A stretch of DNA of 64,000 nucleotides from Propionibacteriaceae bacterium. GTDB lineage: Bacteria; Actinomycetota; Actinomycetes; Propionibacteriales; Propionibacteriaceae. The position numbers and the translations under genes were made by a program. Shown piece by piece: positions 1 to 64,000 of this stretch (its first letter is position 1; every line of letters starts with the position of its first letter). The stretch is taken from NCBI GenBank assembly GCA_025965155.1, contig JAOPXN010000017.1, positions 1-64,000 of the forward strand, read 5' to 3'. Under the pieces are notes generated by a model. The model ran no database searches. It was given only the letters and a program-made list of their open reading frames with translations, and was not told where the DNA came from.

Positions 1-292
1 AGCTCCCACGACGATGTCTGCAGCTTTGCAGGCCACTACGGCACCCTGGGGGTCCGGCTCGCTATCGAGATCCAGGCTCACGTCTGTCACCCAGGCATGC
101 TCGCATGGCTGGGTTCCTGAGGCGTTCTCGATGACGCAGGACTGAGCCCCGCGGACAGCAGCGGATCCGCTCGGTCACGCGCGGCCGTCGATGACCCTGG
201 ATGTCTACCTCGGACGCGGGGGGTCAGCCCGGCCGCGGCGGCACTGGAAGCGGCGCCGGTTTCTCAGTCAGGGAAAACCACGGGAAAACACG

Positions 293-317
293 GAAGCCTC
301 CCAGCGAGGGAGGCTTC
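293..317 (-). terminator. Putative terminator hairpin downstream of tRNA-Lys
   Basis: Perfect 10-bp stem gaagcctccc/gggaggcttc with 5-nt loop, followed on the minus strand by T-rich sequence (ccgtgttttcccgtggtttt). Confidence 0.75.
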
Positions 318-343
318 CAGGTTTTGCGTTTTGCCTGTTCAGA

Positions 344-419
<76 letters not shown>

Positions 420-499
420 GCGAGGAGAAACACTAGCAAAGCCGAGCCGATGGGGGAAATCGGCCCTCAACCAGCCTGATTCCTCAACCCCGACGGGCG

Positions 500-590
500 T
501 CTTGAGCCCCTTCCTACCTCCCTGAGCCCGCTGCATCGGGCTCAGGACGTAGCAGAGGGCTCAAGACGTAGGAAAGGGCTCAGGGCTGCG
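500..590. repeat. Short interspersed palindromic/direct repeat cluster
   Basis: Perfect hairpin ctgagcccg-ctgcat-cgggctcag (522-545) plus near-identical direct copies gacgtagcagagggctcaa and gacgtaggaaagggctcag. Confidence 0.7.
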
Positions 591-632
591 GCGGGCTCGG
601 GGGTGCAGCGGCGTCAGGGTGAGGGAACGGGG

Positions 633-2204
633 TCAGGAGTACGTCGGGGGCGGCGTTGCGGGGCCAGTCAGCTCCAGGAGCGCCATTGCGGCGCTGTGGC
701 CACCCAGGCCGCTGACGGCACCGCCCCGTACCGACCCGGACCCGCACAGCAGGATCCGCGGATGCGCCGTGGCGACGCCCCAGCGTTCGGCCGGAGTGGA
801 CACGACCGCATCGTCGGGCAGCCAGGGCCAGTTCAGGTCGCCGTGGAAGATGTGCCCGCCGGGCATGTTGACCGCAGCCTCGACGTCCAGCGGTGTCATC
901 ACCTCGATGCAGGGACGACCGTCGGCGTCGGTCAGCAGGCAGTCCTCCAGCGGCTCGGCCAGCACCTCGGACAGACTGTGCAGTGCTGCCTGGAGAACCT
1001 GCTTCCGCGCTCCATCGGGGTCGTCGACGAACAGCCGGGCGGGGGTGTGCAGCCCGAAGACGGTCAGCGTGTGGCACCCCTGCTCCAGCAGCTCGGGACC
1101 GAGGATCGAAGGGTCGGTCAAGGTGTGGCAGTAGATCTCGCAGGGCAGCGGGTCCGGTATTCGCCCCGCATCGGCCTCCGCGTACGCCTCCGCCAGCCGC
1201 TGATACCCCTGGCCCAGGTGCAGCGTGCCGGCGAAGCCCACGGCCGGGTCCAGGCCCGAGCGGAGCTTGGGCAGCCGCCGTACCACCAGGTTGATCTTGG
1301 TCTGGCTGCCCTCGGGCGGCTCGGAGCGCGCGCCGGTGAGCTCGGCCAGCACCGACGGCGCGCAGTTGGCGAGCAGGTACGCCGCACTCAGCCGGGAACC
1401 GTCGGCCAGGACGACGGTGGCGCCGGAGTCGCCGGTCTCGATCCGTTCCACCCGGGCCCCGGAGCGCAGCTCCGCCCCGGCCGCCCCGGCAGCCTGCTCC
1501 AGCGCAGCCGCCAGTGCCCCCATGCCGCCGACCGGCACCTTCCATTCACCGGTGCCGTTGCCGATCACGTGGTAGACGAAGCAACGGTTCTGCCGAAGGG
1601 TGGGGTCGTTCGCGTTGGTGAAGATGCCGATCAGGGCGTCGGTGAGGATGATGCCCCGTACCGTGTCGTCGGCGAACTCGGCCTCGATCAGCTCACCCAG
1701 CGGCCGTTGCGTCAGCGCCGTCCACAGTTCGTCCCCGACGCCGGCGCGCAGATCGGCGGCACGGGGGAGCGGGCCGAGCAGGGTGGGTGACACAACCCGA
1801 GCGAACTCGGCAACCGTGCGGTGGAACCGCCGCCAGGCGGCGTACTCGTCCTCGCCGCCGGTCACCGTGGCGAACGATCGGGCGGTGGCCTCGGCCTCAG
1901 GGCGTTCGGCCAGGATGCCGCCACCGCTCACCGGGGTGTACGAAGCGACCGACCGGGAACGCAGCTCCAGGTCCAGACCAAGATCATCGATGAGCTCCTG
2001 CGGCAGAACCGACACCAGGTAAGAGAATCGGGACAGTGACGCGTCCACGCCGCGAAACACCCGCTGGCTCGCCACCGCGCCGCCGAAGGTGTCGTTTGCT
2101 TCCAGCACCAGCACCCGGCGGCCGGCCCGGGCCAGCAGGGCGGCGGCCACCAGACCGTTGTGCCCGCCGCCGACGATGATCACATCAGCATGATCATCAT
2201 TCAC
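633..2204 (-). CDS. Phytoene desaturase-like FAD-dependent oxidoreductase
   Basis: 523 aa; N-terminal Rossmann FAD motif VIIVGGGHNGLVAAALLARAGRRVLVLEA; C-terminal GxGSVRGGAVSGLGGHSAA typical of COG1233-type proteins. Confidence 0.85.
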   Translation of the reverse strand: MNDDHADVIIVGGGHNGLVAAALLARAGRRVLVLEANDTFGGAVASQRVFRGVDASLSRFSYLVSVLPQELIDDLGLDLELRSRSVASYTPVSGGGILAERPEAEATARSFATVTGGEDEYAAWRRFHRTVAEFARVVSPTLLGPLPRAADLRAGVGDELWTALTQRPLGELIEAEFADDTVRGIILTDALIGIFTNANDPTLRQNRCFVYHVIGNGTGEWKVPVGGMGALAAALEQAAGAAGAELRSGARVERIETGDSGATVVLADGSRLSAAYLLANCAPSVLAELTGARSEPPEGSQTKINLVVRRLPKLRSGLDPAVGFAGTLHLGQGYQRLAEAYAEADAGRIPDPLPCEIYCHTLTDPSILGPELLEQGCHTLTVFGLHTPARLFVDDPDGARKQVLQAALHSLSEVLAEPLEDCLLTDADGRPCIEVMTPLDVEAAVNMPGGHIFHGDLNWPWLPDDAVVSTPAERWGVATAHPRILLCGSGSVRGGAVSGLGGHSAAMALLELTGPATPPPTYS

Positions 2205-3088
2205 TGCGGGCCACCGGTGGCGCTGCAGCGCGCCAGCTCCTCGTCGCTGAGCACCAGGTCCGCCGCCTTGGCCGAGTCGATGATCGACTCCGGCCGCCGC
2301 GCGCCCGGGATCGGGATCACCCGGTCGCTCAGGGACAGCTCCCAGGCCAGCACCACCTGCTGCGGGCTGACGCCGCGTTCGCGGGCGATCTCACCGAACG
2401 CGGCGAAACGGTCGCCCACCTCACGACCTCCGCCGCCGGTCCCGCCGAGCGGGCTCCACGGCAGAAAGGCGATGCCCTTCTGGTCACACAGTTCGAGCTC
2501 GTCGGCACTGGACCGGAACCGCGGCGAGAACTCGTTCTGGACGCTGGCCAGTCCGCCTTCGCCGAGCACCTCCATCGCGACCTCGATCTCCTCGACGTTG
2601 GCGTTGGAGATACCGATCGCTTTGATCTTGCCCTCGTCCTGGAGCGTCTTGAAGTTGGCGATGACGTCGCCGTACACCTTCCAGCGGTCGGGACGGTGCC
2701 ACTGGTAGAGGTCGATGACCTCGACGTCGAGCGCGCGGAGGGACTTCTCCACCGCACTGCGGAGATACTTCAGCGAACCGTCCCGGCCCCACTGCTCGCC
2801 CTCGCTGCGGGTGATGCCGCCCTTGGTCCCGACCACGACCCCGTCGAGACTGCCGGAGTAGGACTTGAGGGCTTTGCCGATGAGCTCCTCGTTGTGGCCC
2901 ATGGTGTCCCACGACGGCGCGTAGATGTCGGCGGTGTCGATGAAGGTAACTCCGGCGTCCAGGGCGGCGTGGACGGTGGCGAACGCCTGCGCCTGGTCCG
3001 GATACTTCTTGTCGTCGTTCATCGACATCGGCATGCCGCCCAGTCCGATGGCGGAGACGGTGAAAGGCCCGAGAGTACGTGTCTGCAT
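2201..3088 (-). CDS. Aldo/keto reductase
   Basis: 295 aa; GLGGMPMS, DTADIY, IGISNANVEEI and IPIPGARRPE motifs; 4-nt overlap with downstream oxidoreductase. Confidence 0.9.
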   Translation of the reverse strand: MQTRTLGPFTVSAIGLGGMPMSMNDDKKYPDQAQAFATVHAALDAGVTFIDTADIYAPSWDTMGHNEELIGKALKSYSGSLDGVVVGTKGGITRSEGEQWGRDGSLKYLRSAVEKSLRALDVEVIDLYQWHRPDRWKVYGDVIANFKTLQDEGKIKAIGISNANVEEIEVAMEVLGEGGLASVQNEFSPRFRSSADELELCDQKGIAFLPWSPLGGTGGGGREVGDRFAAFGEIARERGVSPQQVVLAWELSLSDRVIPIPGARRPESIIDSAKAADLVLSDEELARCSATGGPQ

Positions 3089-3098
3089 GCGCGCGAGG

Positions 3099-3770
3099 CT
3101 ATCGGGGCGCCGGCTGCGCAGCGTCGGAAGGTACCGGCTCGGCCATCCTCCGGCGCGCTCCGGTCACCAGCAACAGCTGCGCGGCTGTGTAGCTGAGCAT
3201 CACCAGGGCGCCGGCGAAGGGCAGGTCTACCGACTCGACGAAGGTGTCCAGTCCGAGCAGGGCATCGGAGAGGACGAAGATGGCTCCGCCGATGCCGGTC
3301 AGCGGGTGCACGCCGGTCGCGAGCACCGCCATCAGACCCAGCGCCGACCCGTAGGCAAGCACCGGGACTAGCAGCCGCCCGGACTCGAGCCCGACTCCGA
3401 TCACCAACACGCCCACCACCGCCACGTAGAGGCCCAAGACCGCCCGGTTGCGCACCCTGCGTCCGCGGTACGGCCAGAACGCCGTGATGTAGCACAACTG
3501 CGCCAGCAGGAAGAAGACGATCTTGACCTCGATCATCACGCCGATGACATCACCGCACCAGCAGAAGACGAGGGCGGCCAGCACCCAACGGCCCAGCCGG
3601 CTCCGGTGCTGCCCGGCCGAGATGAGCCATGCCGCCAGCAGCGGCATCAGGGGAACAATGGCTATCGCGGCAACGACCTGGAGTCCGAGCAGGTCAGCCA
3701 GCACCTGCACCACCGAGGCCACGACATAGGCCAGCACCCATCGGGACGGGTCCGCGCCGGGGCCGGGCAT
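3099..3770 (-). CDS. Lysoplasmalogenase-like (YhhN/TMEM86 family) membrane protein
   Basis: Multi-TM protein with FCWCGDVIGV, CYITAFWPY and FVLSDALLGLDTF motifs. Confidence 0.8.
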   Translation of the reverse strand: MPGPGADPSRWVLAYVVASVVQVLADLLGLQVVAAIAIVPLMPLLAAWLISAGQHRSRLGRWVLAALVFCWCGDVIGVMIEVKIVFFLLAQLCYITAFWPYRGRRVRNRAVLGLYVAVVGVLVIGVGLESGRLLVPVLAYGSALGLMAVLATGVHPLTGIGGAIFVLSDALLGLDTFVESVDLPFAGALVMLSYTAAQLLLVTGARRRMAEPVPSDAAQPAPR

Positions 3771-3836
3771 GGACCCAGCCTAGCCACCCGTCCGGCATCG
3801 AAACCGCAACCTCAGACCGCCGGTGCCCGTCGAGCC

Positions 3837-4580
3837 TCAGCGGGCGAGGCGGCGAACCGCCGCCAGCCGCTGCCGACGCAGCTCGTCCACCTCCGGCCGT
3901 ACCAGGGGCTCGAGCGTCCGGCCGAGCCCCAGCTCGAGGACGTGGTCGGCCAGCGCCGGGTTGCGCGCCAGCACCGGTCCGTGCGGGTAGGTGCCGATCA
4001 CCGTACCGGCAACTGCGCCCTCGGTGCCGTCGTCACAGTTGCCGATCCCGACCTCAACCTCGGCGAACGGGACAGCGTCCGGGCCGAGCCGGGTGTACCC
4101 GCCGTGGTTCTCGAAGCCGCTGATCCACTGCTGCTCGCCGCTTGCGCCCTTCCACCGGGTCAACATCTCACCAACGGCCCGGACCGGACCGCGGGTAGTC
4201 GTGACGTCGAGCAGCCCGAGGCCTTCGATCACCTCGTCCCGCTCGCCGACGGTGAAGCTCTTGCCGACGATCTGGTAGCCGGCGCACACCGCGAACACCG
4301 CGGCACCCCGGTCCACCGCGCGGTGCAGCCCACCGTCGATGGCCAGGGCGCGGACCGCCGAGATCTGGGCCGCGTCCTCACCGCCGCCGAGCAGGTACAC
4401 ACGTCCGGTGTCAGGCAGTGGGTCGCCCGGCTCCACCACAGTCAGCACGGGGTCGTAGCCCCGCCAAGCGAGCCGTTTCATCAGCACCGTCGCGTTGCCA
4501 CGGTCTCCGTAGATGCCCAGCAGCGACTGGTAGACCAGTACGATCTCGACCCGGTCGCCGGGTGCGGGGATGTTGGACAT
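3837..4580 (-). CDS. gatD: Lipid II isoglutaminyl synthase, glutamine amidotransferase subunit GatD
   Basis: Start MSNIPAPGDRVEIVLVYQSLLGIYGDRGNATVL; FAVCAGYQIVGKSF nucleophile motif; directly downstream of murT. Confidence 0.92.
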   Translation of the reverse strand: MSNIPAPGDRVEIVLVYQSLLGIYGDRGNATVLMKRLAWRGYDPVLTVVEPGDPLPDTGRVYLLGGGEDAAQISAVRALAIDGGLHRAVDRGAAVFAVCAGYQIVGKSFTVGERDEVIEGLGLLDVTTTRGPVRAVGEMLTRWKGASGEQQWISGFENHGGYTRLGPDAVPFAEVEVGIGNCDDGTEGAVAGTVIGTYPHGPVLARNPALADHVLELGLGRTLEPLVRPEVDELRRQRLAAVRRLAR

Positions 4581-4582
4581 GG

Positions 4583-5920
4583 CTAGACGCCTCCCATCTT
4601 GCGCAGCCGTTGGAACGGCGTGTAGGTGGCAATGACGTCCACCGGCTCTGAGTGGCCGGACAGGGCGGCGGCCAGGTCGGGTACGCAGCGGTAGTCCACG
4701 TCGGCGTGGGACAGCCGGACGGCGAGATCCTGAGCGCGGGGACCGGTAGCGATCACGGTTCGGCCGGCCAGCTGCTCGTACTCGACGTCCCACAGCCAGG
4801 AGACATCCCGGCCGTCGGCGGCGGCGGAGTCGATGGCCAGCACCACGGTCGAGGTCTGAGCCAGTGGCAGCGCCTCGGCCCAGCCGGCCGGGTTCTTGGC
4901 GAGCAGCAACCGGGCCGTGGTCGCCCCGAACCGGGCGGTCGCGAACCGTCCGGCCGGCGCGCTCACTGTGCGCATGCCGGCGAACGCAGTGTCGGCGTCG
5001 ACTCCCATCAGGACGGCGGCAGCCAGCGCGCAGGCGGCGTTGCTGACGTTGAAACCTCCTGGCACGTTGAGCTGGGGATCCCAGACCCGGCGCTCGGTGT
5101 CGATTATCTGGCCGTCACGGACCTCGTAGTCTCCGGCCGGCTGCGCCAGCTCGCAGCCGGTGCAGTACCACCGGCCGCCGTGGCCCGCGGTCTCTCTGGG
5201 CTGCTCATGCACCAGGCTGGACCCGCAGTTGGGGCAGAGCGACGAGTCCTGGGTCCAGGTGGTCGCAGTGTTGACCCAGACGACCTCCCTCGCCGTCTGT
5301 GCGGCCCAGACGATCAGCGGCTCGTCGGCGTTGGCCACCACGATGGGGCCGTCGGCGCCCGCATCCGCGAGGGCGTTGCGCCAGCTCCGGCCCAGCGCCT
5401 TGATCTCGTGGTGCCGGTCCAGCTGGTCGCGGCTGAAGTTGAGCAGGACCAGCAGCTCCGGCCGGCCGAGCCGGATCACGTCGGCGACCACCCGCTCGTC
5501 GGTCTCCAGGATTGCGATGTCCGCTCCGGGGTTCTCCGACAGGGCCGATGCGATCCCGTGGTGCAGGTTGGCGCCATCGGCGTTGTGCACCATCCGCTTC
5601 GCCTCCGGACCCAGCGAGGCCCGTACGGCGGCGGCCAGGAAGTGCGTGGTGGTGGTCTTGCCGTTGGTACCGGACACCATCGCGATCCGCTTGTTGGCCA
5701 GCAGCTTGCCCAACGCTGCGGGGTCGAGGGTCATCATCACCCGGCCCTTGATCGAGGCACCGCTGCCCCGGCCGGCGATCCGGGAGGCGGTGGCCGCCAG
5801 CCGACCGGCGACCGTGGCGGCAGCCAACCGGGCCCGGGCACGGGGGGCCAGCCGTGAGCGGGGTGAATCGATCGCCAGACCGGCGTGTGGCGACTGCGGT
5901 GGAGACGGCATGACCGTCAT
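4583..5920 (-). CDS. murT: Lipid II isoglutaminyl synthase subunit MurT
   Basis: 445 aa Mur-ligase-like ATPase (SGTNGKTTTTHFLAAA) with Cys4 zinc ribbon CPNCG...CTGC; adjacent to gatD. Confidence 0.93.
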   Translation of the reverse strand: MTVMPSPPQSPHAGLAIDSPRSRLAPRARARLAAATVAGRLAATASRIAGRGSGASIKGRVMMTLDPAALGKLLANKRIAMVSGTNGKTTTTHFLAAAVRASLGPEAKRMVHNADGANLHHGIASALSENPGADIAILETDERVVADVIRLGRPELLVLLNFSRDQLDRHHEIKALGRSWRNALADAGADGPIVVANADEPLIVWAAQTAREVVWVNTATTWTQDSSLCPNCGSSLVHEQPRETAGHGGRWYCTGCELAQPAGDYEVRDGQIIDTERRVWDPQLNVPGGFNVSNAACALAAAVLMGVDADTAFAGMRTVSAPAGRFATARFGATTARLLLAKNPAGWAEALPLAQTSTVVLAIDSAAADGRDVSWLWDVEYEQLAGRTVIATGPRAQDLAVRLSHADVDYRCVPDLAAALSGHSEPVDVIATYTPFQRLRKMGGV

Positions 5921-6013
5921 TCTCGCCTATCGCCGGAGACGCCCCTGCCAAGGCACCGCCGCCCGGGCGGGTGATCTGCGCTGCACCGGACCGGCTGTCA
6001 GGAGTCGGTGCTG

Positions 6014-7375
6014 TCAGGAGTCGGTGGTGTCGTCTGGCGCGGGCCGGGGATTCTGATCTGCGTTCGGCATACGGGCCGGCCATCGCCACTCCATCGCCGG
6101 CTGGAGTCCGCGTGGATAGGGGCGTTCCGGGTGCGGCAGCATGCCGCGGATGAGGAGTGGGAGCGCCGGACGCCGCTGCTCCTCTTCCCGCCAGGACTGC
6201 CGGATCCGTGCGCGGTCCTCCAGGTTCAGCCGGACCAGCACCTGTTCCAGGGCGGCCAGGATGGAGCCGCGCAGCAGCCAGGACGAGGTGTTGTTCTGCG
6301 CGTTGACCAGGATCAGCTCGGTCAGAATGGCCTGGGTCTCCCTCAGCATCTCCAGATTCTCGGCCAGCGCCTGCTCGGTCTCCTCCTCGTGGCCCTCGGC
6401 CTCGGCGACGACCAGACTGCCGAAAGCGCGCAGGCTGTCCCCGGCGTCGTGCAGCACCACGGCGAAAGCCTGCCGCAGCTCCTCCCCGTACGGATCGTCC
6501 GGCTCCTCCTCGGGCGGGATCTCCTCGCGCAGCACCATGAACAGGGCTCGGACCGCCATCAGGCAGTGCTCCAGGGTCTCCAGCCCACTCGCCAGGACCG
6601 GCTCGATGTCGGTGGTTCCCAGCGCCCGCGGGTTGAACCGCCGGCTGTCCTTGAGGGACGCAATGGTCTGGCCGGCGTTAGCCACCTCGCGGGCGCCCGC
6701 CCGGACGTCGTCCAGCCAGGCGTCGACCTGCTGACGGGTCACCGGACCGGCGACCAGACCGTCGGAGGCGGCGTCCAACGGATCCGCCGCGGCGTTGGCA
6801 ACTCGGATCAGCGACTGCCCGGCGCGGCGTGCTGGCATCGCGGGCGGATAGAGCAAGTTGAACGCCACTCCGACGCCGGCCCCAATCAGGGTGTTGGCGA
6901 TCCTGATCTCCGATGCCACGTCCTGGTTGGTGACGCCGAGGATCAGCATGGCGCTGATCGGGACCTCCAGAGCCTGTTCACCGAGGCGCAGTACCTTGGC
7001 CAGGATCAGCGAGGCGGCGATGGCGGCGCCCAGGCTCCACCAGGTCAGGCCGACCACGGTGGAAAGAGCCGTCGCGACCAGAACACCGGACAGCACCGCG
7101 CCCACCCGGACGATGCCCATCTTCAGCGTGGAGTACGCGGATGCCTGGACGACCAGGAGCGCGGTCAACGGGCCGGTCAGGTCGATGGCGCCTTCGGTCA
7201 GCACGAGCGTCAGCAGGTAGGAGATGACGGCCGCAAGGGTGAGGCGTACGACGCCGACCATACTGCCCTGAAGCCGTCCGGGGACGTCCCGCCAGCGGGC
7301 GGGATGTCCCGGCCACGCCACCCCGGCCAGCCGCAGCCATAGGGAGGGCTTGGTGCTCTTCTCCGCCGCACTCAC
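6014..7375 (-). CDS. FUSC/aromatic acid exporter family membrane protein
   Basis: 453 aa with N-terminal TM block (LTLAAVISYLLTLVL, GPLTALLVVQASAYSTLKMG) and long cytosolic helical region. Confidence 0.75.
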   Translation of the reverse strand: MSAAEKSTKPSLWLRLAGVAWPGHPARWRDVPGRLQGSMVGVVRLTLAAVISYLLTLVLTEGAIDLTGPLTALLVVQASAYSTLKMGIVRVGAVLSGVLVATALSTVVGLTWWSLGAAIAASLILAKVLRLGEQALEVPISAMLILGVTNQDVASEIRIANTLIGAGVGVAFNLLYPPAMPARRAGQSLIRVANAAADPLDAASDGLVAGPVTRQQVDAWLDDVRAGAREVANAGQTIASLKDSRRFNPRALGTTDIEPVLASGLETLEHCLMAVRALFMVLREEIPPEEEPDDPYGEELRQAFAVVLHDAGDSLRAFGSLVVAEAEGHEEETEQALAENLEMLRETQAILTELILVNAQNNTSSWLLRGSILAALEQVLVRLNLEDRARIRQSWREEEQRRPALPLLIRGMLPHPERPYPRGLQPAMEWRWPARMPNADQNPRPAPDDTTDS

Positions 7376-7472
7376 GCTATGAGCGTGGCACGGCCGGTCC
7401 CCGACCGGTAGACCGACTCTCAGGCCGGCTACTCCGCGGACTGCCGCCGGTTACTCGGCGGGCTGCCGATGG

Positions 7473-9254
7473 CTACGGTGCCTTGCGCCAGCGACGTCGA
7501 AGGGCGAAAGCGGCCGCCTTGGGCTGCCGGTCCCGGGTGAAGACGCCCTTCTTGTTGCCGCCCACACGCATGATGCCGGAGGTGGTGGCGAAGTCGGCGA
7601 AGTTCCAGACCTGCTCGCCCACAACCGCGTCGATGCGGTCAAAAACGCGATGGTTCATCTCGAGGTAGTCCACCTGGTACTCCTCCGTCCACGGGCTGCC
7701 CGCTACGACCGAGTGCAGGCCGGGGTAGGTGTCGGCGCCGTACTCGGTGATGATGATCGGCTTGCCGTCCCCGGCCCACGCGGTGAGTTCGGCCTCCCAG
7801 GCCGCCTCGGCGGCAGCGAGGTCGCCGGTGTTGACGTACCAGCCGTAGTAGCGGTTCAGCATCAGCACGTCTGCGAACTGGGACACCCGGCAGGTACCGT
7901 GCGGCGCCAGCATCACGTTGACGAAGCCGACCGGACGCGTGGGGTCTGCCTCCCGGGCCACGTCGAACAGCGGCCGGAAGTAGTTCTCGGCGGCCTCGGT
8001 CTCAGACTCCGGCTCGTTGGCGATGCTCCACAGCACGACGCTGGGGTGGTTCTTGTCCCGGGCGATCAGCTCCCGGATCGCCTGGGCGTGGACCGACTGG
8101 GTGACGTCGTTCGCGGTCTCGGGGGAGAAGGTGGTGTACCCCTGGCCGCCGAAGATACCGCCGCCCAGCCCCATGTTGAGGCCGACGGCGGCCGTCTCGT
8201 CGATCAGCACCAGCCCTTGCCGGTCGGCGTAGTCCAGCACGTCCTCGGAGTAGGGGTAGTGCGAAGTACGGAAGGAGTTCGCGCCGACCCAGTCCAGCAG
8301 CTCGAAGTCGTGCACCAGGAACGCGTTGTTGTGGCCCTTGCCGATCACCGGGATGTCCTCGTGCTTGCCGAAGCCGGTGAAGTAGAACGGTTCCTCGTTG
8401 ATCAAGAAGCGGATCCCGTCGACCCGTACCGTGCGGATCCCGACGCTCTGGTGGTAGCTGTCCACCAGCTCGCCGTTGCGGACCAGCTGCAGCTCGAGGT
8501 CGTACAGGTAGCCGTCGCCGGGCGCCCACCGATGCACCGACGGCACGGTCAGCGTTCCCTCGGAGCCTTCCCCGGTGGCAACCTCGACGCCTGTGGCGTC
8601 CCGCAGCACGACCTGGGTCTGGGCGCCAGCAGCGTTCGCTGTCTCGACGCGGTAGGTCACAGATCCGTCGCTGCCATTCAGGGCGGTGACCACTGTGATG
8701 TCGGTGAGGTGAGCAGGGTCGGTGGCGTACAGCCAGACCGAGCGGTGCAGCCCCGAGTAGTTGAAGAAGTCGTGCCAGTAGCGCTGCCGCAGACCGTGTG
8801 GCGTCTCCTCCACCACGCCCGGCGGGATCGTCTGGAACGAGAGCCGGTTGTCTACCTCGACGGTGATCCGAACCTGTTCACCGGGGGCGACGTGCTCAGT
8901 GATGTCGACCTCGAACGGCGTGTAGCCCCCGTCGTGGCTGACCACCTCGGCGGTGCCGGCCCAGACGGTCGCGCGGTGGGTCGCCGCCTCGAAGTGCAAC
9001 ACGATGCGGCGCCCGGCCCAGTCGCGAGGGACCCAGACGCTGCGCTGGTACCAGGCGCTGCCGACGTGGTCACGCACGGTGGCGTCTGCCGCGATGTCGT
9101 TGTAGCTTGCCGGAACGGCCATCCGCCGCGACTCCGTCAGCGGACCGTCGAACCAGCGCTCGGACCGGCCGGTTCCCTGGCCGTCCAGGGCGAACTCCCA
9201 CAGCCCGTCGAGGTTCTTCCGTTCGCGGGTTCGGCTGTCTTGCGGACGTAGCAT
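7473..9254 (-). CDS. uidA: Beta-glucuronidase (GH2 family)
   Basis: From MLRPQDSRTRERKNLDGLWEFALDG; SHYPYSEDVLDYADRQGLVLIDE and NEPES catalytic acid region; WNFADF near C-terminus. Confidence 0.92.
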   Translation of the reverse strand: MLRPQDSRTRERKNLDGLWEFALDGQGTGRSERWFDGPLTESRRMAVPASYNDIAADATVRDHVGSAWYQRSVWVPRDWAGRRIVLHFEAATHRATVWAGTAEVVSHDGGYTPFEVDITEHVAPGEQVRITVEVDNRLSFQTIPPGVVEETPHGLRQRYWHDFFNYSGLHRSVWLYATDPAHLTDITVVTALNGSDGSVTYRVETANAAGAQTQVVLRDATGVEVATGEGSEGTLTVPSVHRWAPGDGYLYDLELQLVRNGELVDSYHQSVGIRTVRVDGIRFLINEEPFYFTGFGKHEDIPVIGKGHNNAFLVHDFELLDWVGANSFRTSHYPYSEDVLDYADRQGLVLIDETAAVGLNMGLGGGIFGGQGYTTFSPETANDVTQSVHAQAIRELIARDKNHPSVVLWSIANEPESETEAAENYFRPLFDVAREADPTRPVGFVNVMLAPHGTCRVSQFADVLMLNRYYGWYVNTGDLAAAEAAWEAELTAWAGDGKPIIITEYGADTYPGLHSVVAGSPWTEEYQVDYLEMNHRVFDRIDAVVGEQVWNFADFATTSGIMRVGGNKKGVFTRDRQPKAAAFALRRRWRKAP

Positions 9255-9368
9255 CGCTTGCTCCTTGGGTCGGGGCCCACACGCTGGGCTAGGTCCATTG
9301 AGGCAGCACACTCCACGGCTAGCCACTGGTTGCCGCTTGTTGCTAGCGTGCGGAACAGGAGTTCCGAC

Positions 9369-10472
9369 ATGGGCACAGCTGCCGACAGCGGGGACGGCGG
9401 GCGAGAAGCGAGCAGCTTCGGCGTCGACGCCGGTGCGCCGTCGGAGGACCCGCTGCTCATCGTCGGCCCCCGCGCGGCGGAGTCGGCCGACCCGACCATC
9501 TATGACGTGGCGCGGGTCGCCGGGGTCGCGGCTTCGACCGTCTCCCGCGCCTTGTCCAAGCCGGGTCGGGTGAGCTTCAAGACCGCCGAGCGGGTCCGCC
9601 AGGTGGCAGACCAACTCGGCTACCGGTCCAGGCACCTGGAGCGGCCCGTCTCCACCCGGGGCTCGGGGATGCTGGCGATGATCGTCGCCGACATCGCCAA
9701 CCCGGTGTTCTTCGGGATGATCCGCGGAGCGGAGCGCGCGGCGACCGATCACGGCTTCACCCTGCTCGTAGTCGAGACGCAGGAGTCCGAGGAGACCGAG
9801 CGGGTCGCCGTCGCCCGGCTGGCCGCCACCGTCGACGGAACCATCCTGAGCTCATCGCGCATGTCGGACTCGGCGATCCGCACCCTGGCCAAGCAGAAGC
9901 CCGTCGTGCTGCTCAACCGTACGGTGGGCGAGGTTGCCTCGGTGATGAGCGACAACGTGCAGGCCATCAAGCAGGCCGCCGAGCACCTGATCGAGCTGGG
10001 GCACACGACGATCGCCTACCTCGCGGGTCCAGAGGCATCCTGGGCGGACGGTCTGCGCTGGCGGGGCCTGCGCGAGGCTGGGCTCGAGCTCGACCTGCAC
10101 GTACGTCGACTGGGACCGTTCGTGCCGACGATCCGCGGTGGCGCAGTCGCGGCCGAGCAGTGGCTGCTGAAACCCACCACAGCGGTGATCGCCTACAACG
10201 ACCTGATGGCGATCGGCTTCCTCCAGGCGGTGATCGCGGCGGGACGTGAGGTCCCGGCAGACGTGAGCGTGATCGGGTTCGACAACATCGTCGACGACGT
10301 GCTGGTGGAGCCGCACCTGACCACGATCGCCGCCCCACTGGTGAGCATCGGCAGTGCCGCGGTGTCCTACCTGCTGCGCAGCAACCAGAACCGGTCGAGC
10401 GCGGATCGGGAGCCGGTGATGCTGCCGGCCAAGCTGGTGGTGCGTGGCTCTACAGGCCGGCGCCGGCCCTAA
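9369..10472 (+). CDS. LacI family transcriptional regulator
   Basis: LacI HTH TIYDVARVAGVAASTVSRALSKPGRVSFKTAERVRQVADQLGYR plus periplasmic-binding-like domain; divergent from GH2 gene. Confidence 0.92.
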   Translation: MGTAADSGDGGREASSFGVDAGAPSEDPLLIVGPRAAESADPTIYDVARVAGVAASTVSRALSKPGRVSFKTAERVRQVADQLGYRSRHLERPVSTRGSGMLAMIVADIANPVFFGMIRGAERAATDHGFTLLVVETQESEETERVAVARLAATVDGTILSSSRMSDSAIRTLAKQKPVVLLNRTVGEVASVMSDNVQAIKQAAEHLIELGHTTIAYLAGPEASWADGLRWRGLREAGLELDLHVRRLGPFVPTIRGGAVAAEQWLLKPTTAVIAYNDLMAIGFLQAVIAAGREVPADVSVIGFDNIVDDVLVEPHLTTIAAPLVSIGSAAVSYLLRSNQNRSSADREPVMLPAKLVVRGSTGRRRP

Positions 10473-10636
10473 CACGACCAAGGGGCCTTACCTCTGCCGA
10501 CCCCGCTGACCCTGCCCGGCACCGCAAGAAGCAGGCGCCGTACGACAACTCCTGGCAACTTGTGGGGACTGCGGCTAACGGCCCTTTGACTAGGGCGTAC
10601 ACCAGGCCTTCGGGCCCAGCACAAGGAGCCTGTTCA

Positions 10637-12160
10637 ATGTCGAACCTCACTACGTCAGAGCAAACCGAGCAGCTCGAGGAGCAGCTCAGCTCGCTGGAGA
10701 AGCTGAAACGCACGACCGTCATCGGATACGGAGCCGGGGACTTCGGCTTCAACCTTGCCTTCAGCCTCAGCACCGCCTTCTTGCTGTACTACTACACCGA
10801 TGTGGCGGGCATCTCCGCCGCCGCGGTCGGCACGATGTTCCTGGTCGTACGGCTCTGGGACGCTATCGCCGATCTGATCGCGGGCCGCGCGGTTGACAAG
10901 ACCATGACCCGCTGGGGCAAGTTCCGGCCGTTCCTGATGTTCGGTGCCGCGCCGCTGTTGTTCATGAGCTTTCTGGTCTTTCACGTCCCGTCGAGCTTCA
11001 GCAGCGGCTACAAGATCATCTACGCCTACGCCACCTATGCGATCCTCGGACTCGTCTACTCGCTGGTCAACATCCCGTACGGCTCGCTGGCCTCGGCGGT
11101 GACCCAGTCGGTGCACGAGCGGGCCAAACTGGTCGCCGCCCGCGCCTTCGGCGCCTCAATCGGCAGCGTCATCCTCACGTTCGTCATTGGCGCGATGATC
11201 AACAACCTGAAGAGTCAGAAGTCCGACATCGTTACGCCGGAGGATCTGGTCGCGTACCGGGCGGCAGTGCAAGGCGCCTTCACTAAGATCACGCTTGCCT
11301 TCATCGTCGTCGGCACGCTCGCCTTTCTGTTCACCGCTTGGGCCTGCCGCGAGAAAGTGGTCCGCACCCAGGCCCGGGTCAGCGTCCGGGGGACGATCGA
11401 GACCATCAAGTCGAACAAGCCGCTCGGGTACCTCTGCGGCTCCAGCTTCTTTTACCTGATTGGCCTCTTCGCCGTCGGCGGCACCACCGCCTTCTACGCC
11501 CAGTACGTCCTCGGCAACATCGGCCTGGTTGGCATCATCACCCTGGTCAACGTCGGGATCTCACTGCTGATCACCCCGGTCATCCCCAAGATCATCGACC
11601 GCTTCGGCAAGAAGAAGGTCTACCAGTACTGCGGCCTGTTCACCATCGTCGGCGGGGTTGGTCTGTTCCTGGCCCCTGCCAACATGCTGTGGCTGGTCCT
11701 GCTCACCCTGGCGATCAAGGGGATCGGTGCAAGCTTGATCAACACCGTGATGTTCGGGCTTGAGGCCGACACGGTCGAGTACGGCGAATGGCGGACCGGG
11801 AGGCGCAGCGAGGGAGCGACGTACGCCCTGTTCTCCTTCACCCGCAAGATCACCCAGTCCATCGGAGGCGCAGCCGGCGCCTGGGCGCTGGCCGCGGGCA
11901 GCTACATCGCTGCCAGTGCTACCAATCCGAGCCCGGTGCAGCCGGACTCGGCGATCTTCGCCATCAAGGCAACTATCGGCCTGCTGCCAGCCGCCTGTGC
12001 CCTGATCGCGATGCTGATCTTCGTCAGGTACCCGCTGTCGGACGAGAAGTTCAAGCAGATCCGCAACGAGACCGAGAGTCGCAAGCTCGCAGCCATGGAC
12101 GCGGACCGCGAGCATCCGCAGGCTCCGGCCACCGTCAGCCAGCCCGGCAGAACCTCATGA
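10637..12160 (+). CDS. Glycoside-pentoside-hexuronide (GPH) family sugar:cation symporter
   Basis: MFS-type protein with GYGAGDFGFNLAFSLSTAFLLYYYTDVAGI and RWGKFRPF motifs; next to beta-glucuronidase. Confidence 0.9.
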   Translation: MSNLTTSEQTEQLEEQLSSLEKLKRTTVIGYGAGDFGFNLAFSLSTAFLLYYYTDVAGISAAAVGTMFLVVRLWDAIADLIAGRAVDKTMTRWGKFRPFLMFGAAPLLFMSFLVFHVPSSFSSGYKIIYAYATYAILGLVYSLVNIPYGSLASAVTQSVHERAKLVAARAFGASIGSVILTFVIGAMINNLKSQKSDIVTPEDLVAYRAAVQGAFTKITLAFIVVGTLAFLFTAWACREKVVRTQARVSVRGTIETIKSNKPLGYLCGSSFFYLIGLFAVGGTTAFYAQYVLGNIGLVGIITLVNVGISLLITPVIPKIIDRFGKKKVYQYCGLFTIVGGVGLFLAPANMLWLVLLTLAIKGIGASLINTVMFGLEADTVEYGEWRTGRRSEGATYALFSFTRKITQSIGGAAGAWALAAGSYIAASATNPSPVQPDSAIFAIKATIGLLPAACALIAMLIFVRYPLSDEKFKQIRNETESRKLAAMDADREHPQAPATVSQPGRTS

Positions 12161-12344
12161 CCTACCGTGGCTCGCCCTGGCTGCTCGGGGTCGGGCGAGC
12201 CGCATCGGCCGAGGCGTCAGGTCCGCCGGGACACGCCGGCAGGATGGCGGGAAACCTGACTAGTCGGCGGAAGGGGGTTGCCGCTTGTTGTCGGGGCGGG
12301 CGGCCCTTCTTGTGCCGCAGATGGGACCAGGGCAAGGTGAGGGC

Positions 12345-13742
12345 ATGAGCACCACCTTTCCTTCCCGGGTTGGCCGGGAGTCGAGCTACGGCACCGAACC
12401 CGGAGACCCGACCAGAGCCGCCCTCATCGGCGGAGTAGGGGAGCACCTGCCGGCCGACCAGGTCCGCGGGTTCGTCGCCGAGGTGTTGGCCGGCGCCGAC
12501 CTGGACGGCAAGCGGGTCTGCCTGGTCGTACCCGACGGGACCCGGACGTGCCCGCTGCCGCTGCTGATGCAGGCGGTGCACGCGGCGCTGGCGGGCCGGG
12601 CCACCGCGGTAACCGTGGTGATCGCCCTCGGCACCCACCAGGGCATGACCGAAGACCAGCTGGCCCGGCACCTCGGATACGCGCCCGGTGCGGCCGCGGA
12701 GACCTACCCCGGCTGGCAGATTGTGAACCATGAGTCCTGGCTGCCGGAGACCTTCACCACGCTGGGCACCATTGGGGTCGACCGGCTCACCGAGCTGACC
12801 GGCGGTCTGATGACCGGCACCGCGGTCGAGGTCCGGATCAACCGGCACGTTGCCGAGGCCGACGTCGCTATCGTCGTCGGTCCAGTCTTCCCGCACGAGG
12901 TGGTCGGGTTCTCCGGTGGCAACAAGTACTTTTTCCCGGGGGTGTCAGGCCAGGAGCTGATCGACCTGTCCCACTGGGTCGGCGCGCTGATCACCAGCGC
13001 CGAGATGATCGGCACCCGGGGGGTCACCCCCGTCCGGGCCCTGGTGAACGAGGCGGCGACGCTCATCCCGGCGGAGCGGCTGGCGCTGTGTCTGGTCGTG
13101 GCCTCCGGCACCGACACCTTGCACGCGGCCGCCTTCGGGACGCCCGAGGATGCCTGGGCGGCGTGCGCCGAGATCTCCGCCGAGACTCACGTGACGTACC
13201 GCGACGCCCCCGTGCGCCGGGTGCTGTCGATCATGCCGACCAAGTACGAGGACATCTGGACCGCGGCCAAGGGGTTCTACAAGCTGGAGCCGATCGTGGC
13301 CGATGGCGGTGAGGTGATCATCTATGCCCCGCATATCACCCAGATCTCGGTTATGCACCCGCAGATCACGGAGATCGGCTACCACAACCGCGACTACTTC
13401 CTGGGCCAGTGGGACCGGTTCCGCGACCAGCCCTGGGGCGACCTGGCCCACTCGACCCACCTCCGCGGGCAGGGCACCTGGGACCCCGAGCATGGTGAGC
13501 GCAACCGCGTCACCGTGACGCTTGCCACCGGCATCCCGGAGGCCGTTGTCCGGTCGGTCAACCTGAACTACCTCAACCCCGCTTCGGTGGACGTCGCCGA
13601 GTATCTGGCCGACCCCGACACCTTCGTCGAGCCGCATGCCGGCGAGGTCCTCTACCGGCTGCGGACACCTGGCTCGGAGCATGGCACCGGTCCCGGCGAG
13701 GCCGACGGCCGAACGCCGTCACAAACCGGGCTCGACGGATGA
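12345..13742 (+). CDS. LarA-like nickel-dependent hydroxyacid racemase/epimerase superfamily protein (DUF2088)
   Basis: VPDGTRTCP, ALGTHQGMT, GPVFPHEVVGFSGGNKYFFPGVSG motifs characteristic of LarA family. Confidence 0.88.
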   Translation: MSTTFPSRVGRESSYGTEPGDPTRAALIGGVGEHLPADQVRGFVAEVLAGADLDGKRVCLVVPDGTRTCPLPLLMQAVHAALAGRATAVTVVIALGTHQGMTEDQLARHLGYAPGAAAETYPGWQIVNHESWLPETFTTLGTIGVDRLTELTGGLMTGTAVEVRINRHVAEADVAIVVGPVFPHEVVGFSGGNKYFFPGVSGQELIDLSHWVGALITSAEMIGTRGVTPVRALVNEAATLIPAERLALCLVVASGTDTLHAAAFGTPEDAWAACAEISAETHVTYRDAPVRRVLSIMPTKYEDIWTAAKGFYKLEPIVADGGEVIIYAPHITQISVMHPQITEIGYHNRDYFLGQWDRFRDQPWGDLAHSTHLRGQGTWDPEHGERNRVTVTLATGIPEAVVRSVNLNYLNPASVDVAEYLADPDTFVEPHAGEVLYRLRTPGSEHGTGPGEADGRTPSQTGLDG

Positions 13743-13899
13743 CCTCCCGGCCGACGAAGCTCCAAACCTGGCCGTCACCGCACTGAACCTTAGTGACTCC
13801 ACCGTTGACAGGTGGCCTGGTTACTCTGCTGCTTACCTCCCGGCGTCGGCGAACCTCTCGTCGGCCGTCAGGTCCGGGCGGTAGCTCGTAGGGGTGGAC

Positions 13900-15975
13900 A
13901 TGGGTGAGGCACGGTCTGTCGGCCGCGCGCCGCGCGTGTGCGCGCTGCAGAACTCCCTGGTCCTCTCCAACGGCAGCGGCCTGCACCACTGGCAGAACCC
14001 GGATCCGGCCTCCGCGGCGAGCTGGGGCCGGATCACCGGTCCGGAGTCGCGACTCGAGGTCGTCGACCTGGCGGTGTGCCCTGACCTGAACGGCACCCAT
14101 CAGCAGCTTTTCGCGGCCACCGCCCGGCAGGGCATCCACAGCTGGACGTGGCAGCCGGACCGTACCGGGATGCCACGCTGGGTGCCCTGGCCCGCTTTAC
14201 ACTTCGAGCCACCTTTCGACGGCAGCCCCCGCGCGCTGACCTGCTGGAGCCTCCGCGCCGGCCACCAGGAGGTCGTGGTGGCGGGTGAGGACGGAGCCCT
14301 GTTCAGCCAGCGGCGGGACCGGTGGGGGGAGTGGTCCGGCCAGGTGCAGATCGGTCTGGTTCCCGGCGTGCGGTCGCTCGAGGCAGTGGTCGGCTCGGAC
14401 GGCACCGTACAGCTCTTCGCCCTGACCGGCACCGAGCTCAAGCGGAAGGTGCTTCCTCCTGTCGCGAACGGGTCCAGTATCTGGGGGGACGCTGAGCTGG
14501 TCGCGACCTGGCCGCAGCCGGTCAGCGCGCAGGCGTGCTGGAGCCTGGGTGAGCGCGACGACCACGCCGTGCTGCTTGCCTCCGGCGAGCTCCAGCAACG
14601 GCAACGGACGGCCGGAGGGCCGTGGGGGTTATGGTCCAACGCGACCGGTGCCGGTCCCGCGACCTCGCTCACCGCCCTCTCCGGCGCGGCGCTGGATCCC
14701 GAGCACCACCTGCTGGCCGCCGCCTCGGCGGACGGCTCCGTCGTGGTGAAGCAGTGGAGCTCGCTGCAGGGTTGGACGGGCTGGCGGCTGGTGGGCTCGG
14801 CGACGCCGGAGGTCCCAACCGAGGTCTGGTACGAGGCCGGCGCCGTCACGATCCCTACGCCGCCCGGAACCCCGAGCCGCCCCTCCGGCGGCGACGGCAG
14901 TGTGGGGACTGAGAGAGCGGGCCCCGCCGAACCATCTGTGCCACTGCCGGAGCCCGTCACCCGGCTGATTACCGGGCGGGAGCTGTTGCCGTTGCTGCCG
15001 GGTGAGCGGCGGGTGGGGCCGTTCCACCTGGTGAAGCGCATCGGTGGCGGACAACAGAGCACCGACAAGTACCTAGCCCGCGATCGACGCGGCTACTGCT
15101 TCCTGAAGGTCCTCAGGCCCGGGGCCACGGCGGACGAGGTGACCGCCTTCAACCGTGAGATCGAGATCGCACGGCGGGTCACCAACCGCCATCGGCTCAC
15201 CACCTACGTCGACCATTCCCCGGCACAGGATGGCTCTCCGGCCTTCCTTGCGCTGTCGTTCGTCGCGGGTCAGGACCTCAACGAGCAGCTGGGGTCACGG
15301 AGGCTGGAGGGCGCCGCGCTGCTGGACCTCGCCCAGCAGCTGCTGCGGGCGGTTGCCGAGCTGGCGGACTGCCAGGTGATCCACTGCGACGTGAAGCCGG
15401 CCAACATCATCATGCGGGACGCGACGGTTCCGGTCCTGGTCGACTTCGGCAGTGCCGTCACGGCCGACACCGAGACTGTCTGGGAGGCGGCCTTCGGCAC
15501 CAGCGGATATGCAGCGCCGGAGTTCAGCCGGGCCCGGGCCACGAACACCTACACCGATATGTACTCGTGGGCCGCCGTAGTGGTCTGGGCGGCGACCGGG
15601 GAGCCGCCCTCATCCGACGCTGAGGCGGCGAGCCAGCAGCTGCAGCGGCTGCCGCCGGTGCTCCGCGAGGTGGTCGCCGCGGCACTCCAGACCGACCCGA
15701 CCGCACGCCCCGACGTCGACTGGGCCCTTACCCGGCTCGGTCCGACGACACCCTCTCCCGAAGGCCTCATCCGGCAGCGGCTGCCGGTGGAGGCAGATCT
15801 GCCCAGCGGTCTGCAGGAGCGGGTCGCCAGACGGCGGACGGAGATCGTCACGACCGCGGCCGCCCTGTCGCAGTGGCAGTACCGCGGCATCATCGGCATC
15901 ATGGCCGTTGCCGGTATCGTTCTCGGGTTTGTGGCCGGGGTCATCCTCCGGCAGGTGCTGGAGGCGCTGTGGTGA
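13900..15975 (+). CDS. Ser/Thr protein kinase with N-terminal repetitive propeller-like domain and C-terminal TM
   Basis: Repeats with W-x-x-W pattern (GEWSGQVQIG, GPWGLWSNATG, QGWTGWRLVG), kinase motifs IGGGQQSTDKYLA, FLKVL, HCDVKPANIIM, VDFGSA, and terminal IIGIMAVAGIVLGFVAGVIL; no signal peptide. Confidence 0.88.
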   Translation: MGEARSVGRAPRVCALQNSLVLSNGSGLHHWQNPDPASAASWGRITGPESRLEVVDLAVCPDLNGTHQQLFAATARQGIHSWTWQPDRTGMPRWVPWPALHFEPPFDGSPRALTCWSLRAGHQEVVVAGEDGALFSQRRDRWGEWSGQVQIGLVPGVRSLEAVVGSDGTVQLFALTGTELKRKVLPPVANGSSIWGDAELVATWPQPVSAQACWSLGERDDHAVLLASGELQQRQRTAGGPWGLWSNATGAGPATSLTALSGAALDPEHHLLAAASADGSVVVKQWSSLQGWTGWRLVGSATPEVPTEVWYEAGAVTIPTPPGTPSRPSGGDGSVGTERAGPAEPSVPLPEPVTRLITGRELLPLLPGERRVGPFHLVKRIGGGQQSTDKYLARDRRGYCFLKVLRPGATADEVTAFNREIEIARRVTNRHRLTTYVDHSPAQDGSPAFLALSFVAGQDLNEQLGSRRLEGAALLDLAQQLLRAVAELADCQVIHCDVKPANIIMRDATVPVLVDFGSAVTADTETVWEAAFGTSGYAAPEFSRARATNTYTDMYSWAAVVVWAATGEPPSSDAEAASQQLQRLPPVLREVVAAALQTDPTARPDVDWALTRLGPTTPSPEGLIRQRLPVEADLPSGLQERVARRRTEIVTTAAALSQWQYRGIIGIMAVAGIVLGFVAGVILRQVLEALW

Positions 15976-16094
15976 ATCTTGCTCGTCGTCGTGATCTGCC
16001 GCTGACCCGCGGCCAGTTCCGGGTCCGGGTCTTCGCGGCCACGTTCGGCGTCTTGTTCCTGCTCACCTTGATCGTGGCGGCCGTCCGTGGCTAG
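15972..16094 (+). CDS. 40-aa single-TM micro-protein
   Basis: GTG start overlaps kinase stop (GTGA); VNLARRRDLPLTRGQFRVRVFAATFGVLFLLTLIVAAVRG; positive-inside N-terminus then one hydrophobic helix; its stop overlaps the next gene. Confidence 0.75.
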   Translation: MNLARRRDLPLTRGQFRVRVFAATFGVLFLLTLIVAAVRG

Positions 16095-17214
16095 GACGTA
16101 CTTCTGCCCCCGCTGCCTCGACACGGTCGGAGTGGAGCACGTGCTGTACCGCACCCGAAACGGCGAGCCGGCCGACAAGCCACGCGAGGAGTACGACAGA
16201 GGGTTCCGGGAGTGGGTCCAGGCGGTCTGGCAGGGGGACCCTGAGCCGATCCACCGGATCCATCCCCAGCGGCGTGCCGAGCGCGACCACCACGGCATCC
16301 ATGCCCAGTGCGGTCGTGGGCACCGCATCCCGCTACGAGCCTTCGACGTGCCATCGATGGTCGTGGGCCTGGTCGGCGAGCCGTCATCGGGCAAGACCGT
16401 CTACCTCGGCACCCTGCTGGAGCAGCTGGATCGTGGTCGGCTGCTCCCGTACCTCGACTTCCACCTCGACGAGCGGTCGCAGAAGATCCGCGCCGAGGTC
16501 TTCCACGACTTCTACACCTCCGGCGCCGTGCCGTTCCCAACGTCGGCCTACCAGGGTGATGCTGGGCGCGAGGCGATCACCGAGACGGCCGTCGCCGGGG
16601 ACACCGAGAAGTTCTATCTCTCGTTCTTCGACGCGTCGGGGGAGCAGAACAGCGTCGAGGACCAGGGCCGGACCAACAAGTTCCTGTACATCTCCGACGT
16701 CGTCATGCACTTCATCACCCCGGAGGCGCTGACCCTGCCCCGACGGTCGCTGAACCGGCGGGATGACCAGAGGCAGGCGTGGTTCATGACGAACCAGTGG
16801 ATCCAGACGGCCATCCGGAGCGGGGAACCGAAGCGGGCCCACGCAGCCGTCATCGTGACCAAGTCCGACGACATCGCTGCCGGTGCGCTGGACATCCTCG
16901 AGGACGCCCGCGAGGACCTCAACTACAGCGGCGAGCTTTCCCTGCTGCGCGCGGTCCAGGTGATCGAGGAGGACTCCCGCTACATCCGCGACTTCCTCCG
17001 GTCGCTGGATGGTGGGCTGCCGCTCTCGATCCGTTTCGAGGAGGCGTACCGGTCCGTCAGCTACCACCTGGTCTCAGCCACCGGCGAGCCAGCCGACCCG
17101 CAGACGCGGAGCTTCCGCAACCGGCGTCCTCAGCGGGTGCTGGATCCGCTGCTTGCGGCGCTGGTGCACACCGGGGTGCTCGACGCCCAGAAGGGGCTGC
17201 AGGTCCTGCGGTGA
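16087..17214 (+). CDS. Zinc-ribbon P-loop GTPase (TRAFAC-like, conflict-system type)
   Basis: CPRC...CGRGH zinc-binding motif, Walker A GLVGEPSSGKTVYLGTL, SFFDASGE G3, VIVTKSDD G4; GTG start overlaps upstream ORF. Confidence 0.8.
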   Translation: MARTYFCPRCLDTVGVEHVLYRTRNGEPADKPREEYDRGFREWVQAVWQGDPEPIHRIHPQRRAERDHHGIHAQCGRGHRIPLRAFDVPSMVVGLVGEPSSGKTVYLGTLLEQLDRGRLLPYLDFHLDERSQKIRAEVFHDFYTSGAVPFPTSAYQGDAGREAITETAVAGDTEKFYLSFFDASGEQNSVEDQGRTNKFLYISDVVMHFITPEALTLPRRSLNRRDDQRQAWFMTNQWIQTAIRSGEPKRAHAAVIVTKSDDIAAGALDILEDAREDLNYSGELSLLRAVQVIEEDSRYIRDFLRSLDGGLPLSIRFEEAYRSVSYHLVSATGEPADPQTRSFRNRRPQRVLDPLLAALVHTGVLDAQKGLQVLR

Positions 17215-18896
17215 CCTACGTCGCGTGCGAGCAGCTGCGCTACACCTGGGCCGAGCGCAGGCTGGACGGAAGCGGAGCCGGCTTCGGGGTCGTGCTCCAG
17301 TCGCGAGGGTGGCCGGCCCAGCTGATGCAGGATCCCGAGCTCAGGCAGGTGCTGACCGAACTCTCGTTGGCAGCGCGGCGGGTGTCCCCGGACGGACCTG
17401 AGGCTTTCCTGACCCACCTACGACGGGCGGGCGGGTCGTTGCTGGTCGCCAAGGGGCCCGTGGGAACCGACGGTGCCGGCCGACCGGGCAACTACTGCGT
17501 CCATGCTCTCTTCGACCCCACCTGCACCCTGGGGACGCTGGACCTGGAGCCGCTGCTGGCCAGTGGCACCTTCAGGCTCGAACGTGAGGTCGACAGCAGC
17601 CCCGAAGCCAGTGCCGAGCCGCTGCGGCTGTGGGTATCCGAGGACTGGTCCGACCGCGCGGAGAGGCTGCGGGGCGGTCGGTTCCAAGAAGGCGGTCGGG
17701 GCCCGGCACGGGCCACCCGGGCTGCGACATCCCAGCCCGACCTGCTGCGCCATTGGGATGTCGAGGACCTACACCAGATCCTGCAGGAGCTGGTTCGCAC
17801 CATGCCTGCCGACCTGGTGAACCAGACCGAGGTCCTGGGCGGGCAGGATGCCGGTCCGTCCGGGGGGACGCAGACCCAGCCCGCGGAGGCAAACGCCAGT
17901 TCCCGCGAGCTCTCTAGGTCGGCCGCCGAGCTTGGGGCAGCGGACCAGCCGATGTGGTGGCAACGTCGCGGTCTGATCGCCGCCGACTGGGAGAGCGAGC
18001 TCGACGAGTTCATCGTTTTGAACCAACCGGTGCACAAGGTCCCAGACGAGCGCCTCTGGTACCGGTGGGACCGCTCCGACGCGACTGGCCGCTGGGACAT
18101 AGCGAACGAGCTGCTGCACCGACCGGGGCTGGTCCGGGAAGAACGCGCCGCGGCGGCCGTGGCGAGCCGTCCGTCGTTAGTGGACGACATTACCGAGGCC
18201 GGTCTGGTGGGAGACGCGGATCGGCGCTCTGCTGCGGCCCGTTGGGTCGCGGAGGTGGGCAGCGACGCCCAGGTGATCGACCTCGCCGCCGAGCTGCTGT
18301 CGGCGGGACCCATGGCCAGGCTGCCGCCAACCCTGGTGGACCGGCTGACGCAGCTTGGGCCGGAGGATCTGCCCGCGGTTGTGGCGGACGGCGTGATGCA
18401 GTCCCTGGACGGGTCTGCATCCCTGCCGGCTGCGTGGCGAGTTGCCTGTCTGCGCAGCTACCTGCTCGGACGCCCCGGTTGTCCGGAGCCTCAGCGGGTG
18501 GCCGACGCGTGCTCCGATGAGGAGCTCACCGACGCCATGCGGGATGCAGCCGATTCCGGCGGCAGCCTCGACGAGTCCTGGGAGAGACTCAGCGACCTGG
18601 TTCCCGCGGCTCGCCGGGACCGCAGCTTCGCGGCTGCGTCGAAGGCGTCGGCGGACTACCTGCTCACCCACGCCGCCACAGAGCGCCAGCCAACCAGCGG
18701 CAGCTATTGGGAGGTGCTCTGGCCCTTAGTTGCAGTCACGTCCGGCTGGTCGCCGGCCGTCCGCGATCTGCTCCCACATGGCCGGCGCCGGGAACGGAGG
18801 CTGCGGGCACAGCGGCTTGCACTGCTGGTCACCGCTGCGCTGTTGGCGGTGACCGTGGTGGTCCTGGTCGTTCTGCTCCTGGTTCGCGCCCGCTGA
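17211..18896 (+). CDS. GAP1-like (GTPase-associated protein) tail-anchored membrane protein
   Basis: GTG start overlaps GTPase stop (GTGA); N-terminus EQLRYTWAERRLDGSGAGFGVVLQSRGWP resembles GAP1 N-terminal domain; C-terminal TM LALLVTAALLAVTVVVLVVLLLV. Confidence 0.7.
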   Translation: MTYVACEQLRYTWAERRLDGSGAGFGVVLQSRGWPAQLMQDPELRQVLTELSLAARRVSPDGPEAFLTHLRRAGGSLLVAKGPVGTDGAGRPGNYCVHALFDPTCTLGTLDLEPLLASGTFRLEREVDSSPEASAEPLRLWVSEDWSDRAERLRGGRFQEGGRGPARATRAATSQPDLLRHWDVEDLHQILQELVRTMPADLVNQTEVLGGQDAGPSGGTQTQPAEANASSRELSRSAAELGAADQPMWWQRRGLIAADWESELDEFIVLNQPVHKVPDERLWYRWDRSDATGRWDIANELLHRPGLVREERAAAAVASRPSLVDDITEAGLVGDADRRSAAARWVAEVGSDAQVIDLAAELLSAGPMARLPPTLVDRLTQLGPEDLPAVVADGVMQSLDGSASLPAAWRVACLRSYLLGRPGCPEPQRVADACSDEELTDAMRDAADSGGSLDESWERLSDLVPAARRDRSFAAASKASADYLLTHAATERQPTSGSYWEVLWPLVAVTSGWSPAVRDLLPHGRRRERRLRAQRLALLVTAALLAVTVVVLVVLLLVRAR

Positions 18897-18929
18897 GGCC
18901 AAGGCGGCTAGCCGCTAGCGTGATCTTCC

Positions 18930-19316
18930 GTGAGCATCACGACGGAGGAGATCCGCGCCCTGGAGCGGATCGCGCACCTCTGTGCTCAGCACGGGCCCGC
19001 CCGCATCCGCATCCGGAACGTGGAGGGGTACGGCGACGTCACGCTGCACAAGAGCAGCGGTGTCCTGCGGTGGCATTCGATGAGGTCCATTGACTACGCG
19101 GTCGTCTTCGGACCCAAGGCGCCGTGGTGGGCACGGCTGAAAGACTCGCTCTGGGGCGAGCGACCCGCCAGCGCGAGAGAGTGGCAGCTGCTCCGGGACG
19201 TGTTTCTCGGGCCGGTGATCAAGGCGACGGCTGCACAAGCGGCAAGACGGCTGGACGGAGGCGTGGACCTGGAGATCCGGCGGCACCTCCTCAGCGCTCA
19301 GATCCCGTACCCCTAG
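18930..19316 (+). CDS. Hypothetical protein
   Basis: 128-aa GTG-start ORF, same strand, 33 bp after the GAP1-like gene; ends just before a strong hairpin. Confidence 0.6.
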   Translation: MSITTEEIRALERIAHLCAQHGPARIRIRNVEGYGDVTLHKSSGVLRWHSMRSIDYAVVFGPKAPWWARLKDSLWGERPASAREWQLLRDVFLGPVIKATAAQAARRLDGGVDLEIRRHLLSAQIPYP

Positions 19317-19336
19317 CCGGATCGCCCCCCAACAAC

Positions 19337-19374
19337 GAGGGCTCTGACCGGCGTTCCCGCCTGTCAGAGCCCTC
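19337..19374. terminator. Bidirectional-looking terminator hairpin
   Basis: Perfect 12-bp stem gagggctctgac/gtcagagccctc between the 18930 ORF and tRNA-His. Confidence 0.8.
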
Positions 19375-19380
19375 TACTGA

Positions 19381-19457
19381 TGGGGTGAGTGACGGGACTC
19401 GAACCCGCGGCCACCTGGACCACAACCAGGAGCTCTACCAGCTGAGCTACACCCACC
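19381..19457 (-). tRNA. tRNA-His (anticodon GTG)
   Basis: Reverse complement GGTGGGTGTAGCTCAGCTGGTAGAGCTCCTGGTTGTGGTCCAGGTGGCCGCGGGTTCGAGTCCCGTCACTCACCCCA, including the G-1. Confidence 0.95.
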
Positions 19458-19535
19458 ATGCTTGCGTTCGACCGGGTCGGCACCCGTTCACCGCAGCAGC
19501 GTGAAGTGTAGCGGTCCTACCCGGGAGTTTCGAAA

Positions 19536-20198
19536 TCAGTTCGTCCCAGCATCGGCTGCGGTCCGGTCAACCTCGCTCGCGGGGAGCGGTCGGGCACCCG
19601 TCAAGGCCCCCTGATGCCGGGCGGCGATGGTCCTCACCGTGGCGGAGTCCGGGCCGGGAGGCGCCACGAAGAGGGCCTCGCGGTAGTAGCGGAGCTCTTC
19701 GATGGACTCCTGGATGTCGGCCAGTGCGCGGTGGTTTCCCGACTTCGCCGGCGACTGGTAGTAGACCCTCGGGAACCATCGGCGGGCGAGCTCCTTGATG
19801 CTGGAGACGTCAACGTTGCGGTAGTGCACGTACTGCTCCAGCAACGGCATGTCCCGGACCAGAAAGGATCGGTCGGTGCCAATGGTGTTGCCGGCAAGCG
19901 GCGCCCTGCGCGCCTCCGGGACGAACTCCTTGATGTAGTCCAGCACCCGTGTCTCTGCTTCCTCCATGGTCAGACCGGAGTCCAGCTGGTCGAGCAGGCC
20001 AGAGTTCTCGTGCATGGTGCGGACGAAGTCGCCCATCTGCTCCAGTGCCGCCGCGGGCGGTCTGATCACCACGTCGACGCCGTCGCCGAGCACGTTCAGC
20101 TCTGCGTCGGTGACCAGGGCAGCGACCTCGACGAGCGCGTCGTCGGTCAGGCTCAGCCCAGTCATCTCGCAGTCGACCCACACCAACAGATCTTTCAC
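19536..20198 (-). CDS. orn: Oligoribonuclease
   Basis: GTG start; [16 protein letters not shown] exonuclease motifs, [35 protein letters not shown]. Confidence 0.93.
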
Positions 20199-20208
20199 GT
20201 ACCTCACT

Positions 20209-21453
20209 CTACGGTTTCCTGGTCGAGGTCGGATCCCGTCGAGTACCGCCGCCGACTGGGCGCGGGGGATACCGGGGCACCCACTTGCCCACCCAGGCCG
20301 AGCCCAGCCAGGTGATTGCCCCCATGCAGAGCGACGCGACAGCGAGGGGCGCAAACAAGGTGACGAGACTGATCACCAGCGGCCCGAGCGCGTTCCCGAA
20401 GTCGCTGCAGAGCCGCCAGCCTCCGAGGAACTGGGTCCTCCCGTCGTCGGGGGACGCGTCGGCTCCGAGGGTCATCACGATGCCCGCCGAGATGCCGTTG
20501 CCCAGTCCCATCAGCGCCGCCACCAGGCCGACGGTGATCGGTCCGGACGTCAACGGAAGCAGCAGGAAGCCCAGGCCGAGGATGATCAACGACGGTACGG
20601 CCACGAAGACCCGGCCGAAGCGGTCCATGATCGCCCCACCCGGATAGAACAGGAGCATGTCGACGCCGGCGGAGACACCGAAGATCACACTGGTCGTGGC
20701 CGGGTCGATTCCCTGCGCCTCCGCCCACAACGGCACAATCGAGCTCCGAGTGGCCCGGGCGGCGGCGATGACCAGGACGCCGGTGCCCAGTGTCAGCAGC
20801 ACCCGGCGGTGCTCCGCCAGCACCGACCAGACGCTGCGGTGCCGGTGGCCGGCCTCCGCGCGGGCCTGCCGTCGACCGCTGGTGATATCGGGGAGCAGCA
20901 TCGTCAGCACCGCCGCAGCGAGGCTCATTCCTGCGGCGAACCCGTACGCGGCGCCGATGCTGGCGTGGGTGACGATGAGGGCGCCGAAGAACGGCCCGAT
21001 GAAGCTGCCGATCCGGAAGGTGCCGCCCAGCGTGGACAGTGCTCGGGCGCGCATCCGTACCGGGATGGCCTCCGTCAGATACGCCTGCCGGGCCAGACTG
21101 AACACTGCACCGGCGAGGCCGGTGACGAAGACGGCGATTGCCAGCATGACCAACGACTGGGCCAAGAACGCGGCGAACAATGCCGCGGCGTCGAGCAGGC
21201 AGGCGGCGATCAGCGCGCGTTTCTCACCGATCCGTGCTGCCAGGGCCCCGGCCGGCAGGTCGCCGACCAGCTGACCGATCCCGGTGAGTGCTACCACCAG
21301 GGCTGCCATCCCGACGCTGGCCCCCAGAGCCCGAGCCGACAAGGCCACCAGGGGGACGATTGCGCCGTACCCGATGGCCACCAGTACCGTCGGCCCGTAC
21401 GCAGGCAACGCAAGTTTTCGCCAACTCACCGTGTCAGGGAGTGGGGGATTCAC
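20209..21453 (-). CDS. MFS transporter
   Basis: 12-TM-like pattern; GTG start [35 protein letters not shown]; longer ORF-track start would overlap tRNA-Arg antisense. Confidence 0.85.
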
Positions 21454-21570
21454 GGAAGGGAACCTACCGCCGTGGCTCGCGGCGCTCGTGGTTGCCTCGT
21501 CTGGTGAGCCGGGGCGGACTGGACCCGCTAAAATGCCGCTCGAGCGGACTCCTGCGGGTGTCGGGCTCGG

Positions 21571-21643
21571 GCCCCCGTAGCTCAGAGGATAGAGCAGCAG
21601 CCTTCTAATCTGTCGGTCGTAGGTTCGATTCCTACCGGGGGCG
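21571..21643 (+). tRNA. tRNA-Arg (anticodon TCT)
   Basis: GCCCCCGTAGCTCAGAGGATAGAGCAGCAGCCTTCTAATCTGTCGGTCGTAGGTTCGATTCCTACCGGGGGCG cloverleaf. Confidence 0.95.
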
Positions 21644-21716
21644 CACCACCTTGGGTTCACTAGGAGTTATACCGAGCGCCTCTGATCGGTTTTGGCCGCA
21701 CTCCCCACATGACTCC

Positions 21717-21860
21717 CCACATGGAGTCGCGATGGCGGGTGTAAGGAACCTCGCGATGGGTGAGGCCGGCGAGATCACGGTGACCGCTCAACAGAAGAAT
21801 GGCGCTGATGGGTGGGTTGTCGCGGAGAGCAGCAGAGGGCCGGATCAGGTGTTGCTGCAG
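21717..21860 (+). pseudogene. Possible N-terminal remnant of a tyrosine integrase
   Basis: Fragments MTPHMESRWRV* and LAMGEAGEITVTAQQKNGADGWVVAES in different frames immediately 3' of tRNA-Arg resemble actinophage/ICE integrase N-termini; no catalytic domain follows. Confidence 0.4.
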
Positions 21861-21900
21861 CTCGCGGTCGCCGTATTCGGCGTTGTCTTGCCGCCTGAGG

Positions 21901-23346
21901 TCATGTGGTCACATTGTCTTGGGCCAGTCCGTCGAGCACGGCGGGACGGGGTGCCGGCTTTGGCAACGTTCCCACCATCGAGCGGAGCACGGAGGCTGCT
22001 ACCCGTGGTGCGAACAGTCGCGAGGGCGAACCCATCAGGTGATATGTGTCAGCGAACGCCTGCAGGCACGCCTGGTCGTCACCCACCGCTAGTCGTGACA
22101 TCCGATCGGTCCATCGCGACATGAGCCGCTGCACAAGGTCCTGCCGGCCGTTGGCGCTCGGATAGCGGAGGTCCTCGCTGGTGGACACCGCCCAGGGGAA
22201 GTCGGTGAGCGCTGTGATCCGACGTTGCCAGCGGCGGGTGGATCGGGCGTTGCTGAGGTGGTTAACCGCTTTCTGAAGCACCTCGGCCTGGCAGGCCGCC
22301 ACGGTGATGCCCTGCCCGTAGATGGGGTTGAACGCACAGAGCGAGTCGCCGACGACGAGCAACCCCCTTGGCCACGCTCCTCGCCGCCCGTACCTGCGGC
22401 GCTGGTTGCCTGTCTGCCGGTGGACCGCGACGTCACCGTCCGGCTCCAGTGCGGCGACCAGGCGGCTCAACGCGGGATCGGGCAGCGTGGCCAAGAACCG
22501 CTCGAAAGAGGCCACGTCACGTCCGGGCCGCTGGTCCCCGTACCCGTTCTCCAGGACCATCCACCGGCCGTCCTCGATCGGCAGGGCCAGCGCGCCCCGT
22601 GGCAGCTCCGGGGTGGCCAGCATCACCACACCCGTCCGCAAGGAGACACCGCCGTTGTTGCGGAAGCGCCGCGAGGCGTAGCCCAGCCGTGCCTCGATCA
22701 GCGCAGTGGGCGGACCGGGGTAACCGAGCCCGGCCAGCCAATGCGGCAGCCGTGAACTCCGACCCGACGCGTCGATCACGGCGTCGGCGCGGATCCGACC
22801 CGCGTTGACAAGGTGGACCTCCCAGTCGTTGCCCGATCGGCTGAGCCCCTCAACCCGGACACCCTGCCGCAACGTGACACCGGGCAGGGAAAGCACACGT
22901 CGCCGAACCAGCAGTTCCATCAGGGGCCGACTGAGGGAGTACACATGGTAAGAAGCATCGCTGGCCGGCATCCACCCGTACGGGCTGAGCCAGGGCAGAT
23001 GTCCGGTGTCGAGCCGCTGTGCGCCCGCGGCCAGCAGTTCCTCGGCCACTCCGGGCAGCAGTTGCTGCATGGCCAGCACACCGCGATGCAGCACGACGTG
23101 GGGCTGCCGGCCTTGCGGCACACCGGGGCGCGGCTCGGGAGTGTTCTTGAGCACGTCGCGTTCAACCAAGATCACCTCACGACCAGCCGCCGCCACCGCA
23201 GCAGCCGCGAACAACCCGGCGAAACTGGCGCCGATAACGGCCACACGCTGCGGGCGGCTCGGCGCCCACGACACAGGCTCGGCAGGGCCCGGCATCGGCG
23301 TGCGATGAATCCCCACCGCCGTCGGCGAGTCCGGACTGTTCACCAT
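21901..23346 (-). CDS. FAD-dependent monooxygenase/oxidoreductase
   Basis: RVAVIGASFAGLFAAAAVAAAGREVILVERD; GLLVVGDSLCAFNPIYGQGITVAACQAEVL. Confidence 0.85.
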   Translation of the reverse strand: MVNSPDSPTAVGIHRTPMPGPAEPVSWAPSRPQRVAVIGASFAGLFAAAAVAAAGREVILVERDVLKNTPEPRPGVPQGRQPHVVLHRGVLAMQQLLPGVAEELLAAGAQRLDTGHLPWLSPYGWMPASDASYHVYSLSRPLMELLVRRRVLSLPGVTLRQGVRVEGLSRSGNDWEVHLVNAGRIRADAVIDASGRSSRLPHWLAGLGYPGPPTALIEARLGYASRRFRNNGGVSLRTGVVMLATPELPRGALALPIEDGRWMVLENGYGDQRPGRDVASFERFLATLPDPALSRLVAALEPDGDVAVHRQTGNQRRRYGRRGAWPRGLLVVGDSLCAFNPIYGQGITVAACQAEVLQKAVNHLSNARSTRRWQRRITALTDFPWAVSTSEDLRYPSANGRQDLVQRLMSRWTDRMSRLAVGDDQACLQAFADTYHLMGSPSRLFAPRVAASVLRSMVGTLPKPAPRPAVLDGLAQDNVTT

Positions 23347-23559
23347 CAGCTCGCCTCCCTGCACAACCTGAGCCGACCGCAGCCGCGATCCTGGAATCAG
23401 TGTCCTCCTCGACGAACAACCGTAGGGCGCCGCAGGCCGCATCTTCTCGGTGACCAGACCAGGTCCGCAGACGTCGTGGGTGGGCTGGGGTCTGTAACGA
23501 CAGTTCTAACGCTCTGCATTGGGCGAGGCCGGACGCCCCCGATCTTGACCGGGCACCTG

Positions 23560-24291
23560 CTATACAACCGATAGGAGCAGCTCGGCCGTGGCCTGCGGTG
23601 CGTTGATTGGCGCCAGGTGGTTGTCGGCCAGCTCTCGATAGCGCCACCCCGGAGCCGACCGAAGTCGAGATGCCGTGCTCGTGGAGATGTCGTCTGCCTC
23701 CTTACCTTCGGTGCAGAACACGAAGGTTCGAGGGACCGCCTCGGCCGCGGGATTTCCCAGCCGGATCGGCTGGGTATAGGTCGCGATCGGCTGCGGCAGG
23801 AGCTTCGCCAGCAACCACTCCCGGTCGCCCGGGTCGAGCGTCAGCGACCTGAGCCAGTCCGCGTAGGGATCGAGGACCAGGAACCCCGGCATGCCAGCGG
23901 CCTCCGCCGCCCTCCGGTCGACAGCGCGGGCCTCTTGCGAAGAACGGTCGGCGTCATAGCCGTTCTCACCATCGGCCGGAACCGAGGCATCGAGGTAGAC
24001 CAACCCGGCCAGGCGCTCGGGCACCCGCTCCGCTACCCCGGTGATGATCATCCCGCCATAGGACCAGCCGACGAGCGTGACCTCGGCCAGCTCCTCGAAC
24101 TCGAGCAGGTTGACTACGTCAGTGATGTGAGTGTCGAGGTCGACCGCCGGGCCGGCGAGGTGGACGCGATCGCCCAGGCCCGTCGCGGTGGTGGCATGGA
24201 CGTCATGGCCGGCCGTCCGCAGCAACGGGATGATCTTCTTCCAGACCCAGGCGCCGGCCCAGGCGCCGTGCACGAGGACGAACGTCGCCAT
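23560..24291 (-). CDS. Alpha/beta fold hydrolase
   Basis: MATFVLVHGAWAGAWVWKKIIPLL, GWSYGGMI nucleophile elbow. Confidence 0.9.
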   Translation of the reverse strand: MATFVLVHGAWAGAWVWKKIIPLLRTAGHDVHATTATGLGDRVHLAGPAVDLDTHITDVVNLLEFEELAEVTLVGWSYGGMIITGVAERVPERLAGLVYLDASVPADGENGYDADRSSQEARAVDRRAAEAAGMPGFLVLDPYADWLRSLTLDPGDREWLLAKLLPQPIATYTQPIRLGNPAAEAVPRTFVFCTEGKEADDISTSTASRLRSAPGWRYRELADNHLAPINAPQATAELLLSVV

Positions 24292-24781
24292 CACACTTCT
24301 CCCTCCGACCGGTCAATTGTTCCGCCCCTTGGAGTCTGCCGTATCCCGGGTGCTCCGGCTCCCGGTCGTACCGCAGTGAAGTATCCCAACACGACGCGAA
24401 GCAGGGGCGGGCCAGTTGCGATGCGATCGGCGAGTACTGCGATCACGTCGCGCTAAAGGATCGGAGGAGCAAGCGCTGGGCGGCGGCCAGGAACAGTCCG
24501 GCGCGAGCGTGAAGACGAGCCCGTATAGCGACTGTTTCCCGTGCCGCAAGGCACCGGCGAACCAGTTTTCGTTTCACCCTTGCCAGCCCTCTCCAAGCTC
24601 GTAGCGGGTCCTCCGTCAGGACCGGCTACGCAACTGGGGCGAGCCACGGACGAGGGACGGCTGGTCGCGGTACCAACGAGCGCTCGCCTTTCCCTCGCCC
24701 TTGACACCCACGGAGGACGCGAGCAGTGTGACCGAAGACGCAGCCTCTGCTTGCTGCGCATGAGCGCGTTGGAGGGGCCAC

Positions 24782-25153
24782 GTGGCAATTTCCACCACAC
24801 AGAGCGTCATGGACCGGTATTTCGCCGCCATGGGCGCGGAGGAGGACTTCTCGAAGTTCTTCGACGAGGACGTTACCTGGCTCATGGTTGACAGCGGGCA
24901 GGAGGTGCGTGGAGCCGGGCCGGTGCGCGACTACATCCTCGAGCTCCACAGCAGAATGCTGAGCGGAGATCAGAGCGAACTCGTCCTGGCGGACGGTCAC
25001 GCCTTCCTCGAGGGCAGCCGCGTCAACGCCGACGACGAAGCCGGACCCGGCCTTGATTTCTGCCTCGTGTACGACGTCCGCGACGACCGCATTTCAGCGA
25101 TGCGGTGCTATGGCACGCTCGCCCGCCTTATGCCCGGCGAGGAAGACGGGTAG
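24782..25153 (+). CDS. SnoaL-like/NTF2-fold protein
   Basis: 123 aa; MDRYFAAMGAEEDFSKFFDEDVTWLMVDSGQEVRGAGPVRDYI pattern. Confidence 0.7.
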   Translation: MAISTTQSVMDRYFAAMGAEEDFSKFFDEDVTWLMVDSGQEVRGAGPVRDYILELHSRMLSGDQSELVLADGHAFLEGSRVNADDEAGPGLDFCLVYDVRDDRISAMRCYGTLARLMPGEEDG

Positions 25154-25260
25154 GGGCCGCTCACGCAGGCCTGCCGGCCTGGCCAGTGAGATCCCTTCAC
25201 CATCGAGGACCTCCTGCCACCCCCAGGTGCACTCCCGACGTCGGGGCCGCGGCAGCGCCG

Positions 25261-25866
25261 CTATGCAGCGACTACAAGGGAAGCAGCAAGTGTGAGCATC
25301 ACGACAGCGATGCCGCCGTCCAGTAGACGCCAAGCATTCCGGCGACGGAACACGGGAGTGAGCGCCCGAGCGCCGAACCCCAACGCGGTGAACCAGCTGA
25401 GACTCGCGGCGCAGGCACCAGCGGCGAACCACCACCGACCCGGAGCGCCGTGGGTGCTCGCGATGGAGCCGACGAGCAGCACGGTGTCCAAGTAGACGTG
25501 CGGGTTGAGCCAGGTGAAGGCCAACGTGGTTGCGAGGACAGCCCGCCCGCTGAGCTGACGGTCGGCGGCAGCCTCCAGGTGCCCACCACGCAAGGCACGC
25601 CGAGCCGCGACCAGCCCATAGCCAAGAAGAAAAGCGGCACCGAACCAACGAACTGCGACGAGCACCGTGGGCGCCCGCTCGACGATCGTCCCGATCCCGG
25701 CGACCCCAGCCAGGATGAGGGCGAGATCGGAGAGGGCGCACACCCCGACGACGAGCAGCACGTGGTGACGGCGCAGTCCCTGGCGCAGGACGAACGCGTT
25801 CTGGGCGCCGATTGCGACGATCAGCGACAGCCCGGTGAGGAAGCCGGAGGAAGCAGAGGAGAGCAT
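25261..25866 (-). CDS. LysE/ArgO family amino acid exporter
   Basis: GLSLIVAIGAQNAFVLRQGLRRHHVLLVV; TLAFTWLNPHVYLDTVLLVGSI. Confidence 0.93.
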   Translation of the reverse strand: MLSSASSGFLTGLSLIVAIGAQNAFVLRQGLRRHHVLLVVGVCALSDLALILAGVAGIGTIVERAPTVLVAVRWFGAAFLLGYGLVAARRALRGGHLEAAADRQLSGRAVLATTLAFTWLNPHVYLDTVLLVGSIASTHGAPGRWWFAAGACAASLSWFTALGFGARALTPVFRRRNAWRLLDGGIAVVMLTLAASLVVAA

Positions 25867-25916
25867 CAGACGACGGTATACGCCGGAACATCATCAGACC
25901 AGTTCATGTTCCTGAA

Positions 25917-25941
25917 GCATCATAAGATCATCTTATGATGC
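25917..25941. promoter_or_regulatory. 25-bp perfect palindrome, candidate ArgP/LysG autoregulatory operator
   Basis: gcatcataagat-c-atcttatgatgc, perfect 12-bp arms; overlaps the start codon of the LysR gene in the lysE-argP divergent region. Confidence 0.75.
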
Positions 25942-26816
25942 GAGTACAGCCCGAGCAGGCACTGACTTTGGCGGCGATCACCACCGAGGGCACCTTCGAT
26001 GCTGCTGCCCAGCGGTTGCATCTGACTCCGTCCGCAGTGAGCCAACGGGTCCGCGCGCTCGAGATTGCCATCGGAAGGCCGGTCCTGCGACGGGTGCGAC
26101 CGGTGGAGCTGACGCCAGCCGGCGAAGCGGTGGTGAGGTTCGGCCGGCAGTTGGAGCTGCTGTCATCCGACCTGTCCGACCAGCTCGAGCCCAGCGAGAA
26201 CGGCTCCACCCCCCGCATCACGCTTGTAGTGAACAGCGACTCCCTCCACACCTGGGCCCTGCCCGGGCTCGTCAAGGCGGCCGACCACGTGCAGCTCACC
26301 ATCCTGCGCGAGGACCAGGACCACTCTCTCGAGCTACTGCGACGGGGCACAGCGCATGGAGCCGTGACCGCGACCGGGACGCCCATGCCCGGCTGCAGCT
26401 CCCGGCCGCTGGGCGTGATGCGCTACCGACCAGTCTGCACACCCGCTTTCGCCGCGAAGTGGTTCGCCGATGGCGTCACCGGCACCACACTTGCCACGGC
26501 TCCCGTGGTGACCTACGACGACAAGGACGACCTGCAGGACCGCTACCTCAGGCGCCAGTGCCGCACGACCCTGCAGCCACCGAGGCACTACGTGCCGGCG
26601 ACACACGAACTCGGACAAGCCATCCAGCTGGGACTCGGATGGGGGATGCTGCCCGACCTGCAGCTCGCCGGGCTGGACTCCGGAACGGTCACTGCGCTCA
26701 CCCCGTCAGCCCACCTCGACGTACCCCTCCACTGGCAACAGTGGCGCCTCACCTCGACCGCGCTGGACCACGTCGCCTCCGCAATCACCGAGAGCGCACA
26801 AGCTCTCCAGCCCTAG
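25935..26816 (+). CDS. argP: LysR family regulator, ArgP/LysG type
   Basis: PEQALTLAAITTEGTFDAAAQRLHLTPSAVSQRVRALE HTH; divergent from LysE-type exporter. Confidence 0.9.
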   Translation: MMRVQPEQALTLAAITTEGTFDAAAQRLHLTPSAVSQRVRALEIAIGRPVLRRVRPVELTPAGEAVVRFGRQLELLSSDLSDQLEPSENGSTPRITLVVNSDSLHTWALPGLVKAADHVQLTILREDQDHSLELLRRGTAHGAVTATGTPMPGCSSRPLGVMRYRPVCTPAFAAKWFADGVTGTTLATAPVVTYDDKDDLQDRYLRRQCRTTLQPPRHYVPATHELGQAIQLGLGWGMLPDLQLAGLDSGTVTALTPSAHLDVPLHWQQWRLTSTALDHVASAITESAQALQP

Positions 26817-26933
26817 CCGCAGGGTGCCCGGCGGCGACGTCCCCAGCATCAACCGTGATGGCAAGCCATCCGGAAACAGGGCTGAATAGGCCGACGCTCA
26901 ATCCATAGTTCCGAGTCGCCTTTGTGCCAGGAG

Positions 26934-27804
26934 CTACGCCACTCCACTCCCGATTTCCGCCTGTCGGAACGCTTTGAGGGCAGAGTTCCGCGCGAGTGTC
27001 AGCGCCTCGGTAAGGGGGCGTTCGCGGTGCTCGGCTGAGAGAATCTCGACGCCCCAGGGGCCGTCGAAGCCCACCTGCTGCATGGCGCGGATGAAGCCGG
27101 CGATGTCTTGGGCTCCGTGGCCAATGAGGGTACGGCGGTCGCGGGTGTCTTCGAACAGGGTCCCGACCGCTTCACGGTGGGCATCGCTCAGTTCGACGCC
27201 GAAGACGATATTCGGGTCAAGACACTGCACGAGTTGCGGCAGGGTCGTGTCGGCGCGGAAGACGCCAGAAGTCGACCAGCAGTCCGGCGGACGGATGGTC
27301 GGCCGCTCGGATCAGGTCAGCGCCTTGCGGCATTGAGCCGATGAAGCCGAAAGGGAGCGGTTCGAGCGCCACTCGGGTTCCTACCGTCGCCGCTTCGTTG
27401 GCAACTTGGCGGAGCGGTTTGACGAACGGCGTGATGTCGTCCACTGGCGATCCGAATGCGGTTCCTATTTTGACGAACGAGGCCTGCAGCTCGTGTGCAG
27501 CTTCCAGCAGCAGCTCCCAGGTCCCGCGCCAGCTGAGGTCGTCCTCGCGCCACCAACCGGAGGCGAGTTCAACTTCTACGTGCCGGAGCCCGGCGGCCTC
27601 GATCTCGGCCCGGATGGCAGGAAAGCCGACCGTCTCGCGAATCACCCGCAGATCATCCTGGCCGAAACCGATACCCGCCCAGCCAGTCGACGCCACTGCG
27701 TGTATCCGGTCAACCGCCGAGAACGGGCTGATTTCTGGATCGTCGAGCGGCGCGACGTTGCCAGCGCTGGTCCAGCACGTCGCGACGAGTGATGGCGTGC
27801 TCAC
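26934..27804 (-). pseudogene. Frameshifted sugar phosphate isomerase/epimerase (TIM barrel)
   Basis: N-terminal frame (27217-27804) ends ...GLLVDFWRLPRRHDPAATRAVS*; the alternative frame at the same place reads FRADTTLPQLVQCLDPNIVFGVELSDA and continues to 26934. Confidence 0.85.
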
Positions 27805-27917
27805 GCCTGCGGGCCGATGTCGACGAAGACCTTTTCGGCTGCCGGACGGGCGGCGTCCGCAGGGTCAATCGTTGCCCACCCGTCTTCCGAGCCCGGGCTC
27901 TTGTGGTTGTCACTCAT
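27801..27917 (-). CDS. 38-aa small protein in sugar/polyol operon
   Basis: MSDNHKSPGSEDGWATIDPADAARPAAEKVFVDIGPQA*; stop overlaps the next gene's GTG (GTGA); preceded by gaaaggatcctg. Confidence 0.5.
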   Translation of the reverse strand: MSDNHKSPGSEDGWATIDPADAARPAAEKVFVDIGPQA

Positions 27918-27939
27918 CAGGATCCTTTCGGTCGGTCGA

Positions 27940-28991
27940 TCAGTCGAGGTCGATGATGGAGCGGGTGCGGATCGACTCGGCGGCAGCTTGGGCTATGTGG
28001 ATGGCTACAAGTCCGTCGCGCGGCGGCGTCCGGTTGACGCCCGTCCCGGCTGCCAGCAAAGTGAACGCGTCAGTCTCAGCGCGGAAGGCGCGTTCGAACC
28101 GTTCGATGAATTGGTCGTAGCGAGGGCCGGGTGGATTGGTCTCCGGTTCGGTCGAGGTCATCGGTGTGCGGGCGTCGAAGCCGGCTCCGAACGAGTCGAG
28201 TGTGCCGAAGACCTCGAGCGCACGTCCTGGCCAGCCCCGTTGCGACGCAGACCGCTCACCGTGGCGACAGCTCCGGACTCCAGGACCAGGACCGCCAAGG
28301 CTGAGTCGACGTCGCCGTAGTCGGCATGGATCGGAGCGTCGAGGACGGAGCCGGTAGCCCAGACGCTGCGGACGCGTTGGCCAGTGACCCACGGAATTGT
28401 GTCGAAGTCGTGGATGAGCATGTCGAGCCAGATGCCACCGGAGGTCGGAACGTAGTCGGGTGAGAGGGCACGATGATCATGCTCGGTCGCGGTGACGGCC
28501 CGTACGGTTCCAGCGTCACCGGCAAGGATGCGCTGGCGCAATAGCTGGTGGCCGGGGTCGTATCGGCGCTGGAAGGCGACCATAACTTCGGTACCGATGT
28601 CGTCCAGTTCGTCCGCCAACGCGGTGAGCTGTTTCGGATCGAGCGCCAGCGGCTTCTCCATGAGTGACGGCACCCCGGCGCGCGCGATCTGTAGGGCAAG
28701 GGCCGGATGGGTGTTCGTCGAGGTCGCGACGACGACGCCGTCGAGAGCACTAAGTTCTTCGGCCAACCCGACGCCAGCGGTCACCGTGGCGACTCGTCCA
28801 CGCGGCGCGAGGTTTCCGGCCAACGCGGGCGGGGCGTCTGGCTGGATCGCGGCGCAGACGTGGTCAACCGAGACTGCGAGCCGGGCCCGGTCACGGCCCA
28901 TCAGCACCACCTCCTCGACCCGGGCGCTCTGGGCAAGGTTGCGGGCGTGCATGAGGCCGATCCGGCCCGTACCTAGAACTCCGATGCGCAT
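27940..28991 (-). pseudogene. Frameshifted Gfo/Idh/MocA family oxidoreductase
   Basis: N-terminal 28158-28991 frame ends ...LRRNGAGQDVRSRSSAH; +1 frame reads LEVFGTLDSFGAGFD...EAFRAETDAF...IDLD to 27940. Confidence 0.85.
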
Positions 28992-29079
28992 TGACGTCCG
29001 AGTCCTTTCGCTGAGCTCAAAGCCGACACCGGAGAACTATGGCCGTGGTTTGCGGCGACCACATTTCTGTGACCTGACG

Positions 29080-30087
29080 TCAAGGGGCAGGTCGGACGTC
29101 GTCGAGGCGGACAGGTCGGTGTTCGCGCAGCGATCTGGTGCAGGCCTCGGCAATCCAGCTGGCCTCGAGCCCATCGGTGATCGTGCAGGGGGACGTCTGC
29201 TGACCAGATGCCACCCTCAGGAAGGTGTCGATCTCGATCCTGAATGCCTCGGCGAACCGGTCCATGAAGAAGGCGTGGGCCGGCCCGGCCGGAAAGTGGA
29301 CCTCGGGGTCGGCTGAGCGGAGTGGGAGACCGTCGTCGAGCCCGGCGGCGACCGAACCGGCCGAGCCGTGGAGCTCGAGGCGGACGTCGTAGCCCTGCGC
29401 GTTGTAACGGGTGTTCGAGATGACGCCGATTGTGCCGTCATCGAACGTCAGGAGTGCCGAGGAGGTGTCGACGTCGCCAGCATCGGCGAAGAACGCCTCG
29501 CCCCGGTTGCTTCCGGTGGCGTACACCTCGGTGACCTCACGCCCGGTGGCCCAGCGAACCGCGTCGAAGTCGTGGATGGCGCAGTCACGGAAGATGCCGC
29601 CGGACCCGGCTACGTAGGCAGCGGGAGGGGGTGCCGGGTCCATCGTGGTCGAGCGGATTGTGGTGAGCCATCCCAGCTCGCCCGCGTCCAGAGCTGCTTT
29701 GGCGGCCACGAAGGAGGGATCAAAGCGGCGTGGGAACCCGATCTGCACGGCAGTCCCGGACCGTTGAACAGCCTCGATGAGGTCACCAACGACGTACGGG
29801 TCCTCGGCCACGGGCTTCTCGCAGAAGGTGGGAACACCTGCTGCCACCGCTGCCCGCAGCAGTGCCAGGTGGGTGGGGGTCGAGGAGGCGATCACCACCC
29901 CGTCCAGACCGCTCGCGAGCAGCTCGTCCACGCTGGACACCGGGGTAGCCCCGAACGTGGCCGCAGTCGCCTCAGCCACGCCCGGGGCCGCGTCGGTGAC
30001 GAGAAGCTGGTCGACGTGGTCGTTCTTGCTGAGGGTCTCGGCATGAAACGCCCCGATCCGGCCAAGTCCGATGAGTCCGATGCGCAT
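29080..30087 (-). CDS. Gfo/Idh/MocA family oxidoreductase (inositol 2-dehydrogenase-like)
   Basis: MRIGLIGLGRIGAFHAETL Rossmann motif, CEKPVAEDPY, GGIFRDCAIHDFDAVRW. Confidence 0.9.
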   Translation of the reverse strand: MRIGLIGLGRIGAFHAETLSKNDHVDQLLVTDAAPGVAEATAATFGATPVSSVDELLASGLDGVVIASSTPTHLALLRAAVAAGVPTFCEKPVAEDPYVVGDLIEAVQRSGTAVQIGFPRRFDPSFVAAKAALDAGELGWLTTIRSTTMDPAPPPAAYVAGSGGIFRDCAIHDFDAVRWATGREVTEVYATGSNRGEAFFADAGDVDTSSALLTFDDGTIGVISNTRYNAQGYDVRLELHGSAGSVAAGLDDGLPLRSADPEVHFPAGPAHAFFMDRFAEAFRIEIDTFLRVASGQQTSPCTITDGLEASWIAEACTRSLREHRPVRLDDVRPAP

Positions 30088-30111
30088 TGTTCTCCTTCAG
30101 TAGACGGACGG

Positions 30112-31308
30112 TCAGATCTCGTCGGTGCGGTGACGGGTCGCGTACGCGTCGAGGGCCTCGGCGACCTGGTCGGCGTTCCAGTCCTCGGCGAGCGCCTGCT
30201 CGATCAGCGCGGTCTGCGCCAACGGGGTCAGACCGTCAACGTTCTCGTCCAGGTCGAGATTGCTGGGGAAGGGGTAGCCCTCCGCGGCGCAACTGATTGC
30301 GTTCGACAGGTTGGCCGCGTCGACTCCGGCAGCGCGGCGGGATCGGAGCACCGGGTAGACCGCCTTGGACACCTTCACCCGGTCCACGGTCTCCATCGCC
30401 CGTCCGAACGCGGACGACACCTGGAGGAGGTTCGCCATCCGCTGCACGTCGGCAGAGACATTGTTTCCCGCGCCGTGGAACAGAGCCGGGTTGAAGAACG
30501 CGGCGTCACCCTTGGCCAGCGGCAGCTGGATGTAGCGCTCCGCGAAGAACGTCCGGAACTCCGGCAGCCGCCATGCCAGGTAGCCGGGGGCGTACTGGTG
30601 GGAGTAGGGCAAGTACATGGTCGGCCCGCTCTCCACCGGCATGTCGGAGTGCGCAACCGCGCCCTGCAGGGTCAGCACCGGCGAGAGCAGATGCACCTGA
30701 GCCGGGTAGCTTGCGGCGACCTTGTTGGACAAGAAGCCGAGGTGGTAGTCGCGGTGTGGGTCCTGTGCCTTCCCACCGGGCCGCACGACGTTGACCTGAG
30801 ACGTCATCTGGTAGCCAGGGCCCAGCCAGGCTCGGCTGATCAGGGCCAGGATGTCGTTGCCGTAGTAGTCAATGAAGGTGCCGGGGTCGCGAACGGCCAA
30901 CTTCTCCAGCGCGTTCCACACCCGGTCGTTGGCGCCGGCCTTGGCGAAGTGGTCGTTGCGGCTCCCGTTCGCCTTCTCCGCAGCAATGATCTCCTCGAAC
31001 GTCGACGTAGCCCGGTCGATCACCGTGTGGTCGGGAAACGCACCCTTGAACGCCACCACCCCCGGGCCGTCAGTAAGAGCCCGGACCAACTCAGCCTCCA
31101 CCTCGAGCCGGCCCTGCTCCGACTCGATGGAGAGGCGCAGCGCGTGAGCGTCGTAGATCAGCACGTTGCGCTGCACGTCAGCCGCGTGCGGGTAGTCCGC
31201 GAGATCGGTGGCCTGGTCGACCAGGGCGGCGAACTCCTCGACCCTGCAGTCAGTCTCGACGTAGCGGGCCGGTCGGGTGGTCGGGGCGGGCGTAACGGTG
31301 GTGGGCAT
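30112..31308 (-). CDS. Phytanoyl-CoA dioxygenase (PhyH) family protein
   Basis: PHRDYH iron-binding HxD and FNPALFHGAGNN distal His region. Confidence 0.82.
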   Translation of the reverse strand: MPTTVTPAPTTRPARYVETDCRVEEFAALVDQATDLADYPHAADVQRNVLIYDAHALRLSIESEQGRLEVEAELVRALTDGPGVVAFKGAFPDHTVIDRATSTFEEIIAAEKANGSRNDHFAKAGANDRVWNALEKLAVRDPGTFIDYYGNDILALISRAWLGPGYQMTSQVNVVRPGGKAQDPHRDYHLGFLSNKVAASYPAQVHLLSPVLTLQGAVAHSDMPVESGPTMYLPYSHQYAPGYLAWRLPEFRTFFAERYIQLPLAKGDAAFFNPALFHGAGNNVSADVQRMANLLQVSSAFGRAMETVDRVKVSKAVYPVLRSRRAAGVDAANLSNAISCAAEGYPFPSNLDLDENVDGLTPLAQTALIEQALAEDWNADQVAEALDAYATRHRTDEI

Positions 31309-31450
31309 GACTCTCCTTCGGTCGGTTTCCGCCAAAGCGGACTGCTCGCGGAGGCTCTGGCTGCGGTGTTGTGCGGGTGACAGCCACCCTAGTAGAGAAT
31401 GAGGCCGTAAAGTCGTCCAAAAACCATCAAAATCACCTCAGAGGACCGGC

Positions 31451-32485
31451 ATGCGTTCGCATCGGATTCGTGACATCGCCGACCAGGCCGGCCTCAGTGA
31501 AGCCACCGTCGACAGGGTCCTGAACCATCGCCCTGGTGTCAGGGACAGCACCGCGGCCCAGGTGCAGCGAGCGATCGCTGACCTCGACCGTCAACGTGAC
31601 CAGGTGCAGCTTGGCGGCCGGACGTTCCGGCTCGACCTGGTGATGCAGGCCCCGGCGCGGTTCAGCTCGGCAGTACGCGCCGCGTTGGAGGCCGAGCTGC
31701 CTGGCCTACGCCCGGCGGTCATCCGTAGCCGCTTCCACTTTCGGGAGGAGGGGTCACCGGCAGAACTGGTCCAGATCCTCGACGCGATCGCGCACCAGGG
31801 CTCGGCCGGCGTCCTGCTCAAAGCACCCGATGACCCGATGGTCATCGACGCAGTCAACCGGCTCCACGACCTGCAGATACCCGTGGTCACCGTGGTCACT
31901 GACCTGCCGCTGAGTCGTCGTATCGGCTACGTAGGCATCGACAACCGGGCGGCTGGTGCCACCGCCGCCTACCTCATCAGTCGGATGTCGGAAGATCCGT
32001 CCGCCTCAGTGCTGGTGACGTTGAGCAGCAGCAGCTTCCGCGGCGAGGAGGAACGTGAGATGGGGTTCCGCTCTGCCATGCGGACCCTGGCGCCCGACCG
32101 CACCATCCGCGAGGTGTCAGAGACAGACGGTCTCGACGCGTCGATGCTGGCCGCGGTCGCCCACGCCCTGGACGATGACCCTGCGATCGGTGCCGTCTAC
32201 TCGATCGGTGGCGGCAACACCGCGACCTTGGAAGCCTTCCGTCGGGCTGGTCGTCTACCGGCGGCGTTCATTGCCCATGACCTTGACGGCGACAACACCA
32301 CCCTGCTCCGCCAACAGCGCATCACCGCCGTACTCCACCACGATCTGCGCGCCGACATGCGGCAGGCCTGCCAGCTGATCCTGCAGGCCCACCGGGCACT
32401 CCCGGGACGGCCCCAATCCACACCCTCTCAGATACAGGTGATCACACCGTTCAACCAACCGAGGTCATTCCCGGCCAGTGCCTAG
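31451..32485 (+). CDS. LacI family transcriptional regulator
   Basis: RIRDIADQAGLSEATVDRVLNHRPGV HTH; divergent from PhyH/Gfo-Idh operon. Confidence 0.9.
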   Translation: MRSHRIRDIADQAGLSEATVDRVLNHRPGVRDSTAAQVQRAIADLDRQRDQVQLGGRTFRLDLVMQAPARFSSAVRAALEAELPGLRPAVIRSRFHFREEGSPAELVQILDAIAHQGSAGVLLKAPDDPMVIDAVNRLHDLQIPVVTVVTDLPLSRRIGYVGIDNRAAGATAAYLISRMSEDPSASVLVTLSSSSFRGEEEREMGFRSAMRTLAPDRTIREVSETDGLDASMLAAVAHALDDDPAIGAVYSIGGGNTATLEAFRRAGRLPAAFIAHDLDGDNTTLLRQQRITAVLHHDLRADMRQACQLILQAHRALPGRPQSTPSQIQVITPFNQPRSFPASA

Positions 32486-32505
32486 CTCCGACTCGGCCCT
32501 TTGCC

Positions 32506-33624
32506 TTAGCCCGTGGTGGAGCCTCTGTCGCTTGGCCCCCAAAACCATGTCACACGAGCTGACCGTCTCCTTTCATCCAGCCATGCCTCAAACAACCGGC
32601 GCCGCACCAGATGACGAGTTGCTTCGTTGACCAAGACGGGTCGCGATTCCAGCACCAGAGCGACCGCGTGAACCTCCAGCTCAACCTCCAACGTCTGGCC
32701 GACGGCCACCTTTGCCCGAGCAGACTCGTTACTCATCGCCCCTTCAGTTCGGTCACGGAATGCGGCAACTGGGCGCGCCCGAGAGAGTAGGTCTGCGGCA
32801 ATGACTTGGGTCACGCCGCTCTTTCGTCCTTCGCGTGCGGCGGCCATGACAGCCTCGAGTGGGTTGGCACTCAGCTGTCTCCTCTGCTCCGCAAGGTCAC
32901 CCGCCACGGTTTCGGTCCAAGCGAGGACGACGGTGGCAAGGTCGTCGCTGTGAGCGGCGAGCCAGCGGTCTACTTCCCCGCCCACTGTTCTAAAGCGCAA
33001 CGCTTCTAATTCGGCCTGGCGTGTCACCAGCGCACTGAACTGGTCAATATTGAGGCCACGGTCACGCATCCACGCCTCAGTATCGTCGCGTCCGAAGAGT
33101 CTCTTGTCCCGTCTGAAGGCGTCGGCGGCTTGTTGGAGCTCAGTTGGCGAGAGCGAGACAGGATCTTGTTCAAGTTCCTGCAGTATTAAGCAGCCGTCAA
33201 TAATGGTCCGCATTAGAGCCCGGTCTTGGAATATAATGTCTATGCCCGCGAGCGCTTCAGCAACCTCAACCCGCGTGCCGTTCACCTCAAGAAGGTCTGT
33301 ATCAGCAGCGCGGACAACTCCGCGTAACGGCCACGGTAGACCGTTGGCAGGAGCGACAGACAGCGAGACTGTGGGTCCATTGGCACAGCGGATGATCAAA
33401 TCATGATGTCGGGAGCCGTCGTATGCCTCGGTGTCGCTGATCAGGTGGAAACGGTAGTCTGGAAACTTCTCTCGCAACTGCGAGACACTCAAGCGTGAGT
33501 GCTCTTCGGAATCGTCAGCTAGGTTCGCGAGAAGTGCTAGCGCGTCTGTGTATACCTCGTCTGGCTCCAGCTCATTTTGCCGGCCGGGCGTTGACAGGTG
33601 GCGTAGGTGCGCAGTGGTAGTCAT
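32506..33624 (-). CDS. Putative PpiC-related peptide maturation system protein
   Basis: 372 aa; region DGSRHHDLIIRCANGPTVSLSVAPANGLPWPLRGVVRAADTDLLEVNG...; downstream of ATP-grasp maturase and precursor; family call by recollection of RiPP-associated maturation proteins. Confidence 0.6.
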   Translation of the reverse strand: MTTTAHLRHLSTPGRQNELEPDEVYTDALALLANLADDSEEHSRLSVSQLREKFPDYRFHLISDTEAYDGSRHHDLIIRCANGPTVSLSVAPANGLPWPLRGVVRAADTDLLEVNGTRVEVAEALAGIDIIFQDRALMRTIIDGCLILQELEQDPVSLSPTELQQAADAFRRDKRLFGRDDTEAWMRDRGLNIDQFSALVTRQAELEALRFRTVGGEVDRWLAAHSDDLATVVLAWTETVAGDLAEQRRQLSANPLEAVMAAAREGRKSGVTQVIAADLLSRARPVAAFRDRTEGAMSNESARAKVAVGQTLEVELEVHAVALVLESRPVLVNEATRHLVRRRLFEAWLDERRRSARVTWFWGPSDRGSTTG

Positions 33625-33678
33625 GTCTTCCTAGCCTTATTGGTCATGGTTTATCCAACATATTGAAGTTTCTGTCTC

Positions 33679-34698
33679 TCAGGCGATTCGCTGCGAGGCA
33701 CACGCTCTCAACCGCTGATTTGACGTTGCCCGGTCGGACAGTAGGCGCGCCATTGCGCCCGAGATGGGCATTCCGGTGGTTTCCTCGATCCAGAGGTACT
33801 GGCCGTTTGGGTTCACCTCGAGAAAGACCGTTTGAGAATCGGGCGTTACGATCAAGTCGATGGCGCCATAGCTCAGGCCAAGGCTGTTCACCAACGCAAC
33901 ACATCTGGCTGCAATCTCGGGCGGCAGTGCATACGCCTCGATCGAAGTATGTTGCAGGTCTAGTCGACGCCAATCATGCCGGCTGTGGTTGGTCGACTGG
34001 GACAGGATCGCCGCCGCGAACACCTCATCGCCGACGACGGTGACACGGAGTTCCACATCCTTAGGCACCGTCGACTGAACCGTCATCGGGGAATGTCTCC
34101 AGGCATCTACGTGGACAAGATCCTTTGGCCGAAGTGGTTCTGTCAACCGGGATACTATGCCGCCCTGCTCGTCCAAAAGCCGCTGGCTCGGGGCGCAACG
34201 CTTCGTGATGAAGGCGCTCGGGTCCGTCTTGACCGCCTCGAGAAAGGTATCCGGATCATTGCCAATAAAGGTGGGTGGGATTGTGAATCCCATCTGAGCT
34301 GCCCGGCGCAGCTGGGTTGCCTTATGAGTAGCTTGCGCAATCACATGGGCGGTCGCTGGGATACAAGGGACGTCCATGAGGGTCCACAGGTCACTCAGCG
34401 TTGCGGCGGCGTCGGCCTCAGCGGTTGCGCGCGCGGCGTTCCCCAGCCCGTTGTTGCGGCAGATCGGCGTACCGGGCCGGCGTACCCAGATCGCTTGGAC
34501 TGCATCCAGAGAAAGCTCCACCTGGTCGAAGACCAGAGTCCCTCCAAGGGCCCCGCTGTCGTCAAGACTGATACTGAGAACAGCCTGGTCGGGAAACAAC
34601 GAGCCGTCGAAGCGAACACACTCCACACCAAGCGCGCATAGCTCAGCCTCGACAGCGTCCGCGTGGATGTCCGCGGCCCCACTCAGGATCAGAATCAT
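33679..34698 (-). CDS. MvdC/MvdD-like ATP-grasp ribosomal peptide maturase
   Basis: ATP-grasp C-terminal FLEVNPNGQYLWIEETTGMPIS, AIWVRRPGTP near N-terminus, ELRVTVVGDEVFAAAI. Confidence 0.88.
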   Translation of the reverse strand: MILILSGAADIHADAVEAELCALGVECVRFDGSLFPDQAVLSISLDDSGALGGTLVFDQVELSLDAVQAIWVRRPGTPICRNNGLGNAARATAEADAAATLSDLWTLMDVPCIPATAHVIAQATHKATQLRRAAQMGFTIPPTFIGNDPDTFLEAVKTDPSAFITKRCAPSQRLLDEQGGIVSRLTEPLRPKDLVHVDAWRHSPMTVQSTVPKDVELRVTVVGDEVFAAAILSQSTNHSRHDWRRLDLQHTSIEAYALPPEIAARCVALVNSLGLSYGAIDLIVTPDSQTVFLEVNPNGQYLWIEETTGMPISGAMARLLSDRATSNQRLRACASQRIA

Positions 34699-34736
34699 TC
34701 ATATCCTTTCTAGTTCGGTGCGTGCCAGCCTCGACA

Positions 34737-34766
34737 GGGCGCCCGCGTGCAAGGACGCGGGCGCCC
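34737..34766 (-). promoter_or_regulatory. Intercistronic hairpin between RiPP precursor and maturase
   Basis: Perfect 12-bp stem gggcgcccgcgt/acgcgggcgccc with 6-nt loop, no U-tract; sits between precursor stop (34773) and maturase start (34698). Confidence 0.75.
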
Positions 34767-34772
34767 CTAGAC

Positions 34773-34931
34773 TCAGTCGCAGTCGTAGCCGAAGCTGCAA
34801 CAGGTGCTCGGCCGCAAACGTTCGATCACCTTGGTCATACCGACAGCGACGTCGGCACGCTCATCTTCGCTGAGCACCGAGCCGACCTCAGAAATGTCCT
34901 CGATCAAGATCTGAGTTTCAGTTTTTCCCAT
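34773..34931 (-). CDS. RiPP precursor peptide (graspetide-like)
   Basis: MGKTETQILIEDISEVGSVLSEDERADVAVGMTKVIERLRPSTCCSFGYDCD (52 aa), strong SD ggaggaggt upstream, immediately before ATP-grasp maturase. Confidence 0.8.
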   Translation of the reverse strand: MGKTETQILIEDISEVGSVLSEDERADVAVGMTKVIERLRPSTCCSFGYDCD

Positions 34932-35446
34932 GTCATCCACCTCCTCCCGCGTCTCGCAGATGACTGCATGCACTACTGACTGCTCAGGAAGGTGCTCTGA
35001 TACATCGGCTGCGCGTGTCGCTGGGGAAGAACCCGGACAAATACGCTGGAGCGCCTCGCGGAAGATGGGAAGACTCCGATCAGGCGCACCCGACGCGGCA
35101 GGCAGGAGCCACCTGGCCCGCCTCCAGGCGGAATCCGGCGCACAAGCGTGCATGTGCACAAGCCCAGATCGGGGCTGGTCGTTTCGGTGCAAGCAGCCAT
35201 AGCATGGAAGCGGTAATGATGACGCTATACGACTACAACCTCGCAATATTTGAAACCGCGTCAGCGCCGGGCCGGTTCCACCAGCGTAGAGGATTTGGCT
35301 GATGCGTTAATGATTTACCGCAGGCGCAACATGGCCATGCAGCCAGAGCGTCGTTCTCTGCCGGATCCAGCAGGATTGGGTCCCGCTCACATAGAACTCT
35401 CCGTCTGCGTTCGCTGGAAAGCGCCTCTGTCTAGAAGGGCAGATTT

Positions 35447-37051
35447 GTGGAACGACATCACGTGGCCAGGCTCATTCTGACGGCCGCGACCGTCCTCGCC
35501 GTAACGATCGGCAGCACCCTGGCTCATGCCGATGCAGATTCGGACCAATCCCCGTCGACCGCTGTTGCGGCTATCCCGTCGCTGGCCTGGGTCGCCTGCG
35601 CGGACAGCTTCGAATGCGCCACCGCGCAGGTGCCGCTCGATTACCGTCGGCCAGCCGAACGCACGATTCCTATCGCGGTAATTCGACGGCAGGTCGCCGA
35701 CCCGGCCCGCCGGATGGGGACCCTCTTCCTCCAGCCTGGAGGACCGGGCAATTCCGGAGTCAGTTTCGTCCGGAACAGTTATGCGAGTCTCCCGATCGAA
35801 CTGCGTGAACGGTTCGATGTCTTCGGATTTGACGCGCGAGGGGTGGGCCTCAGCGGGCAGCTCCAGTGCTGGGACGACGCGGAGTACAGCGAGGCGGTTG
35901 CGAGCGCGCGAGGCCGCCCTTCGCCCCGCGTCGCGTTCAGGCAGGCGGTCCGTCAGGCCGACGACTTCGACGCTGCCTGCGTCCAGAATGCGGGGCAGCT
36001 GTTGCCGTATGTCGGCACCAACTACGTCGCTCGCGACATTGACCTGCTTCGCCAAGCCCTTGGTGAACAGCAGCTCACTTTCTACGGCCGGTCGTTCGGA
36101 ACCTATATCGGCACGGTGTATGCCGACCTCTTCCCGGGTCGGGTGCGTGCAATGGTGCTCGACGGTGCGTACAACCCCCGCCGGTACGCAAACCGACCGT
36201 ACAAGTACGACCGAAGCCAGTACCGCGCCCTGGACGCGGCTCTTCGGCGGTTCCTCAGATGGTGCGTCCACACGCCGGCCATGTGCTCGTTCGGAGACGG
36301 CGATCCCCGGCTGGCTTTCGAGCGACTCACGCTTGAACTGGACGAGGCTCCGGTGCGCATCCCCGGCCAGGGGCTGGCAAACGGCTACACGTTGGCATAC
36401 CGACTGATGTTCAATCTCAACGCTGGCAAGGCGGCCTGGCCAGCAATAGCCACCGCTCTGCAACAGGCAGGGCGACGCGACAGCCGCTCCTTCCTGCTTC
36501 GCCCGCCATCGTCGGCTTCCTATGACTTTCTTACCGTCAACGTGGTGGTCGAGTGCGCCGATCGCTCCTACCCCCGGAGTCTGAAGCGCCTGAAGCGAGA
36601 GTTGGCGGCCAGCACTAGCCGGGCGCCCCTGCTCGGCCCGTCGATCGGCTACGGGCCACCCACATATGACCACAACCATGCGCCGGCGTGTGTGCTCTGG
36701 CCGGGCGCCAGGGCCAGCCGCCACCAGGGCACCTACCGCGCGTCCGGTTCTGCTCCCATTCTGGTGATCGGCACCACGGGTGACCCCGACACCCCGTACC
36801 GGGATGCGGTCGCACTATCCCGGATCCTGGAGAATGCGCGGCTGCTGACCTTCCGCGCCGAGGGGCATGCCGCCTTCGACAGAAGCCAATGCGTCGCGAA
36901 GGCAGTGACCGTCTATCTGGTCGCGCTCGCCTTGCCACAGGCGGACGCGTTCTGTGCCGACGAGCTTGAGCCATCGACAGTTTCTCCGGCAGCGCCCGGG
37001 ACCGGCTTACGGGGCGTCGAAGAAGGTCGCGAACCGATGAGGCTGCGGTGA
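35447..37051 (+). CDS. Secreted alpha/beta hydrolase, tripeptidyl aminopeptidase-like (S33)
   Basis: Signal peptide LILTAATVLAVTIGSTLAHADA; FLQPGGPGNSG oxyanion loop; FYGRSFGTYIG nucleophile; C-terminal GTTGDPDTPY and EGHAAF (TAP-like). Confidence 0.88.
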   Translation: MERHHVARLILTAATVLAVTIGSTLAHADADSDQSPSTAVAAIPSLAWVACADSFECATAQVPLDYRRPAERTIPIAVIRRQVADPARRMGTLFLQPGGPGNSGVSFVRNSYASLPIELRERFDVFGFDARGVGLSGQLQCWDDAEYSEAVASARGRPSPRVAFRQAVRQADDFDAACVQNAGQLLPYVGTNYVARDIDLLRQALGEQQLTFYGRSFGTYIGTVYADLFPGRVRAMVLDGAYNPRRYANRPYKYDRSQYRALDAALRRFLRWCVHTPAMCSFGDGDPRLAFERLTLELDEAPVRIPGQGLANGYTLAYRLMFNLNAGKAAWPAIATALQQAGRRDSRSFLLRPPSSASYDFLTVNVVVECADRSYPRSLKRLKRELAASTSRAPLLGPSIGYGPPTYDHNHAPACVLWPGARASRHQGTYRASGSAPILVIGTTGDPDTPYRDAVALSRILENARLLTFRAEGHAAFDRSQCVAKAVTVYLVALALPQADAFCADELEPSTVSPAAPGTGLRGVEEGREPMRLR

Positions 37052-37194
37052 AGCCCGATCATCGACTGGGGCATGCAACTCACTTTGGGGGGTCCCGTCT
37101 TCGGCCCGGGACCTTCCAACGTTAGAAGATATGTGCCACGCTCTTAGCGCGTACACGCGGGAGGGCCCCCACCCACCGCCTCCTGCATGCGCGA

Positions 37195-37229
37195 GGCCCT
37201 CGGCGGATCTCACGAATCCGCCGAGGGCC
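37195..37229. terminator. Terminator hairpin between convergent genes
   Basis: Perfect 14-bp stem ggccctcggcggat/atccgccgagggcc, 7-nt loop, between + strand TAP-like gene and - strand GNAT gene. Confidence 0.8.
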
Positions 37230-37357
37230 GGCAACCGAACTGACGCGGCTGCTCACGTGCAGCCGCTTACTTTTCCTTGTCGTCATCGTCGTCGTCGTTC
37301 GCAGGGTCGGAGGATTCCGGACAGAGGCAACGAAACGTTGGGCGTCCGACGGTCTGC

Positions 37358-37951
37358 TCAGACCCCGCCGAGCTCGAGTCGCATGATGACGCGTTCGGCA
37401 GCTGGCAGTTCGACGCAGTGGAAACCGAGATCTTCAAACACCTGCTCCCTACCGAGGAATGCATCGGCCGGGCGCCGTTTTGATCCAGCCAGCGGCCAGC
37501 CTTCGATGGCCGACGCACCTTCGCGGCGGGCCAGTTCGACCGCTGCACCCACGAGCGCGTGGCTGACGCCTTGGCCCCGGTTCCCGACCCGGACGAAGAT
37601 GCAGGGCAGGAGCCACACGCTCTCGTCCTCAGCGTGCGGCCGATTGCGCATGATCTTGCTTCTCGGACTGGTGGCCGCGGCATAACGTGACCGCGGCCCG
37701 CAGGCGCACCAACCGACCGGCTCACCAGCTCGGGAAGCCAGGATCCCCATCGGGGACGAACCATCGGTTGCCATTGCCTGGAATCGCCGCTGGTTGCCCC
37801 CAGTCAGCCAACCGGCGGCGAACTGACCGCGAGTCACGCAGAACGCCATGCACCAGCAGCGGCGAGTATTCCGCTGACTCTGGAAGAGCCTCGTCAGGTC
37901 AGCCACGTCCTTCGGTCCCAAAGGCCAGGTGTCGACGTCTACGCTGGTCAC
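37358..37951 (-). CDS. GNAT family N-acetyltransferase
   Basis: LLPCIFVRVGNRGQGVSHALVGAAVELARREGASAIEGWPL acetyl-CoA binding motif. Confidence 0.82.
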   Translation of the reverse strand: MTSVDVDTWPLGPKDVADLTRLFQSQRNTRRCWCMAFCVTRGQFAAGWLTGGNQRRFQAMATDGSSPMGILASRAGEPVGWCACGPRSRYAAATSPRSKIMRNRPHAEDESVWLLPCIFVRVGNRGQGVSHALVGAAVELARREGASAIEGWPLAGSKRRPADAFLGREQVFEDLGFHCVELPAAERVIMRLELGGV

Positions 37952-38814
37952 GACAAACTGAGAGCTTCAGCCACCGAGCCGAGGTAATCGATGTGGCCCT
38001 CCACGGAGTCCAGGCCGAGCCCCATCGTGGCCACCGAGACATGGGTACCACCTGCCGCGCGCCAAGCCTCCACCTCAGCCGCGAGCTCGCCCAGCCCGCT
38101 CCGAGTCACCGCCACGTACTCCGCACCGAAGTTCTCCACCGACCTGCCATGGCTACGCACGCGTTCACGGAGCCGGCTCCACGCGTCGACTGCGTCGTCG
38201 ATGCCGGAACTTCCAAAGAAGATGAAACCGTCCGCAAGCCGCGCGGCCCGGTCGAACGCCGCTTCGCCACCCCCAAGCCAGATCGGGATCGGGCGGGCCG
38301 GCTTGGGTACGAGTGCTGCCCGGTGAACTCGGTCAAAGCGGCCCGAGAAGTCGACAACGGGTTCGGTGAACAACCGACGAAGCAGCTCGATCTGTTCCTC
38401 CTGCCGGGCGCCGCGGGTACGGAAGTCCTGACCTAGCGCCTCATACTCGACGTAGTTCCAACCGACCCCCACCCCGAGGCGCAGCCGGCCGCCGGACAGG
38501 AGATCAACATCGGCCGCCTGCCGTGCTACGAGCACCGTCTGTCGCTGCGGAAGAACCAGAATCCCGGTGGCGAACTGGATTCGCTCGGTTACGGCGGCCA
38601 GATAGGCAAACATCACCAGCGGGTCATGGAACGGGTCGAGCTCTGTGTAGGGACCCGACAGCTGAGGCGTTCGGTCCGCATGAACGGCGCCCAGCACGTG
38701 GTCATAGGCCAGCAGATGAGCAAAGCCCAGGTCCTCGAGGGCCAGCCCGAATCGCCGAACAGCGCGTGGATCTCCTGCGAGCTCGATCTGTGGATAGACA
38801 GCACCTATCTGCAC
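37948..38814 (-). CDS. LLM class F420-dependent oxidoreductase
   Basis: GTG start VQIGAVYPQIELAGDP; AYDHVLG, FATGILVLPQRQTVLVARQAADVDLLSGGRLRLGVGVGWN. Confidence 0.92.
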   Translation of the reverse strand: MQIGAVYPQIELAGDPRAVRRFGLALEDLGFAHLLAYDHVLGAVHADRTPQLSGPYTELDPFHDPLVMFAYLAAVTERIQFATGILVLPQRQTVLVARQAADVDLLSGGRLRLGVGVGWNYVEYEALGQDFRTRGARQEEQIELLRRLFTEPVVDFSGRFDRVHRAALVPKPARPIPIWLGGGEAAFDRAARLADGFIFFGSSGIDDAVDAWSRLRERVRSHGRSVENFGAEYVAVTRSGLGELAAEVEAWRAAGGTHVSVATMGLGLDSVEGHIDYLGSVAEALSLS

Positions 38815-38908
38815 GTCACCCAGTCTGTCACGCAGGACCGGTGACCCTGCACCGGGCCGAGGATGGCAGGACCTTACGGGACCCCGGTGTAATGGGTAGA
38901 GTCCCGGC

Positions 38909-39676
38909 ATGATCAAGAGACGCCTCGCCTCGCCACTGCTTCTGCTGGCCGCATCCACCATGCTGGTGGTCGGGGGAGGTGCCGCCGTGCCCGCGGCGGC
39001 CGACCCGCCGGTGACCCAGCAGGCGGTGTTGATCAAGGACAAGTCGCCGTACACGTTCTCCTACTACGAGCACATCGACCACATCGGCCAGGGCGATGAA
39101 GTCTGCTACTACGGTGGCGCGTCCGCGTGCGCGAAGTATCCGCCGAACCGCGGCAAGGTCCGCTATTCGGTGAAGATGTATCGGCTCAAGGAGCGGGAGA
39201 AGCGCTACGACTACTACTTCGTCGACGTCACCTCGAACACCTACAGTCGCAAGGGCGACGGTGACAAGGGACGGATGTCGATCACGATTGATCCGACGTC
39301 CAAGGTCAACATGACGTCGAATGTGTACTCGAAGAAGACTATCAAGGACGACTGCCATACCTACCCGTTGGACCTTGGGGTCTCGATGGGCCCGGTTGGT
39401 GTGGGCACCACAGTCGCCTCCTTCTCCACCTGCGACAAGGCTCAGCTGCACACCACGCGGCTGGGCAGCAACGCGGTCCGTTACGACATCTACAGCCTCA
39501 ACCGGTTCCGTACCTGGTCGGTGCAGAAGTGGGTGCGGGTGCGCAGCGGCGCCAAGCCGAGCTTCAAGGTCACGGTCGCCTGGCGCGCCGACAACTGCAC
39601 GGTGCTGCGGAAGTCCTACAAGGCGTATGCCAACGTGAAGACCAAGAGCAAGGTCATCAGCATCAGCGCCCCGTGA
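38909..39676 (+). CDS. Secreted hypothetical protein
   Basis: 255 aa; signal peptide RRLASPLLLLAASTMLVVGGGAAVPAAA; Tyr/Lys-rich mature region with few Cys. Confidence 0.75.
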   Translation: MIKRRLASPLLLLAASTMLVVGGGAAVPAAADPPVTQQAVLIKDKSPYTFSYYEHIDHIGQGDEVCYYGGASACAKYPPNRGKVRYSVKMYRLKEREKRYDYYFVDVTSNTYSRKGDGDKGRMSITIDPTSKVNMTSNVYSKKTIKDDCHTYPLDLGVSMGPVGVGTTVASFSTCDKAQLHTTRLGSNAVRYDIYSLNRFRTWSVQKWVRVRSGAKPSFKVTVAWRADNCTVLRKSYKAYANVKTKSKVISISAP

Positions 39677-39802
39677 TCGGCCGCGACGGCCCGGAGGTGG
39701 GCCTGCCGTCAGGGCTGTCGAACTCGACCGGCAACGCCTCTTGTCGCCGCTGGTATCGACTTTCGTCGGTGGTGCGCCCGTACCCGGCTTTACGCTGGGG
39801 TC

Positions 39803-41029
39803 ATGTCCCCGTCACCCAGGCTGTGGGTTGAGCTGGTGAGACCGGCATCCCTGCTGGCACCAGGCGAGCTCAGGCCGCCGCGATCGACCGCTCCGTCGAC
39901 CGGTCGTGACAGGGTCGTCGACGCCAGCGGGTGCTTCATCGCCGCCGCGCTCGGGGCGCTCTTCCTGAGCCCGACACTGCGCAGCGGCGCGCCGTTGCCC
40001 GCCGCACAGGTCGTCCTCGACGTTTCCTGTGGGGTGCTGGCCTGTGTCCTGCTGTGGTGGCGGCGGCGTTGGGCGCTTGGTGTTGCGCTCGGTTGTCTAT
40101 TGCTGGGGACGCTTTCGATCTCCGCAACCCCGGCCGGGCTGCTCGCTCTGTGCTCCCTTGCGGTGCATCGCCCGGTCCGGCAGGCGCTGCTCGTTGCAGC
40201 GCTGTGGCTCCCGTCCGTCCTGGTCTTCGCCGTCTACAGTCCGACGACCGACCCCCTGTCGGTGCTGCTGCGCGTCACCCCGCTGGTGCTGGCAGTGACC
40301 GCCTGGGGGATGTTCCTTCGGGCCCGACGGCAGCTTCTCTTCACACTGAGTGAACGCGCGCTGCGGGCGGAGGCCGACCAGCGTCTGCACGAAGAACGGG
40401 CGCGAATGGCAGAACGCACCCGGATCGCCCGCGAGATGCACGATGTGCTGGCCCACCGGATCTCGCTGCTCGCGTTACACGCCGGTGCGCTGGAGGTCCG
40501 GCCCGACCTGCCCCCGGCGACCGTACGCGAGACCGCCGAGCTGCTTCGCTCGACGGCGCGTCAGGCACTTGAGGAGCTGCGGGCCGTGATTGGAGTGCTA
40601 CGAGAACAACCGGGCCAGGCGGCGCCGCCACTCCCGCTGCCGACGCTGACGGACATCGGCCATCTCGTCGAGGAGACGCGGCGGGCCGGCGCGAAGATCG
40701 ACTTCGAGATGCGGGTGGACCACGCGGACGCCGTACCGGGTGCGCTCGGACGGGACGCCTACCGCATCGTGCAGGAAGCGCTCACCAATATCGGCAAGCA
40801 TGCGACCGGTACGGCGACGCGGGTGCAGGTCACCGGTGCGCCAGCCGGTGGGCTCCGCGTCAGCATCCGCAACCGCCAGCCCATCCACGCCCAGCCGGGA
40901 CCGGTGCTGCCGGGGTCAGGCGCCGGACTGCTCGGGCTGCAGGAGCGAGTCGCCCTGGCCGGCGGCACGCTGGTGCACGGCCCGGACGGGTCCGGTGACT
41001 TCGTGGTGGATGCCGAGCTGCAGTGGTGA
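39803..41029 (+). CDS. NarL/DesK-type sensor histidine kinase
   Basis: ERTRIAREMHDVLAHRISLLALHAGALE H-box; YRIVQEALTNIGKHA N-box. Confidence 0.93.
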   Translation: MSPSPRLWVELVRPASLLAPGELRPPRSTAPSTGRDRVVDASGCFIAAALGALFLSPTLRSGAPLPAAQVVLDVSCGVLACVLLWWRRRWALGVALGCLLLGTLSISATPAGLLALCSLAVHRPVRQALLVAALWLPSVLVFAVYSPTTDPLSVLLRVTPLVLAVTAWGMFLRARRQLLFTLSERALRAEADQRLHEERARMAERTRIAREMHDVLAHRISLLALHAGALEVRPDLPPATVRETAELLRSTARQALEELRAVIGVLREQPGQAAPPLPLPTLTDIGHLVEETRRAGAKIDFEMRVDHADAVPGALGRDAYRIVQEALTNIGKHATGTATRVQVTGAPAGGLRVSIRNRQPIHAQPGPVLPGSGAGLLGLQERVALAGGTLVHGPDGSGDFVVDAELQW

Positions 41030-41679
41030 CGGTGAAGGTGCTGCTCGTCGACGACGACGCGCTGGTGCGCGCCGGACTCCGGATCATCCTGTCGTCTGCA
41101 GAGGATCTGGAGGTCGTGGGTGAAGCGGACGATGGCCTGCGCGCGCTTGCCGCGGTGCGCGAGCATCGACCCGACGTCGTTCTGATGGATATCCGGATGG
41201 CGCAGATGGACGGCATCACCGCGACGACTGCCTTGCGCCGTCTCGACGCGCCGCCGCAGGTGATCGTGCTGACCACGTTCCAGGCGGACGAGCAGGTGAT
41301 GGGTGCGCTCCGCGCGGGCGCGAGTGGATTCCTGGTCAAGGACACGCCCCCGGCCGAGATCATCAACGCCGTGCGCCTGGTCGCCGCAGGCGATGCCATC
41401 ATCTCGCCGTCCGTCACTCGTACGCTGCTCTCCCACTTCGGCGATGCCCAGGCAGCCGAACGCCGCCGAGCCGCCGGACAGCGGCTCGCCGAGCTCACCG
41501 ATCGCGAGCGTGAGGTCGCCGCCGCGATTGGGTCCGGCGCCTCGAATGCGGAGGTGGCCGCCTCCCTCTTCATGAGCGAGGCGACGGTCAAGGCACACGT
41601 GTCGCGCCTGTTCACCAAGCTCGACGTCGCCAGCCGGGTGCAGATCGCCATCCTGGTGCACGACGCCGACCCGTCCTAA
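41023..41679 (+). CDS. LuxR-type response regulator
   Basis: VLLVDDDALVRAGLR, DVVLMDIRMAQMDG, LTDREREVAAAIGSGASNAEVAASLFMSEATVKAHVSRLF. Confidence 0.95.
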   Translation: MVTVKVLLVDDDALVRAGLRIILSSAEDLEVVGEADDGLRALAAVREHRPDVVLMDIRMAQMDGITATTALRRLDAPPQVIVLTTFQADEQVMGALRAGASGFLVKDTPPAEIINAVRLVAAGDAIISPSVTRTLLSHFGDAQAAERRRAAGQRLAELTDREREVAAAIGSGASNAEVAASLFMSEATVKAHVSRLFTKLDVASRVQIAILVHDADPS

Positions 41680-41951
41680 CGGCTGTTGCGCACGGTTGAC
41701 GCAGTCCTAACAGCAGCAGCGTGAAATCAGTGGACTGCGTAGAAATGGGTCAAGAGCTGACGCCCATTCTTTCTGTTAGTCCGCGTGGGAAAACACGGAC
41801 CAATGGACCGCCGTCGACGTCAATCTTTCCCTTCGAATAAATGAGTTGACCGCGTTGTAGCGCAGGTAAGAGCCTGAGAACTGCCATCTCGCCGCGGGAT
41901 CGGTGCGCGAATCTGTTGCCCACAGATGATGCGCTTTCCAAAGGGGGTCTT

Positions 41952-42554
41952 ATGACGGGTTATCGGTTATCAGGTCGCATGGCATCTCGGTTGATCATGA
42001 CCACGCTGGTTGTGGTGATGGTAAGTGTCGCCGCCATGACGCAGGCGCACGCGGGGGTGAAGATCGCCGAGCTCAGGCCCGGCACGACGCAGAAGGCCAT
42101 TCCCAAGGAGAGGGCCAGCGAGATACCGACGCGCAGTTCAAAGGGAACTCCCGGCTCACTGCGCAACCTCTGCTCTGGCCATGCGGTCGAGTACGGCGAC
42201 TGGATCAACACCGATGCGAACACGCCCGGCATAGCGCAGATCTGGCTGCGCGACTGCCAGCGTGTGACTAAGTGCAGCGGTGACGTGTGCACGACGGTGT
42301 ACGACGCGGGCTGGGCGATGCGTGTGTTCGGCAGCTGCTCGCCAAGCAACTGTGACTGGGGCTGGAGTGCAGGCGAGTTTCGACTGTCGTCCGGCCATAT
42401 CTACGGTTACTACGACCAGGGATTCGCCAAACGTTACGTGTACGCCATGATGTCGAAGTATCGGCCCGGTCAGCTGTGGGTCTACTGGCGGACGGATTTC
42501 GTCGATCCAAACCGCGCGGACTACGAACGGCAAGAGTGGTTCCGACGGGCTTGA
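41952..42554 (+). CDS. Secreted Cys-containing hypothetical protein
   Basis: Signal-like RLIMTTLVVVMVSVAAMTQAHA; mature region with several Cys (LCSGHAVEYGD, RDCQRVTKCSGDVCT, GSCSPSNCDWGWS). Confidence 0.7.
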   Translation: MTGYRLSGRMASRLIMTTLVVVMVSVAAMTQAHAGVKIAELRPGTTQKAIPKERASEIPTRSSKGTPGSLRNLCSGHAVEYGDWINTDANTPGIAQIWLRDCQRVTKCSGDVCTTVYDAGWAMRVFGSCSPSNCDWGWSAGEFRLSSGHIYGYYDQGFAKRYVYAMMSKYRPGQLWVYWRTDFVDPNRADYERQEWFRRA

Positions 42555-42675
42555 TCGACAGTACAAACCGTGTACCGCGGGTCAGGGTCTCGGCTGCTCA
42601 TGGTCGACGCTCTTTCCCGCGGTCCTGCCGGACGGCATCTGGCAGCGCCGCCTGATCCGCCGCGTCACTACCTCA

Positions 42676-42693
42676 ATCACCACATGTGGTGAT
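42676..42693. promoter_or_regulatory. 18-bp perfect palindrome, candidate operator
   Basis: atcaccacatgtggtgat equals its own reverse complement; 65 bp upstream of DUF4389 gene. Confidence 0.6.
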
Positions 42694-42758
42694 GCCTCCT
42701 CACCATGTCTGCTCCTACGTTTCGATCAAGCCCACCACGAGCGACAGGAACAGACGAC

Positions 42759-43499
42759 ATGACATCGACAACTTCGCCAGACAGCTATCCGGTCCGGCTG
42801 ACCGGCGAGCTGGATCTGGACCTCTCACGCTGGCTGTGGCTGCTGAAGATGTTCCTGGCCATCCCGCATTACGTCGTGTTGGCGTTTCTGTGGGTCGCGT
42901 TCCTGGTCGCCACGGTGGTCGCCGGCTTCGCCATCGTCTTCACCGGCCGTTATCCGCGCTCACTGTTCGACTTCAACGTCGGCGTACTTCGCTGGAACTG
43001 GCGGGTCGGGTTCTATGCCTACGCCGCCCTGGACACCGACCGCTACCCGCCGTTCACCTTGGCCCGGACCGACTATCCGGCTGACTTCGACGTCGCCTAT
43101 CCCGAGCACCTCTCCCGCGGTCTAGTCCTGATCAAATCGTGGCTGCTGGCCATCCCGCACCTGCTCGTCGTCGTCATCATCGCCGCCGATCTGCTGTCGT
43201 ACCCCTGGGCTACCAGCAGCGACGCCACCGCGGGCTTCCACCCGATCGGCGGCTACTCGCTGCTCAACCTGCTGGTCGTCCTCGCCGGCTTCTTCCTGTT
43301 GGTCACCCGGCAGTACCCTCGCGGCCTCTTCGACCTGCTGCTGGGCATCAACCGCTGGCTCTACCGCGTGCTCACCTACGTCGCGTTTCTGCGCGACGAG
43401 TACCCGCCGTTCCGTCTCGATCAGGGGCAAGGCGAGCCCGAGGACCTGGAAGTCGAACAGCCCACCACCGGACCAGCATTTGTCAGCACTCCGGCCTAG
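42759..43499 (+). CDS. DUF4389 domain-containing membrane protein
   Basis: Two repeats of RWLWLLKMFLAIPHYVVLAFLW / SWLLAIPHLLVVVII and TGRYPRSLFDFNVGVLRWNWRV / TRQYPRGLFDLLLGINRWLYRV. Confidence 0.9.
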   Translation: MTSTTSPDSYPVRLTGELDLDLSRWLWLLKMFLAIPHYVVLAFLWVAFLVATVVAGFAIVFTGRYPRSLFDFNVGVLRWNWRVGFYAYAALDTDRYPPFTLARTDYPADFDVAYPEHLSRGLVLIKSWLLAIPHLLVVVIIAADLLSYPWATSSDATAGFHPIGGYSLLNLLVVLAGFFLLVTRQYPRGLFDLLLGINRWLYRVLTYVAFLRDEYPPFRLDQGQGEPEDLEVEQPTTGPAFVSTPA

Positions 43500-43605
43500 G
43501 CCCGACCCAACTTGCAATGATTGCGTGCTGCCTTGCGGATAGATCCAGCCCTCCGGAAACGGCAGCCGTGAGGAGGTGATACCGCTTCCGGTTCTGGAAT
43601 ATTTT

Positions 43606-44172
43606 CTAGGCGTACGGGAGGTAATAGCGTCCGCTTCCACCGAAGTCGTGGTGACCACGGCTGGGGCAGTAGCCCCTTCCGAGTCCGGAGTAGCACAAGC
43701 AGTAGCACTTGTTGCACCAGCGCCAACCGGGCTGTTCGTGATCGTCGTAGTAGTTGCCGGACTCGATAGAGTAATCACCGCTGCCGTCGCTGCTGTGGCG
43801 GTCACTGGCCGGACAGCGACCGCGGTTGTTACCGTCGCCGCCGTACCACATCGACTGACATCTGTAGCACCAGCGCCATTTGGACTGTCCCGGGTAGTAG
43901 TCATAGTGGGGCGTGTAGTTCCCGCTACCTCCCCAGTTGTGACCTCCGCCAACGACGCACCATCCGCTGGTGTAGTTGTCCCCGTAGAAAAGACACTGAC
44001 ACTGGTTGCACCAGCGCCATCCGTACTGTTGCGCGGCCGTCGCTGGCAATGCCGTGACGACCCCGAGGGCCACACCCCCGGCGATTCCGGCAGCTCCGGC
44101 CAGAACCGTCCTGCGCGACACAAACGTTGCTACCGTGGCCGATTCCGCCGATTCGGTAGCTTTGCGCTCCAT
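43606..44172 (-). CDS. Tat-exported triple-repeat Cys-rich secreted protein
   Basis: SRRTVLAGAAGIAGGVALGVV Tat signal; three repeats of (G/K)WRWCxxCxxxxY...C...H...GSGxY. Confidence 0.85.
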   Translation of the reverse strand: MERKATESAESATVATFVSRRTVLAGAAGIAGGVALGVVTALPATAAQQYGWRWCNQCQCLFYGDNYTSGWCVVGGGHNWGGSGNYTPHYDYYPGQSKWRWCYRCQSMWYGGDGNNRGRCPASDRHSSDGSGDYSIESGNYYDDHEQPGWRWCNKCYCLCYSGLGRGYCPSRGHHDFGGSGRYYLPYA

Positions 44173-44400
44173 GGCTTTCCTCTCCCTACCGTTTTTGACG
44201 CGCGGGAAACCTGGGGCGCGCTGTGATCACCCGATACGGCCGCCGGCGTCAGTTGACTGATAGAGACCACAATCCTCTGTCTAGCGACATATACAAGGCG
44301 TGCACGATTAACCGGTTTTGCTGATGAAATTGGGACAACTGCTCAGGTCGCGAAGTCGGTCCCGAAAGTCGGGTTGCGGCTAGAAAAGGCAGGCGTGGGG

Positions 44401-45867
44401 CTAGAAAATGTAGGACTGGACGTCGAAGGTCTGTCCGAGCGAGTTAATCGGTGTGACTGTAACGGTTCGGCCGCTCACCCGGACCAGCAGGTAATGGGTC
44501 ACGTGGGCCCTCGACGCCGGGGCCGAAGCTGCGCCGCACCTACTGCCGCCGACATTGGTGCTCGCCCAGCCGATGCCGTACGCGTCGATACTGCTGCAGG
44601 TTGGTCCGATACCCTGCGAATTGGCACCGCCGGCGCCGGAGACATACGTCACCAGTCCCTGTGCGCTCCTCCGGTTGCGCTGGTAGATGTGGGCATGACC
44701 GCTGAAAGCGATATCGACACCGTTCCGCGCCAGAAGCCCCTCGAGACTGCCGGCGCCCTGGAGCTGGGTGTCGGACCGCTCCGCCGGCTGGTCGGAGTAC
44801 ATCGGAAAGTGGAAGAACGCCATCTTCACTGCCGTACTGGCATGTGCCTGCAGGTCAGCCCGCAGCCACTCGTACTCGGCCTTCCCAGGCGCCCAATGGC
44901 TGTCGTAGTCGTTCTGGTAGAGCGCCGTCGACCGGTTGAGGCCCGACAGGGCGCCGAGGTTACTGTCGGCCCAGGCTGTCGTCAGCATGTAGTACCGCGC
45001 GTTGCCGGCGCTGAACGCGTACCAGCCGCTCTGCTGGTTCTGCGAGGCCGTGCTGTTGACGCAGCAGTACGTCGTCATCCCGTACGTCCCCGAGGAAGTG
45101 GAAACAGCTTTCGACTGCGGGAAGTTGACCAATAGCGAGTTATTGGAGGCGCCATGGTTCCCGGGGATGACGAACATGGGAATCTTGGTTCCTGCAGTCT
45201 TCCAGAAGGAAGGCCCGAAGACGGCGCTGGTGTTGGCGCCTTTCTGCACCAGATCACCGAAGTTTTTCTGATCATTATTGGGATGGCCGAAGTCGCCAAC
45301 CTGAACCGCGAATCGGGCCCCGCTACCTGCGATGCGGCTCATCAGTGCCGCCTGCGCCGAATTGTTGCCGGCACTGTCGACCTCTCCGGTGTCTCCCAGC
45401 ACCGCAAAGGAGTACGACTGCGAAGATCCCACCGGGACCTGAGGCCTGGCGCGCGGTGTCGGGTCGGTGCCGACGAGATTGATATTGGTCGGACCCAGAT
45501 AGACCCGGTAGCAGAACTCGGCCGCAGTACCGACCGAGATGGATGCCCTCCACTGATACTGCAGAACTCCGTTGACCACGATGCTGGTCCGGGTGGCCGG
45601 CACTGTGGTCCCCGGAGTGCATGATCCGGTCGTGCTCACCCGGCCCCACCTGACCGATCCGGTTGTGGCCGACCGGTTGGTGGCCCAGTTGACGGTCACA
45701 TTCGTGCCGACGGCGTCAGTGAGGTACGGGTAGCGTTTTAGTGCGCTGGAGACGGCTCCGGACGCGGTCGGGGAGGAAAGGGCCGGTAGCAGGAGAACCG
45801 CAAAAGTCATCACCATCAGGGAGAACCACTGCCGTCTAGTTCTCTTGGCGACGACAGCTGTGAACAT
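44401..45867 (-). CDS. Secreted metallophosphoesterase/purple acid phosphatase-like protein
   Basis: VLGDTGEVDS, QVGDFG, VIPGNHG, FFHFPMYS, FSGHAHIYQR metallophosphatase motifs; N-terminal FN3-like region. Confidence 0.9.
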   Translation of the reverse strand: MFTAVVAKRTRRQWFSLMVMTFAVLLLPALSSPTASGAVSSALKRYPYLTDAVGTNVTVNWATNRSATTGSVRWGRVSTTGSCTPGTTVPATRTSIVVNGVLQYQWRASISVGTAAEFCYRVYLGPTNINLVGTDPTPRARPQVPVGSSQSYSFAVLGDTGEVDSAGNNSAQAALMSRIAGSGARFAVQVGDFGHPNNDQKNFGDLVQKGANTSAVFGPSFWKTAGTKIPMFVIPGNHGASNNSLLVNFPQSKAVSTSSGTYGMTTYCCVNSTASQNQQSGWYAFSAGNARYYMLTTAWADSNLGALSGLNRSTALYQNDYDSHWAPGKAEYEWLRADLQAHASTAVKMAFFHFPMYSDQPAERSDTQLQGAGSLEGLLARNGVDIAFSGHAHIYQRNRRSAQGLVTYVSGAGGANSQGIGPTCSSIDAYGIGWASTNVGGSRCGAASAPASRAHVTHYLLVRVSGRTVTVTPINSLGQTFDVQSYIF

Positions 45868-46133
45868 GTCTACCTCCCAGACCTGCATCCCCCGATGCGC
45901 AGGGGCCTGACCATACCTGGGACGCGGGCAGCGGGCCAGGGTAGATCAGCGGCCGTGGACGCTGATGAGAAGGCCATACCACGCCGGTGACCGAGTCCCG
46001 CGCTCAGCATGCCCGAGATCCGCGGGTCGGTACGGAGTGTGCGGTACCGCAGACCTTCGTGGCGCGACCTCCCGGGAGCCGAGGAGCGCCCGGGCCGGGC
46101 CACGAGATCACGGTGGGGGGACGCCGGTCGAGG

Positions 46134-46460
46134 TCAGCGCCGCTTCTTGCCAGGCATGGAGGGCAGCGAGTCGCTGCCCGGCGTCCATTGCAGGATGCTG
46201 GCTCGTTCCATGAAGTCGTCGGAGCTGATGTCCCCGCGGGCGAACCGTTCGGCGAGGATTCGCCTTGCATCGTCTTCGGGTGATCGGGCACCGCCGAGCT
46301 TCGGCAGGGTCAGCTTGCCCTGGCGCCACAGGTAGAAACCGGTCAGCGCCGCCAGCAGCAGGACAAGGAGGAAAGCGCCGAGGAACGGCAGCATGAAGAG
46401 CGAGCCGTCTTCCCAGCCGCCGGGGCCGCGTCCTCCATGGAGCGGAACGTTCGGGTTCAT
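46134..46460 (-). CDS. SHOCT domain-containing membrane protein
   Basis: TM followed by ARRILAERFARGDISSDDFMERASIL. Confidence 0.88.
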   Translation of the reverse strand: MNPNVPLHGGRGPGGWEDGSLFMLPFLGAFLLVLLLAALTGFYLWRQGKLTLPKLGGARSPEDDARRILAERFARGDISSDDFMERASILQWTPGSDSLPSMPGKKRR

Positions 46461-46607
46461 CGGGTCCTTTCAGTCGTGCAGCGGATTCAGCAGGTTCATC
46501 ACCGGCGGTCGCCGGGATCGGATAGACATCATCGAATCCGCGGCTGTCCGCTGGTTCTGAGTTACCTGTGCAGAAGTTGTGAACCTGCTGAGGTCATGGA
46601 GCCGCCG

Positions 46608-46669
46608 GCCGCAGGCTGGGGAGTCAACTCGCCGCAGGCTGGGAGTCAACTCGCCGCTGGCGGGGAGTC
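46608..46669. repeat. Imperfect tandem repeat, about 22-23 bp x 2.7
   Basis: gccgcaggctggggagtcaactc | gccgcaggctgggagtcaactc | gccgctggcggggagtc. Confidence 0.85.
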
Positions 46670-46728
46670 CGAGGGCCGGCCGAGACCCGGCGATAGACTG
46701 CTTCTCCCCGACTTGACTGGTGGTTCAG

Positions 46729-48141
46729 ATGCCCGGAAGTGTCTCGCCTCCCACCGCGCCGCGGCTCACCGCACCGCTGGCTCCGATGCCGCCAGGAAAC
46801 CTGGTGTGGGGGCATCTGGTGCAGCGTGCCCGTCGGCCGCTCGGACTGTGCGTGGACAGCCAGGCCAGCCACGGCGACGTCGTCCGGTACCGGATGGGCT
46901 CCACCTACGTGAACCAGGTGACGCATCCGGACGGCATGCAGCATGTGCTGGTGGACGCCCGGTCCCGATACGTCAAGGGCACTGTCTTCGACAAGACCCG
47001 ACCGATGCTCGGCAACGGGCTACTCAACTCCGAGGGAGAGGAGTGGAAACACCAGCGGCGCAGGCTCCAGCCTGCGTTCGGGCACCGCCAGCTCGACACT
47101 TTGGCGGAGACGATGACTGCGGCCATCGACGGCGTGCTGAAGGAGTGGAAGTCCGTTGCCGACTCCGGCGAGCCGCTTCAGCTGTTCCCGGCTCTGGAGC
47201 ACCTCACCCTCACCGTGGTGCTTCGGTCGCTGCTGGGCGGGGACCTGGACCGGAACGCGGCCGACATCGGCGACGCATTCAGCGTCGCGTTCGACGTGAC
47301 CAACCGCCGGATCCGGTCGGTGGCGCCGTACTGGCCGCGGATGTACGACCTGCCGACGCCGGCCAACCGCTCCTTCCACCGGGCACAGGGCACGCTGGAT
47401 GGGCTGGTCGCGGAGGTGGTGGCCCGTCGACGCGGGGCCGGCTCCGATTCCCAGCCCGACGACCTGCTCGGATTGATGATCAGCGCGGCCGGCGCTGACG
47501 TGGACGGCGGCAACAGCCAAGAGCTGCACGACCAGGTGATGACCATGGTGTCCGCCGGGCACGAGACCACCGCGACCGCGCTGACCTGGCTGTTCTATCT
47601 GCTCGACCGGCACCCCGACGTCAACGAGGAGGTATTTGTCGAGGTGGAGGAGGTGCTCGGGGACCGGATGCCAACAGCAGCGGATCTGCCGAAGCTCGGT
47701 TACCTCCGTCGGGTGGTTCAAGAGACGCTGCGGCTCTATCCGTCGGTGTGGGCGCTGCCCAGGCTGGCGGTCGAGGATGACGAGATCGGTGGCTACCGGA
47801 TCCCGCGTGGCGACATAGTCCTGCTGGTTCCCTATGTCACCCACCGGCACCCCGACTTCTGGTCAAACCCCGACGAGTTCGACCCCGACCGGTTCCTGCC
47901 CGCGGCCCGGCAGGACGCTCACCTGTGGTCCTACATCCCCTTCGGCAGCGGCCCGCGCCGATGCATCGGCGACAACTTCGCGATGATGGAGGCGCAGCTG
48001 ATACTGGCCATGGTGACGCAGCGGTTCCGGCTCCGGGGGCTCTCCGATGAGCCGGTGGAGGCGGACGCGTCCGTCACGCTGCGGCCTCGCGGACCCGTGC
48101 CGATGCAGATCGAGCCGCTCGGCGCCCCACACCTGGGCTAA
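46729..48141 (+). CDS. Cytochrome P450
   Basis: AGHETTATALTWLFYLL I-helix, ETLRLYPSVW ExxR, FGSGPRRCIGDNFAMMEA heme-binding loop. Confidence 0.95.
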   Translation: MPGSVSPPTAPRLTAPLAPMPPGNLVWGHLVQRARRPLGLCVDSQASHGDVVRYRMGSTYVNQVTHPDGMQHVLVDARSRYVKGTVFDKTRPMLGNGLLNSEGEEWKHQRRRLQPAFGHRQLDTLAETMTAAIDGVLKEWKSVADSGEPLQLFPALEHLTLTVVLRSLLGGDLDRNAADIGDAFSVAFDVTNRRIRSVAPYWPRMYDLPTPANRSFHRAQGTLDGLVAEVVARRRGAGSDSQPDDLLGLMISAAGADVDGGNSQELHDQVMTMVSAGHETTATALTWLFYLLDRHPDVNEEVFVEVEEVLGDRMPTAADLPKLGYLRRVVQETLRLYPSVWALPRLAVEDDEIGGYRIPRGDIVLLVPYVTHRHPDFWSNPDEFDPDRFLPAARQDAHLWSYIPFGSGPRRCIGDNFAMMEAQLILAMVTQRFRLRGLSDEPVEADASVTLRPRGPVPMQIEPLGAPHLG

Positions 48142-48376
48142 GAGCCGTCTGCGGCCGATCCGCGACACGCCGCGATCGGGCCTGACGGTCCACGACGAGC
48201 GGGGGGTTTCCTCCGACATTCGGCCGCGCCGCCACCTCCCGGACACACGCAGTGACCTCTACGCGTGGCGGCTGCTACGGGCGTAATCTGCGGGAAAGCG
48301 TTGATGTGCACTGATGAGCCGCACAGGGCTCTTCCAGTTGGGGTCGTCCGTGCGCGGTGTGCCGAGAGGAGACGGC

Positions 48377-49852
48377 ATGTCCGGCGTGGAAACCGGTCGG
48401 ATTACTACAGACATCCCGGCCCGGATGGACCGGCTGCCGTGGTCGAGGTTCCACTGGATGATCGTCATCGGTCTGGGCGCGGTCTGGATTCTCGACGGCC
48501 TCGAGGTGACGATCGTCGGGTCGATGTCGGAGGCGCTCAAGCCGGCTGACACCGGTCTCGGTCTGACCAACTTCGACATCGGTCTGGCGGGCGCGGTCTA
48601 TGTCGCCGGGTCCTGCGTCGGCGCCCTGTTCTTCGGCCAGCTGACCGACCGCTACGGCCGCAAAAAGCTCTTCATCGTGACCCTGATCGTCTACACCATC
48701 GCCACCGTCCTCACTGCCTTCTCGGTCAACCCCACCTGGTACTTCGCCTGCCGGTTCCTCACTGGGCTCGGCATCGGGGGCGAGTACGCCGCGATCAACT
48801 CCGCCATCGACGAGCTCATCCCGGCCAAGTACCGCGGACGAATCGACGTCTCCATCAACGGCTCGTACTGGATCGGGGCGGCTGCCGGTGCCCTGCTGAC
48901 CATCCCGCTGCTGGATCCCACCGTGGTCGACCCGGCGATCGGGTGGCGGCTCGCCTTCGGCCTCGGCGCCATCTTGGCTGTCACCGTCCTGGTGGTCCGC
49001 CGGCACGTCCCAGAGAGCCCCCGCTGGCTGTTCATCCACGGCCGCGAACAAGACGGGGAGCGGATCGTCGCCGGGATCGAGCGGCGGGTCGAGGCCGAGA
49101 CCGGGACGAAGCTGCCCGAGCCGGAGGGCACCATCACCATCCGGCAGCGCAGGACGATCGGTCTTGGCCTGATTGCGCGGACGGTCTTCACCCTGTACCC
49201 CCGGCGGACAATCTTGTGCTTCTCCCTGTTCGTGGGTCAGGCGTTCCTCTACAACGCCTTCTTCTTCACCTACGGCGACACCTTGACGACCTTCCTCGGG
49301 GTGAAGCAGACCGGCTGGTACATCGCCGTCTTCGCGGTCAGCAACTTCCTCGGAGCGGTGCTGCTGAGCAGGCTGTTCGACACCGTGGGGCGGGTCAGGA
49401 TGATCGCCGGGACCTACATCGTCTCCGGTGTGCTGCTGGCCGGAGCGGGCATGGTGCTGGGCTCGGTCACCGCCGTGACGTTGACCCTGTTTGGTGCGGT
49501 GATCTTCTTCTTCGCCTCGGCCGGCGCCAGCTCCGCGTACCTGACGGCGAGCGAGATCTTCCCGATGGAGACCCGGGCTCTGTGCATCGCCTTCTTCTAC
49601 GCGATCGGCACCGCGGCGGGCGGCATCGCCGGACCGTTGCTCTTCGGCAAGCTGATCGAGGACGCGAGCGCCAGCAAGGACATCACCCAGATCGCTGTCG
49701 GCTACTTCATCGGCGCCGTACTGATGATGGCCGGTGGAGTGGTGGAGATCTTCCTCGGCGTCAAGGCCGAAGGGGAGTCGCTGGAAAGCATCGCCACGCC
49801 CCTGACGGCCGAGGATGACGCCGGCCCGAAGGCAGAGGTAGCCACCGCATGA
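48377..49852 (+). CDS. MFS transporter (sugar porter-like)
   Basis: GQLTDRYGRKKLFIVTL, PESPRWLFIHGRE motifs. Confidence 0.92.
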   Translation: MSGVETGRITTDIPARMDRLPWSRFHWMIVIGLGAVWILDGLEVTIVGSMSEALKPADTGLGLTNFDIGLAGAVYVAGSCVGALFFGQLTDRYGRKKLFIVTLIVYTIATVLTAFSVNPTWYFACRFLTGLGIGGEYAAINSAIDELIPAKYRGRIDVSINGSYWIGAAAGALLTIPLLDPTVVDPAIGWRLAFGLGAILAVTVLVVRRHVPESPRWLFIHGREQDGERIVAGIERRVEAETGTKLPEPEGTITIRQRRTIGLGLIARTVFTLYPRRTILCFSLFVGQAFLYNAFFFTYGDTLTTFLGVKQTGWYIAVFAVSNFLGAVLLSRLFDTVGRVRMIAGTYIVSGVLLAGAGMVLGSVTAVTLTLFGAVIFFFASAGASSAYLTASEIFPMETRALCIAFFYAIGTAAGGIAGPLLFGKLIEDASASKDITQIAVGYFIGAVLMMAGGVVEIFLGVKAEGESLESIATPLTAEDDAGPKAEVATA

Positions 49853-49916
49853 CGGTCGTCGCTACAGCACCCGGCAGGGGACCGACCCGAACTGCGGGGC
49901 AATCGGGGCCAGCTGT

Positions 49917-50606
49917 TTGGCAATCGGACTGGCGCGTGGTTGGCTCACTCGGGTGACCGAACTGGTGCCCTCGATGCGGGCAACGCTGGCCCGCGGCTTC
50001 CACACCGCCGGGGATCTCATCCTGCTGCATGCCTGCTTCGTGGTCGCTAGCCTCCCGGTGGTCACCGTGGTCCCCGCCGCCATCGCCCTGCAACGCTCCA
50101 TCGACGACATCCTGCTACGGCAGGAGACGGTCATCTTCGGCACCTACTGGGGTCATCTTCGTTGGGCAGTCCGCCGCTTCCTCGTGGTGAGCCTCGTCGT
50201 GCTCGGCTACGCCGTTTTGGTGATGGCGTCGATCTATCTGTGGGCCAGCTTCGACGGAGTAGTCGAGATCGTCGGGCTGTCCACGGTGCTTGCACTCGGC
50301 GCCCTCTGCACCGGCCTGTACCTCTCCGGCCTGGCCTGGGTTGGCACCTCCGCGGAGCGCCCCGAAGTTGGCGGCTCGGACGAGGAGGAGCGCAGCCAGG
50401 AGAACTGGCGATCCCTGTGGCAGGGGGCGCGGGACCGCTTCGCCGCCCAGCCGATCCCCGTGATCCTGTGCGTGATTGTCGTGTTCGGCTGGCTGCTGCT
50501 GCTCTTCCAGATGCCCAGCTTGGGACTCTTCGGGTTCGGGCTGGTGCCGGCGATGCTTGCGTACCGGCTCAACCGCATGGCGGTCGCCAGGAAAGTGCGG
50601 GGTTGA
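49917..50606 (+). CDS. DUF624 (YesL-like) membrane protein
   Basis: ARGFHTAGDLILLHACFVVASLPVVTVVPAAIAL and YWGHLRWAVRRF. Confidence 0.7.
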   Translation: MAIGLARGWLTRVTELVPSMRATLARGFHTAGDLILLHACFVVASLPVVTVVPAAIALQRSIDDILLRQETVIFGTYWGHLRWAVRRFLVVSLVVLGYAVLVMASIYLWASFDGVVEIVGLSTVLALGALCTGLYLSGLAWVGTSAERPEVGGSDEEERSQENWRSLWQGARDRFAAQPIPVILCVIVVFGWLLLLFQMPSLGLFGFGLVPAMLAYRLNRMAVARKVRG

Positions 50607-50671
50607 CCGACCCGGTCAGGACCCGCACGCTGGCCGGGCGCGAGCGTCCGAGGGTGGGTAGCCTTGGCTGC

Positions 50672-52144
50672 GTGTCCGTGACCGCCGAGCAGCAGCGTGC
50701 CCTAGCGCGTTCGGGGATCCCGCCGGAGCCCGACTTGTCCCAGCCCCTGCCGAAGCGGCTGCTGAAAGACCGGCTTTTCTGGCTCAGCGTCGTGATGGTG
50801 GTCGTGTACGGGACGTTGCTGGTGCTGCTGTACCGCCAGGTTGTCCCGGACCAGGACGTTCCCGGCGGCCGGCTGATCGGCCTCGGCACAGAAGCGGTCC
50901 CGATCGCGACCAAGTATGCGGCCATCACCGCCATCCCGTTGTCGCTGCTGTTCTTGTGGGCCGACCGGTTTCGCCCGCAGCGGGTCTGGGTCTGGCTGAT
51001 GACCTTTGGCTGGGGCGCCTGCGTTGCGACCTTCGTGTCGGCCCAGGTCAACTCGTGGGCCGCCGGCCATCTCAGCATCATCGGCGACGGTGATCCGGCC
51101 AGCGGCGCGCGCGCCGCCATCTACGTCGCGCCGTTCGTCGAGGAAGCCGCCAAGGGCACCGTCTTGTTCTGGCTGGCGATCCTGATGCGGTACCAGTGGG
51201 TCAGCCGGCTGAGCGGGATTGTGCTGGCCGGGCTGTCCGGTGCCGCGTTTGCGTTCGTGGAGAACATCCTTTACTACGGCCGGGCCTACCGGTACGCGGC
51301 GCAGACCTTCGGCGAGGTGCCGCCGCTGGAGGCGCTGCAGTCGCTGTTCGTGCTTCGTGGCCTGTTGACCTTCTTCGGGCACCCGCTGTTCACGGCCATG
51401 ACCGGGATCGGTCTGGCCGTCGCGCTGCGCTCCAAGAGCAAGGTGGTCCGCGTCGTTGCCCCGCTTGCCGGCTACTGCGCGGCGGTGTTGCTGCACATGG
51501 TGTTCAACACCACCGCCTCCTTCGTCAGCGGCCAGCAGCTGCTGTTCGTCTACCTCGCGGTGGCCCTGCCACTCGTCATCGGCATGGCCATCTTCATCGT
51601 CCGGCAGCTGTTCCGGGAGGGCCGGCTGATCCGCGAGCGGCTGACCGACTACGTCCGCCTCGGCTGGCTGCCTGAGTCCGACCCTGCCGACCTGTCCCGG
51701 CTCCGGATGCGGATGAAGGCAGCCTGGCATGCACTGCTGAGCGGCCGTGACGTCTTCACGGCCACGCTCGCTTTCCAGCGAGCAATGACCGAGCTGGCCT
51801 ACCTGAGGGACTCCATCACCCGTGGGTTGGTGGACGCGGCCGGGCTGCAACGGGAGAAGGTGCTGCTGGCCAGGGCGCGGGCCCGGCGACCGCTGGCCAT
51901 CGTCCATGCCGAGGGCCGGGCCCCGTACCCGAGGCTCGGCCGGCCGGCGTTCTTGCGCAAGGAGATCGAGCAAGCGCCGGCGTACGCGCCCGCCGGCTAT
52001 CCCGGACCGGCCGGGATCGGTGGCAACTTCCCGGCTCCGGTGCAGCTGCCCGGCGCGCCCGCCGGATTAGCCAGCGCTCCGTTGGGGCAAACTGCTACTC
52101 AGTACTCCGAGGTTGACCCGAACTGGAAACCTCCTGGCCAGTAG
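50672..52144 (+). CDS. PrsW family intramembrane metalloprotease
   Basis: APFVEEAAKG, GLSGAAFAFVENILYY, FGHPLFTAMTGIG, HMVFNT motifs; GTG start. Confidence 0.9.
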   Translation: MSVTAEQQRALARSGIPPEPDLSQPLPKRLLKDRLFWLSVVMVVVYGTLLVLLYRQVVPDQDVPGGRLIGLGTEAVPIATKYAAITAIPLSLLFLWADRFRPQRVWVWLMTFGWGACVATFVSAQVNSWAAGHLSIIGDGDPASGARAAIYVAPFVEEAAKGTVLFWLAILMRYQWVSRLSGIVLAGLSGAAFAFVENILYYGRAYRYAAQTFGEVPPLEALQSLFVLRGLLTFFGHPLFTAMTGIGLAVALRSKSKVVRVVAPLAGYCAAVLLHMVFNTTASFVSGQQLLFVYLAVALPLVIGMAIFIVRQLFREGRLIRERLTDYVRLGWLPESDPADLSRLRMRMKAAWHALLSGRDVFTATLAFQRAMTELAYLRDSITRGLVDAAGLQREKVLLARARARRPLAIVHAEGRAPYPRLGRPAFLRKEIEQAPAYAPAGYPGPAGIGGNFPAPVQLPGAPAGLASAPLGQTATQYSEVDPNWKPPGQ

Positions 52145-52153
52145 GAGCCGCAG

Positions 52154-54049
52154 ATGACGGGCAGGCAGCTGTCACCACTTGAGACTGCCCTCGTCGATCT
52201 GCGAACCGCTGTCCAGCCGGTCCGGCTGCCGCTGCCGCTGCCCCGGGCGGCCGAACACCAGCGTGCGGTGGGGGAGATCACCAGGCAGCTGGACGACTAT
52301 GTTCTGCCGCGGCTGGCGACCATCGACGCACCGCTCCTGGCAGTCGTCGGCGGGTCGACAGGTGCCGGCAAGTCGACGCTGGTGAACTCGCTGGTGGGTC
52401 GGCGGGTGAGTGAGCCGGGGGTGATCCGGCCAACCACCCGCGCTCCCGTTCTGGTGCATCACCCTGCGGATGCCCAGTGGTTCGCCGACGACCGGATCCT
52501 TCCCGGACTGGCCCGCTCGTCCGGCCGGACCAAGGACTCGCACTCCCTGCAGCTGGTCACCGACGACTCCATCCCGGCCGGGCTGGCGATCCTCGACGCC
52601 CCCGACATCGACTCGGTCGTTTCGGAGAACCGGGTACTGGCGGCGCAGCTGCTCGCAGCCGCCGACCTGTGGCTCTTCGTCACCTCCGCCGCCCGGTACG
52701 CCGATGCGGTGCCCTGGGACTATCTGCTGTCGGCGGCCGAGCGCAGCGCAGCGGTCGCGGTCGTGCTGGACCGGGTCCCGCCGCGGGCCATGAGTGAGGT
52801 GCCGACGCACCTGGGTCAGATGATGACTGAACGGGGCCTGGCCAACTCACCCCTGTTCGCCGTACCGGAGACCACCGTGAACGCCGACGGGCTGTTGCCC
52901 ACCGCCGCGATCCAGCCGATCCGTAGCTGGCTCGCCACCTTGGCGCACGATCAGGCCAGCCGGGCCGAGGTGGTCCAGCGAACCTTGGACGGTGCGATCG
53001 GGTCGTTGGCTGCCCGCACGCCTGAGCTGGCACAGGCGGTGGAGGAACAGACCGAGGTGATCGCGCGGCTGCGCGCCGACGTCGACCACTCCTACGCCGA
53101 GGCCGCGCGGACCGTCATGGTGCAGACCCAAGACGGCACGCTGCTTCGCGGCGAGGTGCTCGCTCGGTGGCACGAGTTTGTCGGCACTGGGGAGTTCTTC
53201 CGCGCCCTGGAGCAAAAGATCAGCTGGCTCCGTGACCGTGTGGTCGCCGCGTTCAAGGGCGAGCCAGCGGGCGCGGCCAACGTCAAGGTGGCGGTCGAGT
53301 CCAACCTGGAGGCGTTGATCCGTGAGGAGGCCGAGGCTGCCGCCGAGCGGGCCGAAGGCTCCTGGCAGGCCAACGCGGCCGGTCGGCACCTGCTCGCCCA
53401 AAGCCGGGAGGACCTCTCCCACCCCTCGGCGGGTTTTCCGGCCGCTGCCGCCCGGGCGATCAGGGACTGGCAGGGAGCCGTACTCGATCTGGTCGCCGAT
53501 GAGGGAATGGGCAAACGGTCCCGGGCCCGGTTCATGGCGCTGGGCGTCAACGGTGTCGGCGTCGCCCTGATGATCGTGGTCTTCGCTCACACCGGTGGCT
53601 TGGTCGGAGCCGAGGTTGGCGTGGCCGGCGGTACGGCGGTGCTGGCCCAGCGGGTCCTCGAGGCTGTCTTCGGCGACCAGGCGGTCCGGCGGCTGGCCCA
53701 GATTGCCAAGGAGGACCTCGACGGCCGAGTGGAGGCGCTGATGGCGGCCGAGCTGATCCGATACCACGCTGTTCTGGACGGCCTCGGCGTCGACCAGGAG
53801 CAGGCCGACCGGCTGCGGAGTGCCGCGCGGGCCGTGGAAGCTGCACGCACGGGCGGCCTCCCCGCCAGCGAAGCGCCGTCGGCCCCGGCCTTGACTGGCG
53901 CAGAGCGGCTTGAGCTGGAGGCGCCTGCGGTACGGCAGGTCGACATCGACCGGGCGCTCGAAGACGGGGTCGGTGCGGACATCGTCGACGCGGAGTTCAT
54001 CGAGGTGCAGCCCAGCGAGGAACCGGGCGACCGCAGGGACTGGCGCTGA
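52154..54049 (+). CDS. Large GTPase-like membrane-associated protein A (dynamin-like)
   Basis: G1 GGSTGAGKSTLVNSLVG, DAPDID G3, C-terminal hydrophobic stretch GVNGVGVALMIVVFAHTGGLVGAEVGVAGGTAVL. Confidence 0.85.
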   Translation: MTGRQLSPLETALVDLRTAVQPVRLPLPLPRAAEHQRAVGEITRQLDDYVLPRLATIDAPLLAVVGGSTGAGKSTLVNSLVGRRVSEPGVIRPTTRAPVLVHHPADAQWFADDRILPGLARSSGRTKDSHSLQLVTDDSIPAGLAILDAPDIDSVVSENRVLAAQLLAAADLWLFVTSAARYADAVPWDYLLSAAERSAAVAVVLDRVPPRAMSEVPTHLGQMMTERGLANSPLFAVPETTVNADGLLPTAAIQPIRSWLATLAHDQASRAEVVQRTLDGAIGSLAARTPELAQAVEEQTEVIARLRADVDHSYAEAARTVMVQTQDGTLLRGEVLARWHEFVGTGEFFRALEQKISWLRDRVVAAFKGEPAGAANVKVAVESNLEALIREEAEAAAERAEGSWQANAAGRHLLAQSREDLSHPSAGFPAAAARAIRDWQGAVLDLVADEGMGKRSRARFMALGVNGVGVALMIVVFAHTGGLVGAEVGVAGGTAVLAQRVLEAVFGDQAVRRLAQIAKEDLDGRVEALMAAELIRYHAVLDGLGVDQEQADRLRSAARAVEAARTGGLPASEAPSAPALTGAERLELEAPAVRQVDIDRALEDGVGADIVDAEFIEVQPSEEPGDRRDWR

Positions 54050-55677
54050 TGGCGCGGAAGGACCCGACCGCTCGCCTGGTCGAGCGGGTGAGGCTGCTGG
54101 GTGAGGCCGCGGACCTGTGCTCCGGACGGGTGGACGAGGCAGCGGTGGCTGAGGCGCGGAGGGTGATCGATCAGACCGACCGCCGGCTGGCCGTCTCCGG
54201 CGATGCCACCGTGGTCGCACTGGCCGGTGCCACCGGATCGGGCAAGTCCAGCACGTTCAACGCCCTCAGCGCCACTCAGATGGCTACGGTCGGGGTCCGG
54301 CGGCCCACCACCTCGCACGCGCTGGCCTCCACCTGGGGTGAGGACTCGGCCGAGGAGCTGCTCGACTGGTTACAGATCCCGCGCCGGCACGCTGTGGAAC
54401 GTGACCCGTCCATGGCGGCCGCCCTGGACGGGTTGGTGCTGCTGGACCTTCCCGACCACGACTCCACCGAGGTGGCCCACAAGCTGGAGGTCGACCGCCT
54501 GGTCAAGCTGGTGGACATGCTGGTCTGGGTGGTCGACCCGCAGAAGTACGCCGACGCGGCCCTGCACGACCGCTATCTGAAGCCATTGGCCCAGCACGCC
54601 GAGGTGATGATGGTGGTGCTGAACCAGGTCGATCTGCTGTCGCCGGAGCAGCGGGACCAGTGCCTGCGGGACCTGCGGCGGCTGCTCAGCTCCGAAGGCC
54701 TTGAGCGGGTCGAGGTGATGGCCGTCTCGGCAGCGACCGGTGAGGGCATCGAGGAGTTGCGTGGCAGGTTGGCCGGGCGGGTGGCGGACAAGAAGCTCGC
54801 AGCCCGGCGGTTGGCCGCCGACGTGTCCGCCGCCGCGGAGACTCTGGCCGCTGCCTCGGGGACGGCTCCGGCTGCACCGGTATCCCGGAGGTCGGTGGAC
54901 CGGCTCAACGCGGCGCTCGCGGAGGCCGCCGGCGTGCCGCTGGTGACCGAAGCGGTCGGGAACGCATGGCGCCTGCGGGGTGGCCTGGCCACGGGCTGGC
55001 CGGTGCTGGCCTGGATCGCCAAGTTCAAGCCGGACCCGCTGCGACGACTACGGCTGGGCCAGCTGGGGGCCGGGAAGCAGCAGTCCGCGCTGGACGCCGG
55101 TCCGGTCGGGCGGACGTCGCTGCCGAGTACCACCGGGGTACCGAAGGCCCGAGTGGAGAGCGCCCTGCGCGCGCTGGCCGATGAGGCGTCCACCGGGCTG
55201 ACCCGGGGATGGTCGGATGCGATCAGGACCGCTGCCCGGGCGAACTCGGCAGCGCTGCCCGACACCTTGGACCGCGCGGTAGCGACCACCGACCTCGACC
55301 TGGACCGGCACCGCGGCTGGTGGCAGCTGGTCCGGGTGGTGCAGTGGCTGCTGGTGGCGGGGGTGGTGGTGGGTCTGGCATGGCTGGGGTCTGCCTTCGT
55401 CTTCGCCTATCTGCAGCTACCTCCGTTGCCAAAGGTCACCTGGTGGCAGCTGCCGGCGCCCACCGTGCTGACCGTCGGCGGGGTGCTGGCTGGTCTGCTG
55501 CTGGCCGGTCTGAGCCGGATCGGGGTCGAAGTGGGTGCTCGTCGCCGCGCGGCCAAGGCCAGGCACGCGCTCCGCGCCGCCATCGCCGCGGTGACCCGGA
55601 AGCAGGTGCTGGCAGGTGTGAACAGTGAGATCGAGCGGTACGAGGCCGCTCGGGGTGCACTCGAACGCCTCCGTTGA
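54049..55677 (+). CDS. Large GTPase-like membrane-associated protein B (YfjP/dynamin-like)
   Basis: G1 GATGSGKSSTFNALS, DLPDHDS G3, VVLNQVDLLS G4; two C-terminal TMs; 1-nt overlap (TGATG) with upstream gene. Confidence 0.85.
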   Translation: MARKDPTARLVERVRLLGEAADLCSGRVDEAAVAEARRVIDQTDRRLAVSGDATVVALAGATGSGKSSTFNALSATQMATVGVRRPTTSHALASTWGEDSAEELLDWLQIPRRHAVERDPSMAAALDGLVLLDLPDHDSTEVAHKLEVDRLVKLVDMLVWVVDPQKYADAALHDRYLKPLAQHAEVMMVVLNQVDLLSPEQRDQCLRDLRRLLSSEGLERVEVMAVSAATGEGIEELRGRLAGRVADKKLAARRLAADVSAAAETLAAASGTAPAAPVSRRSVDRLNAALAEAAGVPLVTEAVGNAWRLRGGLATGWPVLAWIAKFKPDPLRRLRLGQLGAGKQQSALDAGPVGRTSLPSTTGVPKARVESALRALADEASTGLTRGWSDAIRTAARANSAALPDTLDRAVATTDLDLDRHRGWWQLVRVVQWLLVAGVVVGLAWLGSAFVFAYLQLPPLPKVTWWQLPAPTVLTVGGVLAGLLLAGLSRIGVEVGARRRAAKARHALRAAIAAVTRKQVLAGVNSEIERYEAARGALERLR

Positions 55678-55807
55678 GCTGATCCACAGCCGGACCGCGG
55701 CCGATCCCACTGTCCACAGAACGGAGCTTCAGCCGCACGATCGGTCGCGGCGTGCGGACCCTTCCTGCACAGGCATCCCGACAGGGATGGGATGAGGAGG
55801 GATCACG

Positions 55808-56341
55808 ATGGAGGCATTGATCACGATCAGCGGCTGGGTCGGCGGCGAGATCGAGTTCCGCAACAACAAGACGGCGACGGCCAGCTTTCGGTTGGCGTGT
55901 ACTCCGCGGGTCTGGCGACCTGCCGGTTGGACCGACGGCGAGACGACCTGGTTCACCGTGATGTGCTTTCGCACCCTGGCCGAGAACGCGGCCGCCAGCA
56001 TCGCGAAGGGAGATGCGGTGGTCGTGTCCGGCAAGCTGCGGACACAGGTCTGGGAGCGAGAAGGTGTCCCGTACCAACGAACGGTGCTCGAGGCGCAGAC
56101 CATCGGTCACGATCTGACCCGGGGGACCAGCGCGTTCCGCAAATCCGAGCGGCAGCAGCCGGCAGAGGACACCAGTGAGCTGCATGAGCTGATCGACGCC
56201 GTCGAACGGCAGCCGGTGGAGGCCGAGATGGCGGGTCATCAGCCCGCCAACGGGTCCGAGACGGCAGCCGAACCCGGTGCGGAGGTCGACCCCGAGCCGG
56301 CGGGCCAGAAACCGGGGCAGCGATCTCGTAGAGCGGCCTAA
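55808..56341 (+). CDS. ssb: Single-stranded DNA-binding protein
   Basis: OB-fold SSB: ITISGWVGGEIEFRNNKTATASFRLAC, WFTVMCFRTLAENAAASIAKGDAVVVSGKL. Confidence 0.9.
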   Translation: MEALITISGWVGGEIEFRNNKTATASFRLACTPRVWRPAGWTDGETTWFTVMCFRTLAENAAASIAKGDAVVVSGKLRTQVWEREGVPYQRTVLEAQTIGHDLTRGTSAFRKSERQQPAEDTSELHELIDAVERQPVEAEMAGHQPANGSETAAEPGAEVDPEPAGQKPGQRSRRAA

Positions 56342-57045
56342 GACGCGGTACCCGGACCCCGAGGTGAAGAGGAGCCAACAGCCGCGATGAGCTCCTCCGC
56401 GACCCGGCGGAGCTTCACGTTGCGATGCTGGGACAGCCGGGTCAGGAAGGCGAAGGCCTGCTGCTCCGGGATCTTGTATCGCTCCATCAGGATGCCGATG
56501 CCCTGGCCGATGCGCGACCGGGTATGCAAGGCGTCGTTCAGGCTCTGTATCTCGATGCTGTATGCCAGGGCCACCGCAGCCTGGTGGGCGAACAGCCGGC
56601 TCAGGGCATTCGCGCTCTCGAAGGCGTTCACGTCCTTGCTGTAGATGTTCAGTCCGCCGATGGTTCGCTTGTTCTCGAACAGCCGGATGCCGGCCTGCGA
56701 CCGGATTCCCGCCTTGGCAGCGATGGGGCCGTACCTCGGGTAGCGCTTGTCTGACAACATGTCGGCCGATACGGCAAACGGCTCGTTGGTCGTCCCGTCG
56801 TAGCAAGGGCCCTCCCGCAGCGTGAACTGCTGTTCGTCGAGCTCGGCCAGGATGTCGTCGGTCAGCGCGTACGAATCCAAGGTGCCGTCCGAGTGCCGCA
56901 TGGTGATGCTCGAGTAGTGCACCCCGGGCAGCAACTCAACCGCCGCATCGGTGATGTTCTGCAGCGTTGCGTCCAGATCTGCAGGCTTCAGCCTCTGCAG
57001 CAAGGCCTGCGACGCCTGCAGAATGTCCTCATCGTTGGTAGCCAT
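56338..57045 (-). CDS. GAF and ANTAR domain-containing protein
   Basis: GAF region and C-terminal ANTAR helix SRIGQGIGILMERYKIPEQQAFAFLTRLSQHRNVKLRRVAEELI. Confidence 0.92.
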   Translation of the reverse strand: MATNDEDILQASQALLQRLKPADLDATLQNITDAAVELLPGVHYSSITMRHSDGTLDSYALTDDILAELDEQQFTLREGPCYDGTTNEPFAVSADMLSDKRYPRYGPIAAKAGIRSQAGIRLFENKRTIGGLNIYSKDVNAFESANALSRLFAHQAAVALAYSIEIQSLNDALHTRSRIGQGIGILMERYKIPEQQAFAFLTRLSQHRNVKLRRVAEELIAAVGSSSPRGPGTAS

Positions 57046-57187
57046 TTATCGCACCCAGCCTCTCTGAAGGTAGGAGCATAGCGATCCGGTCCTCCGCTTG
57101 CAGATCTCTCCCGAGAGCCTACCCAGACCCGAGCCGCTATCCAGCGGCTAGATTGGCCGAACCGGTCGGCGACGGAGGTGGGTGGCG

Positions 57188-57781
57188 ATGGTGACGCGGC
57201 AACATCCCAAGGACGGGCACGAGGTGCTGATCTTTGCTGACCAGGCCGCGTTCGCCGAGTGGCTGGAACGCCACCACGACACCGCTCCGGCCGTATGGGT
57301 TCAGCTCGCCAAGAAGGGAAACGCGACACTCTCAATCAGCTACGCCGATGCCGTCGAGGCTGCCCTGTGCGTGGGCTGGGTCGACGGCGTCGGCGGCAGC
57401 TGGGACGAGGGCTGGTACCTCCAGCGCTTCACGCCGCGCAAGCCGCGGTCGATCTGGTCCAAGGTCAACGTTGACCGGGCCGAAGCTCTGATCGCCGCGG
57501 GCCGGATGCGGCCCGCCGGGCTGGCCGCGATCGAGCGCGCCAAGGCTGCCGGATTCTGGGAGGCGGCGTACGAGGGCTCAGCCACCATCGAGGTGCCCGA
57601 GGACCTGCAGCGCTTCCTCGACTCGCACCCCGATGCCGCAGAGTTCTTCGCGGGTCTGAACTCGCAGAACCGGTACGCGTTCTTGTTCCGGTTGAAGACC
57701 GCAGTACGCCCCAAGACCAGGCAGCAGCGGTTGGAGAAGTTCCAGGCCATGCTGCTGGCCCGCGAGAAGTTCTACCCGTGA
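57188..57781 (+). CDS. YdeI/OmpD-associated family protein
   Basis: VWVQLAKKG, LCVGWVDG, FTPRKPRSIWSKVN, LNSQNRYAFLFRLKTAVRPKTR. Confidence 0.9.
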   Translation: MVTRQHPKDGHEVLIFADQAAFAEWLERHHDTAPAVWVQLAKKGNATLSISYADAVEAALCVGWVDGVGGSWDEGWYLQRFTPRKPRSIWSKVNVDRAEALIAAGRMRPAGLAAIERAKAAGFWEAAYEGSATIEVPEDLQRFLDSHPDAAEFFAGLNSQNRYAFLFRLKTAVRPKTRQQRLEKFQAMLLAREKFYP

Positions 57782-57905
57782 CCGTGCGTGTCGCGGCAAG
57801 CCCGCCTGCCCTCGACGCGTTTGGGTCGGTGGCGCTCGACCGCTAGGTTTGAACGCGCGCTGGGCACCCGGCCGGTGCTGGATCGAAACAAAGGTTTGAG
57901 TCTGT

Positions 57906-59588
57906 ATGGCTGAGTTCATCTTCTCGATGCACAACGTACGCAAGGCCCTGGGCGACAAGGTCGTCCTGGACAACGTCACCCTCGATTTTCTCCCCGGAGC
58001 CAAGATCGGCGTGGTGGGACCGAACGGCACCGGCAAGTCGACGCTGCTCAAGCTGATGGCCGGGCTGGAGGTGGCGAACAACGGTGAAGCCCGGCTGGCC
58101 AAGCAAGCCACCGTTGGCATCTTGATGCAGGAGCCGCCGCTCACCGAGGGCAAGACCGTCCTGGAGAACATCGAGGAGGGGGTGGCCGAGACGAAGGCGC
58201 TGATGAACCGCTACAACGACGTCGCCGCGGCCATGGGTGACCCGGACGCCGACTTCGACGCCCTGATGACGGAGATGGGTGAGCTGCAGACCGAGCTCGA
58301 CCACCGTGACGCGTGGGAGATCGACTCCCAGCTGGAACAGGCCATGGACGCCCTGCGGTGCCCGCCCCCGGACGCAATCGTTGACGTCCTCTCGGGTGGG
58401 GAACGTCGCCGCGTCGCGCTGTGCAAGCTGCTGCTGCAGCAGCCCGACCTCCTGCTGCTCGACGAGCCCACCAACCACCTGGACGCCGAGTCGGTGCACT
58501 GGCTGGAAGGCCATCTCAAGAGCTACGCCGGCGCCGTCCTGGCCGTCACCCACGACCGGTACTTCCTCGACAACGTGGCGGAGTGGATCCTCGAGCTGGA
58601 CCGCGGTCGTACCCACCCGTACGAGGGCAACTACTCGACCTATCTGGAGACCAAGCGGTCCCGGCTGCAGCTGGAGGGCCGCAAGGACGCCAAGCGCGCC
58701 AAGATCTTGGAGCGCGAGCTGGACTGGGTCCGGTCGAGCCCGAAGGCCCGGCAGGCCAAGAACCGGGCCCGGTTGGCCCGCTATGAGGAGCTCGCAGCCG
58801 AGGCCGACCGCAACCGCAAGCTCGACTTCGAGGAGATCAACATTCCGTCGGGCCCGCGGCTGGGCAGCCAGGTCCTGGACGCCGAGAAGGTCGTCAAGGG
58901 CTTCGGCGACCGGCTGCTCTTCAACGGTCTGAGCTTCTCGCTCCCGCGCGCCGGCATCGTCGGTGTGGTCGGACCGAACGGTGTCGGCAAGTCCACCCTG
59001 TTCCGGATGATCGTCGGCGAGGAGACGCCCGACGACGGAGCTCTCCGCGTCGGTGAGACCGTGAAGATCTCCTACACCGACCAGAGCCGGTCTGGGCTGG
59101 ACCCGAAGAAGAACGTCTGGGAGCTGGTCTCCGACGGCCTGGACTTCATCAAGGTGGGCAACTTCGAGATCCCGTCCCGCGCCTACGTGGCCTCCTTCGG
59201 GTTCAAGGGTCCGGACCAGCAGAAGCCGTCCGGCGTTCTGTCCGGTGGAGAGCGGAACCGGCTGAACCTGGCGCTCACCCTGAAGATGGGCGGCAACACC
59301 CTGCTGCTCGACGAGCCGACCAACGACCTGGATGTGGAGACGCTGCCGTCGCTGGAGGATGCGCTGTTGGAGTTCCCCGGCTGCGCCGTGGTCATCTCCC
59401 ACGACCGGTGGTTCCTGGACCGGGTCGCCACCCACATCCTGGCCTGGGAAGGTGACGACGAGGACCAGGCGCAGTGGTTCTGGTTCGAGGGCAACTTCGC
59501 CGACTACGAGGCAAACAAGATCAGCCGCCTCGGCGCCGAAGCCGCCCGCCCACACCGCGCCACCCACCGCCGCCTAACCCGCGGCTGA
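57906..59588 (+). CDS. ettA: Energy-dependent translational throttle protein EttA (ABC-F)
   Basis: Two ABC domains (GPNGTGKSTLL, LSGGERRRVAL, LLLDEPTNHLDAES; GPNGVGKSTLF, LSGGERNRLNLA). Confidence 0.95.
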   Translation: MAEFIFSMHNVRKALGDKVVLDNVTLDFLPGAKIGVVGPNGTGKSTLLKLMAGLEVANNGEARLAKQATVGILMQEPPLTEGKTVLENIEEGVAETKALMNRYNDVAAAMGDPDADFDALMTEMGELQTELDHRDAWEIDSQLEQAMDALRCPPPDAIVDVLSGGERRRVALCKLLLQQPDLLLLDEPTNHLDAESVHWLEGHLKSYAGAVLAVTHDRYFLDNVAEWILELDRGRTHPYEGNYSTYLETKRSRLQLEGRKDAKRAKILERELDWVRSSPKARQAKNRARLARYEELAAEADRNRKLDFEEINIPSGPRLGSQVLDAEKVVKGFGDRLLFNGLSFSLPRAGIVGVVGPNGVGKSTLFRMIVGEETPDDGALRVGETVKISYTDQSRSGLDPKKNVWELVSDGLDFIKVGNFEIPSRAYVASFGFKGPDQQKPSGVLSGGERNRLNLALTLKMGGNTLLLDEPTNDLDVETLPSLEDALLEFPGCAVVISHDRWFLDRVATHILAWEGDDEDQAQWFWFEGNFADYEANKISRLGAEAARPHRATHRRLTRG

Positions 59589-59641
59589 CCCACCCTCACC
59601 GCCGAGTAGTCCCATCCTCCGCCCCTCCGTCGGCGTGTCGC

Positions 59642-59681
59642 GGCGGAGGCGGCTAGTGGGCGGAGGCGGCTAGTGGGCGGA
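59642..59681. repeat. 17-bp tandem repeat x 2.4
   Basis: ggcggaggcggctagtg twice perfectly then ggcgga. Confidence 0.85.
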
Positions 59682-59731
59682 TGTGACCAGTCGGCGCAGA
59701 GGGGGCCGGTGACGGATGGCATGCTCGTCGC

Positions 59732-60187
59732 ATGAGTGAAGACGTTCCCCGGGACGACCTGCCCCTTTCCGATCACACCACTCCGGCTGGAGTCAGCGAC
59801 GCAACCGTTGGAGCGCTTGGTCAGCTGTCGGAGGCACTGGAGACGGCAGACCGGGCCAGAGGTCACCTGTACGCGTTCCACCAGCTGACCGGCTCGGCGG
59901 ACATCAAGCTGGCGGAGGCAGTCAGCTCGCTACGGGTGGCTGGCCACGCCGCCATCGCCGATCGGATCGACAAGGAGCTGGTGGGGCGCAACGTGCTGGC
60001 CGGTCGCTGGACCTTCCAGATCGTTGAGGACTACGACGACAACTACTGGTCCCTGTTCCGCGACCTGGAGAGGGCCGCCCGCGACGAGCTGGTGGGCGGA
60101 CGCCGCCACCTGTACGAAGCCCGGCTCAAGCAGGCCGAGCGGACCCGGGGCGAGGCCGGTCACGAAGCCACCCCGGACGAGCTCTGA
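59732..60187 (+). CDS. Conserved hypothetical protein
   Basis: 151-aa ORF with actinobacterial codon usage; helical; no clear domain. Confidence 0.7.
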   Translation: MSEDVPRDDLPLSDHTTPAGVSDATVGALGQLSEALETADRARGHLYAFHQLTGSADIKLAEAVSSLRVAGHAAIADRIDKELVGRNVLAGRWTFQIVEDYDDNYWSLFRDLERAARDELVGGRRHLYEARLKQAERTRGEAGHEATPDEL

Positions 60188-60193
60188 GCCGGC

Positions 60194-63001
60194 TCAGCGC
60201 TTGATCGACTGGGCCAGCAGCTCGGCCAGGGTGATCGCCTGCCGGTCCGCCAGCTCCGCGAGCTGGGTACGGCAGGAGAACCCGTCGGCCAGCACAGTCG
60301 CGTCGGGGTGCGCAGCGACCGCCGGCAGCAGGTCGTGCTCGGCCACCTTGACCGACACGTCGTAGTGGCCCTTCTCGACGCCGAAGTTGCCGGCAAGGCC
60401 GCAGCAGCCACCGACGGTGGTCACGGTGGCGCCGGTGGACTTCAGCAGGGCCGCGTCGGCCTGCCAGCCGATCACCGAAGCATGGTGACAGTGCGGCTGG
60501 GCCACCAGCTCGACGCCGCTGAGGTCTGGCGCCTGCCACCCGTCGGTCCGGCGGAGCAGCTCCGCCAGGGTGAACACGCCGGCCGCCACCTCGGCCACCC
60601 GCGGGTCGTCCAGCAGCTCCGGCGCGTCGCTGCGCCACACGGCCAGGCAGGACGGCTCAAGACCGACGATCGGCGTACCGGCGGCGACGTGCGGGTGCAG
60701 CTGGTCGAGGCTGGCGCGCAGCTGGCGGCGTGCGCCGTCCAGCTGCCCGGTGCTGATCCAGGTCAGTCCGCAGCAGGCCGACCGTTCCAGGAACTGCGGC
60801 GCGTAGCCGGCGGCCTCCAGGACGGCCACCACCGCCTCGACGCCGCGGCCGGTGAAGCAGTCGGAGAACGAGTCCACCCAGATGATCACCGGCTGGCCGG
60901 GCCGCTCCGGCAGCGCCACCCGGCGGCTCGCCGCCAGTCCGGCGAACTTGGGCAGTGAGCGACGCTGGTCCACCCCGGCACTCCACCGGACGATCGAGCG
61001 GAGTCCCGGCATCGAGGTAGTGAAGTTGATCAAGGACGCCAGGCCGCGGACCCGGGTGATCAGGCGGCCCCACCGGGGCAGCCAGCCCAGCGCGTAGTGG
61101 CTGCGGGGGCGGATCTTCCCCCGGTACGTGTGGTCCAGCACCTGTGACTTGTACGCCGCCATGTCGATCCCGGTCGGGCAGTCACGGGCACATCCCTTGC
61201 AGGACAGACAAAGATCCAGAGCCTCGTGCACGGCCGGTGACTTCCAGCCGAGCTGGATCACCTCACCGTTGATCATCTCCTGCAGCACCCGGGCCCGGCC
61301 GCGAGTCGAGTCCTTCTCCTCCCGCGTGGCCTGGTACGACGGACACATCACGCCCAGTCCGGGGGTGTTGTTGGCCAGGCACTTGCCGACTCCGGAGCAC
61401 TTGTGGACTTCGGCGGCGAAGTGGCTGGTGTCCTGGACCGCGGCGGCGCGTACGTCGGCGTCCACCGGTCGGGGGTCCACCAGGACGCCGGGGTTGAGCA
61501 GGTTGTCCGGGTCGAACGCGGCCTTGACCTCGGCGAAGACACCGAGCGCCTCGGGCGAGTACATCGCCGACAGCAGTTCAGAGCGTGCCCGTCCGTCACC
61601 GTGTTCGCCCGACATCGAGCCGCCATAGCCGGCGACCAGCGCAGCCGCCCGTTCCACGAAGGACCGGTAGACCTTGGTGCCGCCCGGCTCGGTCAGCGGG
61701 AAGTCGATCCGGAGGTGTACGCAGCCGTCGCCGAAGTGCCCGTACGGCAGCCCGTCCAGCCCATGCTCGGTGAGCAGCGCGTCCAGGTCGCGCAGGTAGG
61801 CCCCGAGGTGCTGCGGCGGGACGGCGGAGTCCTCCCATCCCGGGTACGCGGGACGGGAGAGGCTGACCCCGGCCAGGCCTGCGCCGTCCTCGCGGATCTT
61901 CCACAGCGCCAGGGCCTGGATCGGGTCATCGACCACCCAGCCGTCCAGCGCCGCCGCGTCGGCCAGCAGCGCATCGGCGCGCAGCCGTACCTCAGCCGGG
62001 TCGTCGCCGACCAGCTCCACGAACACCCAGCCGTCACCCCGCGGCAGCGGCGGCACGGCGGCGTCACCCTTGGAGCGGCGGACGACGTCGACGATCCGAC
62101 GGTCCAGCCCTTCGCAGGCGGTCGGGGAGTGCTTCAGGATCAGCGGTGCGGCGTCCGCCGCGTCGGGCATGGTCGGGTAGCCGAGGGCGATCATCGTCTT
62201 GTACGGCGCGTCGGCCACCAGCCGTACCGTGGCGCCGAGGATCACGGCCAGGGTGCCCTCGGTACCGGCCAGAAACTTGGCCACGTTGAAGCGGTTCTCC
62301 GGCAGCAGATGCTCCAGGCTGTAGCCGGATACCTGCCGGCCGAACCTCCCGAACTCGGTACGGATGGTGCCCAGATGGCTCTTCACCACCCCGGACAGCG
62401 CGTGCAGGCTGGCGGAGTCGTCGGTCCGGTTGGTGCCATCGAGCAACAGCCGCTCGCCCGAGCCGGTGACCACGTCGAGCGCCACCACGTTGTCGGCGGT
62501 CTTGCCGAACCCGAGGGCCCGCGGGCCGCAGGCGTTGTTGCCGATCATCCCGCCGATGGTGCACCGGGTATGGGTAGAGGGGTCGGGTCCGAAGCGCAGC
62601 CCGTACGGGGCGGCGACCGCCTGCAGCGACGCCTGGACCACGCCCGGCTCGACGACGGCCGTGCGAGCCTCGGGGTCAAGGACGCCGATCCGGTTCAGGT
62701 ACCGGGAGGTGTCCAGGATCAGGCCGGGCCCGACAGCGTTGCCTGCGCAGGAGGTGCCGGCCCCGCGGGTGGTGACCGGCATCCCGACCGCCCGCGCCGC
62801 GTCCAGCACGGCGAGCGTCTCGTCGACGTCGCGTGGCTGCGCGACCGCCTTGGGCACAACCCGATACAGGGAGGCGTCGGAGGAGTACATGGCCCGCGTC
62901 AGCTTGCGGCTGTCGAGCACGTGACCCACGCCGCGGCGCTTCAGCTGCAGGCTGAGCTCGGCGGTGGGGGAGGAGAGGGCGATGTCACTGATCATGGGCA
63001 C
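60194..63001 (-). CDS. FAD-binding and (Fe-S)-binding oxidoreductase (D-lactate/glycolate dehydrogenase-like)
   Basis: FAD_binding_4 TRGAGTSCAGNAVGPGLILDTSRYLNRI; LDLCLSCKGCARDCPTGIDM; C-terminal CCG domains (CCGLTWISTGQ, GGCCGLAGNFG). Confidence 0.93.
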   Translation of the reverse strand: MPMISDIALSSPTAELSLQLKRRGVGHVLDSRKLTRAMYSSDASLYRVVPKAVAQPRDVDETLAVLDAARAVGMPVTTRGAGTSCAGNAVGPGLILDTSRYLNRIGVLDPEARTAVVEPGVVQASLQAVAAPYGLRFGPDPSTHTRCTIGGMIGNNACGPRALGFGKTADNVVALDVVTGSGERLLLDGTNRTDDSASLHALSGVVKSHLGTIRTEFGRFGRQVSGYSLEHLLPENRFNVAKFLAGTEGTLAVILGATVRLVADAPYKTMIALGYPTMPDAADAAPLILKHSPTACEGLDRRIVDVVRRSKGDAAVPPLPRGDGWVFVELVGDDPAEVRLRADALLADAAALDGWVVDDPIQALALWKIREDGAGLAGVSLSRPAYPGWEDSAVPPQHLGAYLRDLDALLTEHGLDGLPYGHFGDGCVHLRIDFPLTEPGGTKVYRSFVERAAALVAGYGGSMSGEHGDGRARSELLSAMYSPEALGVFAEVKAAFDPDNLLNPGVLVDPRPVDADVRAAAVQDTSHFAAEVHKCSGVGKCLANNTPGLGVMCPSYQATREEKDSTRGRARVLQEMINGEVIQLGWKSPAVHEALDLCLSCKGCARDCPTGIDMAAYKSQVLDHTYRGKIRPRSHYALGWLPRWGRLITRVRGLASLINFTTSMPGLRSIVRWSAGVDQRRSLPKFAGLAASRRVALPERPGQPVIIWVDSFSDCFTGRGVEAVVAVLEAAGYAPQFLERSACCGLTWISTGQLDGARRQLRASLDQLHPHVAAGTPIVGLEPSCLAVWRSDAPELLDDPRVAEVAAGVFTLAELLRRTDGWQAPDLSGVELVAQPHCHHASVIGWQADAALLKSTGATVTTVGGCCGLAGNFGVEKGHYDVSVKVAEHDLLPAVAAHPDATVLADGFSCRTQLAELADRQAITLAELLAQSIKR

Positions 63002-63080
63002 CGACGATGCTAGCCAGTGCCGCCAATCCCACCCGCCCCGGCCAGACTGTGGGCACCCCGGGCGGTGGGTGGGGCTTGTT

Positions 63081-63168
63081 GGTTTCCCACGTGTACGTGG
63101 GAGACCGCTACTTCACCCACGACATAACCTGTGGGGAGTACCAAATTCCCACGTACACGTGGGAAACC
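63081..63168. repeat. Intergenic 22-bp perfect inverted repeat with self-palindromic arms
   Basis: ggtttcccacgtgtacgtggga (63081-63102) and tcccacgtacacgtgggaaacc (63147-63168) are exact reverse complements. Confidence 0.9.
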
Positions 63169-63219
63169 AGCACACTCCACCCGCGACATACCGATGGGGG
63201 AGCGCGAAGGTCGTGGGTG

Positions 63220-63681
63220 CTAGGGGGTGTCGACGTTCAGGACGGCGCCGAACGCGCGGCCGATGGCTGCGTAGTCGTCCGGGCCGGCGGCCTCGACGAA
63301 GTTGCGGCGGACTGCCTCGACATGGCTCGGGGCGGCGGTCTTGAGGAGCTCGTACCCGTGCGGGGTGAGCTCGGCCCAGACGCCGCGACGGTCGGTCGGG
63401 CAGGTACGTCGGACCACCAGGTCCTCTTTCTCCATCCGGGCGATCGTGTGGGTCAGCCGGGACCGGGACTGGTGCACCGCCTCGGCCAGCTCCGACATCC
63501 GGATCCGGTGGTCCGGCACCTCCTCCAGGCAGACCAGGATCTCGTACTCCGCCAGGTCGATGCCGAACTCGCGGAGGTCGGCGTCCAGCCGCTCGGTCAG
63601 CCGTGCGCTGCCGAGGAGGTAGGTACGCCATACCCGTTGCTGCTCCTTGCTGAGCCACTGTGGCGCCACCGTCTGCTGCAT
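63220..63681 (-). CDS. MarR family transcriptional regulator
   Basis: YEILVCLEEVPDHRIRMSELAEAVHQSRSRLTHTIARMEKEDLVVRRTCPTDRRGVWAELT. Confidence 0.93.
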   Translation of the reverse strand: MQQTVAPQWLSKEQQRVWRTYLLGSARLTERLDADLREFGIDLAEYEILVCLEEVPDHRIRMSELAEAVHQSRSRLTHTIARMEKEDLVVRRTCPTDRRGVWAELTPHGYELLKTAAPSHVEAVRRNFVEAAGPDDYAAIGRAFGAVLNVDTP

Positions 63682-63703
63682 GTCTCAAGGATACGGCGAG
63701 ACA

Positions 63704-63756
63704 GTTGACAATTCAACCGTATCTCACTAGTCTCGGAGGAAAGTTGAAAAGTCAAC
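63704..63756. promoter_or_regulatory. Two candidate MarR operator palindromes
   Basis: gttgacaattcaac (63704-63717) and gttgaaaagtcaac (63743-63756), both GTTGA-N4-TCAAC, in the marR-yceI divergent region. Confidence 0.75.
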
Positions 63757-63777
63757 GACAACGCCAAGGAGACACCA

Positions 63778-64000
63778 ATGACGCAAGAGCTTGAGGCAAC
63801 CGGCCTGGTCGCCGGCACCTGGACGATCGACCCTGTGCACTCCGAGATCAGCTTCACCGTGCGCCACCTGATGAGCAAGGTGCGCGGCAGCTTCGCCGAC
63901 TTCGCCGGCGAGATCATCACCACCGAGAACCCGCTGGAGTCCAGCATCAACGTGACCATCAAGAGCGCGTCGATCTCCACGAACAACGAGCAGCGTGACG
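63778..64000 (+). CDS. YceI family protein (truncated by window end)
   Basis: AGTWTIDPVHSEISFTVRHLMSKVRGSFADFAGEI; aaggagacaccaATG. Confidence 0.93.
   Translation, partial: MTQELEATGLVAGTWTIDPVHSEISFTVRHLMSKVRGSFADFAGEIITTENPLESSINVTIKSASISTNNEQRD

Follow-up and report, generated by a model that had tools for sequence, protein, structure and literature searches.

GTPase-centric systems containing GAP1-N2 proteins were predicted by Kaur, Burroughs, Iyer and Aravind in 2020 (PMC7159879), in 904 organisms (PMC7159879, Table 1). The GTPases of these systems carry N-terminal zinc ribbons, usually two, and the predicted effectors include transmembrane (TM) and pore-forming (SLATT) proteins (PMC7159879). 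A kinase theme, in which the kinases carry a fused beta-rich domain or TM helix and linked PP2C and vWA genes are "usually" present, occurs in 10% of GAP1-N2 neighborhoods (PMC7159879). Within the collection of papers searched in full text, no experimental study of GAP1-N2 systems was found. DO-GTPase2 and GAP1-N2 form the core pair of the Kaur et al. systems, and since the cassette described here holds that pair, it is, by its family assignments, of a general kind already known.

Four overlapping genes and their products

The window (the entire 64,000-nucleotide stretch of DNA that was analyzed) contains, at 13894–18896 and on one strand, four genes by open reading frame (ORF) calls, each overlapping its neighbor:

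13894..15975, + strand: Ser/Thr protein kinase, 693 aa (Pkinase PF00069, 83.7 bits; propeller model and Foldseek; TM by hydropathy)
15972..16094, + strand: basic, single-TM, tail-anchored micro-protein, 40 aa (VNLARRRDLPLTRGQFRVRVFAATFGVLFLLTLIVAAVRG); position, size, and topology kept in 11 of 11 cassettes
16087..17214, + strand: DO-GTPase2-type TRAFAC GTPase, 375 aa, no TM (PF19993, 37.3 bits, Pfam curated cut-off 27; alignments of relatives)
17211..18896, + strand: GAP1-N2-type protein, 561 aa (PF20013, 38.0 bits, Pfam curated cut-off 24; hhalign; AF2 model)

The kinase may alternatively start at ATG 13900 instead of GTG 13894. As an earlier note on this DNA had claimed, each downstream gene begins with a GTG that overlaps the preceding gene; the overlaps measure 4 nt at the kinase/micro-gene junction (15972), 8 nt at the micro-gene/GTPase junction (16087), and 4 nt at the GTPase/GAP1 junction (17211). 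The motifs the note listed (HCDVKPANIIM in the kinase, CPRC...CGRGH and GEPSSGKT in the GTPase) were likewise located in those products. Hydropathy detected a TM segment in three of the four products (kinase, micro-protein, and GAP1-like protein), always at the extreme C terminus, in agreement with the same note's count of three TM-bearing components and one TM-free GTPase; the remaining domains of all these proteins are thus predicted to lie in the cytosol.

The GTPase, previously suspected of belonging to the TRAFAC class, exceeds the curated cut-off for DO-GTPase2 and is the sole DO-GTPase2 of its genome. It exhibits G1 (GEPSSGKT), G3 (DASGE), G4-like (TKSD), and G5-like (SATG) motifs, the G3 stretch FFDASGE supplying the conserved Walker B glutamate of TRAFAC-class DO-GTPases. 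One zinc ribbon (C7/C10...C75/H79) is shared without change by the nine cassette GTPases that were aligned; a second ribbon was not seen. Monophyly of the cassette GTPases received weak support (SH-aLRT 22). A search with the GTPase found no plasmid or phage relatives, and carriage by a plasmid or phage was rejected on this ground.

The kinase domain (residues 377–583) includes K405, HCDVKPAN (497–504), and DFG (517–519), and the catalytic K, HxDxKPxN, and DF/DY are kept in the cassette kinases examined, which are therefore predicted to be active. The tail anchor spans residues 663–693. A disordered linker connects the kinase domain to an N-terminal region (residues ∼14–302) modeled as a PLL-lectin-type beta-propeller (pLDDT 76.6), consistent with the propeller-kinase proposed earlier. 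The top Foldseek matches for this region were the PLL/PHL lectins of Photorhabdus (PDB 5mxh, 5c9o; E from 7e-11), a likeness of fold alone at ∼17% identity; unlike those lectins, the propeller is fused to a kinase and is most likely cytosolic, as all predicted TMs are tail anchors. It was found in just three cassettes, all from the window's genus. PDB sequence searches found no relatives of the propeller, the GTPase, or the GAP1-like protein. Matches to the PADLOC defense kinases PD-T4-6 and MADS MAD6 were generic and confined to the kinase domain (for MAD6, a score of 80.8 where NCBIfam sets the cut-off at 460), and no partner genes in common with either system were seen.

The GAP1-like protein matches GAP1-N2 over residues 7–104, above the curated cut-off, upholding the GAP1-like N terminus of the earlier note. 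This domain is followed by a partial GAP1-M-like stretch, an alpha-helical solenoid (∼290–510), and the C-terminal TM (533–561). Alignment to canonical GAP1 by hhalign (97.7%, E 1.5e-12) covers N and the first part of M only, and GAP1-M had no Pfam match. Neither Pfam nor hhalign matched GAP1-C, under conditions in which the canonical control L106 matched N2, M, and C; the region where GAP1-C would be expected is helical in the AF2 model. In a low-confidence model from three sequences (mean pLDDT 63.6), GAP1-N2 has the strand/helix order bb-a-bbb-a-a, a longin-like topology, and Foldseek retrieved FLCN-FNIP2 (probability 0.98), KICSTOR, LAMTOR5/HBXIP, and MON1-CCZ1 at E ∼0.1. The longin-like fold is that of eukaryotic GTPase regulators.

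Co-conservation and the micro-protein

The four-gene order was found in 11 of 199 Propionibacteriaceae genomes from five genera, 8 of the 11 being complete; these counts derive from whole-genome searches, a contig profile scan having yielded just three loci. The genes previously proposed to form one operon are thus kept together, in identical order, in related genomes, with the micro-gene always between kinase and GTPase. Kinase, GTPase, and GAP1 covary in pairwise identity (r 0.97–0.99 over 28 pairs; 0.93–0.98 minus close pairs). Sequence evidence establishes all four genes with their family assignments, the tail anchors, and the co-conservation of the set as a unit.

Taken by itself, the ORF at 15972–16094 is weak evidence for a gene: when its inner bases are shuffled, the frame remains open in 59% of cases and is both open and TM-like in 2.9%. 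An ORF of 39 to 59 aa with a C-terminal TM nevertheless occupies the kinase/GTPase junction in 11 of 11 cassettes, so the 40-aa TM peptide claimed earlier has a counterpart in each, chance occurrence is ruled out, and the micro-gene is taken as real. Within the genus, micro-proteins are similar in a core of R-[VI]-R-V...TFG, and four out of five close pairs have a dN/dS below 1. Between genera, they are too diverged for homology to be demonstrated outright.

Our preferred reading, held at slightly better than even confidence, is that the cassette is a compact membrane-tethered kinase–GTPase switch on a DO-GTPase2/GAP1-N2 core pair. In the window's genus, the propeller probably reads a cytosolic ligand for the kinase, which would phosphorylate the GTPase or the GAP1 protein and thereby gate the pair; the GAP1-N2 domain would bind the GTPase and set its nucleotide state, and the helical solenoid of the GAP1 protein may carry the output. 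The micro-protein could act as a membrane dock for the otherwise soluble GTPase or as a modulator of the kinase. That the switch operates as described with the micro-protein as kinase modulator and not as dock is possible, although we rate it as a minority reading, by analogy with CvnF, which stimulates a conservon histidine kinase (PMC13343842). The micro-gene lies directly 3' of the kinase gene, overlapping it in the window; each product crosses the membrane once, at its C-terminal tail, and the two could pair via their TMs; and CvnF accompanies kinases without extracytoplasmic sensors (PMC13343842), as would be the case in this cassette. However, the micro-gene overlaps the GTPase start just as well, and CvnF is unrelated to the micro-protein, making the comparison one of analogy only.

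Genomic setting and alternative roles

Of 20 genomes in the window's genus, three carry the cassette, each at a different site. The two blocks flanking it in the window lie ∼1.8 Mb apart in genome G010, whose own cassette is elsewhere, and flanking genes are not conserved between genera. The cassette changes chromosomal site and is an accessory module, probably a conflict- or stress-related one. A housekeeping operon with Lar_N or RNase_T was rejected because congeners have these flanks apart and without the cassette. Integration at tRNA-His (19381–19456) was also rejected, as its 3' end is not repeated near the cassette and no tRNA lies near the other cassettes examined.

Patchy distribution at changing sites is consistent with an anti-phage or abortive conflict role, in which a GTPase/GAP1 switch released by the kinase would let the basic TM micro-protein oligomerize and damage the membrane. 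The micro-protein diverges faster than its cassette partners, no other candidate effector is offered by the cassette, and GAP1-N2 systems are reported to include TM and pore-forming effectors (PMC7159879). In contrast to the variable effectors of those systems, however, the micro-protein is in every cassette and is not swapped; PADLOC matched none of micro-protein, GTPase, and GAP1, and no defense island was found among ten neighboring proteins. We consider this effector reading unlikely.

Genes for glycoside hydrolases, sugar transport, or Lar_N surround the cassette in the window and in two congeners. At related DO-GTPase loci of another family, FtsW or FtsW-transpeptidase proteins are encoded. 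These surroundings, along with the sugar binding of PLL/PHL propeller lectins, are compatible with ordinary envelope or carbohydrate signaling, whereby the lectin-like propeller would sense a sugar or a precursor of the cell wall, with the switch then tuning metabolism or wall synthesis rather than defense. Such a role appears improbable, given that the propeller was found in one genus alone, the flanks differ between genera, and a frequency of 11 in 199 is unlike that of a housekeeping pathway.

A further reading, which we regard as unlikely, is a distinct four-component bacterial G-protein switch with the constant tail-anchored micro-protein as an obligate core part and GAP1-N2 as a prokaryotic longin-type regulator, analogous to the eukaryotic membrane-docked Rag/Rab regulator complexes. 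If true, the longin-like fold would explain how GAP1-N2 acts on the GTPase.

Comparison with GAP1-N2 systems and conservons

Much of the cassette is typical of the GAP1-N2 kinase theme (PMC7159879): a DO-GTPase2 with an N-terminal zinc ribbon and DxxGE, a GAP1-N2 gene just downstream encoding a C-terminal TM, a linked kinase with intact catalytic residues, a beta-rich domain, and a TM, and an actinobacterial host. It differs in having a single GTPase with one ribbon, the second GTPase of the published systems not being found here, in the lack of a detected GAP1-C, and in the extra conserved tail-anchored micro-protein of 39 to 59 aa. At the window and eight other loci, neither the cassettes nor the closest flanking genes that were scanned held PP2C or vWA genes. 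An Fn3-like domain in a GH3 enzyme was the sole fn3 match from the cassette and the scanned flanks, although fast-evolving FNIII repeats could escape such a search. The minimal cassette suggests that FNIII, PP2C, vWA, a second GTPase, and GAP1-C are dispensable to the core. Whereas the usual GAP1-N2 systems are large and variable, this 5-kb four-gene unit is small enough to be cloned whole and dissected.

The conservons, or actinobacterial G protein systems (CvnA–D; PMC13343842), are likewise four-gene operons of a kinase, a GTPase, and a GTPase regulator, and the proposed working, a kinase-gated GTPase switch predicted here from sequence, is reminiscent of theirs. In contrast to conservons, the cassette has a Ser/Thr instead of a histidine kinase, DO-GTPase2 instead of a Ras-like GTPase, and GAP1-N2 instead of Roadblock (PMC13343842). 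Conservon membership was rejected on the Pfam assignments of Pkinase and DO-GTPase2 and the absence of any Roadblock (MglB-type; PF03259, Robl_LC7) match in the whole host genome.

The earlier note did not recognize the architecture as characterized. This judgment does not extend to the linkage of a kinase to DO-GTPase/GAP1-N2, already described by Kaur et al., but stands for the minimal four-gene arrangement and the micro-protein, which are new. A term search of the main text of Kaur et al. (PMC7159879) found no mention of a micro-protein gene, and the cassette adds this overlooked gene to the GAP1-N2 systems.

Gene content and family identity

All four ORFs, the overlaps at their junctions and the motifs named in the earlier note were found in place:

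13894–15975, plus strand, kinase
15972–16094, plus strand, 40-aa micro-protein
16087–17214, plus strand, DO-GTPase2
17211–18896, plus strand, GAP1-like protein

The first product contains a protein kinase domain (83.7 bits, Pfam) with intact catalytic residues. The GTPase and GAP1 affinities proposed for the third and fourth products were borne out by Pfam matches to DO-GTPase2 (37.3 bits, cut-off 27), of which this is the only copy in the host genome, and to GAP1-N2 (38.0 bits, cut-off 24). NCBIfam and PADLOC returned generic kinase-domain matches only for the kinase and none for the GTPase, GAP1 protein or micro-protein. Consistent with three membrane-tethered products and one soluble GTPase, as the earlier note had it, the kinase, micro-protein and GAP1-like protein each end in an extreme C-terminal hydrophobic segment, while the GTPase has none.

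Conservation and changing location of the cassette

Searches covered 199 genomes of Propionibacteriaceae together with broader samples: about 300 genomes from the class, 397 from the order and 397 from the phylum. Genes were called in the window and 47 neighborhoods. The expected co-conservation (kinase, 39–59 aa TM peptide, DO-GTPase, GAP1) was observed in 11 genomes. Cassettes are complete in the window, in two loci of its genus (L010, Microlunatus kandeliicorticis, and L011) and at L012, L077, L078, L079 and L081; at L080 GAP1 is cut by the contig end, and L083 stops within the GTPase. The GTPase and GAP1 frames are split at L082:8940–11922 (genome G195), possibly reflecting a decaying copy or a sequencing error. 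No equally close GTPase was found outside Propionibacteriaceae in the class, order and phylum samples; the few phylum matches below E 1e-20 all came from one other family, and the two of these loci that were examined (L097, L107) have the larger, canonical make-up, which includes a second GTPase. Cassette GTPases, which may have a single origin, fall on one side of a weakly supported branch (22) in the GTPase tree.

Pairwise identities of kinase, GTPase and GAP1 correlate at 0.97–0.99 (0.93–0.98 without close pairs). Those of the micro-protein with its partners correlate at 0.82–0.87 (0.50–0.62), as expected of a short, fast-changing TM peptide. Its ORF is uncompelling by itself, since 59% of shuffles remain open and 2.9% are open and TM-like; we regard the gene as real because it is conserved. 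Alignment A5 shows that the glycine preceding the invariant P-loop lysine is Ser or Thr in distant cassette GTPases (L012, L077–L081: GPTAVSKS, GPSSVSKS, GSPQTTKT), and in the kinases of L012 and L077–L082 DFG reads DFE or DYE, with HxDxKPxN intact.

At the window and eight further loci, the closest flanking genes that were scanned have metabolic or unknown functions and include no FNIII, PP2C, vWA, tubulin, HSP70 or second GTPase. In congener G010, the LacI–MFS_2–Lar block (1.29 Mb) and the RNase_T–MFS–tRNA-His block (3.06 Mb), which flank the window cassette, lie apart from each other and from the cassette (4.06 Mb); the cassette therefore moves between chromosomal sites. No plasmid or phage relative of its GTPase was found. 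Two features follow it in the window:

18930–19316, plus strand, 128-aa ORF immediately downstream of the cassette
19381–19456, minus strand, tRNA-His gene 485 bases beyond the cassette, 3′ end facing it

The ORF has no family match and no similar protein at the L010 or L011 cassettes. No repeat of the tRNA-His 3′ end was found, and this gene adjoins RNase_T in congeners too.

Predicted structures and a candidate mechanism

The first 345 kinase residues, modeled from two sequences (mean pLDDT 76.6, pTM 0.78), are predicted to be all-beta with 24 strands. The best Foldseek matches of this model, with E-values starting at 7e-11 and TM about 0.55, are PLL/PHL lectins of Photorhabdus; a PDB sequence search found no relative. 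Both congeneric kinases have a related region, which the shorter kinases from the other genera lack. This propeller should be cytosolic because the sole TM of the kinase is C-terminal, past the kinase domain.

The canonical GAP1 control (L106) matched Pfam GAP1-N2, M and C. Cassette proteins from the window and L011 scored above the GAP1-N2 cut-off, that of L010 just below, and those of other genera had no Pfam match. Profile comparison of eight cassette with eleven canonical GAP1 proteins gave 97.7% probability (E 1.5e-12) across the N domain and into the beginning of M. In an AF2 model built from three sequences (mean pLDDT 63.6), residues 2–155 of the GAP1-like protein read strand-strand-helix-strand-strand-strand-helix-helix, followed by a linker that is modeled poorly, a solenoid of helices (about 290–510) and a TM helix. 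Foldseek hits, weak by E-value (0.02 and worse; longin 0.09 and worse), included PAS domains and longin/roadblock GTPase regulators (FLCN-FNIP2, KICSTOR, HBXIP/LAMTOR5, SEAC-EGOC, MON1-CCZ1), the latter probably aligning to the N domain, judging by size and fold. A longin-like GAP1-N2 fold is a lead, not a result; the main text of Kaur et al. 2020 (PMC7159879) mentions neither longin nor roadblock.

Beyond the gene content, domain families, catalytic motifs, anchors and co-conservation that the sequences establish, we lean toward a mechanism in which the kinase would gate the GTPase/GAP1 pair, GAP1-N2 would act on the GTPase, and the micro-protein would dock the GTPase at the membrane or modulate the kinase. 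Among the rival readings, kinase modulation as the role of the micro-protein is tentative, while an effector role for the micro-protein and an envelope or carbohydrate role for the cassette both appear unlikely. Our confidences exceed one in sum because the kinase-modulator reading overlaps the best explanation.

Relation to known systems

At other DO-GTPase loci, a 969-aa protein that fuses FtsW/RodA (PF01098) to a transpeptidase (PF00905) lies near a DO-GTPase/kinase pair in another actinobacterial family (L114:3580–11656; also L116), and a weaker FtsW match falls within a DO-GTPase run (L098), which suggests that some DO-GTPase systems are linked to cell-wall synthesis. One run at L103:1584–11986 encodes a Tubulin_2-like protein, a kinase-like gene, a DO-GTPase and a 594-aa protein, thus combining tubulin and kinase-like themes listed as non-overlapping in Kaur et al. 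2020 (PMC7159879).

The whole host genome contains no match to Robl_LC7, the Roadblock component of conservons, and so shows no sign of a G-protein system of the conservon type; the conservon (PMC13343842) is the nearest working analogue of the cassette. A full-text literature search for DO-GTPase or GAP1-N2 returned a single mention beyond Kaur et al. 2020, where GAP1-N2 systems carry the kinase theme in 10% of cases and PP2C and vWA are usually linked. The cassette belongs to the GAP1-N2 kind because it shares the DO-GTPase2/GAP1-N2 core pair, but is not a canonical system, since FNIII, PP2C, vWA and GAP1-C parts were not found. The earlier view of an unrecognized architecture holds for the four-gene make-up, whereas the GAP1-N2 kind and kinase theme were already described (PMC7159879).
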